64,000 nt of DNA from Paraflavitalea sp. CAU 1676 (lineage in GTDB: Bacteria > Bacteroidota > Bacteroidia > Chitinophagales > Chitinophagaceae): assembly GCF_029223285.1 (NCBI RefSeq), contig NZ_JARHUJ010000008.1, positions 248,001 to 312,000 on the forward strand. The letters run 5' to 3'. Below are positions 1 through 64,000 of this stretch, one piece after another (position 1 is the stretch's first letter; each line of letters begins with the position of its first letter). The notes beneath the pieces were generated by a model. The model ran no database searches. It had not been told where the DNA came from and was given only the letters and a program-made list of their open reading frames with translations. A program made the position numbers and the translations under genes.

Positions 1-1
1 T

Positions 2-766
2 CTGCAGTCATCATTACAACTTAACAAGAAGGAGCTGGCCAAAGGCCTCGTTCAATTCAATCCCTTCAAATCGCCGCTGAACGATACCTCGCTCATTACC
101 CTCAATTCCATATTCATCAATACCTTTTCCTACAACCGCTTCAGCCCTAAGTGGGGTCTGGATATCAACAATTCGCGCAACAGCAATAAGTCATTACTGA
201 CCTATGGGTATGAAAGCCGCAATGTGGATGAATGGAACCTGCGCGGGCGTTGGAATATCACCCGTTTGTTTATGCTCGAGCTAAGTGGTAAATCAGGCAT
301 CAATGAACTGGCCAGTTCGAACCCCAAATTCGATAACCGCAATTATAAGATCGACCTCTATGCCATCGAGCCCCGGCTTACCTTCACCAAGGGAGCCAAT
401 TTCCGGGCAATGGTAGGATATAAGTTTACCAATAAGGAAAACCAGATTGGAGGCCTGGAGCACTCCGAATCCAATGCCATCAGTTCGGAAGTGAAATACA
501 ATATCCTTCAAAGCACGTCGATACTCGGCCGCTTTACCTATAACAACATTACTTACAGTACACAGGATCCATCGGCCAATACAAGCTCACCAGCGGCCTA
601 TATCATACTCGATGGGTTGTTACCGGGCAAAAACTATCTCTGGAACCTCGACCTCACCAAGCGCCTCTCCAATAGCCTTGAGATCAATATTCAGTACGAA
701 GGCCGCAAACCCGGTACCTCGAGAGTGGTACACATCGGCCGCGCAGCCATCAGGGCATTACTGTAG
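2..766 (+). CDS. Outer-membrane beta-barrel type protein, C-terminal part (5' end outside window)
   Basis: The frame is open from the window edge to a TAG at 764-766, giving 254 residues of the C-terminal end of a larger protein. The sequence is rich in alternating polar/hydrophobic stretches with aromatic residues (for example LFMLELSGKSG, FRAMVGYKF, SILGRFTYNNITY), which is the texture of transmembrane beta strands in a Bacteroidota outer-membrane protein. It ends in a hydrophobic/basic tail (HIGRAAIRALL). I do not recognise a named family. The preceding strand-rich region and Asn-rich turns suggest a very large cell-surface or barrel protein whose start lies upstream. The coding nature is clear; the function is not. 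Confidence 0.7.
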   Translation: MQSSLQLNKKELAKGLVQFNPFKSPLNDTSLITLNSIFINTFSYNRFSPKWGLDINNSRNSNKSLLTYGYESRNVDEWNLRGRWNITRLFMLELSGKSGINELASSNPKFDNRNYKIDLYAIEPRLTFTKGANFRAMVGYKFTNKENQIGGLEHSESNAISSEVKYNILQSTSILGRFTYNNITYSTQDPSANTSSPAAYIILDGLLPGKNYLWNLDLTKRLSNSLEINIQYEGRKPGTSRVVHIGRAAIRALL

Positions 767-777
767 AACTATTGGTC

Positions 778-2190
778 TTATCTGGCGCGTTGTTTTTTGC
801 TCGCTAGTTTTTTGTATTCGTCAGATTGAACGATCATTTCAAATGCAGGATCGGCTTCAATAGGTGGTAAGTTATCAATAGCCTCCATTTTCAACAGTTT
901 GCCTAATACTTTTAAGCAACCGTCTGTATCTTGTATGAGCGCATATATTTTAGCAAGTTTCAGGAAGGTGGAATCGCTTGTATTATGGCATTTATTGATG
1001 GCATTCCTGTAGTGGCCAATTGCTTTTTCATACTGCTTCTTTGCTGCATAGATGTCCCCTAACCCTTCATAATTAGGGGCATAGGCATCATAAGACGCAA
1101 TACCAGCCTCAAAGCAACGGATTGCAGCGTCGTCATCGCCTGTGGCGGTAAAAAGACTGCCTTTTATGTGCAGCGTATAAAACGTTGGTGGCGCTTTATC
1201 TATATAAAGCCTGGCTTCATCAAACCTCGCCAGTTTTAAAAGCGTATTGGCGATATTGGCGAAATGGAAGGTGTTGCCACTGAGACCAATACTTTTCTCG
1301 AATAGCTCAATGGCCCGGTGATCGCCTAAGTTCATGTACCCCAGTCCTGTTAACTCCATCAATTGTACGAGTTGATGAGGCGACAGTTTGATCTTCTCAT
1401 CCTGGTGAAGCTCCAATGCCCGCTCGCCTATGAAAGCCTGCATCTCGTGCAAATGATTGGTAAACGCTCCATCCATCAATGACATATATCGCTGTTCAGT
1501 AATAAGCCGATGGATAACCAGTTCTTTTACCTGGCTGATGATAATTGCCTTTTTCTTTTTGTCATACAAATAAATGGACGCAAATTCACCGACAAGTTTT
1601 TCTATAGCCGGATCCTCGTTTTGGGCTGCATTGACACCGATACGCTGTGGTTGGTTGACGTCTAAATCACCATCTTCACCCGACTCTTTCTCATCATCAA
1701 AAAATGTAGTAGGGTTTCCCAGTTGCTCATCCAATTCTCCTTCCAGCCATTTCAAAAAAGAGTTGGCCAATAAAATATCTTCCTCGTTGCCCTGCGTATA
1801 AACACTGTAAACCTGGTTGGCGTATTCACCACTGATTTTCAAAACTGTATCATAGGGCCATTCAGTGTCCAGTAATAAGAAATCTGTTTCATCAAATTCA
1901 TCTTTATAGAAATCACCTGGCACCAACTCGTCCCAAAACAGTCCGCCGCCATTTCCAAGATGAAGCAGGGATAAACGGAATTCGGACGGTAGAAGGATCC
2001 CGCAGTTTTGCTCGAAAGAGTTAATTTCTTCCTCTGTCATGCAAGGGTTTAATTCATAGGGATGATAGGGGACACTTACTTTCAGACCGTCGCTGTCAAT
2101 TACTCTCGAATACCTGTTCTTCTTGCCGCTACTGTCGTAGGCAGCCTTCAGCTGGCTGAGTTTGTTTCTGCACCTGTTTATTTTCGACAT
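778..2190 (-). CDS. SUKH (SMI1/KNR4)-like domain protein with C-terminal TPR repeats
   Basis: About 470 residues. The N-terminal third has the SUKH/SMI1-KNR4 signature: an acidic helix (MTEEEINSFEQ) leading into LLPSEFRLSLLHLGNGGG and later a WP-containing strand. The C-terminal half carries TPR-like helical pairs (GLGYMNLGDHRAIELFEKSI, LKLARFDEARLYI, YEGLGDIYAAKKQYEKAIGH). SUKH domains are known from toxin-immunity proteins and from cytoplasmic scaffolds. The combination with TPRs suggests a cytosolic protein-protein adaptor rather than a simple immunity protein. In-frame starts also exist at 2205 and 2259; I prefer 2190 because the residues before it are not typical of the family. No toxin gene is adjacent. 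Function unknown. Confidence 0.75.
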   Translation of the reverse strand: MSKINRCRNKLSQLKAAYDSSGKKNRYSRVIDSDGLKVSVPYHPYELNPCMTEEEINSFEQNCGILLPSEFRLSLLHLGNGGGLFWDELVPGDFYKDEFDETDFLLLDTEWPYDTVLKISGEYANQVYSVYTQGNEEDILLANSFLKWLEGELDEQLGNPTTFFDDEKESGEDGDLDVNQPQRIGVNAAQNEDPAIEKLVGEFASIYLYDKKKKAIIISQVKELVIHRLITEQRYMSLMDGAFTNHLHEMQAFIGERALELHQDEKIKLSPHQLVQLMELTGLGYMNLGDHRAIELFEKSIGLSGNTFHFANIANTLLKLARFDEARLYIDKAPPTFYTLHIKGSLFTATGDDDAAIRCFEAGIASYDAYAPNYEGLGDIYAAKKQYEKAIGHYRNAINKCHNTSDSTFLKLAKIYALIQDTDGCLKVLGKLLKMEAIDNLPPIEADPAFEMIVQSDEYKKLASKKQRAR

Positions 2191-2331
2191 GATTAGATCA
2201 GACATGAATAGGCGGTTTAACACCCAAACTACATATTGAAACTGGTAAGGAGAAAGCAACGTGAATGAAATGCCTATCCGATGGAGTGATGCAGAAAGTT
2301 GTGCAGTTGAAACGGTTTCCCTGGGGACAAT

Positions 2332-2367
2332 AAAAAAAGCGCCCCGGCAATTTGCCGGGGCGCTTTT
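2332..2367 (-). terminator. Intrinsic terminator of the coiled-coil gene
   Basis: A 10-bp perfect GC-rich stem (GCGCCCCGGC / GCCGGGGCGC, loop AATTT) is flanked by A7 on the left and T4 on the right, so it reads as a U-tract terminator on the minus strand just after the gene ending at 2391. It separates that gene from the SUKH-TPR gene downstream. Confidence 0.85.
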
Positions 2368-2390
2368 ACTAAATATCCTATAGAGAAATA

Positions 2391-3368
2391 TTATCCGAAG
2401 ATGCCACCTTTTTTCAGTTCACGAACGCTTTCGCCGATCTTGAAACCATTGTGATAAACTTCGATCTTGTAATTACCTTTCTTGAAACCGCTGTTTTGTT
2501 TCCAGGGATATTCTACATGGCTCTTCTTGCCGGCTTCGTAGTTAACAGGCATTTTGAAGGTGTAGAACTTGTCGCCTTCTTCACGGGTAGTGAAGGTACC
2601 GGAACCCAGGGCCTCAACAGTTACAGGCTTTCCTTCGGGATCAGTTACAGAAACATAAACTTCAGTGTTAGCTGATTGAGCAATGCGGTTGTCAACATCG
2701 AAAGAGATAACCAGCTTGTCAACGCGTTTTGCGGTAGTGGTTACTTTTTCTTTACCACCACTTCTTTCATCGATAGGAGTGATGTTGATGTTAGTTGCAT
2801 TGAAGGTAGAAGCAACGTCTACTTTCTTTTCCAGCTCTTGCTTGGCAGTATTCGTAGTTGCCAGGTCGGTAGTGAGCTTTTCCTTGTCAGCAGTCAAAGC
2901 TGTTTTCTCAGTGGTCAGCACTTGATTTTCCTGAGTCAAACGGGCAACTTCCTGTTCGAGGTTGGCGATCTTTGAGTTCAGTTCAGTGATCTGTCCTGCC
3001 AGCTCTTTCTTCTCTCTTTCAGTGAGTCTTTCTTTTTTCAGCTTGGCTGCAATGTTATTCTTGAGCTTGGAGATTTCGCTGTTGCGCTCGCTCAACTTGC
3101 CTTCCAGTTCATTGTTGTAACCGGTCAGAGAATCGAGGCGGATAACAGCTGCATCAAAACTCTTCTGTAATTCATTCTTGGAAGAGTCTACTGCAACATA
3201 TTGCGTTTGCAGAGATGTGATCTGTTGGTCAGATTTGTTCTTGTCCCACAGGAAATAACCCCAGGTACCCAGGATACCAACGGCTAATAAACCGATGATA
3301 AGATTTTTAGAATCTTTCTTAGGCGGTTGATTTTGGGGACTGGCTGATGGATAATTGGTTGTGCTCAT
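2391..3368 (-). CDS. Membrane-anchored periplasmic coiled-coil protein
   Basis: 325 residues. A short polar N-terminus rich in Pro/Ser/Gln precedes one transmembrane helix (LIIGLLAVGILGTWGYFLW, about residues 23-41). A long heptad-rich coiled coil follows (about 48-180, many Leu/Lys/Glu), then a beta-rich C-terminal domain (about 190-325) ending GESVRELKKGGIFG. Tandem ELNSKI/LEQEV/LTQENQ heptads make the coiled coil obvious. The layout suggests an inner-membrane anchored protein spanning part of the periplasm, with a globular binding domain at the tip. I do not recognise a named family. It is transcribed alone, with its own terminator. Confidence 0.8.
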   Translation of the reverse strand: MSTTNYPSASPQNQPPKKDSKNLIIGLLAVGILGTWGYFLWDKNKSDQQITSLQTQYVAVDSSKNELQKSFDAAVIRLDSLTGYNNELEGKLSERNSEISKLKNNIAAKLKKERLTEREKKELAGQITELNSKIANLEQEVARLTQENQVLTTEKTALTADKEKLTTDLATTNTAKQELEKKVDVASTFNATNINITPIDERSGGKEKVTTTAKRVDKLVISFDVDNRIAQSANTEVYVSVTDPEGKPVTVEALGSGTFTTREEGDKFYTFKMPVNYEAGKKSHVEYPWKQNSGFKKGNYKIEVYHNGFKIGESVRELKKGGIFG

Positions 3369-3529
3369 AATTAATATGTGTTTTCAAAAGTTTAAAATTT
3401 GGGTGCTAAACCCTATCATTTAGCTTTCGTTAGAGGGTTAGTCCAAAACCATGCCAGAATTTCCCGGAGGGGGGTGCATGGCACCGCCCAAAACGTTGAA
3501 ACCCCTTATTCTATTGTGTTTTAGCGGTG

Positions 3530-3537
3530 TATATTTG
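3530..3537 (+). promoter_or_regulatory. Candidate -7 box (TATATTTG) for holA
   Basis: TATATTTG matches the Bacteroidota -7 consensus TAnnTTTG. It lies 60 bp before the holA ATG. No good -33 TTTG is visible at the expected distance, so the call is tentative. A near-perfect inverted repeat (GGTGTAATATTGCACC, 3560-3575) lies between it and the gene. Confidence 0.4.
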
Positions 3538-3597
3538 AGCCTTTAGCAAGCCTTTTTTTGGTGTAATATTGCACCAATTTTAACTATAGAACGTCCC

Positions 3598-4596
3598 ATG
3601 TCTGCGGAAAAAATATTATCTGATTGGAAAAAGAAGCAATTCAAACCCATTTACTGGCTCGAAGGAGAAGAAGATTACTTTATAGACAAGGTCGTTAATT
3701 ACGCCGAACATCATATCCTCACGGAAGCCGAAGCCGGCTTCAACCTCACTATATTTTACGGAAAAGATGCCAACTGGCCCGATGTCATCAACGCATGCCG
3801 CCGTTATCCCATGTTTTCCGATAAGCAGGTAGTACTATTGAAAGAAGCACAGCAGATGCGCGATATCGATAAGCTGGAGCCCTATATAGACAACCCCCTG
3901 AAGTCGACCATCTTTGTAGTCTCCTACAAGGAAAAGAAAGTGGATGGCCGCAGCAAGCTGGCCAAAACCCTGAAAGAAAAGGGCGAGATGCTCACCACCA
4001 AGAAAATGTACGAAAATCAGTTGCCCGACTGGACCAACGAACTCGTACAATCCAAGGGATATACCATTTCTCAGAAAGCATTGCTGTTACTGGTAGATCA
4101 TATCGGCAACGATCTTAGCCGCATCAATAACGAGATCGACAAGATACTCGTAAATCTTGCACAGCGCAAGAACATCACCGAAGATGATATCGAGCGATAT
4201 GTAGGTGTCAGTAAGGAGTACAACCCATTCGAACTCCAGAGCGCCGTGGCAGCCCGCGACCTCGCCAAGGCCATGAAGATCATTCAATACTTCGAGGCAA
4301 ATCCCAAGGCGGCACCCATCCAACTGGTATTGCCTTCGCTGTATAACCTGTTCAGCAAAACGTATATGATATTCGGCCAGTCGGCCAAAGACGATAAAAC
4401 GATAGCCCTCAACATTGGCGTCAACGCCTGGTTCGTGAAAGATTATGTGCTCACGGCTAAGAACTACGGGTACCAGGGTACGGAAAGCGCCCTCCTGCTA
4501 TTGCATCAATACAACCTCAAAAGCATAGGTATAGGCGACGCCGGCACGGCCGATGGGTCGTTGCTCAAAGAAATGGTGGCTAAAATGATGAGTTAA
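3598..4596 (+). CDS. holA: DNA polymerase III subunit delta (clamp loader)
   Basis: 332 residues, the usual length for HolA. The N-terminus has the family pattern (KPIYWLEGEEDYFIDK) that starts the Rossmann-like AAA+ domain. It is followed by YPMFSDKQVVLLKEAQ and the TIFVVSYKEKK strand. The middle helical lid carries the conserved NDLSRINNEIDKI segment, and the C-terminal collar domain follows. Delta opens the beta sliding clamp during loading in the replisome. The gene converges with ribF: the two stop codons share the tetranucleotide TTAA at 4593-4596, so there is no room for a terminator between them. Confidence 0.95.
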   Translation: MSAEKILSDWKKKQFKPIYWLEGEEDYFIDKVVNYAEHHILTEAEAGFNLTIFYGKDANWPDVINACRRYPMFSDKQVVLLKEAQQMRDIDKLEPYIDNPLKSTIFVVSYKEKKVDGRSKLAKTLKEKGEMLTTKKMYENQLPDWTNELVQSKGYTISQKALLLLVDHIGNDLSRINNEIDKILVNLAQRKNITEDDIERYVGVSKEYNPFELQSAVAARDLAKAMKIIQYFEANPKAAPIQLVLPSLYNLFSKTYMIFGQSAKDDKTIALNIGVNAWFVKDYVLTAKNYGYQGTESALLLLHQYNLKSIGIGDAGTADGSLLKEMVAKMMS

Positions 4597-5573
4597 AGAC
4601 CAAAGAAGCGCAGGGAATCCAGCTTGTCCTGTGCAAGCTGGGCCATCAATGGCTCCAGTCCTTCAAACTTTACTTCCGGCCGCAGGTAATGCTTTACATA
4701 TACCCGCAAAGTACGCCCGTAAATGTCTTTATTGAAGTCGAACAGGTTCACCTCGATGGTGCGGCGGTTATCGGCAATAGTGGGTCTGATGCCAATACTC
4801 ATCATGCCTTTCAGCAAGGGCGTATCAGTAGCGATCGAAGAAGGGCTGCCAGCCGGAGAAGCAGTCGGCGCATCGAAGAGGGCCGCCTCCACAACATAGA
4901 TACCATTGCCAGGCACCAGCTTTTCAGCGTTCTCCACTCGTATATTGGCCGTTGGGTAGCCCAGTTCGCGACCCAGTTGGTTACCGGTCACAACAGTGCC
5001 TTCAAAGAAATAATCATACCCCAGTAAGCTATTGGCCTGGTCAACCTGGCTCTCGAGCAAAGCATGTCGTATGCGTGTAGAGCTTACCGTGTTTTCGTCG
5101 ATCACATGGGGAGATATCTCCATCAGCTTAAAGCCCAGGCGCTCGCAGCAGTCTTCCAGGAGCTTGTAATTGCCGGTACGGCCCTGGCCAAAGCGGTGAT
5201 CGTAACCAATGATGATGGTATGCGGGTGAAATTTCTCAATTAAGAAATGTTCTATATAAGCTTCAGGCGTTTGTTGGGAGAATTCGGGGGTAAAGGGAAC
5301 GATCACCAGGTGGTCGATCCCATTGCGGTCAAACAGTTCGATCCGCTCCTCGATGGTATTGAGCAGGTGGAAGGCCGGCTGATCGGCCGAAACAACCTTT
5401 CGGGGATGCGGATGGAAAGTGATAATAACCGTTTCCCCGTCGATCCGGGCCGCTTCTTGCTTTAGTTGCTCCAGGATCTGGCGGTGACCCAGGTGCACCC
5501 CGTCAAATGTCCCAATCGTGAGTACCGCCCGCTTGAAGGCAGGGATCCCCGCTGTAGAATAGTAAACTTTCAT
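4593..5573 (-). CDS. ribF: Bifunctional riboflavin kinase / FAD synthetase
   Basis: 326 residues from the ATG at 5573. The N-terminal FAD synthetase (nucleotidyltransferase) domain has TIGTFDGVHLGHRQIL, ITFHPHPRKVV and IGYDHRFGQGRTGN. The C-terminal riboflavin kinase domain has GRELGYPTANI and VNLFDFNKDIYGRTLRVY, with the terminal LRPEVKF helix. It makes FMN and then FAD from riboflavin in the cytosol. A longer in-frame reading reaches 5780, but it would overlap the divergent purM start and has no family match, so the internal start was chosen. An unusual Pro/Ser/Thr-rich insert (APTASPAGSPSS) sits in a loop of the kinase domain. Confidence 0.95.
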   Translation of the reverse strand: MKVYYSTAGIPAFKRAVLTIGTFDGVHLGHRQILEQLKQEAARIDGETVIITFHPHPRKVVSADQPAFHLLNTIEERIELFDRNGIDHLVIVPFTPEFSQQTPEAYIEHFLIEKFHPHTIIIGYDHRFGQGRTGNYKLLEDCCERLGFKLMEISPHVIDENTVSSTRIRHALLESQVDQANSLLGYDYFFEGTVVTGNQLGRELGYPTANIRVENAEKLVPGNGIYVVEAALFDAPTASPAGSPSSIATDTPLLKGMMSIGIRPTIADNRRTIEVNLFDFNKDIYGRTLRVYVKHYLRPEVKFEGLEPLMAQLAQDKLDSLRFFGL

Positions 5574-5766
5574 AAATGCGGTGCGAAAATACATTATGGC
5601 GGGCGAAGTCAGAAGTTTGAGATTCAGGCATTTGGGAATGCCCCTGCAACCAGCAACGAAGTCCCCGGCAGTCAATGCCCGCCTGATCCCGGTATAACTC
5701 CCTGATTGTGAAAAAATAGTCAATAGGTTAAGGCTTAATGGATAATGTATTTCGAAGGCTAAATAG

Positions 5767-5774
5767 TAGTTTTG
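5767..5774 (+). promoter_or_regulatory. -7 box (TAGTTTTG) of purM, 4 nt before the ATG
   Basis: TAGTTTTG matches TAnnTTTG. Only CGCC separates it from the purM ATG at 5779, so a start site 5-7 nt downstream of the box would make the mRNA leaderless. There is no clear -33 TTTG; a TAATG lies at roughly the right spacing. Confidence 0.5.
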
Positions 5775-5778
5775 CGCC

Positions 5779-6942
5779 ATGAGTTTATATTCCCAGCGGG
5801 GCGTTTCCGCTCAGAAAGAAGAAGTTCACAAGGCTACCGAGAAACTGGACAAGGGCTTATACCCCTTTGCGTTTTGTAAGATCTATCCCGATTACCTGAC
5901 CGGCGACGCCAATTTCGTCAACCTCATGCACGCCGATGGCGCGGGCACCAAAAGCATCCTGGCCTACCTGTATTGGAAAGAGACCGGCGACATCAGCGTT
6001 TGGAAAGGCATCGCCCAGGACGCCATTGTGATGAACCTCGATGACCTGCTCTGCGTAGGCATCCACGATAACCTGCTGTTTTCTTCCACCATCGACCGCA
6101 ACAAGAAACTGGTGCCGGGCGAAGTGCTGGAAGTGATCATCAACGGCACCCAACAGATATTTGATGAGCTGAAACAATACGGCGTAAATATCCATTTCCT
6201 CGGCGGCGAAACGGCCGATGTAGGTGATGTGGTACGCACCATCGCTGTCAATGGAACCATGACCGCCCGCTGGCCCAAGGATAAACTTGTTACCAACGAG
6301 AAGATACAGCCCGGTGATGTGATTGTGGGGTTCGCCAGCGCCGGACAGGCCAAATACGAAACCGAATACAATAGTGGCCTCGGTAGCAACGGACTCACCA
6401 GTGCCCGGCACGATGTTTTGAGTAAGTTCTATGCACAGCAATACAAAGAGTCATACGAGAACTCACTGAGCGATGAAGTGGTGTATATCGGGCCACACCG
6501 CATGACCGATAAGATCGCAGGCACCACACTCGATGTGGGACACCTGCTGTTAAGCCCCACCCGCACCTATGCGCCCTTGCTCAAGCAATTGTTCGAAAAG
6601 CAATTTGATGATATCCATGGCCTCATCCATTGCAGTGGCGGTGGCCAAACCAAATGCCTGAAGTACCTGCCCGGTGACTTTCGCATCATAAAGGACAACC
6701 TGTTCGAGCCTCCGGTGATCTTCCAGATCATTCAAAAGGCCTCGGGCAGCGACCTGCGTGAAATGTACCAGGTATTCAACATGGGTCATCGACTCGAAGT
6801 GTTCACTACCGAAAAGGCTGCTGCAGCCATGATCAAAGAATCAGAAGCGCTGGGCATCGAAGCGAAGATCGTAGGTAGGGTAGAAGCTGGCACTAAGAAA
6901 GAACTGATTATAAAAACAGCCGGACAGGAGATCGTGTTCTAA
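5779..6942 (+). CDS. purM: Phosphoribosylformylglycinamidine cyclo-ligase (AIR synthase)
   Basis: 387 residues. PurM closes the imidazole ring in de novo purine synthesis (FGAM + ATP to AIR). The sequence shows the PurM fold landmarks: YSQRGVSAQKEEV at the N-terminus, the HADGAGTKSILA loop, DAIVMNLDDLLCVG (metal/ATP-binding acidic cluster), FLGGETADVGD, and the C-terminal GLIHCSGGGQTK and VFNMGHRLEVF motifs. It is somewhat longer than enterobacterial PurM (about 345), which is usual in Bacteroidota. It stands alone, divergent from ribF, and is followed by a long terminator hairpin. Confidence 0.95.
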   Translation: MSLYSQRGVSAQKEEVHKATEKLDKGLYPFAFCKIYPDYLTGDANFVNLMHADGAGTKSILAYLYWKETGDISVWKGIAQDAIVMNLDDLLCVGIHDNLLFSSTIDRNKKLVPGEVLEVIINGTQQIFDELKQYGVNIHFLGGETADVGDVVRTIAVNGTMTARWPKDKLVTNEKIQPGDVIVGFASAGQAKYETEYNSGLGSNGLTSARHDVLSKFYAQQYKESYENSLSDEVVYIGPHRMTDKIAGTTLDVGHLLLSPTRTYAPLLKQLFEKQFDDIHGLIHCSGGGQTKCLKYLPGDFRIIKDNLFEPPVIFQIIQKASGSDLREMYQVFNMGHRLEVFTTEKAAAAMIKESEALGIEAKIVGRVEAGTKKELIIKTAGQEIVF

Positions 6943-6965
6943 CACCCGCCGGCCGCATTATATTT

Positions 6966-7025
6966 ACTGGCAGCCTTGCTGCACGGACCGCAACGGTTAG
7001 TGTAGCAGCGCTGCCAGTTCTTTTT
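6966..7025 (+). terminator. Long bulged terminator hairpin after purM
   Basis: Nested complementary arms make one long stem: ACTGGCAGC pairs with GCTGCCAGT, TGCTGCAC with GTGTAGCA (one G-U), and ACCG with CGGT closes a CAA loop. TCTTTTT follows. The remaining bases to 7278 (about 250 bp, A/T-rich) hold no gene I can support. Confidence 0.75.
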
Positions 7026-7278
7026 AAAGTTTGTACTACTCAGGTTACTGGCAACAATAATACAATGAGGGGCAAGTGAAAACCTGCCCCGTAGTTAACT
7101 ACGTTAACTTGCGTATAGAAAAGCTATAAAAAATCTACTGCGAAAAGTATCTTCCAATAGTCAACACCTGTGCCAGTATGTTAGTGGTTGAAAATCACTA
7201 CTTATTAAAATAATAAACATGACTATCCTGATCGGAAACGATACAGTTCGATCGAATTAGCGAACAATAACGATAGGA

Positions 7279-9513
7279 TTACAACTTTGAAGGAGATCCC
7301 TTTTTTTCCTGGAGTTTAGGAAGACTGAAATTTGCTCCGGACATATTTTTCAGAACTGGAAGGCCACCAGGTTTTTGAGGTATTTCGTACAGCTTCACAG
7401 CAAAGCGGTCTGTTTCTTGTTTTGCTGGCGCACTGGTGGTGGTAGGCACTGGTGGGTTTGGCCTGTCAAGCCTGAAAGTGGCCTTAAAATAGTAACGTCC
7501 AGGTGCCACATTTCCACTGATACCATTACCTTTTTCTGCAATACGCCGCACCTCTGTCTTCATCAGGCCCGACTTATCCTCGGTCGTCAACGTTTTGGAC
7601 GTAGCTTTGGAAGCATAACCTACGATCACAATTTCCTGAACCTGGCCGGCAGCCTGAGCTGGCGCTGATTCATATAGTTCAAAATCCGACAGCTTGCCGG
7701 ATGCATCCAGTACAAACGAAAACCAGATAGAACCTTCCCCATCGTTATCGATCATGTCCTGTGGGTACCGGAAACTCCGGTTGAAATACCTGATCAGTTT
7801 AATGCTCGTGCTATCCTGTTTGGCAGCTTGTTGCAGTTTCAGGGCAAGGAGCGACTGCTGATAGGCGCCGGCAGACTGCTGGTTTTGATAGATCTTTTCA
7901 AGGATCACCTTTTCTTGTTGGTTCAGTTCGGAAGCCTTCTTTTGAACGAGGTCCAGCAGCTGTTTTTTGTAGGCCTGTTGTTCATCGTTCTGTGCTTTGA
8001 GCGTATTCTTCAGCAACTGCAACTGGTCAGCCTCTTTTTCCGCACTCCACTTGTAGTTATCATAGAACTTGTTGTAGTTGTCATAGTACTTGCTCAGCAG
8101 CGCAGTGTCCATGATCAACTGCTCCTGCTGTTTCAGTTTGATCAGTTCCTGTCTCGTAGCCGCTGCCACCGGATCATTGGGTTTGAGCTCCTGGCGCTTC
8201 AACGACTCTATCAGTATTTCTTGCTTCTTTTTCACGACCTCCAGCTCACTGCCTTTTAGCTGTGATTGATTGTAAAAGAAACTAAGCTGTTGTTGTTTCG
8301 TGGCTAATTCCTGATACTCCTGTATTTTTTTGATCAATTGTTCTTTGACCACCTTTTCTTTAAGGGGCGACAATTTTTGAAAACCCGATTGTGATTCCTG
8401 ATAGAAGAGCTTTTGCTCCAGCTGGGCCTTTTCCAGTTGTGTTTTGATGGTCTTGAGCAATTGCTCTTTTTCGTTGGCTTCCAGCTGCTGCTGAGCAGCC
8501 CGGTCCATGACTGTCTTTTGCTTCAACTGAAACAATTGTTCTTTCAAAATCTTTAGGGGCACCGTGTCTGCTACCGGTACAGATAGTTCTGCAGCCTGTG
8601 CATGCTGAACAGCCTTATCGGCCGCCTTCTCCTGGGCATGCAGTGTTACGGAGAAGAACAGGATAATGGAAACAGGCAATATCATAACGCGGCTCCAATA
8701 GCCGTACGACGATTGATTGAGTTGTGTGATCATGGCAATGCGACGCTTTAATTGGTTTTGGAAAAAAGGAGAAGTGAGATCCGCAGCCCGTGACGACATC
8801 ACCTGCTGCACCAACAACTCTGCATACTGGTACCGGTTGCTGTTGGAGATGGCATATTGATCCGCCAAAAACTCATGGATCGCTTTCAGTTCTTTCCGGA
8901 TAAGGTGAAAGAACGGGTTAAACCAACCCAGGATAGTGACAGCTTCAGCCAATAGGGTATCCACCGTATGCCGCTGCTGTACATGGAATAATTCGTGGCG
9001 GAATATTTGCTGACCTTCCTCGCTGTTGAAGTTGAGCGCCTCGTTCCAGTAAATGGAACGGAAGAAAGAAAACGGAGTTCCGGGCTCATGGGTTTGGTAA
9101 AATCGCATGCGCTGCATCGGTTCATAGGGGTACTGCCTCGAAATATGGCGGATGTACAAAAGCCCCCGTATCACTCCCCACAACAGAAAACAAACACCGG
9201 CGGCATACAGCAGCCATAGCAAGTTCGCAACGGTGAAGTAATCAGCAGCCGTCGTTTCCACGACAGCAGCTTCCCCAGCAGGCGCCTGGAAGGTAACGGC
9301 CTTCATGGTCTGGTAAGCTACCTGGTTCATCATCCCCGCATCTTCAAATACCGGGATCCTGAACAACGGCACCACAATAGATAATACCAGGCAGGCCAGC
9401 AGATAAAACCGGTTATAATGGTGAAACCGCTTGTTGCGCAGGAACAGGTGGTAATATCCGAAAAGGATACCCGAACAAAGCGTCACTTTCAAACAGTACA
9501 ACACGATACTCAT
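7279..9513 (-). CDS. M56 (BlaR1/MecR1-type) metallopeptidase receptor with coiled coil and TonB-like C-terminus
   Basis: 744 residues. N-terminal membrane helices at about 5-24, 36-52 and 95-118. The zinc site HELFH is at 173-177, followed by HEFLADQYA at about 213, the M56 pattern. A further helix (about 275-293) ends in an LHAQ cleavage-like site and leads into the periplasm. There a Gln/Lys-rich coiled coil (about 315-575) precedes a TonB-C-like domain (GSIWFSFVLDASGKLSDFEL). That domain contains EIVIVGYASK, like the start of SusC plug domains. In known systems such receptors sense an envelope signal and cleave the BlaI repressor. It is third in the operon after blaI and another M56 gene (31 bp upstream). 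Confidence 0.88.
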   Translation of the reverse strand: MSIVLYCLKVTLCSGILFGYYHLFLRNKRFHHYNRFYLLACLVLSIVVPLFRIPVFEDAGMMNQVAYQTMKAVTFQAPAGEAAVVETTAADYFTVANLLWLLYAAGVCFLLWGVIRGLLYIRHISRQYPYEPMQRMRFYQTHEPGTPFSFFRSIYWNEALNFNSEEGQQIFRHELFHVQQRHTVDTLLAEAVTILGWFNPFFHLIRKELKAIHEFLADQYAISNSNRYQYAELLVQQVMSSRAADLTSPFFQNQLKRRIAMITQLNQSSYGYWSRVMILPVSIILFFSVTLHAQEKAADKAVQHAQAAELSVPVADTVPLKILKEQLFQLKQKTVMDRAAQQQLEANEKEQLLKTIKTQLEKAQLEQKLFYQESQSGFQKLSPLKEKVVKEQLIKKIQEYQELATKQQQLSFFYNQSQLKGSELEVVKKKQEILIESLKRQELKPNDPVAAATRQELIKLKQQEQLIMDTALLSKYYDNYNKFYDNYKWSAEKEADQLQLLKNTLKAQNDEQQAYKKQLLDLVQKKASELNQQEKVILEKIYQNQQSAGAYQQSLLALKLQQAAKQDSTSIKLIRYFNRSFRYPQDMIDNDGEGSIWFSFVLDASGKLSDFELYESAPAQAAGQVQEIVIVGYASKATSKTLTTEDKSGLMKTEVRRIAEKGNGISGNVAPGRYYFKATFRLDRPNPPVPTTTSAPAKQETDRFAVKLYEIPQKPGGLPVLKNMSGANFSLPKLQEKKGSPSKL

Positions 9514-9544
9514 AACTCAGATTTGCAAGGTGATGGTGGCTTGA

Positions 9545-11074
9545 TTATTTGAACTCCGGACTATTCTCTGCGTACCTGAATTTGCTCACCAGGTCTTTCT
9601 GCTCGCCGGAAATATGGAAGTCAACTGCGAAATGTTTATGGGGCGCCTCGTATTCCCAGGTTTCCCGGTCACTGGTAACGTACATATTAGTTGGTTTACC
9701 GAATTGCGTCACAATCTCCTCGCGGGAGGTAACATTATCCCGGATCTCTTTCACACGCTCGTAAGTAAATGCCTGTTTGGACGGCTTACCCTGCTGAGCA
9801 TAGTAAAAAGCTTCTATGACATCGGTTTCCTTGTTGAACTGGATGCGGAGTTGCTTGCCGCCCCCTACATAAACCCATACGCTCTCATCGGAAGAAAGCA
9901 CCTTCTGGCCGGGGGCACCCATTTTTTCCTTTACCTGTTGCATGTTAACGATAGAGAGTTTTAGTTGTCTTACCAGCTCAAGATTAGGCTCCATACCATT
10001 GCGCGCCGGATCAACCGGCTTTTTACCCAGCGAATTCCTGGCAGCATTACCCGGCGGCTCAGGCGTATGAGGCCAGGTGTAATTATCAGGAACCGGGTAA
10101 ATACCGCTAGGGGTAGTTTGTTTGGATGCCTTCGAGCTGTTCCGGGCAATTTGTCGGGTGCTTTTTTGAGCTTGCACAGCAATGGTACCGGCAAGCACCA
10201 GGAAAACCGGAAGGGCCATGATACGGCTCACATAGCCGTATTTGGTTGGGTTGGATGATAAGATCATGGTAATACGACGTTTTATAGGTGTGGTGGAAAA
10301 ATAACGGGGCAGGGAATGATGGCTGGCTGCAGCAGCCTGCAGCACCAGTAGCTCGGCATAACTTTTCGCATCGCCGTCACTGGTCGCGTGGCGATCGGCC
10401 AGGAACTCGTGGATGGTGGTCAATTCCTTCTTCAGGATCCAAAAGAAAGGGTTGAACCAGCAAGCAATAAGCACCAGCTCTATCGCAATGGCATCGAGCG
10501 CGTGATATTGCCTTACATGGTAAAGCTCATGGCGGAAGATCCTTTTACCCGCAGCTGAGTCGAGGTCAATATTGCTGTTCCAGAAAACCGACTTGAAAAA
10601 AGAGAAAGGAGTACCGGGAGCGTCTGTCTGGTATAGGCGGATGTCTCCCGATCGTACCACCGGATACCTGCGCTTTAGCCGCGATAGCTGGATCAGGGCC
10701 CGGATAAAAGCCAGTGCAAGCCAAAGTACGCCTGCAGCATAGAAAACTCCGGCAACACGGGGCCAGGTAAACACAGGGGCTGTTTTCGTTACCACTGCGG
10801 GCGTTACCACTGCGGGAAGTATTTCTCCGGCCGAACCCGCAGGTGCCAGGGTCATAGCCTCCACAACCCGGTAGGCCGTGAATTGGGCTTGATCGGCCGT
10901 ATCGAAAAGGATGGGAAGCGTGCACAAAGGCACCAGGAGCGACAGCAACAGGATGCCCAGCAGGTAAAACCGGTTGTACTGGTGAAAACGCTGGTTGCGG
11001 AGGAAAAGCCAGTAATAACCAAGCAAAACCCCCGAGCACAACACCATTTTGCCGAAATAGGATAGGAGGGTCAT
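9545..11074 (-). CDS. M56 (BlaR1/MecR1-type) metallopeptidase receptor with BamE/BLIP-like repeats
   Basis: 509 residues. Membrane helices at about 5-24, 36-55 and 105-128; zinc motif HELYH at 182-186 and HEFLADRHA at about 222; a last helix (about 285-300) ends VQAQ. It is clearly a paralogue of the next gene over the first 300 residues. The exported C-terminal part is quite different: a Pro-rich linker, then two similar segments, each a helix followed by a G-P turn and W/Y strands (VKEKMGAPGQ...SVWVYVGGG and IVTQFGKPTN...ETWEYEAPH), which resemble SmpA/OmlA (BamE, BLIP) folds. Probably the signal-sensing part. It starts 2 bp after the blaI stop, so the two are translationally coupled. Confidence 0.88.
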   Translation of the reverse strand: MTLLSYFGKMVLCSGVLLGYYWLFLRNQRFHQYNRFYLLGILLLSLLVPLCTLPILFDTADQAQFTAYRVVEAMTLAPAGSAGEILPAVVTPAVVTKTAPVFTWPRVAGVFYAAGVLWLALAFIRALIQLSRLKRRYPVVRSGDIRLYQTDAPGTPFSFFKSVFWNSNIDLDSAAGKRIFRHELYHVRQYHALDAIAIELVLIACWFNPFFWILKKELTTIHEFLADRHATSDGDAKSYAELLVLQAAAASHHSLPRYFSTTPIKRRITMILSSNPTKYGYVSRIMALPVFLVLAGTIAVQAQKSTRQIARNSSKASKQTTPSGIYPVPDNYTWPHTPEPPGNAARNSLGKKPVDPARNGMEPNLELVRQLKLSIVNMQQVKEKMGAPGQKVLSSDESVWVYVGGGKQLRIQFNKETDVIEAFYYAQQGKPSKQAFTYERVKEIRDNVTSREEIVTQFGKPTNMYVTSDRETWEYEAPHKHFAVDFHISGEQKDLVSKFRYAENSPEFK

Positions 11075-11076
11075 GA

Positions 11077-11442
11077 TTATTTGTTTTGGGCGTCCTTGAT
11101 GAGTTTAAGGAGATTTTCCAGTTCTTCCTGGCTCAGTTGGTTATCACTTACGAACTGCGAAACCAGCTTGGCCGGCGACCCCTCAAAATACCCCTTCACC
11201 AGCTGCTTGACGCTTTTGTTGCCGTAATCTGATTTGGAAATCAATGGTTTGTATAGATTGTTCCTGCCCTGCACTTCGTAGGTCACAAACTCTTTCTCTA
11301 CCAATATCTTTAAGATCGTGGCCACCGTATTCGAATGGGGCCTGGGCTCCGGAATCTGCTCCATGATATCCTTCAAAAAGCCCTGTTCCAGTTCCCACAC
11401 CACCAGCATCACTTGTTCTTCGGCCTTGGTAAGTACTTTCAT
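11077..11442 (-). CDS. blaI: BlaI/MecI/CopY-family transcriptional repressor
   Basis: 121 residues, the usual size. The N-terminal winged helix begins LTKAEEQVMLVVWELEQGFLKDI. The recognition helix region HSNTVATILKILVEKEFVTYE is followed by a wing and a C-terminal dimerisation helix (LSQEELENLLKLIKDAQ). BlaI-type dimers bind palindromic operators and are inactivated by proteolysis triggered by a BlaR1-type receptor; here two such receptor genes follow. The gene's own promoter carries two matching palindromes (11443-11494), indicating autoregulation. The regulon beyond this operon cannot be seen; no beta-lactamase is in the window. Confidence 0.92.
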   Translation of the reverse strand: MKVLTKAEEQVMLVVWELEQGFLKDIMEQIPEPRPHSNTVATILKILVEKEFVTYEVQGRNNLYKPLISKSDYGNKSVKQLVKGYFEGSPAKLVSQFVSDNQLSQEELENLLKLIKDAQNK

Positions 11443-11494
11443 AACTAGTTTTTTAGTTGTATCTCAAATCTATAACTATTTTCTTAGTTACAAA
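11443..11494 (-). promoter_or_regulatory. blaI operon promoter with two AACTA-N6-TAGTT operators
   Basis: Read on the minus strand: -33 TTTG (11491-11494), an 18-nt spacer, then -7 TAGATTTG (11465-11472), a near-perfect Bacteroidota promoter. The inverted repeat TAACTA-N6-TAGTTA fills the spacer (core AACTA-N6-TAGTT at 11474-11489). A second copy of the core (11443-11458) lies between the expected start site and the ATG at 11442. Centre-to-centre distance is 31 bp, about three helical turns. Repressor binding would block the promoter directly. Confidence 0.75.
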
Positions 11495-11849
11495 ATATTT
11501 TTGCCCTAATTCACAATTTTTTTTAGAAAGGGTAAACCACCACAGGTATTTGATGGTTACATCGTCAATAGTAGTAGGAGTGCAGCTTACAGCCAATTGG
11601 ACGGCTTTTCATTGACAGGTTTGGAGGAACATTCGGCCCGCAATATGCCCGCAGCAGCTTCGATTTTATCCACAGGAGCTATGAGATGTCGGGATTGCGT
11701 GTTATTTTTGCAGACGGTTCTGGACGGATCGGACACATTAACAGCTCATTTGCAGTTGATTTGCAACCTGCCCTGAACTTTCTCAGTCTATTCATTGTTG
11801 ATACTGTACCCTGCCCTGAAACAGTCATTTTATTACCTAGAAATTTGAT
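11495..11849. other. Intergenic region before rpoD, no gene seen
   Basis: About 355 bp without a supported gene. It must hold the rpoD promoter. A TATTTTTG box (11703-11710) matches the -7 consensus but lacks a -33 partner and lies 140 bp from the ATG. A GC-balanced stretch around 11560-11760 shows no convincing reading frame. Confidence 0.4.
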
Positions 11850-12707
11850 ATGAGACAGCTCAAAATTGCTACCCAGATAACTAATCGCGACTCGCAGGCA
11901 GTAGAGAAATATCTGCAGGAAATCTCAAAAATTCCGATGATCACTCCCGAAGAGGAGACTGTACTGGCCCAGCGGATCAAGATGGGAGATCAGAAAGCAT
12001 TGGATAAGTTAGTGCAGGCGAACCTTCGTTTCGTAGTATCAGTAGCCAAGCAATACCAACACCAGGGCTTGTCCCTCAGCGATTTGATCAACGAGGGTAA
12101 CCTCGGTCTGATCAAGGCCGCCCAGCGTTTCGACGAAACCAAAGGTTTTAAATTCATCTCTTACGCAGTATGGTGGATTCGTCAGTCGATCCTGCAGGCT
12201 TTGGCCGAACAAGGTCGTCTCGTACGTCTGCCCCAAAATAAGATCGGTACTTATAATAAAGCCAACAAGGCTTATATGGCCTTCGAACAGGAGCATGAGC
12301 GTGAGCCCAGCACCGAAGAGCTGGCCGAGCTGTTGGAAATGAGCGAAACAGAGATCAACAATATATTCCAGAGCAATACCCGTCACACTTCCCTCGATGC
12401 ACCTGTGCACGAAGCAGAAGATGTGGCCATGGGCGACCTCCTCGAAGGTGGTGATGACACCGATGATGATGTAATGAAAGATTCGCTCCGTAACGAGATC
12501 CGCCGCGTGCTGAAATCGCTCAGCCCCCGCGAAGCAGAGATCGTGAACGCTTACTTCGGCCTCGACGGCGAAAACGGCGTTACTATCGAGCAGATCGGTC
12601 AGAAATACGATCTTACCAAAGAGCGTATCCGCCAGATCAAGGAAAGAGCCATCAAACGCTTACAAAAAGCACGCTACAGCAACGCGTTGAAAGCATATTT
12701 AGGTTAG
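11850..12707 (+). CDS. rpoD: Primary RNA polymerase sigma factor (sigma-ABfr type RpoD)
   Basis: 285 residues, the short Bacteroidota housekeeping sigma factor lacking region 1.1. Region 1.2 is DSQAVEKYLQEISKIPMITP. Region 2 has LRFVVSVAKQYQHQGLSLSD, then LINEGNLGLIKAAQRFD and FKFISYAVWWIRQSI (core binding and -7 recognition). Region 3 follows, and region 4 has the helix-turn-helix ending LTKERIRQIKERAIKRLQ. It recognises TTTG/TAnnTTTG promoters, which fits the promoters seen across this window. Single gene with its own terminator 24 bp after the stop. Confidence 0.97.
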   Translation: MRQLKIATQITNRDSQAVEKYLQEISKIPMITPEEETVLAQRIKMGDQKALDKLVQANLRFVVSVAKQYQHQGLSLSDLINEGNLGLIKAAQRFDETKGFKFISYAVWWIRQSILQALAEQGRLVRLPQNKIGTYNKANKAYMAFEQEHEREPSTEELAELLEMSETEINNIFQSNTRHTSLDAPVHEAEDVAMGDLLEGGDDTDDDVMKDSLRNEIRRVLKSLSPREAEIVNAYFGLDGENGVTIEQIGQKYDLTKERIRQIKERAIKRLQKARYSNALKAYLG

Positions 12708-12730
12708 TAATAGTACGTTAATCAAATAAA

Positions 12731-12763
12731 AGCCCGGTACGGTCAAAGCCTGCCGGGTTTTTT
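12731..12763 (+). terminator. Intrinsic terminator after rpoD
   Basis: AGCCCGG ... GCCGGGT hairpin followed by six T, directly downstream of the rpoD stop codon. Confidence 0.8.
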
Positions 12764-12790
12764 ATTAACGCTCATGTACCTTTATATCGT

Positions 12791-13678
12791 ATGTATCCGC
12801 GCATCATACTTGTAATATTCCTCGGAGCTCTACTGGCCTCCTGCGAAAAAGCCATCTCCTTCAAGCCCGACTCGGCCGAACCGGCCGTCGTGATAGAAGC
12901 GACTATCGAAAACGGTCAGGCGCCGGTAGTGATTCTATCCCGCAGTCTGAACTACTTTAGCCAGCTCTCTGCCGATACCCTGGCCAAATCATTTATCCGC
13001 AATGCCGAGATATATGTTAGCAACGGCAGCCACACCCATCGCCTCAAAGAATACGCCTATCCCGCCAATAACGGCTATACGGTCTATTATTACTCTACCG
13101 ACTCTTCAAATCTCGCCACTGCTTTCGTTGGCGAGTTCAACAAGGCATACACGCTCGAAGTAAAGGTGGATGGCAAAACCTATTCAGCGAATACCACCAT
13201 CCCCGCACTCACCAAAACCATCGACTCGTTGTGGTGGTTACCGGCTCCCCAAAACACCGATCCCGCCCGCGTTATCATCATGGCCCGCACCACCGACCCG
13301 CCCGGCTTTGGCAACTATATCCGGTACTTCACCATGTCCAATACAGAACCATTTTATCCCGGACTCAATTCAGTCTTTGACGATCAGATCGTTGATGGCA
13401 AAACCTACGACATACAGGTAGAGCATGGAGTAGACCGCAACCAGCCGGTCGACCTCGAGGATTATGCATTTTTCTACCACGGCGACATAGTAACCGTCAA
13501 GCTCTGCAATATCGATAAGGCCACCTTCGATTTCTGGCGCACCATGGAATACAACTATTCCAGCATCGGCAATCCATTTGCAACACCCGTCAAAGTATTG
13601 AGCAATATCAAAGGTGGCGGCCTCGGTTATTTCGGCGGTTATGCTGTACAATACCTTACACTGGCCATTCCCCGCTGA
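12791..13678 (+). CDS. DUF4249-family lipoprotein
   Basis: 295 residues. A signal peptide ends in the lipobox LLAS-C (Cys at about 18), so the protein is predicted to be lipidated and placed in the outer membrane. The body matches the DUF4249 pattern: VVIEATIENGQAPVVILSRS near the N-terminus, a mid-region with PALTKTIDSLWWLP, and a C-terminal segment with FWRTMEYNYSSIGNPFATP and a final ILS-like/GYFGGYAVQYL strand. DUF4249 proteins in Bacteroidota usually lie beside TonB-dependent receptors; here no such gene is adjacent. A TACCTTTA element 15 bp before the ATG is one base off the -7 consensus. Function unknown. Confidence 0.85.
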   Translation: MYPRIILVIFLGALLASCEKAISFKPDSAEPAVVIEATIENGQAPVVILSRSLNYFSQLSADTLAKSFIRNAEIYVSNGSHTHRLKEYAYPANNGYTVYYYSTDSSNLATAFVGEFNKAYTLEVKVDGKTYSANTTIPALTKTIDSLWWLPAPQNTDPARVIIMARTTDPPGFGNYIRYFTMSNTEPFYPGLNSVFDDQIVDGKTYDIQVEHGVDRNQPVDLEDYAFFYHGDIVTVKLCNIDKATFDFWRTMEYNYSSIGNPFATPVKVLSNIKGGGLGYFGGYAVQYLTLAIPR

Positions 13679-13838
13679 TCGCAGGAACACCACACAACGT
13701 GTCCCCATCACACTACCTTCCGCAGTATTCCCGCTGTCAACCACGCATTGAACCTATAGCCCTGTACGCTGTTATACATAGGTTATGCACAGTGCAGAAC
13801 GGAATGTCAAGCGGTGCGCTTTGTAACTGTTTTGCCTT

Positions 13839-13846
13839 TATTTTTG
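13839..13846 (+). promoter_or_regulatory. -7 box (TATTTTTG) of trxB
   Basis: TATTTTTG matches TAnnTTTG and lies 27 nt before the trxB ATG. A TTTG at 13820-13823 is upstream with a 15-nt spacer, shorter than the usual 18-20. Confidence 0.5.
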
Positions 13847-13873
13847 TCAGATTTTATTCAAGAATCATAAGTT

Positions 13874-14812
13874 ATGGAAAGCGAAAAAGTACACTGTTTA
13901 ATCATTGGATCAGGACCGGCAGGATATACAGCAGCTATCTATGCGGCACGGGCTAATATGAAACCGGTATTGTACCAGGGCATTCAACCCGGCGGACAGC
14001 TCACCATTACTACCGAGGTAGAGAACTATCCCGGCTATGCCGATGGCGTACAGGGCCCCGAAATGATGATCCATTTCGAAAAGCAGGCAACACGCATGGG
14101 AGCCGATATCCGCTTCGGCCTCGCTACCAAAGTCGATTTCACGCAACAACCTTATAAAGTTTGGATCGATGAAGAAAAGCTCATCGAAGCCGATGCGGTG
14201 ATCATCGCTACAGGCGCCTCCGCCAAATGGCTGGGCCTCGAAAGCGAACAACGCCTCAACGGCTTTGGCGTCAGCGCCTGCGCCGTCTGCGACGGGTTCT
14301 TCTTCCGTACCAAGGAAGTAGCCATTGTAGGCGCTGGTGATACCGCTGCTGAAGAAGCGTTGTATCTTTCCAAGCTGGCTTCCTCCGTGCACATGTTCAT
14401 CCGCCGCGATGCCATGCGCGCTTCCAAAGTAATGCAGGACCGCGTACTGGCTACCCCCAATATCAAAGTATACTGGAATTCAGAGACCGATGAAATATTG
14501 GGCGAGAACAAAGTTGATGGCGTTCGGATCAGGAACATCAAAACCGGCGAAACACAAAACATTCCTATTCAGGGATTCTTCGTAGCCATTGGTCACCAAC
14601 CCAATTCAGATATCTTCAAGGGTATCATCGATATGGATGAGGCTGGCTACATCAAGACCATCCCCGGAACCTCCAAAACCAATGTAGAAGGCGTATTTGC
14701 TGCAGGCGACGTACAGGATAAGATCTACCGCCAGGCGGTAACAGCTGCCGGTAGCGGTTGTATGGCTGCCCTCGATGCAGAACGCTACCTCTCCGCCAAA
14801 GGGTTGGTGTAA
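13874..14812 (+). CDS. trxB: Thioredoxin-disulfide reductase
   Basis: 312 residues, the usual low-molecular-weight TrxR length. An N-terminal FAD-binding GSGPAGYTAAIYAARA motif, the redox-active CAVC (about 136-139, in ACAVCDGFFFR), the NADPH-binding GAGDTAAEEALYLS motif, and the C-terminal FAD motif GVFAAGDVQDKIYRQAVTAA are all present. It passes electrons from NADPH to thioredoxin in the cytosol. The gene has its own promoter and a terminator at 14876-14908. Confidence 0.97.
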   Translation: MESEKVHCLIIGSGPAGYTAAIYAARANMKPVLYQGIQPGGQLTITTEVENYPGYADGVQGPEMMIHFEKQATRMGADIRFGLATKVDFTQQPYKVWIDEEKLIEADAVIIATGASAKWLGLESEQRLNGFGVSACAVCDGFFFRTKEVAIVGAGDTAAEEALYLSKLASSVHMFIRRDAMRASKVMQDRVLATPNIKVYWNSETDEILGENKVDGVRIRNIKTGETQNIPIQGFFVAIGHQPNSDIFKGIIDMDEAGYIKTIPGTSKTNVEGVFAAGDVQDKIYRQAVTAAGSGCMAALDAERYLSAKGLV

Positions 14813-14875
14813 GAAGCCCAGGTAAGCCTTGATACCGAAAAAATAACATATCAAGTCAATACTTCTTTCTAATTT

Positions 14876-14908
14876 GGCCCCGTTCCGAAAAGACGGGGCC
14901 AATTTCTT
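14876..14908 (+). terminator. Intrinsic terminator between trxB and folB
   Basis: Perfect 8-bp stem GGCCCCGT / ACGGGGCC followed by AATTTCTT. It ends two bases before the folB ATG (14911), so folB expression depends on read-through or on a promoter inside trxB's tail. None with a good match was seen. Confidence 0.75.
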
Positions 14909-14910
14909 GT

Positions 14911-15270
14911 ATGGTATCAATCGAGTTACACAACATCCGGATGCACGCCTACCATGGACTTTATGAGGGTGAGCAGAAAACCGGCAGCCCTTACGAAGTA
15001 AACCTGAAAGTAACCTACGATGAAGGTCAGGTAGCCTTCGACGACCTGAAGAATACCATCAATTATGTCGATGTGTTCGAGATCGTGAAGCAACGCATGA
15101 AGGTAGCCACGCCCTTGCTGGAGAAAGTGGCAGAAGGCATCATCCGCAAACTGAAACACCAGTATCCCTACGCCATAGAGATCAGCATCTCCATCTACAA
15201 ACTGGAAGCACCCATCGAAAACATACAGGGTAAACTGGGCATCACCATGCACAAGAAGTTTGAAAAGTAA
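14911..15270 (+). CDS. folB: Dihydroneopterin aldolase
   Basis: 119 residues, the usual FolB length. Family marks: IELHNIRMHAYHGLYEGEQ at the N-terminus (Glu and His/Tyr of the pterin pocket), NTINYVDVFEIVKQRM, and PLLEKVAEGIIRKL, then the ISIYKLEAPIENIQG strand, which contains the catalytic Lys. It converts dihydroneopterin to 6-hydroxymethyl-dihydropterin in folate synthesis. It converges with the MATE gene (11-bp gap). Confidence 0.95.
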   Translation: MVSIELHNIRMHAYHGLYEGEQKTGSPYEVNLKVTYDEGQVAFDDLKNTINYVDVFEIVKQRMKVATPLLEKVAEGIIRKLKHQYPYAIEISISIYKLEAPIENIQGKLGITMHKKFEK

Positions 15271-15281
15271 GGAAGTGGTGA

Positions 15282-16655
15282 TCAGATCTCTTTCTTCTTC
15301 CATTTGCCGCTCCGCATGTACCAGAAGGAAAGGGAGAACAACGTGGTCCAGTACAACCATTCCGACATCCAGCCCCATACGATCGACCATTTGAAAACTT
15401 CCAGCACCAGGTAAACGTACGCACAGTAAAATAGAATGGCCGCCGCTTCAATGGCGAGGTTGACGGTCGAGTTGCCGGTACCCGTCACTGCATTGAGCCA
15501 AACCGTGGAGAAGGACATCAGCACCAGCGCACTGGAAACCACCCGAACCACAGGAATGGCATCTTCAGTAAACGAAGCATCCTGACCATAAATGCCCAGC
15601 AATACTTCGGGAAAAAGGTTGAGCAGCAAGGCAACCACTACAGCAATGCAGAAGCTGATGCGGACGATCTTACGCACCATGGGTAAAACTTCTTCCTTCT
15701 TGCCCTGACCAATAACATTGCTCACCATCGTATTGGCGGTGGCGGCAAAAGCCCAGGTAAAGACCCCAAAGAAACCGAAGAGATTGCGCATCGTATTGGA
15801 AATGGCCAGGTCGCGGTTGCTGTGGCCGGCCGAATAACCATGGCGCTCTACGAGGATATAAAAGAAGATCCAGCTGATCACACTGATGGCATGCTGAAAG
15901 ATCAGCGGAGACGACTGCACCAGTATCAGTTTGGAAATGTCTTTATGATAACCGAAGTGTTTATACAAGGAAAAACGCTGACTGATGCCTTTGCGATGGA
16001 TCACCGCAAACACCACGAGCATACCGGTAGCTTCTGCAATGATCGAAGCGATGGCAGCGCCGTTGAAGCCCAGGGCAGGGAAGCCCAGCCGGCCATAGAT
16101 GAGCGTATAATCAAAAAAGATATTGGCCACCGTTTCGGCCAGCGTACCGATCACCAGGTACTGGCTCTGGTTCGTACCCACCAGCAAGGCATTGCGCATC
16201 TGGTAGATGTACAGGAAAGGCAGGCCCCAAATGCGGATGTATAAGAAGTGAATGGATTGCTCCAGCACCTTTTCATCGTGCAGGGAGAAGCGCAGGATCA
16301 CGGGCGCCACCAGAAAAGTGAGGACAATGCCGATGGCAGCAATGATAAGCGCAATCCGTACGCCTTGCGAGAACAGTTTACCGATCTCTTCTACGCGGTT
16401 TTCACCAGCCCGGCGCGCAATGAGCGCCTGTAGGCCATTGTTGAGCCCGAAGCCGATGGCGGCAAAGATGAGATAGTACACGCCGGTAAGGCCGGCCGTG
16501 CCTAACTCCTGTTCACCCAGGCCGCCCAGGAAAATATTGTTGGTGATGAAATTGATCTGCGGCACCAGCAGCGCGAAGCTGATGGGCATCGCAATCTTCA
16601 AGATCTGCCGGTACGACGATTCTACCCGTAGGTCATTCGGTACAACTGTGGCCAT
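15282..16655 (-). CDS. MATE-family multidrug/Na+ efflux transporter
   Basis: 457 residues with about 12 hydrophobic helices in two homologous halves, the MATE layout. The first half starts YRQILKIAMPISFALLVPQINF; the pattern GTAGLTGVYYLIFAAIGFGLNNGLQALIARR includes the conserved G-x-x-AL-A-RR of helix 2-3. The second half contains ISNTMRNLFGFFGVFTWAFA and the FSTVWLNAVTGTGNS segment. It exports cationic compounds in exchange for Na+ or H+ at the inner membrane. Substrate cannot be told from sequence. Confidence 0.92.
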   Translation of the reverse strand: MATVVPNDLRVESSYRQILKIAMPISFALLVPQINFITNNIFLGGLGEQELGTAGLTGVYYLIFAAIGFGLNNGLQALIARRAGENRVEEIGKLFSQGVRIALIIAAIGIVLTFLVAPVILRFSLHDEKVLEQSIHFLYIRIWGLPFLYIYQMRNALLVGTNQSQYLVIGTLAETVANIFFDYTLIYGRLGFPALGFNGAAIASIIAEATGMLVVFAVIHRKGISQRFSLYKHFGYHKDISKLILVQSSPLIFQHAISVISWIFFYILVERHGYSAGHSNRDLAISNTMRNLFGFFGVFTWAFAATANTMVSNVIGQGKKEEVLPMVRKIVRISFCIAVVVALLLNLFPEVLLGIYGQDASFTEDAIPVVRVVSSALVLMSFSTVWLNAVTGTGNSTVNLAIEAAAILFYCAYVYLVLEVFKWSIVWGWMSEWLYWTTLFSLSFWYMRSGKWKKKEI

Positions 16656-16843
16656 AACAAATTAAATCCCCTTTAAAAAACTACCCCTTGCGTGGTTGTG
16701 GTACATTGGGAGAGCCTGCAAAAGTAGCGCATTGCCCGCACATGGGGGTTCCCCAAAAGCGTGGATCGTTGAAATATTGGCATAATCCCTGCGTTAAAGG
16801 ACACCGGCGGCAAAGGCCGGACCCAACAGGCTGCCAATGAGCC

Positions 16844-16870
16844 AATTCGCTTAATTCGTTCAATTCGTGT
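16844..16870 (+). repeat. Three 9-bp direct repeats (AATTCG core) before the DUF3822 gene
   Basis: AATTCGCTT, AATTCGTTC and AATTCGTGT follow each other with an exact 9-bp period, 23 bp before the ATG at 16893. They may be a regulator site or a simple-sequence remnant. A TATTATTG element (16869-16876, one base off the -7 consensus) overlaps the end. Confidence 0.5.
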
Positions 16871-16892
16871 ATTATTGCACCTCGAATTTAAT

Positions 16893-17741
16893 ATGCTGAA
16901 AGCAACATTTGATATCATTCCGGAAAATGCCCGGCAGGAAGAGATGCAGAACAGCCTGTTACTCATGGAAGTGGGTGAAAAGGTATTTAGCTATGTGTTG
17001 TACAACAAGCAACAGCAGCGTTTTATGGCGTTGCGCCAGTACAACCTCGATTTTCTGCCCGGCAAACCCGTAATGGAGGCCCTGCAGGAGGTACTGGCAG
17101 GTGACGAATTGTTGCAGTTGGCCTACCGCGAGGCGTTTGTGATCTATCATTATACCGATAGCAACCTGCTGCCCGAAAAGTTCTTTCATATCGAGCTCAA
17201 CAAGCCCGTTACCGAACTCGTTTTTGGCAATGCCCACAAAGGCTTGTTGCTGAGCGAAAAGATACCCGGCTGGAACGTATACAATATCTACCGCATACCG
17301 CGCGAAGCACATTCCCTCATGCAGCAGAAGTTTGCGGCAGGGAAATACTGGCATTATTATACCATTATGCTGTCGGGCATCGAAAAAGAGCACAGTGGGG
17401 AAGCAGTATTGAAAGTGATCGTGTCGTCCGACAGGATCGTGGTGGCTGTCTTTAAGAACAACGCCCTGCACCTGATACAGACCTATGGCTACGATACGCC
17501 CGATGATGTATCGTACCAGTTGCTGGCGCTTTGCAGCAGGTTTGGATTCGATAACCAGCAGGTGCTGCTAAAGATATCCGGACTGCTCGATGAGCAATCC
17601 ATCCTGTACCAGGAATTGTTCAAATACTTCCTGAAGATAGAGTGGGAGGGGATGCACGGCAATGCGCGCGTGCATGCAGGATTTGATGAGTTCCCTGCCC
17701 ATTATTTTTCACCCTTGCTGAACATGGCCTTATGCGTATAA
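16893..17741 (+). CDS. DUF3822-family protein
   Basis: 282 residues from the ATG. The pattern fits DUF3822: an N-terminal strand/acidic loop (ATFDIIPENARQEE), SLLMEVGEKVFSYVLYN, central FHIELNKPVTELVFGNAHKGLLLSEK (no longer stretch needed), and a C-terminal half resembling an ASKHA-type actin-like fold in which strands repeat. The family is typical of Bacteroidota and normally sits next to rsmD, as here, where the two genes overlap by 10 bp and must be co-translated. A TTG start at 16875 is possible but less likely. Function unknown; an auxiliary role linked to the methyltransferase is a guess from context. Confidence 0.82.
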   Translation: MLKATFDIIPENARQEEMQNSLLLMEVGEKVFSYVLYNKQQQRFMALRQYNLDFLPGKPVMEALQEVLAGDELLQLAYREAFVIYHYTDSNLLPEKFFHIELNKPVTELVFGNAHKGLLLSEKIPGWNVYNIYRIPREAHSLMQQKFAAGKYWHYYTIMLSGIEKEHSGEAVLKVIVSSDRIVVAVFKNNALHLIQTYGYDTPDDVSYQLLALCSRFGFDNQQVLLKISGLLDEQSILYQELFKYFLKIEWEGMHGNARVHAGFDEFPAHYFSPLLNMALCV

Positions 17742-18283
17742 TCAGTGGCGAACTGGGAGGAAGGCGTATCAATCCGCCGGCGAATATGCCGCATACACGG
17801 CCTACCACCGATATTGCCAAAGAAGGACTCTTCAATATATTACAGAACAACCTTGAGATAGAAGAACTGAAGACCCTCGATATCTTCGGCGGTACGGGCA
17901 GCATCAGTTACGAGCTGGCCTCCCGTGGCGCACACGATCTTACCATCGTGGAAAAGGATACGGCCATGTACGAGTTCATTAAAAAGACGGCGCAGGAGCT
18001 CAAGCTGACTAATTTCAAGGTGATCAAGATGGAGGTGTTCAAATACCTCGAGCAGTGTACCGAACAGTTTGATTTCATCTTCGCCGGACCGCCTTATGCG
18101 CTCACTACCATCGATGAGCTGCCCAAAAAGATCGTGGAGAAGCAATTGCTGAAGCCCAATGGGTGGTTCGTATTGGAACATACGCCCCGCAACAACTACG
18201 AGAACTATCCGCTCTTTGTCACTGCGCGCAATTATGGAACAACCATTTTCAGCATATTTGTAAATAAGCCGGCTGATCAATAA
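17732..18283 (+). CDS. rsmD: RsmD-family 16S rRNA (guanine-N2) methyltransferase
   Basis: 183 residues. RIISGELGGRRINPP and HTRPTTDIAKEGLFNIL are the RsmD N-terminal signature. LDIFGGTGSISYELASRGA is the SAM-binding motif I, and TIVEKDTAMYEFIKK is motif II. RsmD methylates G966 of 16S rRNA in the small subunit. Odd point: the catalytic motif IV, normally DPPY or NPPY, reads GPPY here (FAGPPYA, about residue 115). The frame around it is intact. The gene overlaps DUF3822. Confidence 0.92.
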   Translation: MRIISGELGGRRINPPANMPHTRPTTDIAKEGLFNILQNNLEIEELKTLDIFGGTGSISYELASRGAHDLTIVEKDTAMYEFIKKTAQELKLTNFKVIKMEVFKYLEQCTEQFDFIFAGPPYALTTIDELPKKIVEKQLLKPNGWFVLEHTPRNNYENYPLFVTARNYGTTIFSIFVNKPADQ

Positions 18284-18304
18284 GGCCTTGGTTCTCAGGC
18301 CACT

Positions 18305-18335
18305 TTTGAGGGTAAAGACTTTTTTGATACATTTG
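18305..18335 (+). promoter_or_regulatory. Consensus promoter TTTG-N19-TACATTTG
   Basis: TTTG (18305-18308) and TACATTTG (18328-18335) are separated by 19 nt, an exact match to the Bacteroidota consensus. The box ends 5 nt before the ATG at 18341, so the transcript would start at or next to the start codon. Confidence 0.7.
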
Positions 18336-18340
18336 GACAA

Positions 18341-18586
18341 ATGATTTCAGATGAAATCCGGCAAAAACTTCAAAATATCATTAGAGGAGATGTCCTTGAA
18401 GGTGAAGAAGATTCTTGCTCAACAGCCAGAAATCTCCTTATCGCAAGCTTTGGCGCAGATCCAACTGCTAAAAGAGAATTCGAAAGTCGGTCAATCCTCA
18501 AAGAAGAGCAGGCACGCTTCTTAACCTCATTTGCAAAAGAAAGTACACCGCAGATTTATCGGCTATACACACCGTGTTTTACATAA
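18341..18586 (+). pseudogene. Truncated accessory gene (N-terminal fragment)
   Basis: An 81-codon ORF starting MISDEIRQKLQNIIRGDVLE, with a mid-part LLIASFGADPTAKREFES and EEQARFLTSFAKES. From memory this resembles the N-terminal segment of a longer Bacteroidota accessory protein (several hundred residues, often annotated with a polyvalent/kinase-like domain and found in toxin-antitoxin-like loci). Here the reading ends shortly after residue 66 with an unrelated tail (STPQIYRLYTPCFT), so it looks like a remnant. The promoter in front is intact. It sits between rsmD and bioD, where no such gene is expected. Family identity needs a search. Confidence 0.5.
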
Positions 18587-18625
18587 TGGAAAGAAAATAA
18601 GAGACTCCCGGAAATAGCCATCACC

Positions 18626-19255
18626 ATGAACAAGATATTCGTCACCGGCATAGGCACCGGCATCGGCAAAACCTTTATATCGGCCTTGCTCGCCCGCGCG
18701 CTCGAAGCCGACTACTGGAAGCCCATACAGGCAGGCATCGACGAAGGAACCGATAGCGAGTACGTACAACGAACGCTAACGGGTACGCCCGGCCTCGTTC
18801 ACCCCGAAGCATACAAGCTGCGCATGCCCGCATCGCCGCATATTGCTGCCAGAGAAGAAGGCATCAGCATCTCCATCCCAAAAATTTGTGGTCAGGTTCC
18901 GTCAATAAGTCGTAATTTGATCATCGAAGGTGCCGGCGGACTGATGGTTCCCCTCAATGAAACCGAATTCGTAGCCGACCTTATCAAAGCCCTGGAGGCG
19001 AAAGTCATATTGATCAGTCGCAACTACCTGGGCAGTATCAACCATTCACTATTAACCGCGCGCGTGTGCAGGGAGATGAATATACCGGTTATAGGGTGGA
19101 TCTTCAATGATCAATACCTTCACTACGAAGAAGAGATTGTGCGCTGGACCCAATACCCTCTAATAGCATCTGTACCATATATGAAAGCAGAAGACGGACA
19201 ATTTATCGAGGCTCAGACGGCTGCCCTTCAAAAGCGACTGAAAGGATTTCTATGA
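18626..19255 (+). CDS. bioD: Dethiobiotin synthetase
   Basis: 209 residues. Walker A is FVTGIGTGIGKT at the N-terminus; DYWKPIQAGIDEGTDSEYV is the switch/diaminopelargonate-binding segment; LIIEGAGGLMVPLNE is the conserved GAGG loop. It catalyses ATP-dependent ring closure of DAPA to dethiobiotin in biotin synthesis. No other bio gene is in the window. The stop overlaps the start of the following cyclo-ligase gene by 4 bp (ATGA), beginning a tight four-gene run that also holds lpxK and rnr. Confidence 0.95.
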   Translation: MNKIFVTGIGTGIGKTFISALLARALEADYWKPIQAGIDEGTDSEYVQRTLTGTPGLVHPEAYKLRMPASPHIAAREEGISISIPKICGQVPSISRNLIIEGAGGLMVPLNETEFVADLIKALEAKVILISRNYLGSINHSLLTARVCREMNIPVIGWIFNDQYLHYEEEIVRWTQYPLIASVPYMKAEDGQFIEAQTAALQKRLKGFL

Positions 19256-19821
19256 TAAAAAAAAGTGTTCGTAAGGACTACCTGCAACGCAGGATGGATA
19301 TTCCCGAAGAAGATCTCCAGCAGCAAACAGCCCTCATGGCGTTCCAGTTCAGGAAACTGACTATTCCTCCCGTTAAGTTCCTCATGTCCTATTCACCGCT
19401 CACCATTCGCCGTGAATTCGATGTATCGGTTTGCGAGGACATGCTCAAAGGACAAAACCCTTCCCTCCAGATAGCCTGGCCCCGGATCGACGAACAAACC
19501 TGCGATATGGATGCCGTACTCATGCAGCGCGGAGGCCTCTTTACCAAAAACCGCTATAACGTACTCGAACCCATCAGCAGTAATATCATAGATCCCGAAC
19601 TGCTGGAGGTGATCTTCGTACCCCTGGTAGCGTTCGACGAAAAAGGATACCGCGTAGGCTATGGCAAAGGATACTACGACCGGTTCCTGGCCCGTTGTAA
19701 ACACGATATCATCCGCGTAGGATTCTGCTACTTCGAAGCCGTACGCCCTATAGAAGACCTCAACCAGTTCGATATACCTTTAAATTATTGTATCACCCCG
19801 TATCGTACATATGAATTTTAA
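19252..19821 (+). CDS. 5-formyltetrahydrofolate cyclo-ligase
   Basis: 189 residues. The signature GYGKGYYDRFLA near the C-terminus (phosphate/ATP binding) and VPLVAFDEKGYRVG are diagnostic of the 5-FTHF cyclo-ligase (MTHFS/FAU1) family. The N-terminal basic stretch (KSVRKDYLQRRMDI) is also typical. It converts 5-formyl-THF to 5,10-methenyl-THF, salvaging folate. Overlaps bioD by 4 bp and lpxK by 11 bp, so the three are co-translated. Confidence 0.93.
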   Translation: MIKKSVRKDYLQRRMDIPEEDLQQQTALMAFQFRKLTIPPVKFLMSYSPLTIRREFDVSVCEDMLKGQNPSLQIAWPRIDEQTCDMDAVLMQRGGLFTKNRYNVLEPISSNIIDPELLEVIFVPLVAFDEKGYRVGYGKGYYDRFLARCKHDIIRVGFCYFEAVRPIEDLNQFDIPLNYCITPYRTYEF

Positions 19822-20887
19822 CGCTCCGTTGCTGAGGCCCATACGGGTATTGTTATTTCCCGTTTCACTGGTCTATGGCGCTGTGATCTGGTTGCGCAAC
19901 AGACTATACGACAAGAATATCCTCAAGTCATCCGCATTCAACCTGCCTGTTATCTGCGTAGGCAATCTCTCCGCCGGCGGAACCGGTAAATCGCCCATGG
20001 TAGAGTTTTTGCTGAAACTGCTCCATAGCCATATGGAAGTAGCCGTATTAAGCAGGGGGTATAAACGCAAAACAAGAGGGTACGCACTGGCGGGGCCCGG
20101 TACCTCCGCATTGGAAATAGGCGACGAACCCATGCAGTTCCACCTTAAATTCCCGGATGTTAGCATCGCCGTGGGCGAAGAACGCGTGGTGGCGATTCCA
20201 CAACTGCTGCACGATAAACCCGATACAAAGGTCATCGTGCTGGACGATGCCTTCCAGCACCGCACCGTACGGGCAGGCCTCAATATCGTGTTGTCGGATT
20301 ACAGCAACCTGTACACCCGCGACTGGTTCCTGCCCACCGGCGACCTGCGCGATGAAAAGAACAGCTACAAACGGGCGCAGGTACTGGTAGTGACCAAATG
20401 CCGCCCCGATCTGCCGGAAGCCGAAAAAGCAGCCATCCTGGAAGAGATCAACCCCCTGCCGCACCAGCAGGTATTCTTTTCCACCATCCGCTACGGTATG
20501 CCCTATCATATCCTCACCCGGCAGGAAATGAACATTAACGAAACCATGGAAGTTCTATTGGTGAGTGGCATCGCCAACCCCACACCACTCAAGAAATACC
20601 TCCAGGAAAAAAGTAAAACCTACTATGAGATCCCGTACAGCGATCATCACATCTTCTCCATTGATGATCTGAAAGACATGGTGAAGCGGTACGATGCCAT
20701 CCCAACCACCAACAAGATCATTCTCACCACCGAAAAGGATGCTGTACGGTTGGTAAAATTTGAACAACAATTAAAAGAATTGCCTGTCTATGTAATTCCC
20801 ATCGAAGTCCAGTTCCTTTTTAACGAACAACAGGTATTTAGTGATTTAATTACTAAATTCATCAGGGAATTTACTTACAGGCCTTAA
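19811..20887 (+). CDS. lpxK: Tetraacyldisaccharide 4'-kinase
   Basis: 358 residues. An N-terminal membrane-associated helix (IRVLLFPVSLVYGAVIWLRN) is followed by the Walker A VGNLSAGGTGKSPMVEFLL, then VLSRGYKRKTRGY and VIVLDDAFQHRTV (DDxFQH motif). LpxK phosphorylates the lipid A precursor at the inner membrane, giving lipid IVA. This shows the organism makes lipid A. It overlaps the preceding cyclo-ligase and ends 9 bp before rnr. Confidence 0.96.
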   Translation: MNFNAPLLRPIRVLLFPVSLVYGAVIWLRNRLYDKNILKSSAFNLPVICVGNLSAGGTGKSPMVEFLLKLLHSHMEVAVLSRGYKRKTRGYALAGPGTSALEIGDEPMQFHLKFPDVSIAVGEERVVAIPQLLHDKPDTKVIVLDDAFQHRTVRAGLNIVLSDYSNLYTRDWFLPTGDLRDEKNSYKRAQVLVVTKCRPDLPEAEKAAILEEINPLPHQQVFFSTIRYGMPYHILTRQEMNINETMEVLLVSGIANPTPLKKYLQEKSKTYYEIPYSDHHIFSIDDLKDMVKRYDAIPTTNKIILTTEKDAVRLVKFEQQLKELPVYVIPIEVQFLFNEQQVFSDLITKFIREFTYRP

Positions 20888-20896
20888 ACACTTGCG

Positions 20897-23005
20897 ATGA
20901 GTAAGAAGCAATCAAAGAAGAGCAAGCAAAAGAACAAAAAGAAAAAAGGCTTTTCAGACATGGATACGCTGAAAGGCACCCTGGATATAACCCGCTCCGG
21001 CGTCGGCTACGTGATCGTACCCGATAACCCCAGCGATATCCTTGTGCGCCCCGGCGATTTCAATACCGCCCTCCACGGTGATACCGTGCGGGTGCGCGTC
21101 ATCAATACCGGCGGTGGACGCAGCAGCGGCCGCCAGCAGGGCAAAGTAGTTGACGTAGTGCAACGCAAACAAACAGAGTTCATGGGTAAAATAGAGATCG
21201 GCAAAACCTTTGCCTTCTTTATCCCCGATGTCGACAAACCCATGCCCGACATCTTTGTGCCCCTCACAGCGCTCAAAGAAGCCCAGAACAACGACCGCGT
21301 CATCGTGCGCATCACCGAGTGGCAGCCCAATAAAAAACCCGTTGGCGAAGTGATGCAGATCATGACGCCCGGCGATGCCAACGATATGGCGATGAAAGAG
21401 ATCCTCATGCAGAACGGATTCCCGCTTACTTTCCCGGAAGAAGTGCTGGAAGAAACCGAACGCATACCGGATCTGATACCGCAATCGGAGATCAAAGTGC
21501 GTAAAGATGTGCGTGATACGCTCACCTTTACCATCGACCCCGTCGATGCCAAGGATTTTGACGATGCCATCTCCTTCCGCGTATTGAAGAATGGCAATTA
21601 CGAGATCGGTGTGCACATCGCCGACGTAGGCCACTATGTAGAGCCCGGCACGGCACTCGACCAGGAAGCCTACAACCGCGCCACCTCGGTATACCTGCCC
21701 GATCGGGTATTGCCCATGTTGCCCGAAAGGATCTCCAACGAGCTCTGCTCGCTGCGTCCCAAAGAAGATAAGCTCACCTTCTCGGCCATTTTCCAGATCA
21801 CCCCCAAAGGAGAGATCAAACAACACTGGCTGGGTAAAACCGTTATCCACTCCGATCACCGCTTCACGTACGAAGAAGTGCAGGAGATCATCGAACAGGG
21901 CGAAGGACTCTATAGAGACGAGATCGTGATCCTGAACGAACTGGCCCAGAAGTTTCGCAAGGCCAGGTTCCGCAAAGGCGCCATCAATTTTTCATCGGTA
22001 GAGGTTCGCTTCAAACTCGATGAAAAAGGAAAGCCAGTAGGTATCATGATCAAGGAAAGCAAGGAAGCGCACCAGCTCATTGAAGAGTTCATGCTCCTCG
22101 CCAACCGTACCGTGGCCGAAAGTGTATCGAAAATAAAGTTCAACAAAAAGGATATACCATTCCCTTACCGTGTGCACGATACGCCCGATGAAATGAAGTT
22201 GGAACCCTTTGCGGCCTTTGCCCGTAAATACGGACATGAGTTCGATACCAAATCGCCCGAAGGCATAGCGCGTTCCTTCAACCAGATGCTGAAAGATGTA
22301 CAGGGAAAACCCGAGCAGCATGTGCTGGAACAATTGGGTATCCGCACCATGGCCAAAGCGATCTATACCGCGGAGAATATCGGTCACTACGGACTGGGCT
22401 TTAAGTTCTACTGTCACTTCACCTCACCCATCCGCCGTTATCCCGATGTACTCGTGCACCGGGTGCTCTTCGATATCCTCAACGAAAAGGTGGAGCCCGA
22501 TAAGAAGATGGAGCAGAAGTGCAAGCACTGCAGCGAAAAGGAACGTAGTGCGATGGAGTCGGAACGTGCTGGTAATAAGTACAAGCAGGTCGAGTACATG
22601 CAGAACTTCCTCGGTGATGAATTTGAAGGTGTCATCAGCGGAGTAGCCGCCTTTGGATTCTGGGTAGAGACCATCGAACACAAATGCGAAGGGCTGGTAA
22701 GCATCAACAGCCTGCTCGAATACGACGATTTCCGCCACGTGGAGAGCGATTATCAATTGGTAGGCATGCGCAGCGGTCGTAAGTTCAAAATGGGCGATAA
22801 AGTGCGCATCAAGGTCGTAGCGGCCAATCTCACCAAACGCCAGCTCGATTACGAGTGGGTCATCACTGCCACTGCAGCCGATGATAAGGTAGAGGTCGGC
22901 TTACAACAGCCCAGCGTGATTCCCAAGAAATACAGGGCGGGTAAACCCGGCAAACCAGGCAAGCCCGGAAAACCCGGTAAGTCAAAAGGCGGAAAGCAGA
23001 AATAG
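20897..23005 (+). CDS. rnr: Ribonuclease R
   Basis: 702 residues. Order: Lys-rich N-terminus, cold-shock/OB domains (about 20-165), the RNB catalytic domain with TFTIDPVDAKDFDDAIS (Asp residues binding Mg2+) and YCHFTSPIRRYPDVLVHR, and a C-terminal S1 domain (about 565-655). It is a processive 3'-5' exoribonuclease that degrades structured RNA. The protein ends in a low-complexity tail of Gly-Lys-Pro repeats (GKPGKPGKPGKPGK) followed by KGGKQK. The tail likely extends RNA contact. Last gene of the bioD operon; a terminator follows. Confidence 0.96.
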   Translation: MSKKQSKKSKQKNKKKKGFSDMDTLKGTLDITRSGVGYVIVPDNPSDILVRPGDFNTALHGDTVRVRVINTGGGRSSGRQQGKVVDVVQRKQTEFMGKIEIGKTFAFFIPDVDKPMPDIFVPLTALKEAQNNDRVIVRITEWQPNKKPVGEVMQIMTPGDANDMAMKEILMQNGFPLTFPEEVLEETERIPDLIPQSEIKVRKDVRDTLTFTIDPVDAKDFDDAISFRVLKNGNYEIGVHIADVGHYVEPGTALDQEAYNRATSVYLPDRVLPMLPERISNELCSLRPKEDKLTFSAIFQITPKGEIKQHWLGKTVIHSDHRFTYEEVQEIIEQGEGLYRDEIVILNELAQKFRKARFRKGAINFSSVEVRFKLDEKGKPVGIMIKESKEAHQLIEEFMLLANRTVAESVSKIKFNKKDIPFPYRVHDTPDEMKLEPFAAFARKYGHEFDTKSPEGIARSFNQMLKDVQGKPEQHVLEQLGIRTMAKAIYTAENIGHYGLGFKFYCHFTSPIRRYPDVLVHRVLFDILNEKVEPDKKMEQKCKHCSEKERSAMESERAGNKYKQVEYMQNFLGDEFEGVISGVAAFGFWVETIEHKCEGLVSINSLLEYDDFRHVESDYQLVGMRSGRKFKMGDKVRIKVVAANLTKRQLDYEWVITATAADDKVEVGLQQPSVIPKKYRAGKPGKPGKPGKPGKSKGGKQK

Positions 23006-23092
23006 GTCCGGCAAATAGCCAGTATCTGACAGAGCCGCAAGGGTCACTGCACCGGACTTATACTCCTTCAAAAAAGTAGACTACTCAAAATA

Positions 23093-23123
23093 GAAGCCCC
23101 TCAGGAATTCCTGGGGGCTTTTT
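23093..23123 (+). terminator. Intrinsic terminator after rnr
   Basis: AGCCCCTCAGG / CCTGGGGGCT hairpin followed by five T. The rest of the gap to 23361 (about 240 bp) holds no gene I can support. Confidence 0.8.
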
Positions 23124-23361
23124 ATGTGACGGCCATCACAATTTCAACGGTTCGATGAATTGGCCCCAATGAATATTGTTTCACCATTTGGATTACTGTG
23201 CAAACTAAAGTTGCTCAATGAATGCTGCAACGAAATATTATAGTAAATTAGAGAACTCCTTTCTTGTGAAACCTCTCTGTGATTTCCTCCTGGCTGGCTA
23301 CTCAATCAATTTCAAGGTCTGCACCTTATGATACATCGTTCACGCAACCAAAAACGTGCAT

Positions 23362-25653
23362 ATGGTGAATCGTTTTGTGCTGTTGATAACGTTAATGTCC
23401 GCTGTTGAAGGAGCATTTGGACAGGAAGTGCCAATCCATACCGTCACGGAAATAAGCTCTCTGCTACCAAAGGCGAAAGGCCGTCCCGAAAGGGTGAGCC
23501 TGCTGCTCGAAGGAGCATTGCTATACATATTAAGGCCAGGCATGGAGCGTAGCGATTATGATAGTGCGCTGTTGTTTTTAAACCAGGCCATGGAACAGAC
23601 AACAGCGCCGGAGGCACCCTTGTTGAAAGCTCGTTGTTGCAACGTGTATTCCCAACTCTACCGCGAAGATCACCAGAAAGAAAAAGGGAAGAAGTATATC
23701 GACACCGCCATAGCTATATTCACCATCCACAATGAGAAAGAAGCGCTGGGCGATGCCTATTTGGAATTACAGAACTATTACGATGTATATTCCGAAAGTG
23801 AGTGGCCGCAGCGGGTAAATTATGCAGAAACCGCAGAGCGACTGTACCGGGAAGTCGGCAATAAGTTTAAGCAGGCCGAAGTATTAAAACACCTGGGTGA
23901 TTTCTACCAGATAAAAGAAGCAGACAGCATTGCCCTGATACACCTGCATGCGTCGCTTGCTATTTATAAGGAACTGAAGTATCCGCAGGTGCAAAGTGTG
24001 TATGATCTCATCGGGTACATATTGTACCACCACAACGATCTGCAGCAGGCTTTGAAATATGGACTACTGGCGGTGGAAGTCGGCGAAAAATACAAGCCCG
24101 GAAGCAGTGAATTGAGTACCATTTACAATCGCGTAGGACTCACTTGTTATCGGCTCACGCAATACCGGGAGGCCGTTAATTATTTCACCAGGTCATTTGC
24201 CATAGCCATAGACCAAAAAGATACAGGAGCAGCTGCCGTGATCGCCCCCAATTTGATGGATGCCTATATGCGCATAAAAGACCAGCAAGGGCTGATCAGT
24301 TTTTTGCAACGGAATAAATTCCTGTACGACAAGGGAGCAGCAATCCATAAGATAAACTATCTCACCACTTTTGTATTGGCCTACCTGATAACCGGCGATC
24401 ATGAAAGCGCCAGCCCCTATGTAGAAGCCTTGCAGAACTTGGTGGGCAATACCGATGATGAAGGCCGTCTCAGGAACCTGCAAAGGGCCTTGATACCCTA
24501 CTTGCTGGCATCCCAACGCTATAAGGATATGTACAGGTACCTGCCTGCCAATGAGCGTTACTGCAGGAAGTACAGGAACTTCAACGGCCTGGCCGATAAC
24601 TACCTCTGGTGGTATAAAGCAGATTCGGCCCTGGGTAATTATCCGGCATCCATCGCGCACTATAAATTGTATAAAGAGGCCAGCGATACATCGCTCACGA
24701 TGAAAGCGAACCAGCAGATCAACCAACTGCTCATACAGCATGAGGCCTACAAAAAGGACCAGGAAATTTCAGCCAAAGAAAGCAACATCATATACCTGAA
24801 GGAAGAAGCAAAAATGCAGGAGGCGCAGCTTCAACAGGCGAAGTTGCTCCGGAACCTTACCTATGTACTGGTAGCACTATTGTTGCTGGTAATTTCCTTG
24901 CTGTTTAACAGGTACCGGTTAAAGCAGCGCACCAACAAAAAGCTTGAAAAGCAGCAACAGGAAATAGCGCGGAAAAATAATTCGTTGCAGCAATTGGTCA
25001 CCGAAAAAGAATGGTTAGTGAAGGAGATCCATCACCGGGTAAAGAACAATCTTCAAACCGTAATGGCGCTCCTGGGCACACAGTCGGGTTACCTCAAAAA
25101 TGAAGAGGCAATAACTGCCATCCAGGATAGCCAGCAAAGGATACAGACCATGTCGCTCATCCACCAGCGGCTCTACCAGTCCAACAACCTGTTGTCTGTT
25201 AAGATGGCTGATTATATACACGAGCTGGTGGGTAGCTTGCGTGATAGCCAGGGTAGTCACAACAGGATACACTTTATGATCGACGTGGATCCCATTGAAT
25301 TGGACGTAGCCCATGTGATCCCGTTGGGGTTGATCGTCAACGAGGCCGTCACCAATTGTTTTAAATATGCCTTTCCTGGCCAGCGTTATGGCGTCATTAC
25401 CATCGAATTGAAAGCACCTCAACAAGAGGAATGGTTACTGGTCATCAAAGACGATGGAGTAGGGTTGCCCAGGGGATTCGATATTCACCAGGCCGATTCA
25501 ATGGGCATGCACCTGATCAGGGGGCTCTGTGACCAACTCGATGCACAGCTGTCCATCACCAGTGAAAACGGAACTTGTATTACAATTTACTTTACAGCTG
25601 ATCTGCAAGCGGACCTTGCCAACACGCACACCCAATCAGCCACAGCGAATTAG
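23362..25653 (+). CDS. Hybrid TPR sensor histidine kinase (HisKA_2 / HWE-like)
   Basis: 763 residues from the ATG at 23362 (a GTG 6 bp upstream is possible). Signal peptide (VLLITLMSAVEGAFGQ), a periplasmic array of TPR-like helices (about 30-430; for example VEVGEKYKPGSSELSTIYNR), one transmembrane helix (YVLVALLLLVISLLFNRY, about 495), a short coiled coil, then the HisKA_2 phosphoacceptor EIHHRVKNNLQTVMALLG, and a HATPase with NEAVTNCFKYAF and DDGVGLP. The mix is typical of Bacteroidota two-component sensors that read a periplasmic signal. No response regulator is next to it. It converges with the downstream barrel gene (4-bp overlap). Confidence 0.92.
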   Translation: MVNRFVLLITLMSAVEGAFGQEVPIHTVTEISSLLPKAKGRPERVSLLLEGALLYILRPGMERSDYDSALLFLNQAMEQTTAPEAPLLKARCCNVYSQLYREDHQKEKGKKYIDTAIAIFTIHNEKEALGDAYLELQNYYDVYSESEWPQRVNYAETAERLYREVGNKFKQAEVLKHLGDFYQIKEADSIALIHLHASLAIYKELKYPQVQSVYDLIGYILYHHNDLQQALKYGLLAVEVGEKYKPGSSELSTIYNRVGLTCYRLTQYREAVNYFTRSFAIAIDQKDTGAAAVIAPNLMDAYMRIKDQQGLISFLQRNKFLYDKGAAIHKINYLTTFVLAYLITGDHESASPYVEALQNLVGNTDDEGRLRNLQRALIPYLLASQRYKDMYRYLPANERYCRKYRNFNGLADNYLWWYKADSALGNYPASIAHYKLYKEASDTSLTMKANQQINQLLIQHEAYKKDQEISAKESNIIYLKEEAKMQEAQLQQAKLLRNLTYVLVALLLLVISLLFNRYRLKQRTNKKLEKQQQEIARKNNSLQQLVTEKEWLVKEIHHRVKNNLQTVMALLGTQSGYLKNEEAITAIQDSQQRIQTMSLIHQRLYQSNNLLSVKMADYIHELVGSLRDSQGSHNRIHFMIDVDPIELDVAHVIPLGLIVNEAVTNCFKYAFPGQRYGVITIELKAPQQEEWLLVIKDDGVGLPRGFDIHQADSMGMHLIRGLCDQLDAQLSITSENGTCITIYFTADLQADLANTHTQSATAN

Positions 25654-26267
25654 TTCAGCCAAAAGCCAATACTCAGGCGGCCAGGAATGGTAAAGCGTCC
25701 ACCGTTCTCTTCGGTATTGCCGTGCATGTCTGTAAAGGGTTTTTCCTTGAAGATGTAGCCGGCCCCGATATTGAGGTCAAGGCTGAAGTGACTCTTGTAA
25801 TTGCGTTGCAGCCCCCATACGGCGCCCACAGAATGCACCGCTCGTCCATTGTGCTCCACATAGCCAGACTCGTTGACCCAGTATCTCCGGGCAATACCCG
25901 TCCTGAAAAAGGGTGAAAGGTAATTCGCGCTGTTTTTGGCGATGCGCTTGCCATTCTCCTGGCGCTTTTCAAAATTATAATAGTATCGGTATTCAACCGA
26001 AGCTGTCGGCTCGAGGTAGAAGTAAGAGCTGGAGCCCATGGCATCTGAATACGAATAGCCGCCATTGAAGCCCACGTATCCATGCAGGAAGACCGTTTGG
26101 AATTTCCCCACAGGGACTTCATAGCCGATGCCGGGCGAAAGGATCGTTAACTTGAAAACCTGCTCCACATCGGCTTCACTGGATGTTTCGGAGAGAGCGC
26201 GTTCCTGCGCAGTACCAGGCAGCATTGCCAACAGGCACAAGGTCAGAAAGGGTAAAAATTTTTGCAT
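25650..26267 (-). CDS. Outer-membrane beta-barrel protein
   Basis: 205 residues. Signal peptide (LPFLTLCLLAMLPGTAQ, cleavage after AQ-like), then alternating strands rich in Tyr/Phe/Gly (GIGYEVPVGKFQTVFLHGYVGF, split here as GIGYEVPVG and LHGYVGFNGGYSY; YFYLEPTASVEYRYYYNF) ending RLSIGFWLN, the usual terminal aromatic/polar strand of a barrel. Small 8-10 strand barrel of unknown function. Not a recognised named family. It is convergent with the histidine kinase and overlaps it by 4 bp. Confidence 0.75.
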   Translation of the reverse strand: MQKFLPFLTLCLLAMLPGTAQERALSETSSEADVEQVFKLTILSPGIGYEVPVGKFQTVFLHGYVGFNGGYSYSDAMGSSSYFYLEPTASVEYRYYYNFEKRQENGKRIAKNSANYLSPFFRTGIARRYWVNESGYVEHNGRAVHSVGAVWGLQRNYKSHFSLDLNIGAGYIFKEKPFTDMHGNTEENGGRFTIPGRLSIGFWLN

Positions 26268-26549
26268 GTATTATACGGGTTTAGAGATTGATCGCCGGCC
26301 GTTAAGACGGTTGAGTGCCGGCAGGTGCAACAATAATAGGCTGCATTTTACATACTCCCTTGTTAAAGCCTACCCGAATGACGTAAAACCATGGTTCAAC
26401 TGTTCAAATCGCGTAGTGAACGGTACAGGATAGCTTCAATCCTTTAAGGGCGATATTTCAATGATTCGGTAAATCTTTCAGGCAGTTCACGCCTGTTTAG
26501 GTTTTATTCAAAGACAGATTAGGGCATCTTGCACCCACAATTTTCCATA

Positions 26550-27833
26550 ATGAAAGGAACACACAATAGGACAAGCGTTGTAGCGCTGGGAGTTGTTTGC
26601 CTGGCACTGCTGGCAACGGCCTGCGGAAAGAAAGATACACCTGCACAAGACGGGAAGATAGAGATTGTGCCCAAGGTAAGTGGCGTAGGAACACCTACAG
26701 GAGCAGCTACCACGAAAGTGATCGGCGCAGCAGGCGGATTTGTTACCAGTGCCGATCATTCCGTAACGATTACAATACCATCAGGCGCATTGAGCGCCAA
26801 TACCACCATTGGCATACAACCCATCATTAACACCAATGTGGGAGGGAAAGGCACTGCCTACAGGCTTACGCCGCATGGGCAGCAGTTTGCCAAACCGGTA
26901 GAGATCGCCATGGCCTATCTGCCTTTTAAAGATTCAATGGCATTTCCTTTAACCGCTGTACTGTCTTTTCAGGGTGATGACGGCGTATGGCAGATGCCTT
27001 CGGGAAGTGTGGTAGATACAACGGCCAAAGTGGTAGAATACAGCACCACGCATTTCAGCGATTGGGCGATCATGGAGCGCGTAAGCCTGAAGCCGGTCAC
27101 CGCAACACTTGGTGAAGGCGAGAAACTTAACATCGTAGCATTGATCTATAATGCGGTACCCAATCCATGCAATTGTATGGACGATCTGCTGCAGCCGCTG
27201 CCGCCACGTGGTAATCCTTACCCGGTAGGTGAGCCTGCCGCACTACCGGTAAGGTATATCAAGAACTGGAAGCTGGTTGGCCCGGGCTCTATCGATCGCA
27301 CCACCGGCAATAGCGTGGAGTATAAAGCACCTGCTTCGATTCCCGGCTTTACTACAGCCACCGTAGTGATGCAGTTAAACGGCGATGACCAGGGTAAATA
27401 CCTGTTGTTGTCAAATATCAAACTGACCAGCGAAAGCTGGATTGAAATGAGTGTTGCAGGCGGCGCCAAAGTAATGCATCCGGCTACACCGGCCGTAAAG
27501 AGCGGTGATACTTATATATTATCGGGTGGCGACGAAGGCATTGGCAATTACATCATGATGAAATGGGACGGCGGTGTAGGCACACACGCCTGGGAGCTCG
27601 GGAATGGAAATTCCTGGCACTATATAAAACCGGGCATGACCTACGGAAGCAGGTGGATAGATATTTCGATACCCGAAAGACCGGAGAAAGTGAGTGGCGG
27701 AGGAGTTACGGTAACAAGAATTAGCGGAGGCTGGATAGAAGGAACATTTACGGTATCCAGAGCCGGGTATGATGACTTTACCGTTACCACATCTGCCAGC
27801 GGATCGTTCAAAGCAAAACTAATCGGGAATTAA
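26550..27833 (+). CDS. ZU5-like domain lipoprotein
   Basis: 427 residues from the ATG at 26550. Signal peptide with lipobox LLATA-C (Cys at about 26). A ZU5-like module follows: AAGGFVTSADHSVTITIPSG, then ALSANTTIGIQPI, and PVEIAMAYLPF, and later TTHFSDWAIME. These are the marks of ZU5 domains in secreted Bacteroidota proteins. The remainder is beta-rich with a Cys pair (NPCNCMDD) and no recognised domain. Predicted surface or periplasmic lipoprotein, ligand unknown. A TTG start at 26529 exists but would place residues before the signal peptide. It is followed by a terminator. Confidence 0.8.
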   Translation: MKGTHNRTSVVALGVVCLALLATACGKKDTPAQDGKIEIVPKVSGVGTPTGAATTKVIGAAGGFVTSADHSVTITIPSGALSANTTIGIQPIINTNVGGKGTAYRLTPHGQQFAKPVEIAMAYLPFKDSMAFPLTAVLSFQGDDGVWQMPSGSVVDTTAKVVEYSTTHFSDWAIMERVSLKPVTATLGEGEKLNIVALIYNAVPNPCNCMDDLLQPLPPRGNPYPVGEPAALPVRYIKNWKLVGPGSIDRTTGNSVEYKAPASIPGFTTATVVMQLNGDDQGKYLLLSNIKLTSESWIEMSVAGGAKVMHPATPAVKSGDTYILSGGDEGIGNYIMMKWDGGVGTHAWELGNGNSWHYIKPGMTYGSRWIDISIPERPEKVSGGGVTVTRISGGWIEGTFTVSRAGYDDFTVTTSASGSFKAKLIGN

Positions 27834-27893
27834 GTAAAGGCTGATTTTAACGGTTCAATAGTTAAGAAGGTTACATGGTTCGCTAATGGAGGA

Positions 27894-27926
27894 GATGGGT
27901 CGCTGAGGGGCGGCCCATCATTTTTT
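27894..27926 (+). terminator. Intrinsic terminator after the ZU5 lipoprotein
   Basis: GATGGG / CCCATC stem (loop of 14 nt) followed by ATTTTTT, 60 bp after the stop codon. Between it and 28178 I see no gene. Confidence 0.75.
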
Positions 27927-28178
27927 GCACAATGTGGAGCTTCATCTGCAATAAAATAATAGTGGATTGTTACGCAACCTTTAATTGCGAAATATTGTCT
28001 TTATAATGGCGTATGCGCGTATACGATAAATAGCCTTCAACAGCAGTAGAATACTTCCATCTTCAAATCATGTTTACAATATCTGCACATAAAAGCCTTT
28101 CACGGGCATCCTGTATCGCTGAACAGTCGAAAAGTGCCCATTTTACCTCAAAAATGGACTGCCTTATAACGAAGATAC

Positions 28179-28266
28179 AGCGCACTTCCAGCGACACCAT
28201 AGCGATCATTTAGCGACCTTACAGCGACATTATAGCGACCTTATAGCGATATTACAGCGATGCTGC
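28179..28266. repeat. Array of eight degenerate 11-bp units (AGCG core)
   Basis: Eight units each exactly 11 bp start with AGCG: AGCGCACTTCC, AGCGACACCAT, AGCGATCATTT, AGCGACCTTAC, AGCGACATTAT, AGCGACCTTAT, AGCGATATTAC, AGCGATGCTGC. The first five or six bases are conserved and the tail varies (consensus AGCGAYMTTAY). No reading frame fits. The spacing is about one helical turn. Confidence 0.85.
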
Positions 28267-28279
28267 TCCCAGTTACTTC

Positions 28280-28334
28280 CTGATCTGCTTCTGGTCTGCC
28301 CCTGATCACCGCCCGGTCAGGGCCTGGTCAGACA
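28280..28334. repeat. Adjacent array of five 11-bp units (CTGRTC core)
   Basis: CTGATCTGCTT, CTGGTCTGCCC, CTGATCACCGC, CCGGTCAGGGC and CTGGTCAGACA, again with an exact 11-bp period, 13 bp after the AGCG array. The motif differs from that array but the period is the same. Confidence 0.75.
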
Positions 28335-28352
28335 TGGATTCAATAAAAAGCA

Positions 28353-28381
28353 GAAACCCCGCAGTGCAGCTGCAGGGTTTC
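28353..28381 (-). terminator. Intrinsic terminator of the VOC gene
   Basis: GAAACCC / GGGTTTC with an inner GCAG/CTGC pair. Read on the minus strand it is followed by CTTTTTATT. It lies 48 bp beyond the stop of the gene ending at 28429. Confidence 0.75.
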
Positions 28382-28428
28382 TTATGACATGTCGTACTAA
28401 AGGTTCTTATGGACCTTAACCAGTGGCG

Positions 28429-28917
28429 TTATGGATTATTAAAAGCAGCTTCCAGCTCGTCGATCTCCAGTTTGGTCATTTCCATCATGGCGCGCATGGC
28501 GCTATCGGCTTTTTTGGTGTCCTTGTCCATCAGCATTTTGGGCAATTGAACTGGTGTCACCTGCCACCACAAGCCAAATTTATCTTTGAGCCACCCGCAC
28601 ATACTCTTCTCACCACCAGCAGAAAGTTTTTCCCAAAGCTCATCCACCTCCTCCTGCGTCTTGCAGTTCACAACAATCGAAACGGCCATGTTGAAAGTGA
28701 CCTGCTTACCGCCATTGAGGCAAAGAAATTCCTGACCATAAAGCTGGAAAGTGGAGGTGAGCACCGAACCCTTGGGTCCATTACCGACATCGCCCCAGCG
28801 AAGAATATCTCCGCGCTTCAAATTGTCTTTGAAAATGGAAGCATAGAAATCGACGGCTTCTTCCGCATTGTCATCGAACCACAAACAAGTGGTAAGTTTT
28901 GGATCGTTCTGTTGCAT
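28429..28917 (-). CDS. VOC-superfamily (PhnB / 3-demethylubiquinone-methyltransferase-like) protein
   Basis: 162 residues. KLTTCLWFDDNAEEAVDFYASIF is the start of the first beta-alpha-beta-beta-beta module, with LYGQEFLCLNGG closing it. The second module has MAVSIVVNCKTQEEVDELWEKL and the DKFGLWWQVTP strand. This is the PhnB-like glyoxalase/bleomycin-resistance fold, with paired modules forming a metal or ligand pocket. The usual first ligand His is not obvious, so catalytic activity is uncertain. Single gene flanked on both sides by 11-bp repeat arrays. Confidence 0.88.
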   Translation of the reverse strand: MQQNDPKLTTCLWFDDNAEEAVDFYASIFKDNLKRGDILRWGDVGNGPKGSVLTSTFQLYGQEFLCLNGGKQVTFNMAVSIVVNCKTQEEVDELWEKLSAGGEKSMCGWLKDKFGLWWQVTPVQLPKMLMDKDTKKADSAMRAMMEMTKLEIDELEAAFNNP

Positions 28918-28936
28918 GGCTTGAATGTTTATACCA

Positions 28937-28944
28937 CAAACTTA
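28937..28944 (-). promoter_or_regulatory. -7 box (TAAGTTTG) of the VOC gene
   Basis: On the minus strand TAAGTTTG matches TAnnTTTG, 19 nt before the ATG at 28917. No -33 TTTG is visible at the expected place. Confidence 0.45.
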
Positions 28945-29057
28945 GCAATGTTCCCCCGGCCGGAACGGGTGCCAGTGCGGCTTTCTAAAGGGGGGCTTGC
29001 GACGCCGGGCGGAGTGGGCAATCCCCGGCGGCAGGATAGTTGCAAAAGGGTAGTGGG

Positions 29058-29189
29058 ATGGTAGCGTACCTGCCTCAGCATGGTACGGAACTGGTACAGA
29101 ACTCCTACAGAACCCTTAGTGCTATAGAGCAGTCCCAGACAAGTCTTAGACCATTCCCAGGCAATACCCCGAAAAGTCCGTACCTGGTC
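29058..29189. repeat. Degenerate array with 11-bp period upstream of the VOC gene
   Basis: Twelve successive 11-bp windows share a loose pattern. Clearest are ATGGTACGGAA, CTGGTACAGAA, CTCCTACAGAA (29080-29112) and CCAGACAAGTC, TTAGACCATTC, CCAGGCAATAC (29135-29167). No frame in it looks coding. The remaining bases of the 29-kb gap (28945-29057 and 29190-29418) show no gene. Confidence 0.65.
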
Positions 29190-29418
29190 GGCGCCCATTC
29201 CGGTAAGCCCTTCGGCCAGCGATCTGCGGGATGAGCATGTGTAGGCGCTTTAAAGCCGATTGGGAGCCCTTGCGTGGGTGATTTCAAGGAATGTGAATAA
29301 TTGGCTGCCGAGAAGCTTGCGGCCTCTAATGAGGCGCTAATGCGTTTTGGCGGTGGTTGTCAATAGTCGACGAAGTGGGAAGTCGCAAAACGGTCCTCAC
29401 GGGGCTATATCGGTCCGT

Positions 29419-30006
29419 TCAGTCATGCACGCATTTGTACCAGTTGCCCGGGCGCAGGTACTTGATGCCCCGGCGGGTAAAAAAGCGGGTGAGGATCTGC
29501 TTTCCCTTTGCGTCATTGATCTGGAAATGAAGATGTGGAAAAGCGGTATAGCCCGTGTTGCCCGAATAACCAATATGCTGCCCTTGGGTGACGGTATCGC
29601 CCACCTGCACCAGAACCCCGTCTTTTTGCAGGTGCCAGTATTTAGCTATGCTTCCATCGGTATGCCGGATGATGATATGGTTGCCATCGTTCAGGTACTC
29701 TTCTTTCAATCCCCCTTGATCGCTGTCGCCCTTGGCTTCGATCACGATGCCGTCGCGGGCAGCACATATTTTGCTGCCTGTACGCATTTTGAAGTCGAGC
29801 GACAGCTCATTGCGGTGGCTCATCTTACTATTAGCAGCCTGTATCAGCAAAAACTTCGTGTCTTCGGCATAAGGCAGCCAATAGACGTAGCTGGTATCAT
29901 CCGGGCGGCGGCCCGATTTGAGATCCATCACAGCACGGTTGGAGAGTTGGGCCGAAGTTTCGAAGAAACCAACCGATGCAATGAAAACGAGTGGCAGCAA
30001 CTTCAT
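29419..30006 (-). CDS. M23-family metallopeptidase (LytM-like)
   Basis: 195 residues from the ATG at 30006, which begins a signal peptide (LLPLVFIASVGFFETSAQ). The peptidase core has SHRNELSLDFKM (zinc-binding His and Asp), GSKICAARDGIV, HIIIRHTDGSIAKYWHL and the HLHF motif in GYTAFPHLHFQIND. This is the M23 subfamily with a longer His-to-Asp spacing. It is predicted to cleave peptide cross-links in peptidoglycan in the periplasm, or to act as a regulator of cell-wall turnover. A longer reading to 30060 adds residues before the signal peptide and was not used. Confidence 0.92.
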   Translation of the reverse strand: MKLLPLVFIASVGFFETSAQLSNRAVMDLKSGRRPDDTSYVYWLPYAEDTKFLLIQAANSKMSHRNELSLDFKMRTGSKICAARDGIVIEAKGDSDQGGLKEEYLNDGNHIIIRHTDGSIAKYWHLQKDGVLVQVGDTVTQGQHIGYSGNTGYTAFPHLHFQINDAKGKQILTRFFTRRGIKYLRPGNWYKCVHD

Positions 30007-30156
30007 GGGCTTGTGGGTATTTGTTGATAACAAAATATTCAATTCCGTATACAACTGCAAATCGTACAGGTCGCCTGTTTAAAAGCCTGCAGTTACCGGC
30101 CATCACTTTCCGTTCTCGCCGTTTCCTCCTATCTTGCAGCCTATACCTCATCAACC

Positions 30157-31122
30157 ATGCATTCATTCGAAGAGTTGTCCAAAGACTTTGCGCAGAAGTT
30201 CAGTACCAGGCATTTTCCCGAAAAGCCCGCATCACTGTACGATCCCAACGAGTATTTCCTGTCGCTGGGCGGCAAAAGGGTGAGGCCCATCCTGGTACTC
30301 ATGGGCAATGAGCTCTTCGATGAGATCGTGCCCGATGCCTGGCATATAGCCAATGCCATCGAACTCTTCCACAACTTCACGCTCATCCACGACGATATCA
30401 TGGACAAAGCGCCGCTGCGTAGAAATATGCCCACCGTGCATGCTAAATATGGTGAGTCTACCGCATTGCTGGCCGGCGACGTGATGCTGGTCTCGGCCTA
30501 CGACCACCTCAATAAGGTGAAGTCGGAGCATTTCCATAAGATCGTTCACCTCTTCAATAAAACGGCCAAGGAAGTATGTGAAGGGCAACAGCTCGACATG
30601 GATTTTGAACAGCAGGAAACAGTGCATCTCGAGGAGTATATCCATATGATAGAGCTCAAGACCTCCGTACTGCTGGCTGCCAGCCTTCAACTGGGAGCCA
30701 TACTCGGCGGAGCCTCCAAAGGCAACCTGGAAGATATCTATGCATTCGGGCGCGACCTTGGCATCGCCTTTCAGATACAGGATGACTACCTTGATGCCTT
30801 CGGCGACCCTGCCAAATTCGGCAAACAGGTAGGCGGTGATATCATGGCCAACAAAAAGACCTTCTTAATGATTAAGGCCCTCGAGTCCTGCGCTGGCGCC
30901 CAGGTACAGGAAATGAAGCGCCTGATGAAGGAGAACCCGGCCGATAAAGTAGAGCGGGTGTTGCAACTCTTCCGCGAATGCGGCGTCGATAAATGGGCAT
31001 TCGACCTGAAAGACAAATACCTCAACAGCGCCTTCGGCCACCTGGAAAATATCACAGTGATTACCGGTCGCAAAGACCCGCTTTCCAATCTGGCGCATTT
31101 TTTAGTGCAAAGAGAATATTGA
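30157..31122 (+). CDS. Polyprenyl (trans-isoprenyl) diphosphate synthase
   Basis: 321 residues. The first aspartate-rich motif is LIHDDIMDKAPLRRN (about residue 88) and the second is FQIQDDYLDAFGD (about 207); GGKRVRPILVL and the KTAKEVCEGQQLDMDFE segment are also typical of E-type isoprenyl synthases. It condenses IPP with allylic diphosphates to make C20-C50 chains, likely for quinone side chains or carotenoids. Chain length cannot be set by eye; the residues before the first DDxxD are not bulky (HNFTLI), which argues for a long-chain product. Confidence 0.93.
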   Translation: MHSFEELSKDFAQKFSTRHFPEKPASLYDPNEYFLSLGGKRVRPILVLMGNELFDEIVPDAWHIANAIELFHNFTLIHDDIMDKAPLRRNMPTVHAKYGESTALLAGDVMLVSAYDHLNKVKSEHFHKIVHLFNKTAKEVCEGQQLDMDFEQQETVHLEEYIHMIELKTSVLLAASLQLGAILGGASKGNLEDIYAFGRDLGIAFQIQDDYLDAFGDPAKFGKQVGGDIMANKKTFLMIKALESCAGAQVQEMKRLMKENPADKVERVLQLFRECGVDKWAFDLKDKYLNSAFGHLENITVITGRKDPLSNLAHFLVQREY

Positions 31123-31328
31123 TTGACGAGTATACATGTACTCCTTACACGACCAGCTGCCACAAAAGTTCGCCATGGTGCGATCCCGCAAAGACCGGCC
31201 TGGTGCCCACCAACGTCCAGGCATGCACCCACGCTGTGCATCCTCTGCCATCCTTCCCAAACCCTTCCTTCAAAAAACTTCGTTTCGGCTTTTTTCCCTA
31301 ATTTCCGCCCCTTAAACCCAACACCAGC

Positions 31329-32966
31329 ATGGCAAATTCGCTGTTTCGGAGAAAATCACTGGAAGCACTTCAGAAAGAATACAACGCGGGCCTGGGCGAC
31401 GGGCATTCACACACCGGACTCAAAAGAGCCCTTCGTGTAAAGGACCTCACAGCCATGGGTATCGCTGCCGTAATTGGTGCGGGTATCTTCTCTACCATTG
31501 GTAAAGCTGCCTTCGATGGCGGTCCTGGCGTTATCATCCTTTTTGTGATCACCGCCATCACCTGTGGATTTTCCGCCCTCTGTTATGCAGAATTTGCTTC
31601 CCGCATACCCGTAGCGGGCAGCGCCTATACCTACGCTTATGTATCCTTCGGCGAAGTGGTGGCCTGGATCATCGGTTGGTCGCTCATCCTCGAATATGCC
31701 ATCGGTAATATCGCCGTCGCCATCAGCTGGAGCGGTTACTTCAATAACCTGTTGCAGGGCATGCAGATTCACCTGCCCGACTGGCTTATCAACAACTACG
31801 ACAGCGCCTCGCAACAGATACTCGATGCAGCGCCGCACATCGGCAGTCTGCCGCTTATCATGAACCTGCCCGCCTTCCTGATTGTGGTTATCATCACCTG
31901 GGTCGTGTACATGGGAATACAGGAAAGTAAAAGAACTACCAATTACATGGTGGCGCTCAAAATAGCAGTCATCATATTTGTGATCATAGCTGGATTCTTC
32001 TATGTAGAACCTGCCAACTGGAGCCCCTTCCTGCCCAATCAGTTTGATGGTGTGTTGAAAGGAGTATCAGCCGTATTCTTTGCCTACATAGGTTTCGATG
32101 CGGTATCTACCACCGCCGAAGAGTGTCGCAATCCCCAGCGCGACCTGCCACGCGGCATGATCTATTCGCTGATTATTTGTACGGTACTTTATATCCTCAT
32201 CGCTTTGGTATTGACCGGCATGGTATCCTATACGGAACTCAATGTGAACGATCCCCTGGCAGAGGTCTTCAAGAAGATTGGTCTGCCTAAAGTAAGCTTT
32301 GTGATCTCCGTAAGTGCGGTGATCGCTACCGCCAGCGTACTGCTCGTATTCCAGATGGGCCAGCCCCGTATCTGGATGAGCATGAGCCGCGACGGACTGT
32401 TGCCCAAACGCTTCAGCAAAGTGCACCCGAAATTCAATACGCCTTCGTACGCTACGATCCTTACGGGCATCCTGGTAGGTGTACCGGCCCTGTTCCTCAA
32501 CCTCACCGTGGTGACCGATCTTACCAGTATCGGCACACTCTTCGCGTTCATCCTGGTGTGTGGTGGGGTGTTGACATTGCCCAAGGACGAGCTGGCATCC
32601 AACAAACGCTTCAAATTGCCTTACATCAACGGACAGTGGATCATTCCTGTATTGGTGATCGTGGCGGCAATCGCCTTCTGGCAGCCGATCAGTACCCGCC
32701 TCGATTTTAGTCAGGGCTGGGAATACTGGAAACACTTCATTCCTTTCTACCTGTTCCTGGTTGTAGCAGCGATACTGTCTTTTGCCACCTTTACCCGCAA
32801 GCTCTCCCTGATCCCGGTAATGGGCATGTTGAGCTGCTTCTACCTCATGACAGAGATCGGACTCAAGAACTGGATCGTATTCACCATCTGGATGGGCATC
32901 GGATTGATCATTTACTTTGTGTACGGTTACCGCAAGAGCAAGCTGGCCGCTGCCGCTGTCGCTTAA
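31329..32966 (+). CDS. APC-superfamily amino-acid permease (cationic amino-acid transporter type)
   Basis: 545 residues with about 14 hydrophobic helices. GIAAVIGAGIFSTIGKAAFDGG is in two shorter parts the first-helix signature (AVIGAGIFSTIG); ALCYAEFASRIPVAGSAYTY and FAYIGFDAVSTTAEECRNPQ are the APC/CAT marks in helices 2-3 and 6-7. This is an inner-membrane amino-acid/proton symporter or exchanger, closest in pattern to CAT-type permeases for Lys/Arg or broad substrates. An HD-domain gene follows 3 bp after the stop, so the two are probably co-transcribed. Confidence 0.93.
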   Translation: MANSLFRRKSLEALQKEYNAGLGDGHSHTGLKRALRVKDLTAMGIAAVIGAGIFSTIGKAAFDGGPGVIILFVITAITCGFSALCYAEFASRIPVAGSAYTYAYVSFGEVVAWIIGWSLILEYAIGNIAVAISWSGYFNNLLQGMQIHLPDWLINNYDSASQQILDAAPHIGSLPLIMNLPAFLIVVIITWVVYMGIQESKRTTNYMVALKIAVIIFVIIAGFFYVEPANWSPFLPNQFDGVLKGVSAVFFAYIGFDAVSTTAEECRNPQRDLPRGMIYSLIICTVLYILIALVLTGMVSYTELNVNDPLAEVFKKIGLPKVSFVISVSAVIATASVLLVFQMGQPRIWMSMSRDGLLPKRFSKVHPKFNTPSYATILTGILVGVPALFLNLTVVTDLTSIGTLFAFILVCGGVLTLPKDELASNKRFKLPYINGQWIIPVLVIVAAIAFWQPISTRLDFSQGWEYWKHFIPFYLFLVVAAILSFATFTRKLSLIPVMGMLSCFYLMTEIGLKNWIVFTIWMGIGLIIYFVYGYRKSKLAAAAVA

Positions 32967-32969
32967 AAC

Positions 32970-33608
32970 ATGTTGCAAGAGATCAGGGAAATATGGTTCG
33001 ATTGCTGCTTGCGCTATAGCAGCGATTCCGGGGTGGCGGAAAAGTTGTGGGATGAAATACGCCGGCGCTATACCAGTAGCCAGCGTCATTACCACAACCT
33101 GGTCCATATAAACCATTTACTCCAGCTGGAAGCTCAATACAAGCAACATCTGGCCGATCGTGATGTCGTCCTCTTGTCAATCTTTTACCACGATATCGTG
33201 TACAGCGTGGTGCGCAAAGATAACGAAGCACGCAGCGCGGCGATCGCCGAAAAAAGACTTGCCCGGCTTAACCTGCCATCGGAAAAGATACAATCCATCA
33301 GCGAGTTCATCAAAGCCACGCAAACCCATATAATTCCTGAAGGTGCGCCGCATGCCGGCGACCTCGCCTGGTTCCTCGATTTCGATATGGCCATCCTGGC
33401 CGAACCCTGGAGTCGTTACGAGCGATATGCACAACAAGTTCGCAAAGAATACCGCATCTACCCCGACATGCTTTACAACCCCGGCAGAAAGAAATTCCTC
33501 CAAAACACGATCGCCAGCGGTCACGTCTACCATACGGATTGGTTTCGTGAGCACCATGAAGCCGCCGCCCTGGCCAATATGGAGCGGGAGTTGGAGTGGT
33601 ACAAGTAA
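32970..33608 (+). CDS. Predicted HD-superfamily phosphohydrolase
   Basis: 212 residues. YHNLVHINHLLQLE gives the first histidines and FYHDIVYSVVRKDNEARSA is the HD motif (His-Asp, metal binding), with DLAWFLDFDMAILAEPWSRY as the later Asp-rich part. This is the small stand-alone HD family common in Bacteroidota, predicted to hydrolyse a phosphate ester or nucleotide. Substrate unknown. It directly follows the permease (3-bp gap) and has a good in-frame ATG. Confidence 0.88.
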   Translation: MLQEIREIWFDCCLRYSSDSGVAEKLWDEIRRRYTSSQRHYHNLVHINHLLQLEAQYKQHLADRDVVLLSIFYHDIVYSVVRKDNEARSAAIAEKRLARLNLPSEKIQSISEFIKATQTHIIPEGAPHAGDLAWFLDFDMAILAEPWSRYERYAQQVRKEYRIYPDMLYNPGRKKFLQNTIASGHVYHTDWFREHHEAAALANMERELEWYK

Positions 33609-33619
33609 GCGCCGCGGCT

Positions 33620-33835
33620 CGCCACAACCCACGCCCCCACGCATCCCCGCACGCCTACCCGCACCGCCAACCACTCCCTGCTCGCCACTTCCGCCCGCAC
33701 CTCCAAGCACTCCCCACTCGCCACGCATCCCCGCACGTCCACCCGCACAGCCAACCACTCCCTGCTCGCCACTTCCGCCCTCACCTCCAAGCACTCCCAC
33801 TCCCCACTCGCCACGCATCCCCGCACGTCCACCCC
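33620..33835. repeat. C-rich tandem repeat, 84-90 bp period
   Basis: The motif CGCATCCCCG occurs at 33641, 33725 and 33815. Between them the text repeats nearly unchanged (CCAACCACTCCCTGCTCGCC, ACCTCCAAGCACTCCC), giving about 2.4 copies of an 84-bp unit. The second copy has a 6-bp duplication. The plus strand is almost free of G and very rich in C. No homologous gene is visible, although several frames are open because stops are rare. Confidence 0.8.
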
Positions 33836-33875
33836 CTTCCGCCAACCTCCTGTTTCCGCTTTTCGCCGAATTGCA

Positions 33876-33883
33876 TAATTTTG
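33876..33883 (+). promoter_or_regulatory. -7 box (TAATTTTG) of the DUF2027-Smr gene
   Basis: TAATTTTG matches TAnnTTTG and ends 4 nt before the ATG at 33888. A TTTC at 33853-33856 lies at about the -33 distance. Confidence 0.5.
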
Positions 33884-33887
33884 TGCC

Positions 33888-34916
33888 ATGAAATTTCAGA
33901 TAGGCGATAAAGTGGTGGTGCTGCATTCCAACGACGACGGCGAAGTAGTGGATATCATCAACGAGAAAATGGTGATGGTCGATGTAAGGGGCGTGAAATT
34001 CCCGGCCTATACCGATCAGTTGGATTTCCCGTATTTCAAACAGTTCATGAAGAATAAGATCGTACCCGAGAAGAAAGAGAAAAAAGATAAAAAGTACATC
34101 GACGATCTCCCCCGCGAAAAGAAACAGATCAAGGATAAAGTGGTAGACGGGGTTTGGATCACCTTCATCCCCGTGCTGGTGCCCGACGAGTTTGGCGACG
34201 ATGTGGTGGAAGACCTGAAGGTGCACCTCGTCAACCGCACCCATGGCGATTATAAATTCACGTATAAGCTGAACTATTTTGGCGAGACCTCCTTCGATCT
34301 CGTCAACCAGATACGTCCCTTCGAGGACTTCTACCTGCACGACGTGGAGTTCGAAACACTCAATGACAGTCCGACCTTCTCCTTCGAGTTCTCCCTCACC
34401 AAGCCCGATAAGAACAAGGCCGAGTATTTCGAGTCATCCATAAAACTCAAGCCCAAACAGGTATTCACGCGCATCGAGGAGTTGAAGAAGAAAGGCGAAG
34501 CTACCTTCTCCTATAAACTGTTCGACGATTATCCTCCCCGCGTGGAAGAACCCTCTATCGACGTGAGCATACTCGGCGCCAAAGGGTTCAAGGTATACGA
34601 CGTGTCGCAAACCCGTCAAAACCTGGAACCGGCAAAGAACGAGATCGACCTGCACATCGAAAAGCTGACGCCCGACGCAGACACCCTCGACAATTTTGAA
34701 AAGCTCGACCTGCAGATCAGGACCTTCGAGAAATACCTCGACCTGGCCATCCTGCACCACAAACCGGCATTTATCGCCATCCATGGAGTGGGCAGCGGCA
34801 AACTGCGTGACGAGATCCACGAGATACTCAAATACAAAAAGGGCGTCAAAAGCTTCTTCAACAAGTACCACCCTGCTTATGGATATGGTGCCACGGAGAT
34901 CTATTTCCAGTATTAG
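33888..34916 (+). CDS. DUF2027 / Smr domain protein
   Basis: 342 residues. The N-terminal MKFQIGDKVVVLHSNDDGEV and VVDIINEKMVMVDVRGVKFP form a small SH3-like module, then a charged linker (KKEKKDKKYIDD). A middle beta domain (about 90-230; VWITFIPVLVPDEFGDDVVE) fits DUF2027. The C-terminal Smr domain (about 250-342) has EIDLHIEKL, then FIAIHGVGSGKLRDEIHEIL and the end HPAYGYGATEIYFQY. Smr domains nick or bind DNA/RNA and are known from MutS2; stand-alone forms resolve stalled ribosome or recombination substrates. Fusion with DUF2027 is a Bacteroidota trait. Confidence 0.9.
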   Translation: MKFQIGDKVVVLHSNDDGEVVDIINEKMVMVDVRGVKFPAYTDQLDFPYFKQFMKNKIVPEKKEKKDKKYIDDLPREKKQIKDKVVDGVWITFIPVLVPDEFGDDVVEDLKVHLVNRTHGDYKFTYKLNYFGETSFDLVNQIRPFEDFYLHDVEFETLNDSPTFSFEFSLTKPDKNKAEYFESSIKLKPKQVFTRIEELKKKGEATFSYKLFDDYPPRVEEPSIDVSILGAKGFKVYDVSQTRQNLEPAKNEIDLHIEKLTPDADTLDNFEKLDLQIRTFEKYLDLAILHHKPAFIAIHGVGSGKLRDEIHEILKYKKGVKSFFNKYHPAYGYGATEIYFQY

Positions 34917-35164
34917 GATCGATAGCCTGCACCGCAGCGTAGGGGCCGGCCTGCGCAGCTGGATAGCTACCGCTGTCCTGAGAAGCCACTGCCGGCCCGT
35001 AGCACCGCGGCCCTCAATCTTTCTCGCCCGGCCCGCACGGCCCACTGCTAGCCGCCGCCCCGAAAGGCCGGCGCGGCAGTTCATCACCCTAAATTGTCAT
35101 TCCGGCGATCTGCCGTTCGTTTCCTGTAGCGTAGGGGATACATTTATCCCTTAAACGTTTGCTC

Positions 35165-35803
35165 ATGTACAAGTTACTTTCTGCATTAATCTTCGCGCTG
35201 CCCCTCGCAGCAGCAGCGCAATCTCCGCAACCCGAACAGCCATCTCCGCGAACCAAGTTCGGTCTCAAGGCCGGACTCAATTTCTCGAACATCACAAAGG
35301 TGAGCTCAGTCAACGGACAAAGCCGCAACGGCTTTATGGTAGGGGCATTTCTGGCACCGCCCTCGAAAGGCATCCTGGGCTACCGGTCCGAGATCGTCTT
35401 TTCCCGGCAGGGCTACGATTATAAAACTTCCAGCACCACCGGCAGTGTTCACCTCGACTACATCCTGTTGCCGCAGCTGATGTGTATCAACATCACCAAA
35501 TTTGTTCAGCTACAGGCCGGCGGTCAGGTGGCCTTCCTCGTCAGCGGCAAGGTGGATAGCAGCGCCAGTAGTTACTCGCGACCCAATACCCCCGGTAAAA
35601 TGATCGATTATTACAACCGCTTCGATTATGGCATTGCCGGCGGACTGGAGGTATATCCCTTCAAGGGCCTCTTGATCGGTGCCCGCTTCAATATGAGCCT
35701 GGCCACCCTCAACAAAGAAGCGATCATGACCAATCCCAATTATGTGCCCCGCGTGGATGCGAAGAACAATGTGTTCAGTCTATTTGCAGGCTATAAATTC
35801 TAA
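35165..35803 (+). CDS. PorT-family outer-membrane barrel protein
   Basis: 212 residues from the ATG. Signal peptide YKLLSALIFALPLAAAAQ (cleavage after AxA). The mature part begins TKFGLKAGLNFSNITKVSS, the classic porT-like/outer-membrane beta-barrel (OMP_b-brl_2) start, with YRSEIVFSRQGYDY, LDYILLPQLMCINI and a C-terminal NVFSLFAGYKF strand ending in Phe. Predicted small outer-membrane barrel. No functional partner nearby. Upstream 34917-35164 is GC-rich, with a GGGCCGGC/GCCGGCCC pair, but no gene. Confidence 0.85.
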   Translation: MYKLLSALIFALPLAAAAQSPQPEQPSPRTKFGLKAGLNFSNITKVSSVNGQSRNGFMVGAFLAPPSKGILGYRSEIVFSRQGYDYKTSSTTGSVHLDYILLPQLMCINITKFVQLQAGGQVAFLVSGKVDSSASSYSRPNTPGKMIDYYNRFDYGIAGGLEVYPFKGLLIGARFNMSLATLNKEAIMTNPNYVPRVDAKNNVFSLFAGYKF

Positions 35804-35828
35804 TAGAAAGGAAAATAATTCCCAATAA

Positions 35829-35860
35829 AAAAGGGTCCGGCCTCACCAGGCCGGACCCTT
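35829..35860. terminator. Bidirectional terminator between convergent genes
   Basis: A perfect 13-bp stem AAGGGTCCGGCCT / AGGCCGGACCCTT with loop CACC. It has A-runs on the left and is positioned between the PorT-like gene and the DUF4440-like gene, so it can serve either strand. Confidence 0.85.
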
Positions 35861-35904
35861 GACATATATGGACGGAATAACAAAGGGCGTTATTGATCGT
35901 TCGT

Positions 35905-36744
35905 TCAGCTCCTCAGCGTTTGCAGTAGCAACTTCCAGCCTAGCGAAGTGTGTACCCACACACGCAGGTAAAATTCCTGTTTCCCTTCGTTGGTAACCGT
36001 GCCATACACATAGGCAAAATCGCGGCTCTCGGACATGCCGCCAGCTATTGGTTTAAAGCGGAGCGTACCGGGTATGCGTGAAAGGTCTTTCTCTACATCC
36101 TCAACATGTGTAACAGGCTGCTGTCCTTCTATATTGAACCACGTTTCGGGCATGATCACCTGCCGGTAGACGCTGAGCCCTTCGCTTTGGAACTTTCTAA
36201 TAAATACCATTTCGGGAGCCAACGCATTGGTATCCATCACCTGCCCCAGCACAGCATGGCTGGAAGGCACCAACCGTTCGTTGGAAGCCTGATACAATTC
36301 CTGCTGCTTGTACAGGGATGTTGGATAGTTGATGCCAATATCCAACAGGAATTTCCATTGCCCGGCCTTGTTCTTATACCAGATGGTGGAGTAGTGACCC
36401 GCCGTAATGGAAGTATCCGGAAGCGGCGCATGTGCCTGCGAGGTATAGGGACCAGTAGTAAAACCCAGTTCGCCCGACTTCGCCATTCCCGAAAAGGCGG
36501 GATGCCACAACAGGGAGATGGGCGATTCGGGCATCGCCGTGAACATCCGGAGAGCTTTGCGCACCTTGCCGCCCCCGAACACCACCCCCTGGCTATCCGC
36601 ATACTGAATAAAAGCTTGTCTTACGCTATGATCGAGAGCATGCTGGGCAAAGGCCAGTTCGGCCGTTACAACTTCCTGCGTTCGCTGCGCGTAGGTGGGC
36701 AGGGTAAACAGGCCAATGGCCAATATCGTGAGGCATTTCTTCAT
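35905..36744 (-). CDS. Secreted protein, DUF4440/SnoaL-like
   Basis: 279 residues. A signal peptide (LTILAIGLFTLPTYAQ) starts the protein. The mature part shows two SnoaL/NTF2-like halves: AELAFAQHALDHSVRQAFIQ with WHPAFSGMAKSGELGFTTGP, and the C-terminal FYLRVWVHTSLGWKLLLQTL that ends a cone-shaped beta sheet. GHYSTIWYKNKAGQWKFLLD has the family's W-K-(F/L) end. Enzymatic role unknown; such secreted NTF2-like proteins often bind small molecules. The gene has no close neighbour on the same strand. Confidence 0.75.
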   Translation of the reverse strand: MKKCLTILAIGLFTLPTYAQRTQEVVTAELAFAQHALDHSVRQAFIQYADSQGVVFGGGKVRKALRMFTAMPESPISLLWHPAFSGMAKSGELGFTTGPYTSQAHAPLPDTSITAGHYSTIWYKNKAGQWKFLLDIGINYPTSLYKQQELYQASNERLVPSSHAVLGQVMDTNALAPEMVFIRKFQSEGLSVYRQVIMPETWFNIEGQQPVTHVEDVEKDLSRIPGTLRFKPIAGGMSESRDFAYVYGTVTNEGKQEFYLRVWVHTSLGWKLLLQTLRS

Positions 36745-36966
36745 GGTATCTTTTCATAAATGTACTGTCCGTGAACACCGTAACCATCAGCCGGCAGCTA
36801 AGAGGTTAGATATCCAGTCCTAATTGTAAGAATTAAGAACTGAATTGTGTTGGGTAGAGCTTATTTAATGTGCGTAAACCGGCTGCCCCACTGGCTCGTA
36901 GTCCATCACCACAGGCAAACGCTGCGCTTTCATTCCCTGTATGCAGGCATTCCCCTCTCAAAATCG

Positions 36967-36974
36967 TACCTTTG
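36967..36974 (+). promoter_or_regulatory. -7 box (TACCTTTG) of rnpB
   Basis: TACCTTTG matches TAnnTTTG and ends 4 nt before the P1 helix of RNase P RNA. No clear -33 TTG is seen at 18-20 nt. Confidence 0.55.
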
Positions 36975-36977
36975 TCA

Positions 36978-37491
36978 TAACTACAAACCGGGTTATCGCT
37001 CCTCCCGCTCGTGCTTGCACGGCATGTGGAGGGGAGGAAAGTCCGGACAGCGCAGAGCAATGTACCGGTGAAGAGCCGGGTTCGCCGCAAAGCATCTTGT
37101 ATGCAGCGCAGTGAAACAGACAGTGCCACAGAGAATAACTGCCTTCAGCCACCGGGTTTCCGGTAGTTTAGTTCGTAGTTCTGGCGTGGGTCTACGCCTT
37201 CGCCAGGGCTACGGAGGGTAAGGGTGAAAACGTAGGGTAAGAGCCTACGGTGTTGTACAGTAATGTATGGCAGGGGTAAACCTTACATGCTGAAATGCCA
37301 TGTATACCAACGGTCGAGGGCTGCTCGTCCGAACCTCGTAAGAGGTCCGTTGGGTGGGTAGGCAGCAAGAGCCTGTCAGTAATGCCAGGCCCAGATAAAT
37401 GATAACCGTACCAGTACGCCCACCGATGCTTCGGTAAAGGCGGTGTACCGGTAAACAGAATCCGGCTTACAGGTTTGTAGTTACTTTTTTT
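36978..37491 (+). ncRNA. rnpB: RNase P RNA (bacterial type A)
   Basis: Catalytic RNA that removes 5' leaders from tRNA precursors. The ends pair as helix P1 (TAACTACAAACC at 36978-36989 with GGTTTGTAGTTA at 37472-37483). Conserved regions are present in order: GAGGAAAGTCCGGAC, the ACAGAA-like CAGAGAATAACTG, GGTAAGGGTGAAA, a central AGAGG stretch, CCCAGATAAATGATAACCGT-like CR IV/V, and ACAGAATCCGGCTTA near the 3' end. TTTTTTT at 37485-37491 ends the transcript. Size about 507 nt, somewhat longer than the E. coli RNA (377). Confidence 0.95.
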
Positions 37492-37530
37492 ACTTCGTCA
37501 GAAGGGCGTCCCGCGCCCCTTGCAGGGCGC

Positions 37531-38439
37531 TTACAGGATAAACGCCACCAGCTCCATCAACCACGCAATACCCAGGTGTACGATCAAACCACCCCAGATA
37601 TTCCGGGTATTCAACACCACCACACCCAGAATCAAACCACCGAAATAAGAAGTAATGCATTCACCCAGCGGTTTGCCAAAATGTATACAGCAATAGAAAG
37701 CAGCCATGGGTAAGATGGCGTTTGCGCCGGCATAGCGGGCAAAGGCAAGAATGAGGAAGCCACGGAAGAAGGCCTCTATGGTGAGGAAGTCGATGCCGTA
37801 CGACAGCTCGTACAAGAGCTTATAAGGCCAGGAATTGACTGTAAAATCGTCGATGAAGGCAATGCGCTGCACCTTGGGGTAAGTGTGCTGGAAATCGGCC
37901 TGTGTGCCCGCTAAAGCGATGAGGGGCACCATCATCAACAGTAGTCCGAAGTAAGGCTTCAGATCGAATCCTTTCAATTGCATACCCGCCACCGGACCTT
38001 CATACTTTCCCACGCGCCATACAATCGTCACCAGGATCAGCACAAGAGCGCATTTCAGGGGCCAGTTGAGGGTCATATAGACGTAGCGGTCCCACGGAAA
38101 GCCAAGACCCGCCGTGAGCATGCCAGACAGCTCGTCGGCCGATACTTTAATGGCAAAGATGAGGCAGGAGGCGATCAGCAGCACGTAAAAGAATAGGGGA
38201 GGGCGGCGTACGGTGTTCACGAAGAGCGACTGCAGCAGCCAGGCGCTGCCCAATACAAACAGGTACAGGCTGAAAGAACCACCGAGCCGTGCTAACGTAG
38301 GCTTGCTCATGATGGTGCGCTCTAAACCCGCTGTGTAGTTGAAATAAATGAGTATGGCCATCAACAGGCTCACACTCCCGAATGCTTTCAGGTTGAGCGT
38401 GGCGATGTAGGCCTTTAGATACCCAATTATGCGTTTCAT
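37531..38439 (-). CDS. CPBP-like (Abi) intramembrane protein, possibly degenerate
   Basis: 302 residues, about 8 hydrophobic helices. The C-terminal region matches the CPBP/Abi glutamic endopeptidase family: FLTIEAFFRGFLILAF (motif 1), AAFYCCIHFGKPLGE (motif 2) and GGLIVHLGIAWLMEL (motif 3). Compared with the canonical EExxxR / FxxxH / HxxxN-B set, the first Glu of motif 1 is Ile here (IExxxR) and the motif 3 Asn is absent. The protein may therefore be inactive or use altered residues. Known members cleave prenylated or signal peptides or act in bacteriocin immunity. It is monocistronic. Confidence 0.78.
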   Translation of the reverse strand: MKRIIGYLKAYIATLNLKAFGSVSLLMAILIYFNYTAGLERTIMSKPTLARLGGSFSLYLFVLGSAWLLQSLFVNTVRRPPLFFYVLLIASCLIFAIKVSADELSGMLTAGLGFPWDRYVYMTLNWPLKCALVLILVTIVWRVGKYEGPVAGMQLKGFDLKPYFGLLLMMVPLIALAGTQADFQHTYPKVQRIAFIDDFTVNSWPYKLLYELSYGIDFLTIEAFFRGFLILAFARYAGANAILPMAAFYCCIHFGKPLGECITSYFGGLILGVVVLNTRNIWGGLIVHLGIAWLMELVAFIL

Positions 38440-38544
38440 TGGAAAAGGAAAACTAAGTGCAAGGAGCTTGCCAATGCTTCAAAACCACGTGTTGAAAGAG
38501 CCGGATTAGGATGTACCATGTTGCCGGCGCCCGCTCAACCAGGG

Positions 38545-39486
38545 TTAAGCGATAAAGCTGGCCTTCATCTTGCTCATCAGGTCGGTCTCGATCATCTTTT
38601 GCGCCACCTTGATCATGTTGGAGAAAGCCAGCGCGTGCGAGATACCATGACCGATGATCACCGGTTTGGCTACCCCAAGCACAGGCGTACCACCATACAG
38701 TTCGAAGTTGAAGCGGTCGAAGTACTCGTGTTTGATGCCCTGGCGATGCGTGATGTCGTAGATGGATTCAGCCATTTTCAGGATCACATTACCGGTAAAA
38801 CCTTCGCAAACCATGACGTCGGCTTTATCTTCCAGCACATCCCGGCCTTCGATATTGCCGGTAAAGTTGATCTGTGTGTTGGCCTTAAGCAGGGGATACG
38901 TGGCTTGCGCCAGGAGGTTACCCTTACCTTCTTCTTCACCAATGTTGAGCAACGCTACCCGGGGATTGTCGATACCCAGGATATGCTGTGCATAGAGGGA
39001 ACCGAGGATGGCGAACTGATTCAGGTTCTCCGGTTTACAGTCAGCATTGATGCCAACATCCAGGATCAAACCAGTTTTGCCGCTTTCCCGGGGCATAATG
39101 GTGGAAATGGTAGGGCGCAGCACGCCTTCAATGGCTTTGATGGAGTACATAGCGCCTACAAGCATGGCGCCGGTGTTGCCGGCGCTTATAAACGCATCTG
39201 TTTTGCCCGAAGCCAACAGGTGAAACCCGATGGCTATAGACGATTGCTGCTTTTCCTTTAATGCTTTTGTGGGATGTTCATGCATGTCAATAACCTGTGG
39301 TGCATGCACTACTTTTACGCGGTCTGCAGGAATATCATACTCCTGCAGCAGCGGGTTGAGTTGTGCTTCATCACCGGTTAGAAACAATATTGCCGGACTA
39401 TCAGTTCCCGACAAATAAAGCTGGATACCTTTCACCGCTTCGAGCGGCGCAAAATCTCCACCCATCATATCTAAACCAATTCTCAT
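38545..39486 (-). CDS. plsX: Phosphate acyltransferase
   Basis: 313 residues. MRIGLDMMGGDFAPLEAVKG is the PlsX start; ISAGNTGAMLVGAMYSI and VALLNIGEEEGKGN are diagnostic (the NxGxExxKG loop). FVCEGFTGNVILKMAE-like VMVCEGFTGNVILK is the C-terminal signature. It converts acyl-ACP to acyl-phosphate for phospholipid synthesis. It follows rpmF by 28 bp in the conserved DUF177-rpmF-plsX order. Confidence 0.96.
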   Translation of the reverse strand: MRIGLDMMGGDFAPLEAVKGIQLYLSGTDSPAILFLTGDEAQLNPLLQEYDIPADRVKVVHAPQVIDMHEHPTKALKEKQQSSIAIGFHLLASGKTDAFISAGNTGAMLVGAMYSIKAIEGVLRPTISTIMPRESGKTGLILDVGINADCKPENLNQFAILGSLYAQHILGIDNPRVALLNIGEEEGKGNLLAQATYPLLKANTQINFTGNIEGRDVLEDKADVMVCEGFTGNVILKMAESIYDITHRQGIKHEYFDRFNFELYGGTPVLGVAKPVIIGHGISHALAFSNMIKVAQKMIETDLMSKMKASFIA

Positions 39487-39514
39487 CCGGCAGGTAAGGT
39501 TTGTATTAAAAGGC

Positions 39515-39706
39515 CTATTTAATTGGAGATTGCTCTACAACAACTTTTCCTTTGTAATACAACTTACCCTCGCTCACGTGAGCACGGTGGCGAACATGGA
39601 TCTCACCGGTGGTGCTGTCTTTGCTTAATGTAACCTTCTCAGCCTTGTAGTGAGTTCTTCTCTTCGCACCCCTTTGTTGGGAATGTCTGCGTTTCGGATT
39701 AGGCAT
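39515..39706 (-). CDS. rpmF: 50S ribosomal protein L32
   Basis: 63 residues, very basic, starts MPNPKRRHSQQRGAKRRTHY, the L32 signature (PxRxxSxxRxxxRR). The zinc-binding cysteines of some L32 proteins are absent, as in C-minus forms. It sits between DUF177 and plsX in the usual operon. Confidence 0.96.
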   Translation of the reverse strand: MPNPKRRHSQQRGAKRRTHYKAEKVTLSKDSTTGEIHVRHRAHVSEGKLYYKGKVVVEQSPIK

Positions 39707-39735
39707 AACCTATAAATTTATAAACTACTAAAAAA

Positions 39736-40281
39736 TCAATTGTCTTCTAAATCTTTGAACTTTTCCAATCCCTTCCATTGAGGGTTGGGGGCCGTTTCGC
39801 CCTGAACATCCATGTTTTTCAGCATCGCCAGCACTTCTTTATTACAGTGCGGACCTCCCATTTCATCTTCCGTGCACATACGCTGCATCGGAATGCTGAG
39901 GTTGATGAACTCGTAGATCCAGTCGGCTATATGCAGGTGACTTTCGCCACGTGATATATAATGTACATCCGGATCTTCTTCCTGCTCATTCATCACTTCG
40001 GGATCTTCTACCATTTTTACAACGACATTGAAGTCGTCCCAAAGCTGAAGGGGCAGGTTGTTACCACAACGATCGCAGATGACTTCTAACTGACCGCCTA
40101 TTTCAAATTTCAGCAGCATAAAGCCCGTCTTCTTATCCAGCGTCAACTTCACCTGGGCTTTGCAGTTCTTGAAATCCTGCTCCTGGTACTCTACAAAGAA
40201 CTTATCATCAATCGGGTACTCAAACTCATGGATTCCCGGCTTCAACCCTACGAATGCGATATCGAAATTCCTGCGGCTCAT
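39736..40281 (-). CDS. DUF177 (YceD-like) protein
   Basis: 181 residues from the ATG at 40281 (another ATG at 40287). Starts SRRNFDIAFVGLKPGIHEFE; the C-terminal half has ICDRCGNNLPL and an acidic stretch (DEQEEDPDVHY-like), then a late Cys pair (CTEDEMGGPHC). This is the DUF177/YceD family that always precedes rpmF and is implicated in 23S rRNA maturation in other bacteria. Here it leads the operon with a -7 box (TACCTTTG, minus strand 40305-40312) ahead of it. Confidence 0.9.
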   Translation of the reverse strand: MSRRNFDIAFVGLKPGIHEFEYPIDDKFFVEYQEQDFKNCKAQVKLTLDKKTGFMLLKFEIGGQLEVICDRCGNNLPLQLWDDFNVVVKMVEDPEVMNEQEEDPDVHYISRGESHLHIADWIYEFINLSIPMQRMCTEDEMGGPHCNKEVLAMLKNMDVQGETAPNPQWKGLEKFKDLEDN

Positions 40282-40304
40282 GAGCATCCCTTTTAAAGAG
40301 TTTG

Positions 40305-40312
40305 CAAAGGTA
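40305..40312 (-). promoter_or_regulatory. -7 box (TACCTTTG) of the DUF177-rpmF-plsX operon
   Basis: On the minus strand TACCTTTG matches TAnnTTTG, 23 nt before the ATG at 40281. No strong -33 box is visible. Confidence 0.5.
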
Positions 40313-40492
40313 GGGATAATCAACTAAAGATTAGGCCCTAAGGATAAAAAAGGCGTAAAATATTCCCACATCCCTGAATTACGCTGTATCATCCTGTAAA
40401 TCAGGCATGCAGGATTCAATTTTCGGCTTTCGTAACAGAGTCTGCCGCTATTTATGCACCTTTGTAATCTAAATTAAAGCAGTAATTACGAT

Positions 40493-40969
40493 ATGAAAAA
40501 GCTTTTCTTACTGGCGGTAACCGCCACGACCTTATCCCTGGCACAAGCACAACCTCCCAAAGGACCCGCTAACCCAGGCGATGTATATGGAGCAAAAACA
40601 AATGCTAAAGGCGCGGTAGACATTGCCCAGCTGCCTGCTGCACTGTCCAGGAAAGACAGCATCCCCCAAACCAAGGTGATTGCCAAGGTGTTGGACGTAT
40701 GCCCCAAAAAAGGCTGCTGGATGAAAGTACAGGTAGACGACAACACCACCGCCTTCGTGAAAATGAAGGATTATGGCTTCTTTGTTCCCCTCGAACTTAT
40801 CGGTAAAACCGTGGTACTCGACACCGAGGCCAAACTGAAAACAACTTCTGTGAGCGAACTCAAGCACTACGCCGAAGACGCCAAGAAGCCCCAGGCCGAG
40901 ATCGACGCCATCACCGAGCCTAAAAAAGAGATCAGGCTGCTGGCCAACGGTATCCTGGTAATGAAATAA
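40493..40969 (+). CDS. DUF4920-family secreted protein
   Basis: 158 residues. Signal peptide (MKKLFLLAVTATTLSLAQAQ), then a region with GDVYGAKTNAKGAVDIAQLP and the Cys motif VCPKKGCWMKVQVDD, which fits DUF4920. The Cys-x4-Cys could bind metal or form a disulfide. It is preceded by a CACCTTTG element (one base off the -7 consensus). Function unknown; it lies upstream of a cytochrome-c peroxidase gene but with a terminator between. Confidence 0.85.
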   Translation: MKKLFLLAVTATTLSLAQAQPPKGPANPGDVYGAKTNAKGAVDIAQLPAALSRKDSIPQTKVIAKVLDVCPKKGCWMKVQVDDNTTAFVKMKDYGFFVPLELIGKTVVLDTEAKLKTTSVSELKHYAEDAKKPQAEIDAITEPKKEIRLLANGILVMK

Positions 40970-41083
40970 AAAACAAACGACCTCTCCCCTGGCTTACACA
41001 GGGAGCGTGGGTAACACGACAAGCCGGTTGCTCGCACCCTCACAGATGCTCAAAACAGCTGGCGAGCCGGGTCATATATAATT

Positions 41084-41136
41084 AAAAAGCGCAGAAGCTC
41101 CGGTGATACGATCCGGTGTTTCTGCGCTTTTGTTTT
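41084..41136 (+). terminator. Intrinsic terminator between DUF4920 and the peroxidase gene
   Basis: AAAAGCGCAGAA pairs with TTCTGCGCTTTT around an inner CCGG...CCGG, followed by GTTTTT. It ends 25 bp before the ATG at 41162. Confidence 0.85.
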
Positions 41137-41147
41137 TCCCATCCCAA

Positions 41148-41155
41148 TATATTTG
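41148..41155 (+). promoter_or_regulatory. -7 box (TATATTTG) of the peroxidase gene
   Basis: TATATTTG matches TAnnTTTG and ends 6 nt before the ATG at 41162. A TTTG in the terminator tail (41129-41132) lies upstream with a 15-nt spacer. Confidence 0.5.
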
Positions 41156-41161
41156 TACCGT

Positions 41162-42295
41162 ATGAAGAAGTTCATCGTAGTAGCGGTGCTCGTTGCGCTC
41201 GTAGCCGGAATCGCTTCTTTTACCCATAACCCCACGCCAGGCACCATCGATGTCAACGACAGCCTGCGTGCGTTGTACTCAAGGCCAGTAGCCGAATGGC
41301 CCAAACCTACCATCGAAGCAGGTGTACAATGGAAAGAAATGAGCGCCCTGCCGGTCGATTCCAACATCGTGGCCAACCTGAAAGATCCGAAGATCAACCT
41401 GGGTAAACTCCTGTTCTTCGATCCCCGCTTATCCGGTTCCAACCAGATTTCCTGCAGCAGCTGCCATGATCCCGACCTGGCCTGGACAGATGGCCGCACC
41501 GTTTCCCTGGGCAGTGATCGTAGGCAGGGCACCCGCAACACGTCAACCTTGCTCAATGTAGCGCAGGTGAAAGACCTGTTCTGGGATGGTCGCTCAACCA
41601 GTCTCGAAGACCAGGCCATCAACCCCATCGCCACCATCCACGAAATGAACCAGGAGCCACCCACCATACCCGAGGAGCTCGAGGCTATACCGGGGTATGT
41701 GGACCTGTTTGAAAAAGTATATGGCAGCAAAAGGATCAGCCTCGATCGCGTACTCGATGCGCTCGCCGCTTTCGAACGTTCCATCGCCAGCCGTAGCAGC
41801 CGCTTCGACGAATTCATCAATGGCAAATACACCAAACTCAATGATGAAGAGATCCAGGGCCTGCACCTCTTCCGCACCAAGGCCCGCTGCATGAACTGCC
41901 ACAACGGAACCTATTTCACCGACAACCAGTTTCACAATATCGGGCTCACTTATTACGGCCGTAAATACGAAGACCTCGGTCGATACAAAGTGACCAAAGA
42001 AGCCGCCGACGTAGGCAAGTTCCGCACCCCCTCGCTGCGCGATGTGATGAAGACCCGCCCGTGGATGCACAATGGACTCTTCTATAACATCGAAGGCATC
42101 ATGAACATGTACAGTGCAGGTATGCCGCAGCCCAAACGCAAGCCCGAACAGGCAAATGATCCGCTGTTTCCGGCAACCGACCTGCTGATCAAAAAGCTCG
42201 ACCTCACACCCGAAGAAAAGAAGTCGCTGATAGCATTCCTGGATGCCATTACCGGAGTTCCCGATAAGATGGATAGACCAGAACTTCCGAAATAA
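41162..42295 (+). CDS. Di-heme cytochrome-c peroxidase (CcpA/MauG family)
   Basis: 377 residues from the ATG at 41162. Signal peptide (KKFIVVAVLVALVAGIASF) exports it to the periplasm. Two c-type heme sites: CSSCH (in ISCSSCHDPDLAW) and CMNCH (in ARCMNCHNGTYF). LGKLLFFDPRLSGSNQIS and RNTSTLLNVAQVKDLFWDGR are the MauG/CcpA marks, and MKTRPWMHNGLFY appears near the C-terminus. It reduces H2O2 with electrons from a small cytochrome or oxidises a protein partner. A TonB-dependent receptor follows on the same strand. Confidence 0.93.
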   Translation: MKKFIVVAVLVALVAGIASFTHNPTPGTIDVNDSLRALYSRPVAEWPKPTIEAGVQWKEMSALPVDSNIVANLKDPKINLGKLLFFDPRLSGSNQISCSSCHDPDLAWTDGRTVSLGSDRRQGTRNTSTLLNVAQVKDLFWDGRSTSLEDQAINPIATIHEMNQEPPTIPEELEAIPGYVDLFEKVYGSKRISLDRVLDALAAFERSIASRSSRFDEFINGKYTKLNDEEIQGLHLFRTKARCMNCHNGTYFTDNQFHNIGLTYYGRKYEDLGRYKVTKEAADVGKFRTPSLRDVMKTRPWMHNGLFYNIEGIMNMYSAGMPQPKRKPEQANDPLFPATDLLIKKLDLTPEEKKSLIAFLDAITGVPDKMDRPELPK

Positions 42296-42406
42296 TTCCG
42301 CCGCTGGCTAAAATGCTTCCCCGCCAATGGGGGAAGGAGCTATTACCTGCGTGTCTGTGCGCGATTTATGCGTAATATTGACGTTCATAATCATCGAACG
42401 ATTCAT

Positions 42407-44524
42407 ATGAAGTTAATTTTACCATTGATCGGAACAGTCTTGTGCGCAAGTGCATATGCCCAAACGTCCGACACCCTGGAGGCGATAACCGTTACTGCCC
42501 AAAAGAAAGAAGAGAAACTGCAAAAGATACCCGTGAGCGTGTCGGCCATCACGGCCCGTCAGGTACTTGATTATCGTTTGTGGAATACCAAAGAGATCAC
42601 CGCCATCGTACCCAATCTCTATTCCGCCGATCCGGGCGATGGCCGCAATGTAACCTCCATCCGCGGCATCACTACCACCTCATACGATCCTGCAGTAGCA
42701 ACGTATATCGACGGCGTAAACCAGTTTGGCCTCGATACCTATATTTCTCAGCTCAACGACATCGAACGCATAGAAGTGTTGCGCGGCCCGCAGGGCACGC
42801 TCTATGGCCGCAATGCCATGGGCGGCGTCATCAATATCATCACAAAACAGCCCGGCAATCAACTCAACGGATTTGCCGAAGCCAATATCGGCAACTATGG
42901 CCAGCAGCGTTATGCAGCCGGCTTCCGGGCCCCGCTGGTAAAGAATAAACTCAACCTCGGCGTAACCGGCATCTACGATCAACGCGATGGATATTATACC
43001 AACCTGTACAACAACAAAGACTTCGATCGCCAGCACGGCATATCCGGTAACTATTACCTCAAATACCTGGTGAGCCCACGCTGGTCCGTCACCTTCAACC
43101 TCAAGCATGTAGCCAACCGCAACAACGGCACCTTCCCGCTCACGAATGGGGTAGAGGATGCACTGGAACATCCCTTCGAGCTCAATCAGAATGCAGTGAC
43201 AGAGATGGTCGACAATACCTTCAATACATCGTTGTCGATACAACATACCGGTGCTGCTTTCAACTTCAGTTCGCAAACAGCCTGGCAGTCGAACCACCGT
43301 TATTACCGCAGTCCCATCGATGGTGATTTTTCTCCCATAGACGGCGTAACCATCATCAATGATTATGGCAAGGACTGGAACAAGGTGAAAGTATTTACGC
43401 AGGAGTTCAGGTTCACCTCAGTTGCTACTGCACCTTTTAAATGGACGGCCGGTACTTACCTGTTTGCACTCGACAACCCGGTAAAACAAACCACTCATTT
43501 CGGAGAAGATGCCGCCATGGTAGGATCGCCCGATAAGAACTACGGACTCATCAATACTTCTACCGGTAAAGGATTCGGATTGGCATTCTATGGAGAAGCA
43601 GGTTATGTGTTGAACAAGCAGTGGGAAGTGATAGCAGGTCTCCGTTATGACTACGAGCGCAAGAAACAACAGGTGTTGGGCGAATACCAGCCCGACGGAT
43701 CACCCACGCCCATCTTCGACTTTCAACCCGATACCAGTGCACGCGCCAGCTTCAATGCCTTCTCACCCAAAGTTGGTTTGCTGTACCATGCCGCACAGCA
43801 CAACGACCTGTTTGTAACCTATAGCCGCGGTTATCGCGCCGGTGGCCTCACGCAACTGGCTGCCGATCCTTCCACGCCGCCTTTGTACGCTTACAAGCCC
43901 GAATACAGCAACAATATCGAGTTGGGCAGCAAGAATACCTTTTTCAACAATAAGCTGCGCGTCAATGTAGCGCTCTTCTATGCCACGATCACCGATGCAC
44001 AGGTGCCTACGCTGGTACTGCCCGAAGCCATCACCGTAACCCGGAATGCCGGTAAGCTGAATAGCAAAGGAGCAGAGCTGGAATTGGCGGCATTGCCGTT
44101 GAAGGGATTGGAATTGAATTATCAGGCGGGCTTTACCGATGCGGAGTACAAAACACTCAAGGTATCGCAGAACGGGGGAACCGTAGACCTGGCTGGTAAA
44201 AAGCAGCTTTTTACACCCGATATGACCTCTATGCTGGCCCTCCAATACCAGTTGCCGGTGAGCCAAAAGCCATTTGTACAACTGATGGCACGTGGCGAAT
44301 GGCAGTACCTGGGCGAGCAGTATTTCGACCTGGCCAATAACATCCGCCAGTCACCTTATAACCTCCTGAATGCACGGGCAGGAATCATCACCAAATATGC
44401 GGAAATTCTCTTTTGGGGTCGTAATTTAGGTAACAGGAAATATGTCAGCTATGCCTATGATTTTGGCGCTGTACACCTGGGCAATCCTGAAACCTGGGGT
44501 TTTACCCTTCGGGTAAAATGGTAG
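42407..44524 (+). CDS. TonB-dependent outer-membrane receptor
   Basis: 705 residues from the ATG at 42407, whose next codons start a signal peptide (KLILPLIGTVLCASAYAQ). The plug has EAITVTAQKKEEKLQKIPVS (TonB box-like start), IRGITTTSYDP, and the classical RIEVLRGPQGTLYGRNAMGG and VINIITKQP. A 22-stranded barrel follows, with the terminal strand GNPETWGFTLRVKW. It imports a siderophore, vitamin or similar ligand using TonB energy. No carboxypeptidase-like N-terminal domain is present, so it is a classical rather than a SusC type. Ligand unknown. Confidence 0.93.
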   Translation: MKLILPLIGTVLCASAYAQTSDTLEAITVTAQKKEEKLQKIPVSVSAITARQVLDYRLWNTKEITAIVPNLYSADPGDGRNVTSIRGITTTSYDPAVATYIDGVNQFGLDTYISQLNDIERIEVLRGPQGTLYGRNAMGGVINIITKQPGNQLNGFAEANIGNYGQQRYAAGFRAPLVKNKLNLGVTGIYDQRDGYYTNLYNNKDFDRQHGISGNYYLKYLVSPRWSVTFNLKHVANRNNGTFPLTNGVEDALEHPFELNQNAVTEMVDNTFNTSLSIQHTGAAFNFSSQTAWQSNHRYYRSPIDGDFSPIDGVTIINDYGKDWNKVKVFTQEFRFTSVATAPFKWTAGTYLFALDNPVKQTTHFGEDAAMVGSPDKNYGLINTSTGKGFGLAFYGEAGYVLNKQWEVIAGLRYDYERKKQQVLGEYQPDGSPTPIFDFQPDTSARASFNAFSPKVGLLYHAAQHNDLFVTYSRGYRAGGLTQLAADPSTPPLYAYKPEYSNNIELGSKNTFFNNKLRVNVALFYATITDAQVPTLVLPEAITVTRNAGKLNSKGAELELAALPLKGLELNYQAGFTDAEYKTLKVSQNGGTVDLAGKKQLFTPDMTSMLALQYQLPVSQKPFVQLMARGEWQYLGEQYFDLANNIRQSPYNLLNARAGIITKYAEILFWGRNLGNRKYVSYAYDFGAVHLGNPETWGFTLRVKW

Positions 44525-44615
44525 TGCTTCTGCGTGCATGATGTATTACCCTTGCCGCTGCCAAACCACCAACGATTGATGTGCCAGATTTGTTAACATA
44601 GAAAAAGACCAAGAC

Positions 44616-44876
44616 ATGGGTAACAAAAAACGGCCTGAGGACGAAAAGGAATACCTCGACAATTCGGATGCAGGTAGTGATGCAGGTAAGGAGCAGGAAA
44701 TCGATGAAGCTGCAACTGGAGCAGTGCTGCCCGATCCGGAAGAGATCAAACTGGGCCCTCTGCACAAAACCGGCGATGAGCATCGTACTGTCATCGATGT
44801 AAGCAAACCTGCTGATAACAATATTAACCGCGATGAAGATGAACATGCATCGTGGGATTACAGGCGTAACAAATAA
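44616..44876 (+). CDS. Small acidic hypothetical protein
   Basis: 86 residues, hydrophilic, rich in Asp/Glu/Asn/Lys (NSDAGSDAGKEQEIDEA; HTASWDYRRNK-like end HASWDYRRNK). No hydrophobic segment or signal peptide; probably disordered and cytosolic. The codon use matches neighbours and the ATG is well placed after a 91-bp gap. I do not recognise the family. It lies between the TonB receptor and a glycerophosphodiesterase on the same strand. Confidence 0.6.
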   Translation: MGNKKRPEDEKEYLDNSDAGSDAGKEQEIDEAATGAVLPDPEEIKLGPLHKTGDEHRTVIDVSKPADNNINRDEDEHASWDYRRNK

Positions 44877-44932
44877 ATTAATGCGGGCATCACAGCAGTG
44901 ATTGTATATTTATGGCTTCAACCAAATACTCC

Positions 44933-45856
44933 ATGAAACATACGCTGCCATTACTGTCTGTATCATCCGTTCTTGCGTTATTTGCGCTGTTTTCCTGTAA
45001 AACAACCCAGAAATCTGTGAGCTCCTTTCAGTTTCCTGCATTCTATAAAGAAGGTCACCGCGGTACTCGCGGACTGATGCCTGAGAATACCATCCCGGCC
45101 ATGACCAAGGCGATCGAGGTAGGCGCCAATTTCATCGAGGTGGATATCTATATCACCAAAGACAAGCAGGTATTGATCGCCCACGATCCTTATGTGAACG
45201 TGAACCATTCGCTGTACGACGATGGTCGGGAGATCGAAAAAACGGATGCGAAGAAGTATGTGTGGCGCCAGATGAACTATGCCGACATCCGCAAGTTCGA
45301 CGTAGGTTCCAAACCTTACAACGGATGGCCGCAGCAGCAGAAGATCAAAACGTACATGCCATTGTTGGGCGAGCTCATCGATTCGGTAGAAGCGTTTACT
45401 AAGGAGCGTAAGCTGACACCCGTGATCTATAACATAGAAGTTAAGACCAGTCCACAATACGATAGCCTCGGTTATAATGCCGGCCCCGAAGAGATGATCA
45501 CGGCCGTTATGGATGTGGTGAAGAGCAAGAACATCGGCAATCGTTTTTACATACAATCATTCGATGTCCGTCCGCTGCAGGTAGTGCACAAGAACTATCC
45601 CGGTGTGATGATCGGTTTTCTCACGGGCGACGCGAAAGCCACGTTGGAAGGCAACCTGAAGCAACTGGGTTTTACGCCTGATATCTATAGTCCGCATTAC
45701 AAACTCGTAACACCCGACATGGTGAAGGCCTGCAAGGAACAAAAGATGAAGCTGGTGCCCTGGACAGTGAATACGCAGGAAGAGATGAAAGCACTGATCA
45801 AGCTCGGTGTTGATGGTATCATCACCGATTATCCCAATTACTTCAGTCAGCTATAA
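44933..45856 (+). CDS. Glycerophosphodiester phosphodiesterase (lipoprotein)
   Basis: 307 residues from the ATG at 44933; an in-frame ATG at 44912 adds seven residues. Signal peptide with lipobox LFALFS-C. Catalytic GDPD features: EGHRGTRGLMPENTIPA (catalytic His and Arg), GANFIEVDIYITKDKQVLIAHDP (metal-binding Glu and Asp; catalytic His), and C-terminal LVPWTVNTQEEMKALIKLGV and DGIITDYPNYF. It hydrolyses glycerophosphodiesters to glycerol 3-phosphate and an alcohol in the periplasm or outer membrane. It ends with a terminator 22 bp later. Confidence 0.94.
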   Translation: MKHTLPLLSVSSVLALFALFSCKTTQKSVSSFQFPAFYKEGHRGTRGLMPENTIPAMTKAIEVGANFIEVDIYITKDKQVLIAHDPYVNVNHSLYDDGREIEKTDAKKYVWRQMNYADIRKFDVGSKPYNGWPQQQKIKTYMPLLGELIDSVEAFTKERKLTPVIYNIEVKTSPQYDSLGYNAGPEEMITAVMDVVKSKNIGNRFYIQSFDVRPLQVVHKNYPGVMIGFLTGDAKATLEGNLKQLGFTPDIYSPHYKLVTPDMVKACKEQKMKLVPWTVNTQEEMKALIKLGVDGIITDYPNYFSQL

Positions 45857-45877
45857 CTGTAAAATACTTATTTGGAT

Positions 45878-45920
45878 CGGCAGGCCCCGCGTCAACAATG
45901 GCGTAAGGCCTGCCGGTTTC
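45878..45920 (+). terminator. Hairpin terminator after the phosphodiesterase gene
   Basis: CGGCAGGCC / GGCCTGCCG stem with a 20-nt loop, followed by GTTTCATTTG. A weak U-tract. Confidence 0.65.
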
Positions 45921-46467
45921 ATTTGTGTGCGTTGGTAAAACACTACATGGCCTTCCAAACTTCCTTAGGCTGGTTAGCTTTCCAGCCACTCTTCTTGTAA
46001 GTCATCTTCCTGCTTGTCCTGTGCGCCGCGGGCTCGTTTACAAGCTGCCCGCCCGCGAGGCTACTTCCCCCTCCGCCGCAAATTCCCGCTTCCGTAAGCG
46101 CCTTTTACCGAAACCGTAACAGGAGTAGGCTAATCTTGTCGCAAATTTGTATTACAGTAAGCGAATATAACCCAAAGGGTTAGCAGCTAAAGAGATCAGG
46201 TGGTGCTGCTGCGGGCAATGGCCCGGACCCTTATCAAGATAGTTCTTTGTAAAGGCTGGTGGGGCCTCTCCGTTGTGCTTTCAAGCGCTGACATGAACGG
46301 ATTATGTGGACCATCTGAATTGACATCATCAGTGTCCCACCTCTTTTTTTCGCTTCCGCCATTCACAGCGCTGCACAGGCAGCCTGTCATCATAATAAGT
46401 CCTTTGAGTGGTTCCATTTACCTATGAAGAAAGTTAAACCGGTTCCTTTGAAGGCACTAATGCTCCC
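45921..46467. other. Gene-poor intergenic stretch
   Basis: About 550 bp of mixed composition with short open frames that lack signal peptides, family matches or promoters. I see nothing to support as a gene or RNA. Confidence 0.4.
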
Positions 46468-46500
46468 CGGGAAGTCTGCCGCTTTGCGACAGACTTCCCG
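46468..46500. other. Strong hairpin without a U-tract
   Basis: CGGGAAGTCTG (46468-46478) pairs perfectly with CAGACTTCCCG (46490-46500); the inner CGC-TTT-GCG extends it with one mismatch, giving a 14-pair stem. It is followed by AATTTGCC, not a T-run. May be a processed RNA, attenuator, recombination scar or end of an RNA transcript from the left. Confidence 0.6.
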
Positions 46501-46764
46501 AATTTGCCGCCCGGTCATTACTCACTATTCATCCAACGATCATTTCCCGGTCAAGCCGCACAACCAGGCCAAGCCACGATGTTCGGCCACACAACACGGC
46601 CAACACAAACAACTTAGCCAACACTCATTACCCAGCCACCCCTCACTGCCGCCAGCTTTCGCCACCTATAGCATGACGACATACCCTATTCGTGGTAGCC
46701 AAGCCAGCATAACTGACCATCATGGTCAACCTTGAAGAAAAATTACCACAAAGAGGGAATTTTT

Positions 46765-46944
46765 TTATTTTGGAAAAGTCTCTATTTTTATACCTGTTAA
46801 TTGAGCCCCGCGTACCTTGATGAAATGGTAAACTGTACAACCTGTGTATTCAGCACGAGCCTGAATGAGTAGATCAAAACTTCCTTCGCCTGTAGTATTA
46901 CTGATACCTATTGTGATCTGTTGACCGGATTCGGGCAGCAGCAA
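46765..46944 (-). pseudogene. Possible C-terminal gene fragment
   Basis: A 59-codon open segment on the minus strand with protein-like composition: LLLPESGQQITIGISNTTGE, then LIQARAEYTGCTVYHFIKVR and a TAA stop at 46765-46767. A stop codon (46948-46950) lies just upstream and only a TTG could start it. This suggests the tail of a beta-rich secreted protein whose upstream part was lost or frameshifted. An intact C-terminal ending but no start fits a remnant. Family not recognised. Confidence 0.3.
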
Positions 46945-47083
46945 TGATCACCTCTGCATGTAGCGCATGTAGCCTTTATCTTTTTTCACACCCTACCTGT
47001 ACAATCGTAGTGTTTCATGCCCGTGCATGAAGCAGATGACTATGCATTGTCATTATTTAACCTAAAAATAAGTCCGACTGCTT

Positions 47084-47647
47084 ATGAACAAAATCTACCA
47101 GGCGTCGTTCATTTTGCTGTTGACGATCATGGCGTTTCCCTCCAGGGGGCAAACCATCAGGCCCTTTATCTTCAACTCGACCGGGGGCATCTACAATGAG
47201 CCCAATGGGTATTACCGGTTCGATTGGAGCGTGGGAGAAATGACCATGATCAGTACAATGGCACCGTCCGACAGTACCTTTCTCCTCACGCACGGCTTGT
47301 TACAGCCGTTAACGGAGATCATCGGTAATTCCTACCTGTCACTCTTATTCGCCCCGGGCGAATACCGCTTATTTCCCAATCCCACAGCGGGCAAGTTCGA
47401 GCTAGACTTCTTTATCCGGGAATCCGGCTTTATGCAGTTACAGCTAACGGATAACAATGGTAAAGTACTGGAGAAGCGGGAGTTCGATTACAACAACTGT
47501 TGCCGCATCCACTACTTCGACCTTACCCGCTATCCATCGGGCACCTATTTCGTAGTGGCGCGTTTATCGCCCGACAGGAAAAGGAGTGATAACAAATCGG
47601 TTATCAGGCATAGCGGATTCCGGGTGCTCAAGATCGACAACCGATGA
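47084..47647 (+). CDS. Small secreted protein with T9SS type A sorting domain
   Basis: 187 residues. Signal peptide (NKIYQASFILLLTIMAFPSRG). The middle (STGGIYNEPNGYYRFDWSVG then EMTMISTMAPSD, THGLLQPL) is a compact domain seen repeatedly in Chitinophagaceae T9SS substrates. The C-terminal part is a T9SS type A domain: YRLFPNPTAGKFELDFFI, LQLTDNNGKVLEKREF, HYFDLTRYPSGTYFVVARL, ending GFRVLKIDNR. It should be secreted across the outer membrane and attached at the surface. It precedes the fibre-like gene by 95 bp, so it may be its partner. Confidence 0.85.
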   Translation: MNKIYQASFILLLTIMAFPSRGQTIRPFIFNSTGGIYNEPNGYYRFDWSVGEMTMISTMAPSDSTFLLTHGLLQPLTEIIGNSYLSLLFAPGEYRLFPNPTAGKFELDFFIRESGFMQLQLTDNNGKVLEKREFDYNNCCRIHYFDLTRYPSGTYFVVARLSPDRKRSDNKSVIRHSGFRVLKIDNR

Positions 47648-47742
47648 TCATTTTGTGCAAATACCTGAATCGTTGCGGTCAACAATCAACCGCCCTTAAA
47701 ACAATCAACTCTGCATCTCTCTAACCACAAAACAAATCAACT

Positions 47743-50700
47743 ATGAAGAGAATTTTATGCCTGATCACCGTATTGCAGCTGGTGGCGCTGTGCTCGATGG
47801 CCCAGGCACCGGCCCTGATGAACTACCAGGGGGTGGCCCGTAATGCTGTGGGCAACGCGTTGCCCAACAAGCCCATCAAGCTGCGTTTGAACATCCGTAA
47901 CGGATCGGCTGCAGGCAGCATCGTATATTCAGAAACAAGATCGGTCACCACCAACCAGGTGGGACTGTTCAATGTACAAATAGGAAGCGGTGGCGCTACC
48001 AATGTAAGTGGTACTGTTGCCGGCATCGACTGGAGCAACGGTCCCAAGTTCATACAAGTAGAAATTGATCCCGAGAACGGTACCGCATTTACGTCTGTAG
48101 GAGCTTCCCAGCTACTCTCTGTACCCTATGCCTTGTTTGCAGGGTCGGGCAATGCAGGCGGACCGGCAGGTGGAGATCTTACAGGTACTTACCCTAATCC
48201 GGCCATAGCGCCGGGCGCAGTAGTGAGCAGTAAAATTGCCAGTGATGCGGTAACGACGGCCAAAATTGCTGACGCCAACGTCACTACAGCGAAACTGGCT
48301 GATGGATCGGTAACGATGGCCAAGTTGCAGGATGGATCGGTAGTGACAGTGAAGCTGGCAGATAATGCGGTGACCACGCCCAAGATCGCGAACAATGCAG
48401 TGACCACGGCGAAGGTGTTGGATGGCAATATTACAACAGGGAAACTGGCAGATGGATCAGTATCGACGCCGAAGCTGGGCGACGGCTCTGTTACTACTCC
48501 AAAGCTCGCCGACAATGCTGTAACTACAGCCAAAGTAACGGATGCGAATATCACCTCAGCAAAACTGGCGGATGGATCAGTAACGACGCCGAAACTGGGC
48601 GACGGCTCTGTTACTACTCCGAAGCTCGCCGACAATGCTGTAACTACAGCCAAAGTAACGGATGCGAATATCACCTCAGCAAAACTGGCGGATGGATCAG
48701 TAACGACGCCGAAGCTGGGCGACGGTTCTGTTACTACTATAAAGCTCGCCGACAACGCAGTGACAACTGCCAAAGTAATGGATGCGAATATCACTTCAGC
48801 AAAACTGGCAGATGGATCAGTAACGACCGTCAAAGTACTCGATGCCAACATCACCACACCAAAGCTGGCCGACGGTGCAGTGACGATGGCAAAGCTCGAT
48901 CCCGGTATCACTTTCCCGCCAACAGGACCAGCAGGTGGCGACCTCGACGACACTTATCCCAACCCCACAGTGGCTGCGATCCGTGGCGTCAACGTATCGC
49001 CAACCCTGCCTTTGAACGGTCAGGTATTAAAGTTCAATGGCGTAGACTGGGCGCCTGCTGCCGGCGGTGGCGGCGGGTCACTCACGTTGCCTTATAATAC
49101 GATAGAAAATGATGCAAACACATTGTTCTCCATTACCAACAATGGCGATGGTACATCGCTGGAAGGTATCAACAATACGACCACTTCCAGCATCGCGGCC
49201 ATTCGCGGAGTCATCACCTCCACAGCCCCCGGCGGTTTCTCATCGGCTGTACGCGGTGCCAACAACGGTACCGGCGGACTGGGTATAGGTGTATGGGGAT
49301 CACAGAATGGCTCGGGTTGGGGCGTTTATGGTAATACGCCCAATGGCCTTGGTGTATATGGCAATTCAAGCGCCAACGGCTATGGAGTATATGCCAACAG
49401 CAATACCGGTATCGGCTTGCAGGCTACTTCCAACAATGGTATCGCCGCCAATTTGTCGATCTTTAACAATGCCAATAACAACAATGTACTTAATGCCAGT
49501 ACCGTAGGTAATGGTACAGTCATCAACGTAACGACAACTGGCAATGGTACCGGTGTATTTAGTTCTACCGGTTCAGGTTTTGGTGTGCATGGAATCGCCA
49601 GCTCGCAATCCTCGGCGGGTATTATTGGCGATAACACTGGCGCAGGTGAAGCGGTAGTAGGTCGCACAACTTCCGACATTGCAGGCGCTGTAGTAGGCCG
49701 CAATGATGGCGGTGGTTATGGCGTACGTGGTTTCATTGCCACCAACACCAGTAATACCGGAGTAGGTGTATTCGGACAGGTTGGATTGAACGGTAGTACC
49801 GGCCGCGCAGGTCTGTTTACCAATACCAACCAAACCAATACCGAAGCCAATATCCTGCAGGTAGAGTCCAACAGCAATGGTAATATACCCGACAATACCC
49901 TCGGCAATGCATCGTCCTTCTTCCTCGACAATACCAACAGTGTTGGTGCTGCAGTAAGAGCAGAGGTGAATACCATCTTCGGCAACTTCGGGGCTGCGGG
50001 CGTATTCGGTATTTCATCAGGAACCGGTGGTCGTGCAGGTCTCTTCTATGCATCCAACCCCGCCGGTAATGGCGCTTCACTCATATCGCTCACAGATGGT
50101 AATGGTAATGCTATCACGGCCAATGCCGGTAAAGATGGCAATGGAGTAGAAACCAATATCGATGGAGCTGGTACGGCCCTGTATGCCTGGGTGCCATCCT
50201 TCTCCGAGGGACGTGCAGGCAGGTTCGAGATCTTCAACGAAGACAATGACAATACCGCCGTCACCGTGAAAACAGTAGGTAATGGTACCGCAGGTGATTT
50301 CAAGGTAGATCGTACTACTGGTACATCTCCTGCTGTAAAAGGTGAAGTGAATTCCATCTTCGCCAACTTTGGTACCGCAGGTATATTTGGTGAGTCATCT
50401 GGTACAGGTGGCTATGCAGGTCTCTTCTATTCGTCCAACCCCGGTGGCAACGGTCCGGCCGTACTGGCCCTTACAGAAGGCAACGGCAACGGCATTACCG
50501 CCAATGCTGGTGGCACTGGCGATGGCGTAGAAGCCTCCTGCGATGGCAATGGAAATGCCATCTCTGGTTTCATCCCCAACTTCGGCACCGGTAAAGCTGG
50601 CCGTTTCGCCAACTTCAACAATGCCAACAGTCAGCCAGTTGTGCACGTTACCACAACCGGAACGGGATCTACGCTGCTCGTTAACCACCAGGGCGCATCA

Positions 50701-51213
50701 GGTAGCATTGCTGTATACCAAAGCGCTTCTGTCAACGTAGCCCGCATCAACAAAGCAGGCAGAGGGTTCTTCAACGGTGGTACGCAGAACAGTGGCGCCG
50801 ATATAGCAGAAGCATTTGATGTTACTGGTTCTGCTGCCCAATACGAACCCGGCGATGTATTGGTGATAGCTACTGACAAAGACAGGGCAGTTGAAAAATC
50901 TGCCGGTGCTTACTCTACACTGGTGGCCGGAGTATACGCTACCAAACCCGGCGTTTTGCTCACAGAAGAAGACATCGACAGCGACCTCGCCGGTAAAGTG
51001 CCCATGGGTGTGGTAGGCGTCATTCCTACCAAAGTATGTATGGAAGGCGGCGCCATCAAAAGAGGCGACCTCATCGTTACCTCCTCCATCACCGGCGTAG
51101 CCATGAAAGCCGATCCCGATAAAGTAAAGATCGGTCAGGTAATAGGCAAAGCCCTCCAGGACTACAACGCCAACGGCGTAGGAAAGATCAATGTATTGGT
51201 AAGCATTAAATAA
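47743..51213 (+). CDS. Giant tail-fibre-like surface protein with decapeptide repeats
   Basis: 1156 residues. Signal peptide (KRILCLITVLQLVALCSMAQ). A conserved N-terminal module follows (MNYQGVARNAVGNALPNKPI; LRLNIRNGS; LLSVPYALFAG). Residues about 164-383 are 22 copies of a ten-residue repeat (type KLADGSVTTP). Next comes a long Gly/Asn/Thr-rich region (about 430-1020) of the type GVYGNSSANGYGVY, like a beta-helical fibre shaft. The C-terminus (about 1030-1156) has GADIAEAFDVTG, YEPGDVLVIATDKD, and IKRGDLIVTSS, a module found on many phage-tail-like and surface fibres. No T9SS tag is seen on it. Likely a secreted adhesin or fibre; function inferred. Confidence 0.85.
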   Translation: MKRILCLITVLQLVALCSMAQAPALMNYQGVARNAVGNALPNKPIKLRLNIRNGSAAGSIVYSETRSVTTNQVGLFNVQIGSGGATNVSGTVAGIDWSNGPKFIQVEIDPENGTAFTSVGASQLLSVPYALFAGSGNAGGPAGGDLTGTYPNPAIAPGAVVSSKIASDAVTTAKIADANVTTAKLADGSVTMAKLQDGSVVTVKLADNAVTTPKIANNAVTTAKVLDGNITTGKLADGSVSTPKLGDGSVTTPKLADNAVTTAKVTDANITSAKLADGSVTTPKLGDGSVTTPKLADNAVTTAKVTDANITSAKLADGSVTTPKLGDGSVTTIKLADNAVTTAKVMDANITSAKLADGSVTTVKVLDANITTPKLADGAVTMAKLDPGITFPPTGPAGGDLDDTYPNPTVAAIRGVNVSPTLPLNGQVLKFNGVDWAPAAGGGGGSLTLPYNTIENDANTLFSITNNGDGTSLEGINNTTTSSIAAIRGVITSTAPGGFSSAVRGANNGTGGLGIGVWGSQNGSGWGVYGNTPNGLGVYGNSSANGYGVYANSNTGIGLQATSNNGIAANLSIFNNANNNNVLNASTVGNGTVINVTTTGNGTGVFSSTGSGFGVHGIASSQSSAGIIGDNTGAGEAVVGRTTSDIAGAVVGRNDGGGYGVRGFIATNTSNTGVGVFGQVGLNGSTGRAGLFTNTNQTNTEANILQVESNSNGNIPDNTLGNASSFFLDNTNSVGAAVRAEVNTIFGNFGAAGVFGISSGTGGRAGLFYASNPAGNGASLISLTDGNGNAITANAGKDGNGVETNIDGAGTALYAWVPSFSEGRAGRFEIFNEDNDNTAVTVKTVGNGTAGDFKVDRTTGTSPAVKGEVNSIFANFGTAGIFGESSGTGGYAGLFYSSNPGGNGPAVLALTEGNGNGITANAGGTGDGVEASCDGNGNAISGFIPNFGTGKAGRFANFNNANSQPVVHVTTTGTGSTLLVNHQGASGSIAVYQSASVNVARINKAGRGFFNGGTQNSGADIAEAFDVTGSAAQYEPGDVLVIATDKDRAVEKSAGAYSTLVAGVYATKPGVLLTEEDIDSDLAGKVPMGVVGVIPTKVCMEGGAIKRGDLIVTSSITGVAMKADPDKVKIGQVIGKALQDYNANGVGKINVLVSIK
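48232..48891. repeat. Tandem decapeptide-coding repeats (22 x 30 bp) with 120-bp superunits
   Basis: Inside the fibre-like gene, 22 consecutive 30-bp units encode variants of K-[LIV]-x-D-x-x-[VI]-T-x-x. Units 8-19 form three 120-bp superunits (48442-48561, 48562-48681, 48682-48801). The first two differ at only about four positions, so the expansion is recent. Confidence 0.9.
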
Positions 51214-51231
51214 CCGCTAAAAGCAACACAT

Positions 51232-51894
51232 ATGACATTCAAACATCGATATAAAGTAATGATAGGGGTGATGGTATTTCTGGCGCAAGCCTTCATCGCC
51301 AATGCGCAGGAGGATGAGAAAAAGAATACCGGCGAAAGTGTTGGCAAACAGTTCCTCAACAACCGCGTGCCCGGCATGCAATACGCACCTGCAAAACCAA
51401 AAACACAAAGAAGGGCTACCCTGGCCGAACAACAGGAAAACCACGACGAAAGCAGTGGCATGCAATTGAAAAAAGGAACCATTAAGGGAATGACGATGGC
51501 CCCGGGCGCACGCAATACCAACCTGGCTCCGCGTACAACAGCAAAACGCTCCGCGCCTTCCGGTACCTTGAGCAGCGATCAAAAGGCAGAAGCTGTAAAG
51601 CCGGCGGTGCTGCCTGCAACGCAACCGCCCACACAGGGCGGCGTACAAACGCCGAAGGACGATAGGTTGAACCTGACGCCGCGTACCGGCAATCCGCCGA
51701 CCGGCGAAAAGGTGCAGCCAGCCATCAACCGCAACGCACTACCCACCATACAATCGGTAAAGCCTGCTGCGCAGGGGAGCAATGCACCTGCGGCCGACAA
51801 ATTAAAGCCTGCAACCAATGGTGCTAATTCATCCACCATCGATAAGTCAAAAGCTACACCGGTAAAAGCCAATCCGGCACCGGCCCTACAATAA
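51232..51894 (+). CDS. Secreted low-complexity Ala/Pro/Thr/Lys-rich protein
   Basis: 220 residues. Signal peptide (YKVMIGVMVFLAQAFIANAQ) followed by a charged segment (EDEKKNTGESVGKQFLNN) and then a disordered Ala/Pro/Thr/Lys/Asn-rich tail with repeats of type KPA(A/V)xxxx. It starts 18 bp after the fibre-like gene, so they form one operon. No named domain. It could be a wall- or fibre-associated linker or a spacer protein. It ends before a clear terminator. Confidence 0.75.
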   Translation: MTFKHRYKVMIGVMVFLAQAFIANAQEDEKKNTGESVGKQFLNNRVPGMQYAPAKPKTQRRATLAEQQENHDESSGMQLKKGTIKGMTMAPGARNTNLAPRTTAKRSAPSGTLSSDQKAEAVKPAVLPATQPPTQGGVQTPKDDRLNLTPRTGNPPTGEKVQPAINRNALPTIQSVKPAAQGSNAPAADKLKPATNGANSSTIDKSKATPVKANPAPALQ

Positions 51895-51909
51895 TGATCG
51901 GGTGTTTTC

Positions 51910-51941
51910 AAACGCTGGCCCGCGAGGGCTGGCGTTTTTTT
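51910..51941 (+). terminator. Intrinsic terminator of the fibre cluster
   Basis: AACGC..CCC / GGG..GCGTT hairpin (loop GCGA) followed by seven T, directly after the third gene of the cluster. Confidence 0.85.
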
Positions 51942-51968
51942 ATGCGTGTACCGCAAAAATTCATCGAC

Positions 51969-52763
51969 TTAAACCACTTCCATCCAGGTATGATCGGCCA
52001 GCAGCTTAACGGCGGCTATAAATCGCTTATAGGGTCCTGCGCCGCCACCCCATTCACGGGGGCTTACCAACGACAATAAATGGCTGCCGTCTGCTTTCTC
52101 GTAGAGGTAATAAGTTTGACCGATAACCGGCGCAAAGTTGAGCTTGGCATTATAGATCAGCATCGACAGTTCCTTCCTTTTCTGGATCTCCTGCGCCTGA
52201 AGCGCCAGCAATTCTATCTGCTTGCGTATCTGCCCCAGTTGCATATTGGTTTGCTCTTCCATCGCCGTGAGTGCCTTATGCCTGATAACGCCTTCTTCAG
52301 TGGGCTTGATAAGCGCCCCGGCCACAGAAGCAGAGTAGGGGAGCACGCTCATCTGCTTATGATAATACTCCACATTGGTATACTCCCGCTGTGCCGGCGT
52401 GTTGCCCTTCTGCGTTATTTTCAGATAACCATTCGGCATGATCTCGTTGGTAACATGCAATACAGGCTGCCTGTTTCTAAAGAACCTGGTTTCGAAAGTG
52501 ATGCCATCGATAAAAGTGGCACTGATAGTATCGGCGATCTCGGGATTCTCAAAGCTGTGTTCCTGCCCATCGGGCACCAGGATATACTTCGATTCGAAGG
52601 CCTGGTTCTCGATGGTAACCCAATTCATACTCACCGATAATAACCGTTCATTTTCTACGGCCTCCAGTTTATAGATACCCGAGCGTGGACGATCCCCAAA
52701 CTCATAAACTCCTTTTTCGGGAAACAATTGCCAGCTGGCCAGGAAATTGTATGCTTCAACCAT
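51969..52763 (-). CDS. DUF2452-like protein
   Basis: 264 residues from the ATG at 52763. The N-terminal half is beta-rich (ASWQLFPEKGVYEFGDRPRS; ADTISATFIDGITFETRFF). The C-terminal half has a helical stretch (MQLGQIRKQIELLALQAQEI) and then the pattern YNAKLNFAPVIGQTYYLY and LLSLVSPREWG, which fits DUF2452. No signal peptide or membrane helix, so cytosolic. The family has no known role. It has its own promoter (52768-52797) and converges on the fibre cluster terminator. Confidence 0.75.
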   Translation of the reverse strand: MVEAYNFLASWQLFPEKGVYEFGDRPRSGIYKLEAVENERLLSVSMNWVTIENQAFESKYILVPDGQEHSFENPEIADTISATFIDGITFETRFFRNRQPVLHVTNEIMPNGYLKITQKGNTPAQREYTNVEYYHKQMSVLPYSASVAGALIKPTEEGVIRHKALTAMEEQTNMQLGQIRKQIELLALQAQEIQKRKELSMLIYNAKLNFAPVIGQTYYLYEKADGSHLLSLVSPREWGGGAGPYKRFIAAVKLLADHTWMEVV

Positions 52764-52767
52764 AAAC

Positions 52768-52797
52768 CAAAAATACAATTTTGCCTTATTGGATCAA
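52768..52797 (-). promoter_or_regulatory. Promoter TTG-N19-TATTTTTG of the DUF2452-like gene
   Basis: On the minus strand TTG (52795-52797), 19 nt, then TATTTTTG (52768-52775), a full match to the Bacteroidota pattern. The box ends 4 nt before the ATG at 52763, predicting a leaderless transcript. Confidence 0.65.
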
Positions 52798-52901
52798 CTC
52801 ACCGATCGTGGGTACCGGCATGGGTTACCAGTACCTTGTATTTCAAGATAAACCAGCCCCGCTCATCATACTTTCCATGGCCGGCAGCACTCACCATATC
52901 C

Positions 52902-53333
52902 CTATTGCAGGTACAGCGCTTCAAAAGAAGCCAACAGGTCCTTGTCTTTCAGCAACTCCAGCCTGGTGCCGGTAATACGGTAGTGCGTGGTGTTGTTAAG
53001 GGCATCGAAGAGCTTATCCTCTACCACCATGGTCTCCTGGCAAAACATCTTGGTACTGGCTATGCCTTTAAAGCTGATGGCATCACCTTGCACGGTATAG
53101 CCCCCGAAATAATTATTGCATCCGCCAAAGCCTTTGATGCGGCCTGTATCCAGTTGAAGGAAAACATCTTTAGGGAGCTTGGGCAATCCGCTGGGCAAAG
53201 CAGGTAAAGCGGTGAGTTTCCAGCGTGTATTGGTGAGGGAGCTATGGGCAGTATTGTCTTTAGTGGGCACTGTCTTTTGCGCACAACCCGTCATGATCGC
53301 TACCAGGGCCACAAATAATAAAACCTTTTGCAT
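52902..53333 (-). CDS. META (HslJ-like) domain lipoprotein
   Basis: 143 residues from the ATG at 53333. Signal peptide with lipobox AIMTG-C. The META domain has NTRWKLTALPALPSGLPKL, then VFLQLDTGRIKGFGGCNNYF (the conserved GxxGCNxY motif), FKGIASTKMFCQETMVVED and a C-terminal LELLKDKDLLASFEAL. META/HslJ proteins are periplasmic or outer-membrane lipoproteins linked to stress and novobiocin resistance in other bacteria. The role here is unknown. Two Cys in the motifs can form the family's disulfide. Confidence 0.9.
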   Translation of the reverse strand: MQKVLLFVALVAIMTGCAQKTVPTKDNTAHSSLTNTRWKLTALPALPSGLPKLPKDVFLQLDTGRIKGFGGCNNYFGGYTVQGDAISFKGIASTKMFCQETMVVEDKLFDALNNTTHYRITGTRLELLKDKDLLASFEALYLQ

Positions 53334-53500
53334 AGTGTATGTTTTTGTTGGAAGATAGATGCCGCAGGGGGCGGGGTTACACACTACGGTAAGGGCTTTA
53401 ACAATTACTTGGGGAAGCTATTAAGGAAGCATTAAAAAAAATGAGCTCCTGCTTATGGTGGGGCAGAAGCTCAATATGTTAATCCTGTGGATGGTGGCTA

Positions 53501-53929
53501 CTAGATTGCGTCGAATACTACGAGCAAAGCATAGATAACACCGGGAATCCAGAAGATAAGGGTCAGGATAAGGCTGATCCAGAATTTGCTGTTGATCTCT
53601 CCTTCTTTCAGGTAAACAGCCAACGGGGGCAACAGGATAGCGAGGATAGCGAGCAGCACCTGGTCGGTCTCTGCATCTTTACCCGCTCTTTTGTCGGCCT
53701 TGTACTGTTTGAACACCTTCTTGGCATCTTTCAGGCGGGCTCTTCTTTCACTGCGGGAAAGGCTCTTAAACTCTTTCATAGCAGCGTTAACCGCATTGGG
53801 ATCAGGCTCGGAAGAGGCAGGAGCGGTAGCTGCAGCGGGTACGGGTACCACGGTGGCAGCCATACTGCCGGGAACTACAGCGCTAATCAGGATCATGCAC
53901 AAAAGCAAGTGAAGTGTAAGTCTTTTCAT
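53501..53929 (-). CDS. YqaE/Pmp3-family membrane protein with N-terminal extension
   Basis: 142 residues from the ATG at 53929. Signal peptide (KRLTLHLLLCMILISAVVPG), an Ala/Pro-rich linker, a basic helix (SERRARLKDAKKVFKQYKAD), then the YqaE/Pmp3 core (LLAILAILLPPLAVYLKEGE, SKFWISLILTLIFWIPGVIY, ALLVVF), two transmembrane helices with the LPPLxVxL motif. Canonical Pmp3 proteins are about 50 residues and act in membrane-potential homeostasis. The long exported front is a Bacteroidota form. A longer reading to 54043 is not needed. Confidence 0.9.
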   Translation of the reverse strand: MKRLTLHLLLCMILISAVVPGSMAATVVPVPAAATAPASSEPDPNAVNAAMKEFKSLSRSERRARLKDAKKVFKQYKADKRAGKDAETDQVLLAILAILLPPLAVYLKEGEINSKFWISLILTLIFWIPGVIYALLVVFDAI

Positions 53930-54173
53930 AGTGATTATTTTTGGTAATGAAGACGGCGTGAAATTAACATATATTTTTGATTTCCAATAGGGTTTTTGCA
54001 ATTTTGAGCAGGTAACGGAGGGGCATGGTGACCACTCATGCAACCGTTAATTGGGCAGTAAGGACCTCCGGGGACTTGCATTACATCTCTTTTATAGCTA
54101 TCTTTCGTCATATCTCTAAAACCGCCACCCCCTGATACGTTTTATTAAATTCAATCCTGCGAAATCTTCCGCC

Positions 54174-55568
54174 GTGAACCCCCTGGGGCAAACCCTCGGG
54201 CAGTACTGGAGCTTCATCAAGTCGATTGGTGTTGACAGTAGCATGGAAGAAAGCGAAAAGCGCAGGTTGAGTATATTCAACCAGTTGAACATTTTCAGTA
54301 TGGTGGCCGGCCTGATACTTACCCTGGCCGGAATCTTCAGCAACGATCATCTTCCTCCGTTGGTTTGGTATGTAGTAGTGTCGCCACTGGCTATCGGCGT
54401 CATTATCCTCTGGCTTACCTACGAGCAGTATTATGAAGCCGCCCGCCTCGTGTATTTCAGCGTGTATCCCATCGTTACCTGCCTGGTATACCTGGGTAAG
54501 GTAGATGCCGGCGTATCGCTCTTCTTTATCCTGTATGGCGTGATGTCGGTCTTCTTTCTGCAGAAATTCACCAGCATCATCTTTGCCTTTTGCTGGTCGG
54601 CTGCTTGTTATATCGTTGCCACCGTAGTGCCCCACGACTATTATTTCCGGTTATCGGCCGTCAACTACTGGTTATACGTATTTCACCATGTAACAGCCCT
54701 GGGCTTTATATTTTATACCCTCTTCCTCATTAAAAAGGAGAATACCGATTACCAGTTCACCTTGTTGGGTAAGAGCCGTGAACTCCATCGTCGTAACCTC
54801 GAGATCGGCAAGCAAAAGCAGGAGATCGCTGAAAAGGCCACGCTGCTCGAACAGCAGACCAAAGAACTGATGGAGTTGAACCAGGTGAAGAACAAACTAT
54901 TCTCTGTCATAGCGCACGACCTCAAAACGCCCATGTATGCCATGCGCAACCTGTTCGATAATATGCAGCGATACAAGCTCACGTCGCAGGAGATACTCGA
55001 AATGGTACCCGCCATTGCCACGGAGATGAACTATACCACCAGCCTGATGGAAAACTTGCTGCAATGGGCCAAGTCGCAAATGAAACATGCCACAGTGAAC
55101 CCCGAAGTACTCGATGTACAGCGGATGGTGATGGATGTGCTGAAACTGTTGCAACTCCAGGCCGAGAACAAACGGGTATACCTCGAATGCCGCCTCGAAG
55201 AACCGGTATATTGTTTTGCTGACCGTGAAATGGTAAGCCTGGTATTGCGCAACCTCCTGTCTAATGCGATCAAGTTTACACCGGAACAGGGAACTGTATT
55301 TGTAGGCGCCAGCGAGAAGTCGAAACAAGTGGAAGTATTTGTACAGGATACCGGTATTGGCATGAGCCACGAAAACATGCAGCGCATCTTCAGCGAAGCC
55401 TATTACTCCACAAAAGGCACCAATAGCGAAACCGGTACCGGTCTTGGATTAAAGTTATGCCGGGAGTTCCTCCAAAAGAACGGGGGAGATATTTCGGTAC
55501 AGAGCGAACCCGGTAAGGGAAGTACCTTCTGCTTTACATTACCGCGTTATGAAGACCAGGTAGCCTGA
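54174..55568 (+). CDS. Membrane sensor histidine kinase
   Basis: 464 residues from a GTG; an in-frame stop at 54117 rules out a start further up. An ATG at 54243 is the alternative. Six membrane helices (about residues 38-195; for example NIFSMVAGLILTLAGIF, WYVVVSPLAIGVIILW, YFSVYPIVTCLVYLG). A cytosolic coiled coil leads to the HisKA box LFSVIAHDLKTPMYAM (phospho-His), then N box LLSNAIKFTPEQG, VQDTGIGMS and TGLGLKLCREFL. This is a classic orthodox kinase with a 5/6-TM sensor of 7TMR/membrane type. No response regulator beside it. Confidence 0.93.
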   Translation: MNPLGQTLGQYWSFIKSIGVDSSMEESEKRRLSIFNQLNIFSMVAGLILTLAGIFSNDHLPPLVWYVVVSPLAIGVIILWLTYEQYYEAARLVYFSVYPIVTCLVYLGKVDAGVSLFFILYGVMSVFFLQKFTSIIFAFCWSAACYIVATVVPHDYYFRLSAVNYWLYVFHHVTALGFIFYTLFLIKKENTDYQFTLLGKSRELHRRNLEIGKQKQEIAEKATLLEQQTKELMELNQVKNKLFSVIAHDLKTPMYAMRNLFDNMQRYKLTSQEILEMVPAIATEMNYTTSLMENLLQWAKSQMKHATVNPEVLDVQRMVMDVLKLLQLQAENKRVYLECRLEEPVYCFADREMVSLVLRNLLSNAIKFTPEQGTVFVGASEKSKQVEVFVQDTGIGMSHENMQRIFSEAYYSTKGTNSETGTGLGLKLCREFLQKNGGDISVQSEPGKGSTFCFTLPRYEDQVA

Positions 55569-55593
55569 TCCTCATAACGGGTAGATCTTCTGT

Positions 55594-57633
55594 TTACAAA
55601 CTTATTTTTACGCCCAATCCAAAGTACTTACGGTTACCGGCCATCTTAAAACGTTGGTGTTGTGCGAGGTTCCTGGCATCAACAAAGAGTTCCAGGTTGC
55701 CCTTATTCTTCAGCGGCACATTGTATCCCACGTAGGCATTCTGCAAAGCCAGTCCATTCAATTTGCCATAGTCCTGGAGAAGGGTTTGCTTGCTGTCCGG
55801 ATTACTGTAATACAACAGATCGGCCCCTGCAACGAATCGCCCAACGGTAATACGGTTGGTCCATCCACCGGTCCAGGCAGTTTTGTCGCTGTTGAAATCG
55901 CCATAAATACCGTAAACGCGCGAGTACATAGGTGCATCATCCGATTTACTCTTTATGCTGGTGGCGTTGATGCCGGTGCGCCAGCTGAAATTCCAGCTGT
56001 CGGTGACTACAGCGTTGATGCCGATATAATGGGAGCTGGAAGTGATGTCGGGAAAAAGCGTGCTTCCGCCAACCGGTGAACTGTTGTATACCGGTGCAGT
56101 GAAATTCCTTCTTTCAAAGATATAATTGGCAATAAGCCGGTTGTTGAAAAGGCTTAGCCGCGCACCCGTTTGCCAGTTCCAGAAAGAGTTTTCCGCCGCC
56201 GAGCCTGGCCATACGGGTACGGGGATAGCACCGAGGAGTGGAACACCATTGTAGTTGGTGGCCTCCAGGTCGAGCGATGCATCTCCGGTATTATCTGTTT
56301 CTGCATAGGAGCCGAAGAGCTTGAGGCTGGTTGGGTTGTCGGGCCGTGCGAGGCGGAACAGGTCAATGCTCGTGCTTACAAAAGGTAGGAGATCGTTTAC
56401 ATTTTGTCCATAGGTTTTTGAAATATTCTTAAGCACGCCGCCCTGCAGGTTAAAGCTGTTGCGATAGCGAAGGTTGACCGAAGGGGTTACCAGGTAAATC
56501 CTGCCTTCCTGCGAAATCGTGTTCCCGAGAATTTGTGTGGGCATGCCATTGGTTTCCCTGTGCAACACAGTTTCCCATTCCCGGTCGAGATAACGGAAGC
56601 TGAAGTTCAGCGCCGGTTCTATGGACCAGTCGCGGCTAAGTTGGGCGCGGTAGCTGATATGGTCCATGATCAATACCTGCTGGCTGCGGTTCTTGGTGTT
56701 ATACATCTCGTTGGTGCTGCTGCTGACTGGGGTACTTATGCTCGTCGAGACCTGGTGGATCGATCCCTTTTGCCATCCGTATGAAACCGTGAGCTCATTG
56801 GTAAGCCGGTCGCTCAGTTTTGAACGCAAACCAATGGTTGGGTTGAGTATCGTTTGCTTGACACGCAAATCGGACCCATAGCGGTAGTTTCCCGAAGCGG
56901 TCCCGAGTTCATAGTCGCGTACCTGTGGGGTGGCATTGACACGGAGTGTAAGTTCGTGTTTGTTGCCCAGTTGAGCCGTTGCCCACCCATTGATGCGGAA
57001 ACGATCGGTATTGTCGGGTATCCGGACAGCATCCTTACGCCACTTGGGGTCAGGAAATACATCGCGGTAATAGTTGGCCGACATTCCAAATTGGAGGTGC
57101 TTGCCGTTTTGGTAAGCTGATACCTGGTATAAATGCGAAAAATTATTGACGCTTTCTATCTTTTCGCCGATTTGGTCTTTCTCAAAACTGGTATTGACCA
57201 GGTAGCTCTGTCCGGCGATGGTCATTCCTTTGGGTTGGTTGCCCCCTTTACGGGTTTTGATGAGCACCAATACCTGCTGACTGGTTGCGCCGCTTACCTG
57301 TCCCAATGCGTTTTGTACGAGGGTCACTTCTTCAATGTCGTAGGGACTATAGGCATTGACATCATTCATGATCACGCCGTCTATTACATACCGGAGGCGT
57401 GCCTGTTGCGTATAGTACCCGTAGCTCCATACATTGATGGCCTCGGCGAGGCTGTTGAAAGGCATCTTTTCCAGATCGGTTCCTTTGATGGTGATCGATT
57501 GGGTGAAGTCTTTATCGATCCTTAGCCGGCCGAGATTGAGTTCATTTGAGATGGTATCTGTTTGTGCATGGCTGCTGAAGCCTATCCCCAGGGCGAGGGC
57601 CAGCGTTAGCAATGGTTTGTGGGTGCAGTTCAT
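55594..57633 (-). CDS. SusC/RagA-like TonB-dependent receptor (short form)
   Basis: 679 residues. Signal peptide (KPLLTLALALGIGFSSHAQ). The plug has ITIKGTDLEKMPFNSLAEAI and YVIDGVIMNDVNAYSPYDIEE, followed by VTLVQNALGQVSGATSQQ, the SusC-family pattern in which a residue pair replaces the usual VLKDA..A. The barrel is shorter than a canonical SusC (about 1000) and no carboxypeptidase-like front is present. It ends RKYFGLGVKISL. It should bring in a ligand across the outer membrane with TonB. No SusD-like lipoprotein gene is adjacent. Confidence 0.85.
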   Translation of the reverse strand: MNCTHKPLLTLALALGIGFSSHAQTDTISNELNLGRLRIDKDFTQSITIKGTDLEKMPFNSLAEAINVWSYGYYTQQARLRYVIDGVIMNDVNAYSPYDIEEVTLVQNALGQVSGATSQQVLVLIKTRKGGNQPKGMTIAGQSYLVNTSFEKDQIGEKIESVNNFSHLYQVSAYQNGKHLQFGMSANYYRDVFPDPKWRKDAVRIPDNTDRFRINGWATAQLGNKHELTLRVNATPQVRDYELGTASGNYRYGSDLRVKQTILNPTIGLRSKLSDRLTNELTVSYGWQKGSIHQVSTSISTPVSSSTNEMYNTKNRSQQVLIMDHISYRAQLSRDWSIEPALNFSFRYLDREWETVLHRETNGMPTQILGNTISQEGRIYLVTPSVNLRYRNSFNLQGGVLKNISKTYGQNVNDLLPFVSTSIDLFRLARPDNPTSLKLFGSYAETDNTGDASLDLEATNYNGVPLLGAIPVPVWPGSAAENSFWNWQTGARLSLFNNRLIANYIFERRNFTAPVYNSSPVGGSTLFPDITSSSHYIGINAVVTDSWNFSWRTGINATSIKSKSDDAPMYSRVYGIYGDFNSDKTAWTGGWTNRITVGRFVAGADLLYYSNPDSKQTLLQDYGKLNGLALQNAYVGYNVPLKNKGNLELFVDARNLAQHQRFKMAGNRKYFGLGVKISL

Positions 57634-57657
57634 GGTGTATAAATGGTAATTGTAACC

Positions 57658-57688
57658 GAAAGATAGTGGAAAGCACCACCTGAGCCAA
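57658..57688 (-). promoter_or_regulatory. Promoter TTG-N20-TATCTTTC of the SusC-like receptor
   Basis: On the minus strand TTG (57686-57688), 20 nt, then TATCTTTC (57658-57665), one base off TAnnTTTG. It lies about 24 nt before the ATG at 57633. Confidence 0.55.
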
Positions 57689-57711
57689 TAAACCGGGTGT
57701 TAAATAAAACA

Positions 57712-57755
57712 TAACGGCTATGGGTACAGTTTTAGTACTGCTCCCATAGCCGTTA
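57712..57755. terminator. Long hairpin terminator between the receptor and dienelactone hydrolase
   Basis: A perfect 13-bp stem TAACGGCTATGGG / CCCATAGCCGTTA with an 18-nt loop. On the minus strand it is followed by TGTTTTATTT. It is placed after the hydrolase stop at 57774. Confidence 0.75.
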
Positions 57756-57773
57756 CCTATGCATGCATATAAA

Positions 57774-58610
57774 CTATTTGAAGATCCTGCCGAAGAAGTC
57801 CTGCATCTCTTTCCAGGAAGCTGTATCGGCCGCTGCATTGTATTTGATATTGAGGCCAAACTTTTCTCCTATCGCTGTTGCGCCCGGATTCGTGAACGCA
57901 TGCACTGCATCGGGGTAGGCCTTGAAGGTGTAGTCGGCGCCGATAGAGTCCATTTGTTTCTTGAAGGCATCTACCTGCTCCTGTGGTACAAAGCTATCTG
58001 CTGCACCATGCGCTACGAGGATCTTTGCTTTTAACAGTTTCTTATCGGCCGGTACACCGCGAAGATCACCATGAAAACTCACTACCCCGTTTACCGGGGC
58101 GCCCAGTTTGGCAGCATTGAGTACGATCGATCCGCCGAAGCAATAACCGATAGCGGCCAGTTTGCTGGAGTCAACCTGCGGATAGGTTTTCAGTTTGTTG
58201 AGTGCCGCCATAAACCGTGAGCCGGCAAGCGCGGGGTTGGTATAAAAGCGCGAAGCCTGTGCATTGGCGAGGCTGGGACTGTCTACCACCAGGCCATTGC
58301 CATACATATCGGCCACGAACGCGATATAACCCAGGTTGGCCAGTTGACGGGCGCGGTCCTTAGGGTATTCATTGAGGCCCCACCATTCGGGGATCACCAG
58401 TACGGCCGGCCGTTTTTGGTCGGTCGCTTCATTATAGGCTACAAAACCAATGAGTTTGGCCGTATCGGCGGAATATTCAACGCTACCTTCAAAGAGGCGC
58501 ACCGAGTCGGTTTTGGCGGCAGTAGTATCGGTTTTGGCCGCCTGATCGCCGCAGCTGGTCAGGAACAGGTTGATTGTCAGTAAGACAGGTAAAAAAGCTA
58601 CATATTTCAT
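57774..58610 (-). CDS. Dienelactone hydrolase-family lipoprotein
   Basis: 278 residues from the ATG at 58610. Signal peptide with lipobox LFLTS-C. The alpha/beta hydrolase has PAVLVIPEWWGLNEYPKDRA and AIGYCFGGSIVLNA, where Cys is the DLH nucleophile (GxCxGG), then ILVAHGAADSFVPQ (catalytic Asp) and YPDAVHAFTNPG (His). It likely hydrolyses a lactone or ester in the periplasm or at the outer membrane. The exported form differs from cytosolic degradative DLH and suggests a scavenging role. It is followed by a terminator. Confidence 0.9.
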   Translation of the reverse strand: MKYVAFLPVLLTINLFLTSCGDQAAKTDTTAAKTDSVRLFEGSVEYSADTAKLIGFVAYNEATDQKRPAVLVIPEWWGLNEYPKDRARQLANLGYIAFVADMYGNGLVVDSPSLANAQASRFYTNPALAGSRFMAALNKLKTYPQVDSSKLAAIGYCFGGSIVLNAAKLGAPVNGVVSFHGDLRGVPADKKLLKAKILVAHGAADSFVPQEQVDAFKKQMDSIGADYTFKAYPDAVHAFTNPGATAIGEKFGLNIKYNAAADTASWKEMQDFFGRIFK

Positions 58611-58807
58611 ATTTAAACCATTTAGGTGGTGAATGCTGTTGGTTGACACATGGTTTGCGAAATAATGGCCGTTGGTCCGGCAACTGTTACCATCGGTTCG
58701 CCCCCGCAAAAATAAAATTGTCTGGCAGATTTTATCGCCTATTAATCAATGCTTAACCATAATTATTAGGCCAGGGCCGGCAACTGGCGGTCAAAGGAAC
58801 TAATCCT

Positions 58808-58815
58808 TATCTTTG
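58808..58815 (+). promoter_or_regulatory. -7 box (TATCTTTG) of prfB
   Basis: TATCTTTG matches TAnnTTTG and ends 7 nt before the ATG at 58823. A CTG at the -33 distance is one base off TTG. Confidence 0.5.
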
Positions 58816-58822
58816 CGCCCTT

Positions 58823-59915
58823 ATGACACAAGAATCAATCAAGGCTATGAGGGACCGTGTAGTGGTCCTGAGGAGGTTTCTTTGACGTCGATAACAGACG
58901 TGACAAGATAAACCAGGATAAACAACTATCCTTATCCCCCGGATTTTGGGACGACAACAAGCGTGCTACCGAAATTCTCAAGAACATCAAGCTGAACGAG
59001 TACTGGGTGAAACTGTATGAGCAGTCTGAAGCATCTGTGGAGGATTTTGCCGTATTGTTCGACTTCTGGAAAGCCGGAGAAGCATCTGAAGACGAAACCC
59101 GCGAATCTTACGACCGTTCCTTGCTCCAGCTCGAAGAAGCCGAATTCAAGAGCACCCTCAACCAACCCGAAGACGAACTGCCCGCCGTGTTGCAGATCAA
59201 CAGCGGGGCAGGAGGTACCGAAAGTCAGGACTGGGCCGAAATGCTGGCACGTATGTACCGCATGTATGGCGAAAAGCAGGGCTGGTCGGTTACCGAACTC
59301 GATTGGCAGGATGGGGATGGAGCAGGCGTTAAAAGCGCTACCCTCCAGTTCGATGGTCCGTTTGCTTATGGCTTCCTGAAAGCCGAAAGCGGCGTACACA
59401 GGCTGGTTCGGATATCTCCCTTCGACAGCAACGCCCGGCGTCATACCTCTTTTGCCTCAGTATATGTGTATCCCCTGGTGGACGACAGCATTGAAGTAGC
59501 GGTAAATCCGGCCGATCTCGAATGGGAATTCTACCGAAGCGGTGGTAAGGGCGGACAGAACGTGAACAAGGTGGAAACCGCCGTTCGTTTGAAGCATATA
59601 CCCAGCGGGATCATCGTGGAGTGCCAGAAAGCACGTACTCAGGGTGAGAACCGCGAGATGGCCCTGCAAATGTTGAAGAGCCGTTTGTACGAAGAGGAGA
59701 TGCGCAAGCGTGAGGCCCTGAAGAATGCCGCCAACGCCAACAAGAAGAAGATCGAGTGGGGAAGCCAGATACGCAGTTACGTATTTCATCCCTATAAGAT
59801 GATCAAGGATCACCGTACCGAATTTGAAGTAGGTAACGTGCAGCCGGTGATGGATGGTGAGTTGGATGGATTCATCAAGGCTTACCTGATGATGGAAAAA
59901 GAAGCCCAGGTGTAA
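58823..59915 (+). CDS. prfB: Peptide chain release factor 2, with programmed +1 frameshift
   Basis: 363 residues when read as 58823-58882 joined to 58884-59915. The first 20 codons end in CTT TGA C, where the TGA (58883-58885) is an in-frame stop. A +1 slip at CTT gives GAC GTC GAT and enters the main frame, with an AGGAGG stimulator upstream. Family marks: [15 protein letters not shown] (SPF anticodon-like tripeptide), [20 protein letters not shown]-like [12 protein letters not shown] (GGQ motif). It recognises UGA and UAA and releases the peptide. The shift lets RF2 control its own level. Confidence 0.96.
58871..58886 (+). promoter_or_regulatory. RF2 +1 frameshift site
   Basis: AGGAGG (SD-like, rare in this window) then TTT CTT TGA C. 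The ribosome pauses at UGA when RF2 is low and slips forward one base. The AGGAGG-to-CTT spacing (3 nt) matches known prfB sites. Confidence 0.9.
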
Positions 59916-60010
59916 AACCGGGCTGTACATACCGATTAACCTTGCCTGTGATAGCACACCCCCCCTGGTGCGCTAACCGTATACCTGTTCCTGAAATAAA
60001 AACGGAAAGC

Positions 60011-60529
60011 ATGATGCGTTTGTTGTTGCTATGGATATTGGTTGGATTAGTAGCCTGTGGTGAGCAGGGAGCGAAAGATCCTGGTGCATTGTCAAATGAT
60101 TCAACGCAGTCAGCGCCGGCCGTTGCCGGTGATAGCACTGCAGCTCCGGTTGCTGCACCAGTCGACGAGCTCGCCGATGACAGTGCATATACTGACGAAA
60201 ACGACCCTAGCTGGGCAACTGCCGGTTTTTCCGATCCGAAAGGGTTTAAACTGTTCCTGGTGCAACTGCGCAAATGGGTTGATAACGGCGACAAGGATAG
60301 CGTTGCCAATGTATTACGGTATCCAATGAGCAATCCCAAACTGAAGGATAAACAGCAGTTGCTGGCCCGATACGATGTCATCTTCAATGAACAGGTAAAG
60401 AAGGCGCTGCGCGAGCAGAACCTGCAGCAAATATTTCGCCGCGACCAGGGAGCGATGATCGGTAATGGCGAGCTTTGGTTTATCCAATCGGGCGACCGCT
60501 TCCTGATATCGGCTATTAATTACAAGTAA
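60011..60529 (+). CDS. Hypothetical lipoprotein
   Basis: 172 residues from the ATG at 60011 (another ATG at 60014). Signal peptide with lipobox LVGLVA-C. A Ser/Thr/Ala/Pro-rich linker (about 25-60) leads to a small folded part (about 75-172; KLFLVQLRKWVDNGDKDSVA, KQQLLARYDVIFNEQVKKAL, LWFIQSGDRFLISAINYK) of mixed helix and strand. I do not recognise a family. It is separated by 12 bp from the dehydrogenase gene pruA that follows, so they may be co-transcribed. Confidence 0.75.
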   Translation: MMRLLLLWILVGLVACGEQGAKDPGALSNDSTQSAPAVAGDSTAAPVAAPVDELADDSAYTDENDPSWATAGFSDPKGFKLFLVQLRKWVDNGDKDSVANVLRYPMSNPKLKDKQQLLARYDVIFNEQVKKALREQNLQQIFRRDQGAMIGNGELWFIQSGDRFLISAINYK

Positions 60530-60541
60530 ACTACATAGAAT

Positions 60542-62173
60542 ATGAGCTTAGGTTATTTTTCGTATCCAATTCCAGTAAACGAGCCGGTGCTTAACTACGC
60601 ACCAGGTTCGGCTGAAAAGAAAAGATTGAAAGAAGTGCTGGCCGAATTGAAGGGCCAGGAAGCCGATATACCCATGTATATTGGTGGTAAGGAAGTGCGC
60701 ACCGGCAAAAAAGTAGCTATTCATCCTCCTCATGAAATAGCGCATACACTCGGCTATTTTCACCACGGAGAAGAACAACATATTAACGAAGCTATCGAAG
60801 CTGCTCTGGCGGCAAAAGATAGCTGGGCAGCCATGAGCTGGGAGAACCGTGCAAACATCTTCCTCAAAGCGGCCGACCTCATCGCCACCAGGTACCGTCC
60901 TTACATGAACGGCACTACTATGCTGGGGCAAAGTAAGAATGCATACCAGGCCGAGATCGACAGTGCCTGTGAGATCATCGACTTCCTCAAGTTCAATGTG
61001 CACTTCCTGAGCGAGATCTATAAGCAACAACCCATCAGCGGCCCCGGCATCCACAACAGGCTGGAGTTCCGTCCGCTCGAAGGCTTTGTGCTGGCCGTAA
61101 CGCCTTTCAACTTCACCGCGATCGGTGGTAACCTGCCTACATCGGCCGCTATGTGCGGTAATGTAGTGGTGTGGAAACCCGCTAATACGCAGGTATACTC
61201 TGCACAGATGTTCATGCGCATCATGAAAGAAGCCGGTTTGCCCGATGGTGTCATCAACCTGATCTATGTGGATGGACCTTCCCTGGGTAAAGTTTGCTTC
61301 ACGCACCGCGAGTTCGCCGGCGTACACTTTACTGGCTCTACCGGTGTATTCAACAACATGTGGGAGACCATTGGTAAGAACATGTCTAACTACCGCTCTT
61401 ATCCCCGTATCGTGGGCGAAACAGGCGGTAAAGACTTTGTAGTGGCGCATAAGAGTGCCCTGCCCGATGCGGTGGTAACAGCCCTGCTGCGTGGTGCTTT
61501 CGAGTTCCAGGGACAGAAATGTTCTGCTGCTTCCCGCGCCTATATCCCTTCTAATATTGCTGAAGAGGTAAAGAAGAAACTGATCGACGGTGTGAAGAGC
61601 TTTAAGATGGGTACCGTGGAAGATTTCACCAATTTCGTCAATGCGGTGATCGATGAAAAGAGCTTTGATAAGATCAGTTCATACATCGCTAATGCAAAGA
61701 GTTCCAAGGATGCAGCAATTTGGGTGGGTGGTGAATGCGATAAGAGCAAAGGTTATTTCGTACAGCCAACTGTCATCGAAGCCAAAAACCCCAAATATGT
61801 GACCATGTGCGAAGAGATCTTCGGACCAGTGCTGACGGTTTATGTATACGATGCCGATAAGTTTGAAGAAACCCTGGAATTGGTGAATACCACGTCTCCT
61901 TATGCGCTTACAGGGTCTATCCTTGCGCAAGACAGGGCGGCTGTAGAACTGGCTACCAACAAGCTGCGTAATGCGGCCGGTAACTTCTACATCAACGATA
62001 AGCCCACAGGGGCGGTAGTGGGTCAGCAGCCATTTGGCGGTGCCCGTGCATCCGGCACCAACGATAAGGCTGGTTCTATCCTCAACCTGTACCGCTGGTT
62101 AAGTGCCCGCACGATCAAGGAAACATTCAATCCGCCCACTGATTATCGTTATCCGTTCATGTCGGAAGCGTAA
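60542..62173 (+). CDS. pruA: L-glutamate gamma-semialdehyde (1-pyrroline-5-carboxylate) dehydrogenase
   Basis: 543 residues. The P5CDH (ALDH4) marks: IPMYIGGKEVRTGKKVAI, RLEFRPLEGFVLAVTPFNF, GVHFTGSTGVFNNMWETIG-like HFTGSTGVFNNMW, the general base region IVGETGGKDFV, and the catalytic Cys in FEFQGQKCSAASRAYIP. It oxidises glutamate semialdehyde to glutamate with NAD+, the second step of proline breakdown. It is followed by a strong terminator. Confidence 0.95.
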   Translation: MSLGYFSYPIPVNEPVLNYAPGSAEKKRLKEVLAELKGQEADIPMYIGGKEVRTGKKVAIHPPHEIAHTLGYFHHGEEQHINEAIEAALAAKDSWAAMSWENRANIFLKAADLIATRYRPYMNGTTMLGQSKNAYQAEIDSACEIIDFLKFNVHFLSEIYKQQPISGPGIHNRLEFRPLEGFVLAVTPFNFTAIGGNLPTSAAMCGNVVVWKPANTQVYSAQMFMRIMKEAGLPDGVINLIYVDGPSLGKVCFTHREFAGVHFTGSTGVFNNMWETIGKNMSNYRSYPRIVGETGGKDFVVAHKSALPDAVVTALLRGAFEFQGQKCSAASRAYIPSNIAEEVKKKLIDGVKSFKMGTVEDFTNFVNAVIDEKSFDKISSYIANAKSSKDAAIWVGGECDKSKGYFVQPTVIEAKNPKYVTMCEEIFGPVLTVYVYDADKFEETLELVNTTSPYALTGSILAQDRAAVELATNKLRNAAGNFYINDKPTGAVVGQQPFGGARASGTNDKAGSILNLYRWLSARTIKETFNPPTDYRYPFMSEA

Positions 62174-62207
62174 TTCGTCGGTTCAGATACGAATTCAGCT
62201 AGTTGAG

Positions 62208-62237
62208 AAAGCTGCACTGTAATGGTGCAGCTTTTTT
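62208..62237 (+). terminator. Intrinsic terminator after pruA
   Basis: AAAGCTGCAC / GTGCAGCTTT stem with a 7-nt loop, then TTT. Between here and 62750 (about 510 bp) I see only the palindrome below and an 18-codon ORF (62679-62732) of uncertain meaning. Confidence 0.8.
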
Positions 62238-62520
62238 CGTGGTGACAAATCGCGTCGGTTCGCTGAGTTCCCATAGAGTCTCGCTCGGGTAAGGAAGTCG
62301 TCGCTTCATGTCCCTGCATCCCGAAAAATCACCCGTTTGGGTGATGCCCAATTTTTTTGTGGTTATCGAAACTTGTATACTTTTAACAAATTATTGCCAA
62401 CACCCTCCGGCAATAACCTAAACCCGGACTGATCACCTTACGGTGCATCTACAGGCTATTTCATCCCCCTCAGTAGCCGGTTAACAGTCATGGTTTTTTC
62501 CAGTATTGATTAAGGTCCTA

Positions 62521-62540
62521 TGCGCTCACCCGTGAGCGCA
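62521..62540. promoter_or_regulatory. 20-bp near-palindrome upstream of the TM2 gene
   Basis: TGCGCTCACCCGTGAGCGCA: two 9-bp arms pair perfectly around a central CC. It looks like a dimeric regulator's operator. It lies 210 bp before the TM2 gene. Confidence 0.45.
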
Positions 62541-62750
62541 GGTGCATTGTATTGTTGTTGGCTGCCGTTTAGCACCCTGTTTTTGTCAGTTCGTGGAGGC
62601 TAAGTGTCAATACGAACATGTTGCGAATTGGCAGCCATTTACAGGCTTTACTTTAGCCTGGATATACTGTATTGGAATGACGCCGAAATCCAAAAAAAGT
62701 CAGGCGGAGAATGCTGAAAATCCTAAAGAGTAAGCGATAACCTAATCATC

Positions 62751-63257
62751 ATGTTCATGAAATTCTTTAAACCCTTTGCAATGCTGGCGATTGCGGCATG
62801 TTCCGTTGTGCTTTTCACTTCCGCTATTCCTGCCAGCGAGAAGCCTGCCGAAAAAGCTGCTGTAAACCCCAACGTGGAAAGAGCTGCGCTGGCCTGGAAA
62901 GAAGCTGCTGCCGATGGCAACGTTTCTACCAAAGAACTGAAAACAATTGCTACCGAATTGAAAGGTGGCAAGCTGACCTTTAAAGAGAAGGTTGGTCTTA
63001 AACTGTTTGGCAAGAAGATCGCATCTAAAATGAATGCGGCACCTGCCAGCGGTGAAAAATCTCAATTGATCGCCCTGCTGCTTTGCGGCTTCCTGGGTGG
63101 TCTGGGTATCCACAGGTTCTACCTGGGTTACACCTGGCAAGGTATTGTTCAGTTGCTGACCCTCGGTGGTTGCGGCATCTGGGCGCTGATCGATTTCATC
63201 CGCATCATCACCGGCGATCTGCAGCCTAAGGATGGTACGTATGCTACTACCTTATAA
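62751..63257 (+). CDS. TM2-domain protein
   Basis: 168 residues. Signal peptide-like N-terminus (FFKPFAMLAIAACSVVLFTS), a helical spacer, then the TM2 domain: KSQLIALLLCGFLGGLGIHR, FYLGYTWQGIVQLLTLGG and IWALIDFIRIITG, with the conserved LGxLGxHRFYLG and DxxxI features. TM2 proteins are small membrane proteins of unknown role in bacteria. A second ATG at 62757 could be used. The DUF2752 gene follows, as often in this phylum. Confidence 0.9.
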   Translation: MFMKFFKPFAMLAIAACSVVLFTSAIPASEKPAEKAAVNPNVERAALAWKEAAADGNVSTKELKTIATELKGGKLTFKEKVGLKLFGKKIASKMNAAPASGEKSQLIALLLCGFLGGLGIHRFYLGYTWQGIVQLLTLGGCGIWALIDFIRIITGDLQPKDGTYATTL

Positions 63258-63309
63258 TTTTTGAACAAGGGCTCCGGTAATGAACCGGGGCCTTTTATCC
63301 CCCAATCCC

Positions 63310-63645
63310 ATGCAACGTTTCCGATACTATTTTACTATTGCCAAGCTGGCTTTTCTCGTCATTACACCGATCGTGTTGTTGATATTGCCGGCCGATTTCT
63401 TCGATCAGGGAGAATCCGTATGTCTTTCTAAAGTGATCTTTGATGTGGAATGCTTCGCCTGTGGGTTGACGAGGGCCTGCATGCACCTCATTCATCTTGA
63501 GTTTGAAGAGGCATTCGCCTATCACATGTTTTCCTTTATTGCCTTCCCGGCTTTGGCGGCTTATTGGGTGTATTGGTTCCTGAAAGAGCGCAAGGCTTTT
63601 TTGAAGATGCGGGCGGCCATGCGACTGGCGGTTCAGCAGGCATAG
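63310..63645 (+). CDS. DUF2752-family membrane protein
   Basis: 111 residues from the ATG at 63310. Three hydrophobic helices (LAFLVITPIVLLILP; a middle; FSFIAFPALAAYWVYWFL). The DUF2752 marks are ECFACGLTRACMHLIHLEF, with the C-x-x-C-GLTRA core. The Cys pair may bind metal or be redox active. It lies 52 bp after the TM2 gene in the common pairing. Function unknown. Confidence 0.9.
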   Translation: MQRFRYYFTIAKLAFLVITPIVLLILPADFFDQGESVCLSKVIFDVECFACGLTRACMHLIHLEFEEAFAYHMFSFIAFPALAAYWVYWFLKERKAFLKMRAAMRLAVQQA

Positions 63646-63667
63646 CAGATGGAGCAGGAACGAAAAG

Positions 63668-63705
63668 AAAAAGCAGGCTATCGTAACCGACAGCCTGCTT
63701 TTTTT
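63668..63705. terminator. Bidirectional terminator before the barrel gene
   Basis: AAAGCAGGCT / AGCCTGCTTT stem followed by TTTTT on the plus strand and preceded by an A-rich run, so it ends both converging genes. Confidence 0.85.
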
Positions 63706-63726
63706 CATGGCAGATATGTGATTCGA

Positions 63727-64000
63727 TTATTTGGAACCGCCACCCAGGTGGATCTGGAAGCCAATGTTTACACCGAAAGTACCTCTGCGGTCATCACCGA
63801 TGGCATCACCACCCAATGAGCGGTATTGCAGGGCAAATTCGAGTGCTGTGTTAGGAGTCAGGAACACGGCAGGGCCGGCAGAGATGGCAAATTGATTAAC
63901 GCCATTGCTTTCGTCTTGTTTGATAGAACCAAAGCCATAGCTGGCATCAGCGAAGATGTTCAGTTTTTCTGCTGCTGGCAGGAAGTAGTAGCGCAGGAAG
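63727..64000 (-). CDS. Outer-membrane beta-barrel protein, C-terminal part (5' end outside window)
   Basis: 90 residues remain, ending at a TAA (minus strand 63727-63729); the start lies beyond the window. Strands alternate as in a porin-like barrel: YYFLPAAEKLNIFADASYG, NQFAISAGPAVFLTP, TALEFALQYRSLGG, and GTFGVNIGFQIHLGGG. This fits the OMP_b-brl family of small barrels. It ends in a short polar tail (GGGSK) rather than a terminal aromatic. Family function unknown. Confidence 0.8.
   Translation of the reverse strand, partial: FLRYYFLPAAEKLNIFADASYGFGSIKQDESNGVNQFAISAGPAVFLTPNTALEFALQYRSLGGDAIGDDRRGTFGVNIGFQIHLGGGSK

Follow-up and report, generated by a model that had tools for sequence, protein, structure and literature searches.

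The locus and its repeats

The window, which is the whole stretch of 64,000 nucleotides that was analysed, corresponds to G000:C22:248001-312000 in a genome of 8.84 Mb (G000). Two genes converge on a tandem array, and the features at this site are as follows.

26529-27833, plus strand: lipoprotein-like gene, neighbour of the array
28179-28266, plus strand: inner array, eight 11-bp units of the form AGCG(A/C)...
28267-28332, plus strand: outer array, six more units that stay in the 11-bp register of the inner array; their sequence differs from it and is lineage-specific (CCTGATC/CCTGGTC type)
28429-28917, minus strand: gene with a 3-dmu-9_3-mt domain, the other neighbour of the array
approximately 29060-29190, no strand assigned: third stretch with an 11-bp period, GGTACAGAACT and GTCCCAGACAA types, lag-11 identity 0.47

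The preliminary description recorded eight exact 11-bp AGCG(A/C) units, and these are confirmed. Unit 1 starts with AGCGC and the other seven of the eight start with AGCGA. The inner array matches itself at 52 of 77 positions at lag 11 and at 45 of 66 at lag 22, a sum of 97 that compares with 35.5 +/- 5.8 and a maximum of 57 in 2000 dinucleotide shuffles. No gene was thought to read through the array, and indeed no ORF of at least 50 aa overlaps 28179-28266. The extent given for the repeat is correct for its eight units but not for the 11-bp periodicity, which runs on in register through the outer array (lag-11 identity 0.56 over 28270-28335). Outer arrays of the CCTGATC/CCTGGTC type also adjoin both other AGCGA arrays in G000. 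The opposite strand of the inner array is GGTCGCTATAA-like, which is the unit of the gene-linked type-A modules described below. Locally, the third stretch resembles related elements of genome G001 at their outer end, with alignment scores of 21-26 against shuffled maxima of 14-16.

A hairpin at 28350-28390 (AAACCCCGCAG...CTGCAGGGTTTC) separates the array from the converging gene and looks like a two-way terminator. A search of Rfam gave no match over threshold and two weak rnk-leader matches at this terminator. The idea that the window array is a relic keeping the leader of a gene is unsupported (alignment score 20 versus a shuffled maximum of 19). Elsewhere, the window holds a 120-bp repeat in three copies with a 93% match (48442-48827) and a composite C-rich tandem repeat with periods of 12, 36, 48 and 84 (33637-33834).

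Arrays with an 11-bp period across the genome

Autocorrelation of all intergenic DNA at lag 11 had been proposed as a check. Averaged over all non-coding DNA, it shows only a faint rise at lags 11 and 22, and therefore local arrays had to be counted. The count covered 1.99 Mb (22%) of G000, consisting of C22:1-400000, C17:250001-650000 and the whole of C1, with a period-11 score of at least 48 of 88 as the cut-off. It identified 40 arrays in non-coding DNA and none in coding DNA. Shuffled non-coding segments yielded one such array in 20 replicates, so local lag-11 arrays are far commoner than in shuffled sequence. Any other lag between 5 and 40 gave at most 4 non-coding arrays, except for the harmonic 22 with 19. 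The arrays are placed between genes of all orientations. The window repeat is thus one of many 11-base arrays dispersed over a Bacteroidota genome.

About 25 of the 40 arrays match none of the linked units tested, and 2 of these lie upstream of related genes. The AGCGACCTTAT units are direct repeats; inverted repeats occur only among some other arrays, and some of the related ones are able to form hairpins. At G000:C22:43032-43120 and C17:427140-427228, inverted repeats of 11-bp units (GTAGATATCCC against GGGATATCTAC) make long hairpins possible.

Spread and spacing of the AGCGA unit

The AGCGA type occurs at three places in G000, with matches in four of the five genomes of its genus. An exact search of a collection of 84,980 genomes with the AGCGA core 19-mer found 26 stretches in seven genomes, all Bacteroidota. 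The carriers are Dawidia soli (Cytophagales), four Niastella species (Chitinophagales), Desertivirga arenae (Sphingobacteriales) and a Pedobacter (also Sphingobacteriales). The AGCGACCTTAT array is accordingly present in three Bacteroidota orders. Relatives had been named as the place where such 11-bp arrays ought to recur, and they are found there. The 19-mer stretches share a layout, in which [AGCGACCTTAY]n is followed by a junction unit and then by an in-register outer array whose sequence is lineage-specific.

The spacing of the units is kept while their sequence varies, as first described for the window array, which supports the earlier reading that selection or copying acts on a spacing near one helical turn. 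At 47 AGCGA loci (L058 was left out as a duplicate), the spacing is exactly 11 bp at 290 of 298 junctions; the copies are related, and these junctions are therefore not independent events. At the same loci, 862 of 3795 positions (23%) depart from the consensus of the unit. In place of 11-bp arrays, 10-bp arrays stand at some related genes, which is expected if one helical turn is what counts.

A partner gene with its own array

Several AGCGA arrays adjoin a gene encoding a protein of about 230 aa, which carries the N-terminal motif V.SK.YG.H.R..RGT. The window array is a member of a dispersed family with matching protein genes, which goes beyond what had been noticed before. With eight array-adjoining proteins (alignment A2) as the query, members were found in 7 of 147 family genomes (15 loci) and in 8 of 10 further genomes (19 loci). 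The copy number of intact proteins is low, at most 8 matches per genome. An 11-bp array lies upstream of the start codon at 32 of these 34 loci. The two exceptions, which the unit table omits, are L098, without a clear array, and L150, a gene fragment. The eight A2 proteins were found through their arrays and so are not independent evidence; after their removal, the count is 24 of 26. The base rate is 20 upstream arrays among 1358 ordinary ORFs of at least 150 aa, with the linked genes counted in. In a phylum-wide survey the protein is rare (3 of 395 genomes), and at the four survey loci outside G000 the 11-bp array is clear at L160 and L161, short at L163 and not outstanding at L165.

The scored tract begins 110-254 bp upstream of the start codon, and the gene lies 44-188 bp beyond a tract of 10- or 11-bp units. 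The interval between array and gene shows no enrichment of any canonical Bacteroidota promoter box. The orientation of the array relative to the gene is identical in 31 of 32 cases, and the linked array of Dawidia is inverted. Purifying selection acts on the proteins, with dN/dS of 0.08-0.34 in the 10 of 14 pairs that gave a finite value.

Protein clades differ in their units. On the gene strand the unit is GGTCGCTATAA, GGTCTCTATAA, GGTCTCGATAA, GGTCCGTATAA or GCTCTATAA-like, plus further variants, mostly on the skeleton GGTCnCnATAA. Protein identity correlates with unit similarity (Mantel r 0.54, p 2e-4). The correlation does not prove recognition, because DNA segments that lie next to each other co-descend, and the link between unit and clade may be plain co-descent. 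What the data do show is that gene and array occur as a pair, that unit types follow protein clades, and that the unit spacing is kept.

The two parts are also associated at the level of genomes. The AGCGA pattern occurs in 3 of 147 family genomes, and these 3 belong to the 7 that have the protein (hypergeometric 6.7e-5, a hand calculation); in the same search, the reversed control pattern had three matches within G000 as well (2 forward, 1 reverse). Niastella soli and N. yeongjuensis have arrays and lack the protein at E 1e-6.

The protein family

Searches of Pfam, NCBIfam, PHROGs and PDB sequences with the family proteins gave no significant family match, and single queries of the viral, plasmid and phage collections gave no relatives. 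The structure predicted from three sequences is of moderate quality (pLDDT 70.9, pTM 0.60) and consists of a hairpin at the N-terminus, helices and a beta-sandwich at the C-terminus. Fold comparison of this model returned generic beta-sandwich matches only and no known DNA-binding fold.

Wider relatives emerge from the census and from profile comparison. Each of the census arrays at C22:183653 and C17:427140 precedes a gene whose N-terminal motif, GTVG/GSVG, is related. Profile comparison joins the main family to a flavobacterial GTIGDVTFYK type and the C17 protein (Prob 97-98%), and it joins the C22 type to this group over 58 residues (Prob 95%). Two C22-type genes (L013:2917-3456 and L248:12495-13043, on G000:C22 and C1) carry 10-bp tracts of the ATGCCACGGA type just before the start codon. 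One flavobacterial-type relative (L163:1501-2241) has a Tox-URI2 match below the cut-off (E 0.042).

A proposed gene-plus-operator module and its solo copies

With moderate confidence, we explain these observations by a two-part module of array and protein gene, in which the protein binds the array cooperatively on one DNA face and solo copies of the array are dispersed; the window array is, with the confidence given to this explanation as a whole, such a solo copy. The protein would occupy adjacent units from the same side of the double helix, its conserved basic N-terminal hairpin perhaps making the contact, and 5-10 copies could assemble into a cooperative filament or wrap. Bound to the linked array, the protein may control its own gene. 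At solo arrays, it may be loaded at chosen points of the chromosome, or the solos may be leftovers of a mobile module. The pattern suggests a protein family reading DNA with matched landing strips across the chromosome.

Solo copies are scattered through intergenic DNA, some of them as remnants of modules that lost the gene. Some solo arrays are accompanied by decayed gene pieces, and Pedobacter solos retain the leader around the start codon. The site in G002 orthologous to the window has both neighbour genes and no array; this genome lacks AGCGA matches and encodes a single protein, which is of a different type. Sites in G001 (L256) and G003 (L257) were ruled out as empty sites because the lipoprotein neighbour of the window array is not shown there, so only the G002 site (L258) serves as one. 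In 28 of 33 cases, a solo outer array is closest to the linked module found in the same genome. This comparison omits solos from genomes that lack a linked protein (L067, L070, L071, L075), a cut-off locus (L069) and gene-holding or repeat loci (L048, L050, L055, L058, L062, L063, L065, L068, L076, L078); among ties, L083 and L072 were scored as misses and L077 as a match.

The same dispersal could be that of a mobile repeat family resembling REPs or MITEs. The gene product, or an enzyme encoded elsewhere, would copy the elements, the arrays would be their recognition ends, and binding would serve dispersal and not the host. Besides the usual best match of solos to the module of their own genome, this reading gains from L047 and L060, at different places in G001, which have an identical internal deletion of the gene. 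Two full modules at separate places (L135 and L145) are 88% alike over 891 bp, and Dawidia solos at many places have a largely common order of unit variants. However, Pfam, NCBIfam and PHROGs give no transposase family match, the right ends of element copies vary, the viral, plasmid and phage collections (one query each) hold no match, and intact proteins remain few per genome. We regard a mobile repeat as a serious but doubtful alternative.

It is improbable that the array acts as RNA, somewhat in the manner of a type III toxin-antitoxin system, its 11-nt units being transcribed into a leader or small RNA that is bound by the protein or neutralises it. The upstream position and nearly fixed strand of the array relative to the gene would suit such an RNA, as would the hairpin-capable inverted repeats among some related arrays. 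The existence of 10-bp arrays, the placement of arrays between genes of all orientations, the inverted linked array of Dawidia and the lack of an Rfam match over threshold argue against it. Known type III toxin-antitoxin repeats are far longer than 11-bp units, and no match to a toxin family over the cut-off was found in the proteins scanned. A Rho rut-like spacing was dropped by reasoning only, because units such as AGCGACATTAT are without YC. A neutral minisatellite, arising by slippage and drift without function, would account for the real drift of the units, but it is very improbable given that a single period dominates the sampled genome, length changes are few, the gene partner recurs and the same unit occurs in three orders.

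Comparison with known systems

DUF6266 (PF19781) is a Bacteroidota protein family of uncharacterised function. It has a short N-terminal similarity to the array-linked protein type A7 (P 2e-4), and lag 11 or 22 is the strongest of 24 lags in 14 of 33 regions upstream of its genes. On the other hand, an 11-bp signal is not the leading one in over half of the members tested, and no PF19781 match over the cut-off was found in the main-family proteins scanned. That DUF6266 proteins are plain relatives of the main family is not established (profile comparison, Prob 1.8%). Upstream of one DUF6266 gene in another Bacteroidota genome (L182) lies a near-perfect array of six GCTAACTATAT-type units.

We tentatively consider, as quite possible, a Bacteroidota protein superfamily, not yet described, with the N-terminal module G(T/S)(I/V)G..T(F/Y)..S...Y..R. 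It would include the SKRYG type, the flavobacterial GTIGDVTFYK type and perhaps DUF6266. Each paralog would read its own helically phased 10/11-bp array, located beside its gene and at numerous places on the chromosome, so that one genome would hold several parallel and mutually insulated systems for DNA coating or site clustering.

The preliminary description knew of no described feature of this type, and searches of open-access full text likewise turned up neither the arrays nor the protein family, nor any mention of DUF6266. If the protein reads the arrays, each such genome has several matched protein-DNA codes, with perhaps more than 100 target arrays (40 were found in 22%) that are seemingly nowhere annotated. 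They would form a natural set for learning how recognition shifts with an 11-bp unit. The finding would also add a new class, be it of mobile repeats or of chromosome-organising proteins.

Two known systems offer analogies. For type II plasmid partition by ParR/parC, PMC9426499 gives 11-bp repeats for R1 and 10-bp repeats for pB171. The likeness is one of layout, with 10/11-bp direct repeats upstream of the gene for a small protein, which in ParR/parC reads them, and with repeats that differ by family; here, direct repeats of about one helical turn precede the gene at the 32 of 34 loci. The protein differs, since searches of Pfam, NCBIfam and PDB sequences gave no ribbon-helix-helix or other family match and the model combines a hairpin with helices and a beta-sandwich. 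The arrays differ as well, being chromosomal, many and dispersed, with no match in the plasmid collection (one query). In the REPIN/RAYT system, according to PMC3116915, every RAYT stands next to a repeat type of its own. REPs are palindromes with a Y1 transposase. Dispersed intergenic repeats, several flavours per genome and a dedicated gene beside each flavour are common to both, and here a flavour is dispersed and also stands beside its own gene, although about 25 of the 40 census arrays have no identified partner. Unlike REPIN/RAYT, the family shows no Y1 (HUH) transposase in Pfam, NCBIfam or PHROGs, and the units are mostly 11-bp tandem repeats instead of short palindromes. Sequence searches place the module in neither system; by analogy, it may work somewhat like parC/ParR or REPIN/RAYT.

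Follow-up and report, generated by a model that had tools for sequence, protein, structure and literature searches.

The window, i.e. the whole 64 000-nt stretch of DNA that was analysed, belongs to an 8.8-Mb Chitinophagaceae genome and contains an ORF on the plus strand (47743–51213) that starts with ATG and encodes a product of 1156 aa. The sequence-only reading had described it as a 1156-residue fibre-like protein with 22 decapeptides, and our analysis agreed (22 units by a strict count, 23 by a lenient one), as it did for the Gly/Asn-rich shaft (Gly 20 %, Asn 13 % over aa 431–1000). A smaller gene, referred to below as the partner, ends 95 bp upstream. The features of the locus are:

47084–47647 (+), partner gene, 187 aa: signal peptide, unnamed 'SVGE' domain and T9SS type-A sorting domain (aa 96–159) (Pfam, NCBIfam)
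47743–51213 (+), fibre gene, 1156 aa
47743–47805 (+), signal peptide, aa 1–21, MKRILCLITVLQLVALCSMAQ, assigned by eye; helix 2–18 in the model
47815–48141 (+), N-terminal 'NYQ' domain, aa 25–133, a beta-sandwich; model pLDDT mostly 64–90
48157–48204 (+), first linker, GPAGGDLTGTYPNP, DUF5907-like, under the Pfam cut-off
48205–48894 (+), decapeptide stalk, 23 units (22 strict, from 48235), by unit count
48445–48564 (+), 120-bp superunit 1 (TRF, base comparison)
48565–48684 (+), 120-bp superunit 2 (TRF, base comparison)
48685–48804 (+), 120-bp superunit 3 (TRF, base comparison)
48925–48966 (+), second linker, GPAGGDLDDTYPNP, resembling the first linker in sequence
48967–50742 (+), Gly/Asn-rich beta shaft, aa 409–1000 (composition, model); length near-constant in orthologues
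50743–51210 (+), C-domain, aa 1001–1156, putative Peptidase_G2-like chaperone (profile and structure comparison)
51232–51894 (+), secreted-looking protein, 220 aa, N-terminally conserved in the genus; membership uncertain

The N-terminal domain of the fibre begins NYQGVARN and corresponds to no named family in Pfam or NCBIfam; its resemblance to PorU (Z 6.3) was not used, as many Ig-like folds tie with it. A resemblance of the shaft to the S-layer protein RsaA (Z 9–10, rmsd 5.5–6.6) was dropped, the region being mostly below 50 pLDDT. The full-length monomer model has a pLDDT of 44.6, a low score that fits an obligate trimer or a shallow alignment alike. No Bacteroidota promoter pattern was found near the fibre gene, with two in the whole window against 1.4 expected. 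An antisense open frame of 254 aa (48189–48953, minus strand) runs through the array; it probably arises because the repeat lacks stop codons and is not taken to indicate a gene.

The 22 decapeptides follow one another without gaps over aa 165–384, with Lys at position 10 in 22/22 and Asp at position 3 in 20/22, and a degenerate unit at aa 155–164 brings the count to 23. Using TRF, a 120-bp array was detected at 48442–48827 (3.2 copies, 93 % matches), and the array holds an exact 92-base repeat with its copies 120 bp apart. The earlier statement that the superunits differ by only a few bases fits superunits 1 and 2 best (4 differences), the other pairs differing at 12 bases each (1 vs 3 and 2 vs 3). 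When the same peptides were re-encoded with the codon usage of the fibre gene itself, superunits 1 and 2 were identical at 90.4 ± 3.6 bases (maximum 103, 2000 trials), far fewer than the 116/120 observed; their likeness therefore exceeds protein constraint, and recent duplication or conversion of superunits is the simplest reading.

Database comparisons linked the array to phage proteins. It matched phage tail fibres at E values down to 2.4e-65 (PHROG) and 1e-48 (tblastn), and the decapeptide array is shared, at up to about 60 % identity, with tail fibres of cyanophages and Gordonia phages (PHROG 28766, 892 and 21412). These matches are confined to the array, and the N-domain, the C-domain and the partner were not found in the viruses searched. 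In Pfam, the fibre stays under threshold for both Decapeptide (PF25296, 17.6 bits vs a cut-off of 45) and DUF5907 (PF19264, 18.7 bits vs 27). An assignment as a pentapeptide-repeat or PipB-like protein (NCBIfam, PDB; E about 1e-4 to 1e-3) was rejected, since it rests on composition and a related period; the NCBIfam pentapeptide-repeat scores are far under their cut-offs, and the TIGR04294 match spans 10 residues only.

Stalk length was then compared across seven orthologues (labelled here by genome), with stalk and shaft cut points chosen by us. The stalk measures 275 aa in the window, 265 in G001, 215 in G002, 300 in G003, 75 in G004, 166 in G006, 204 in G010 and 95 in G033, a range of 75–300 aa over which the N- and C-domains stay constant and the shaft is 582–592 aa in six of the seven orthologues (703 in G004). 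In the genus orthologues counted, and also in G006 and G033, aa 155 is the first residue of the array. G004 retains three contiguous decapeptide units and otherwise looks normal, and G010 carries collagen Gly-X-Y repeats at the stalk position with a shaft that is still 76 % identical. The best-matching repeat period is 120 bp here, 150 in G001, 120/180 in G002 and 90 in G003, and in the other species our superunit is matched at 87/120 at best, so the superunits arose separately in each lineage. For single units, nearest-neighbour likeness within the gene is only modestly above that between species, so the older units are common to the species. These between-species comparisons support a role for the stalk as a spacer that may be exchanged in length and even in fold. 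The sequence-only reading had proposed that the stalk changes by 40 residues at a time; the large differences between species, with the remainder of the protein near-fixed, bear out a stalk length that varies between species, but not 40 residues as the sole step, given periods of 90, 120, 150 and 180 bp and the exchange for collagen.

The 156-residue C-domain was modelled from a deeper alignment (A6), with a pLDDT of 85. VIA-align ranked two structures of the phi29 gp12 chaperone at the top (3suc, Z 15.3; 3gqh, Z 14.5), the similarity to this chaperone amounting to 2.2 Å over 122 residues with 22 % identity, and a Foldseek comparison gave E 9.5e-5. The profile comparison of A6 with the phi29 chaperone returned E 5e-4 and a probability of 32 %, the shallow profile A1 reached 1 % only, and a PDB sequence search with profiles A1 and A2 yielded no match; it was the structure comparison that settled the assignment. 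Pfam PF11962 (Peptidase_G2) does not match the C-domain itself and matches 4 of 24 aligned relatives (best E 4.1e-4). By sequence, the C-domain was absent from phage records and from 2.9 million viral contigs, so the label 'phage-tail-type' given to it earlier cannot rest on close similarity.

The Asp and Glu of a DxAE motif are invariant in the 24 rows of A6 and aligned with the phi29 motif, and the Asp of GADIAE, D1020, pairs with residue 692 of 3gqh, the first residue in that alignment. Taken with the phi29 fold, the conserved motif predicts, by homology, a trimerisation-dependent self-cleavage between A1019 and D1020 (nt 50799/50800). The next fold relatives are capsid decoration proteins (Z 12.5 and below), for which no cleavage is known, and this counts against the self-cleavage reading. 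The fold and the D-x-A-E are common to the fibre and the gp12 appendage of the Bacillus phage phi29 (PDB 3SUC, 3GQH); unlike gp12, the fibre is cellular and secreted, has no close phage sequence relative and has a cleavage that is predicted only, and the residue before the cut is Ala here (GA↓DxAE) and Ser in gp12. The phage-tail-type modules of the sequence-only reading are thus borne out, by the PHROG matches for the array and by the gp12 chaperone fold for the C-terminal module; the latter is probably a disposable self-cleaving trimerisation chaperone rather than the tip. C1099 in the C-domain is invariant among close relatives.

The sorting domain of the partner scores just above the cut-offs (PF18962, 27.9 bits vs 27; TIGR04183, 23.2 vs 23), and the genome also encodes SprA, the translocon of the T9SS. 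In these respects the locus resembles T9SS type-A cargo, except that the sorting domain is on the partner and not on the fibre: with Pfam and NCBIfam, neither a sorting domain nor a lipobox nor any other signal for export across the outer membrane was found in the fibre, which shows a Sec-type signal peptide only. The partner sorting domain contains a Cys-Cys pair that is absent in distant partners.

We surveyed 82 N-domain genes in 80 loci of named Bacteroidota genomes, each gene preceded by 800 bp or more of sequence, a partner being defined as a sorting-domain protein within 400 bp. A partner-type protein lies beside 66 of the 82 genes, on the same strand in every case (66/66) and flagged as upstream in 63. 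A partner adjoins the N-domain gene in 17/20 loci of a more distant set and, conversely, 27 of the 34 partner matches (relatives) that cover the partner's own domain adjoin an N-domain match. All three N-domain genes of the genome studied here have a partner-type neighbour, downstream in two cases. These two NYQ genes (L010:2426–3430 and L011:232–1200) are followed by larger frames of 335 and 323 aa, each combining the SVGE domain with a sorting domain of the T9SS, so the gene order of the cassette can flip. The distance matrices of the N-domain and partner families correlate with r 0.82, a value that shared descent alone could yield. The fibre gene is one half of a conserved two-gene cassette found across Bacteroidota, a pairing that the sequence-only reading had overlooked along with the partner gene, and from the sequences we infer that the partner may aid export or anchoring of the fibre. 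No description of the fibre/partner pair was found in the open-access literature searched; two tandem Flavobacterium colony-spreading genes (PMC9950754) turned out to be polysaccharide genes.

The N-domain was detected in 41 of 148 genomes sampled from the phylum and the C-domain in 13 of 296 genomes. Pfam modules found in 47 N-domain fibres comprise Collagen (8), DUF5907 (7), Peptidase_S74 (5), C1q (3), DUF7151 (3) and Lcl_C (2). Collagen, Peptidase_S74, C1q and Lcl_C modules are trimer-forming, and their presence in the sister fibres supports a trimeric fibre. By analogy, the closest functional precedent is Lcl of Legionella, a trimeric surface adhesin with a collagen stalk, an Lcl_C head and type II secretion, in which the number of repeats is polymorphic from isolate to isolate and influences adhesion to host cells (PMC11162425). 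The likeness lies in a repeat stalk of variable length and in the Lcl_C heads carried by two sister fibres that share the N-domain; the fibre differs from Lcl in its decapeptide stalk, its C-domain and its T9SS partner, and Pfam detected neither a collagen Gly-X-Y region nor an Lcl_C head in the fibre protein itself. Contig C17 of the same genome encodes tandem paralogues (L053:5281–7047 and 7197–8978) with the shaft and C-domain of the fibre (about 78 % in the C-domain), a different N-terminus and neither stalk nor NYQ domain; no full-length partner adjoins them, a weak sorting-domain match lying downstream only. In a distant relative (G058, L052:5060–12577, minus strand), a 2505-aa protein shows over 100 matches to the decapeptide, and its coding DNA contains long exact repeats.

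The gene order around the fibre gene is kept in four species of the same genus and reads TonB receptor, GDPD, T9SS protein, fibre and 220-aa protein, continuing with a DUF2452 protein, a META protein, a 180-aa protein and a histidine kinase; the exception is G004, in which the TonB receptor and GDPD were not found within the stretch fetched. The fibre gene is a core chromosomal gene and not part of a prophage. That it might be the leftover tail fibre of a prophage, tailocin or contractile injection system is suggested by the matches of the array to tail fibres in 211 phage records and by the phage appendage fold of the C-domain; nevertheless, the protein has a signal peptide, its surroundings are conserved genus-wide with no phage structural-gene setting, the neighbours resemble ordinary chromosomal genes, and neither terminal domain has relatives among the viral contigs. 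A prophage origin was rejected on synteny, neighbours and viral-contig searches, and we regard this explanation as highly improbable.

The signal peptide, the phage-type modules and the species-variable stalk largely support the fibre reading, and we consider it fairly probable that the gene encodes a chromosomal, Sec-exported homotrimeric surface fibre comprising an N-domain anchor, a decapeptide spacer, a shaft and a self-cleaving chaperone. Inferred components of this scheme are the trimer, the self-cleavage, T9SS-dependent display at the surface, a function in adhesion and within-species variation. The fibre would be exported by Sec and its chains would form a homotrimer at the surface, where the beta-sandwich N-domain would hold it at the cell envelope, probably via the T9SS-sorted partner encoded upstream. 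The Peptidase_G2-like domain would trimerise the chains, nucleate folding of the shaft and then excise itself at the predicted site. Any binding surface would be borne by the Gly/Asn-rich beta shaft, and the length of the decapeptide spacer would drift through duplication, deletion and exchange.

Two alternatives concern the location of the protein and the significance of its stalk. The fibre could be an exported envelope protein that is periplasmic or lies under a surface layer, independently of the T9SS partner, and its export signals, as given above, favour this; the conserved pairing with T9SS cargo and the adhesin-type heads of sister fibres, e.g. Lcl_C and C1q, argue for the surface, and we consider the envelope location unlikely. 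We are less dismissive of a neutral repeat, in which slippage adds or removes units and the length of the stalk serves no function, although we still doubt it. Period and unit count vary among species with no evident pattern and G004 appears normal with three contiguous units, in keeping with neutrality; against it, the frame and register of the repeat are kept, the flanking domains hardly vary in length and G010 has another spacer, collagen, in the stalk position.

Extending the surface-fibre reading to the phylum, we tentatively propose a two-component system, which we rate somewhat below an even chance, in which a small T9SS-tagged protein would export or anchor a separate trimeric fibre lacking a sorting signal, the stalk (decapeptide or collagen) and head being interchangeable and the phage-type chaperone being self-excised after assembly. 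If the pairing is functional, the T9SS could display untagged proteins at the surface via a small dedicated partner, and two co-occurring Bacteroidota domains that are unnamed in Pfam and NCBIfam would gain a role. A functional pairing would likewise show parts of phage tails (a repeat stalk and a self-cleaving chaperone) at work in a cellular fibre with a reach that varies by species.

Finally, the window contains two other short tandem arrays, at 28176–28260 and 33637–33834 (11/22/33-bp and 84-bp periods), which are unrelated to the fibre.
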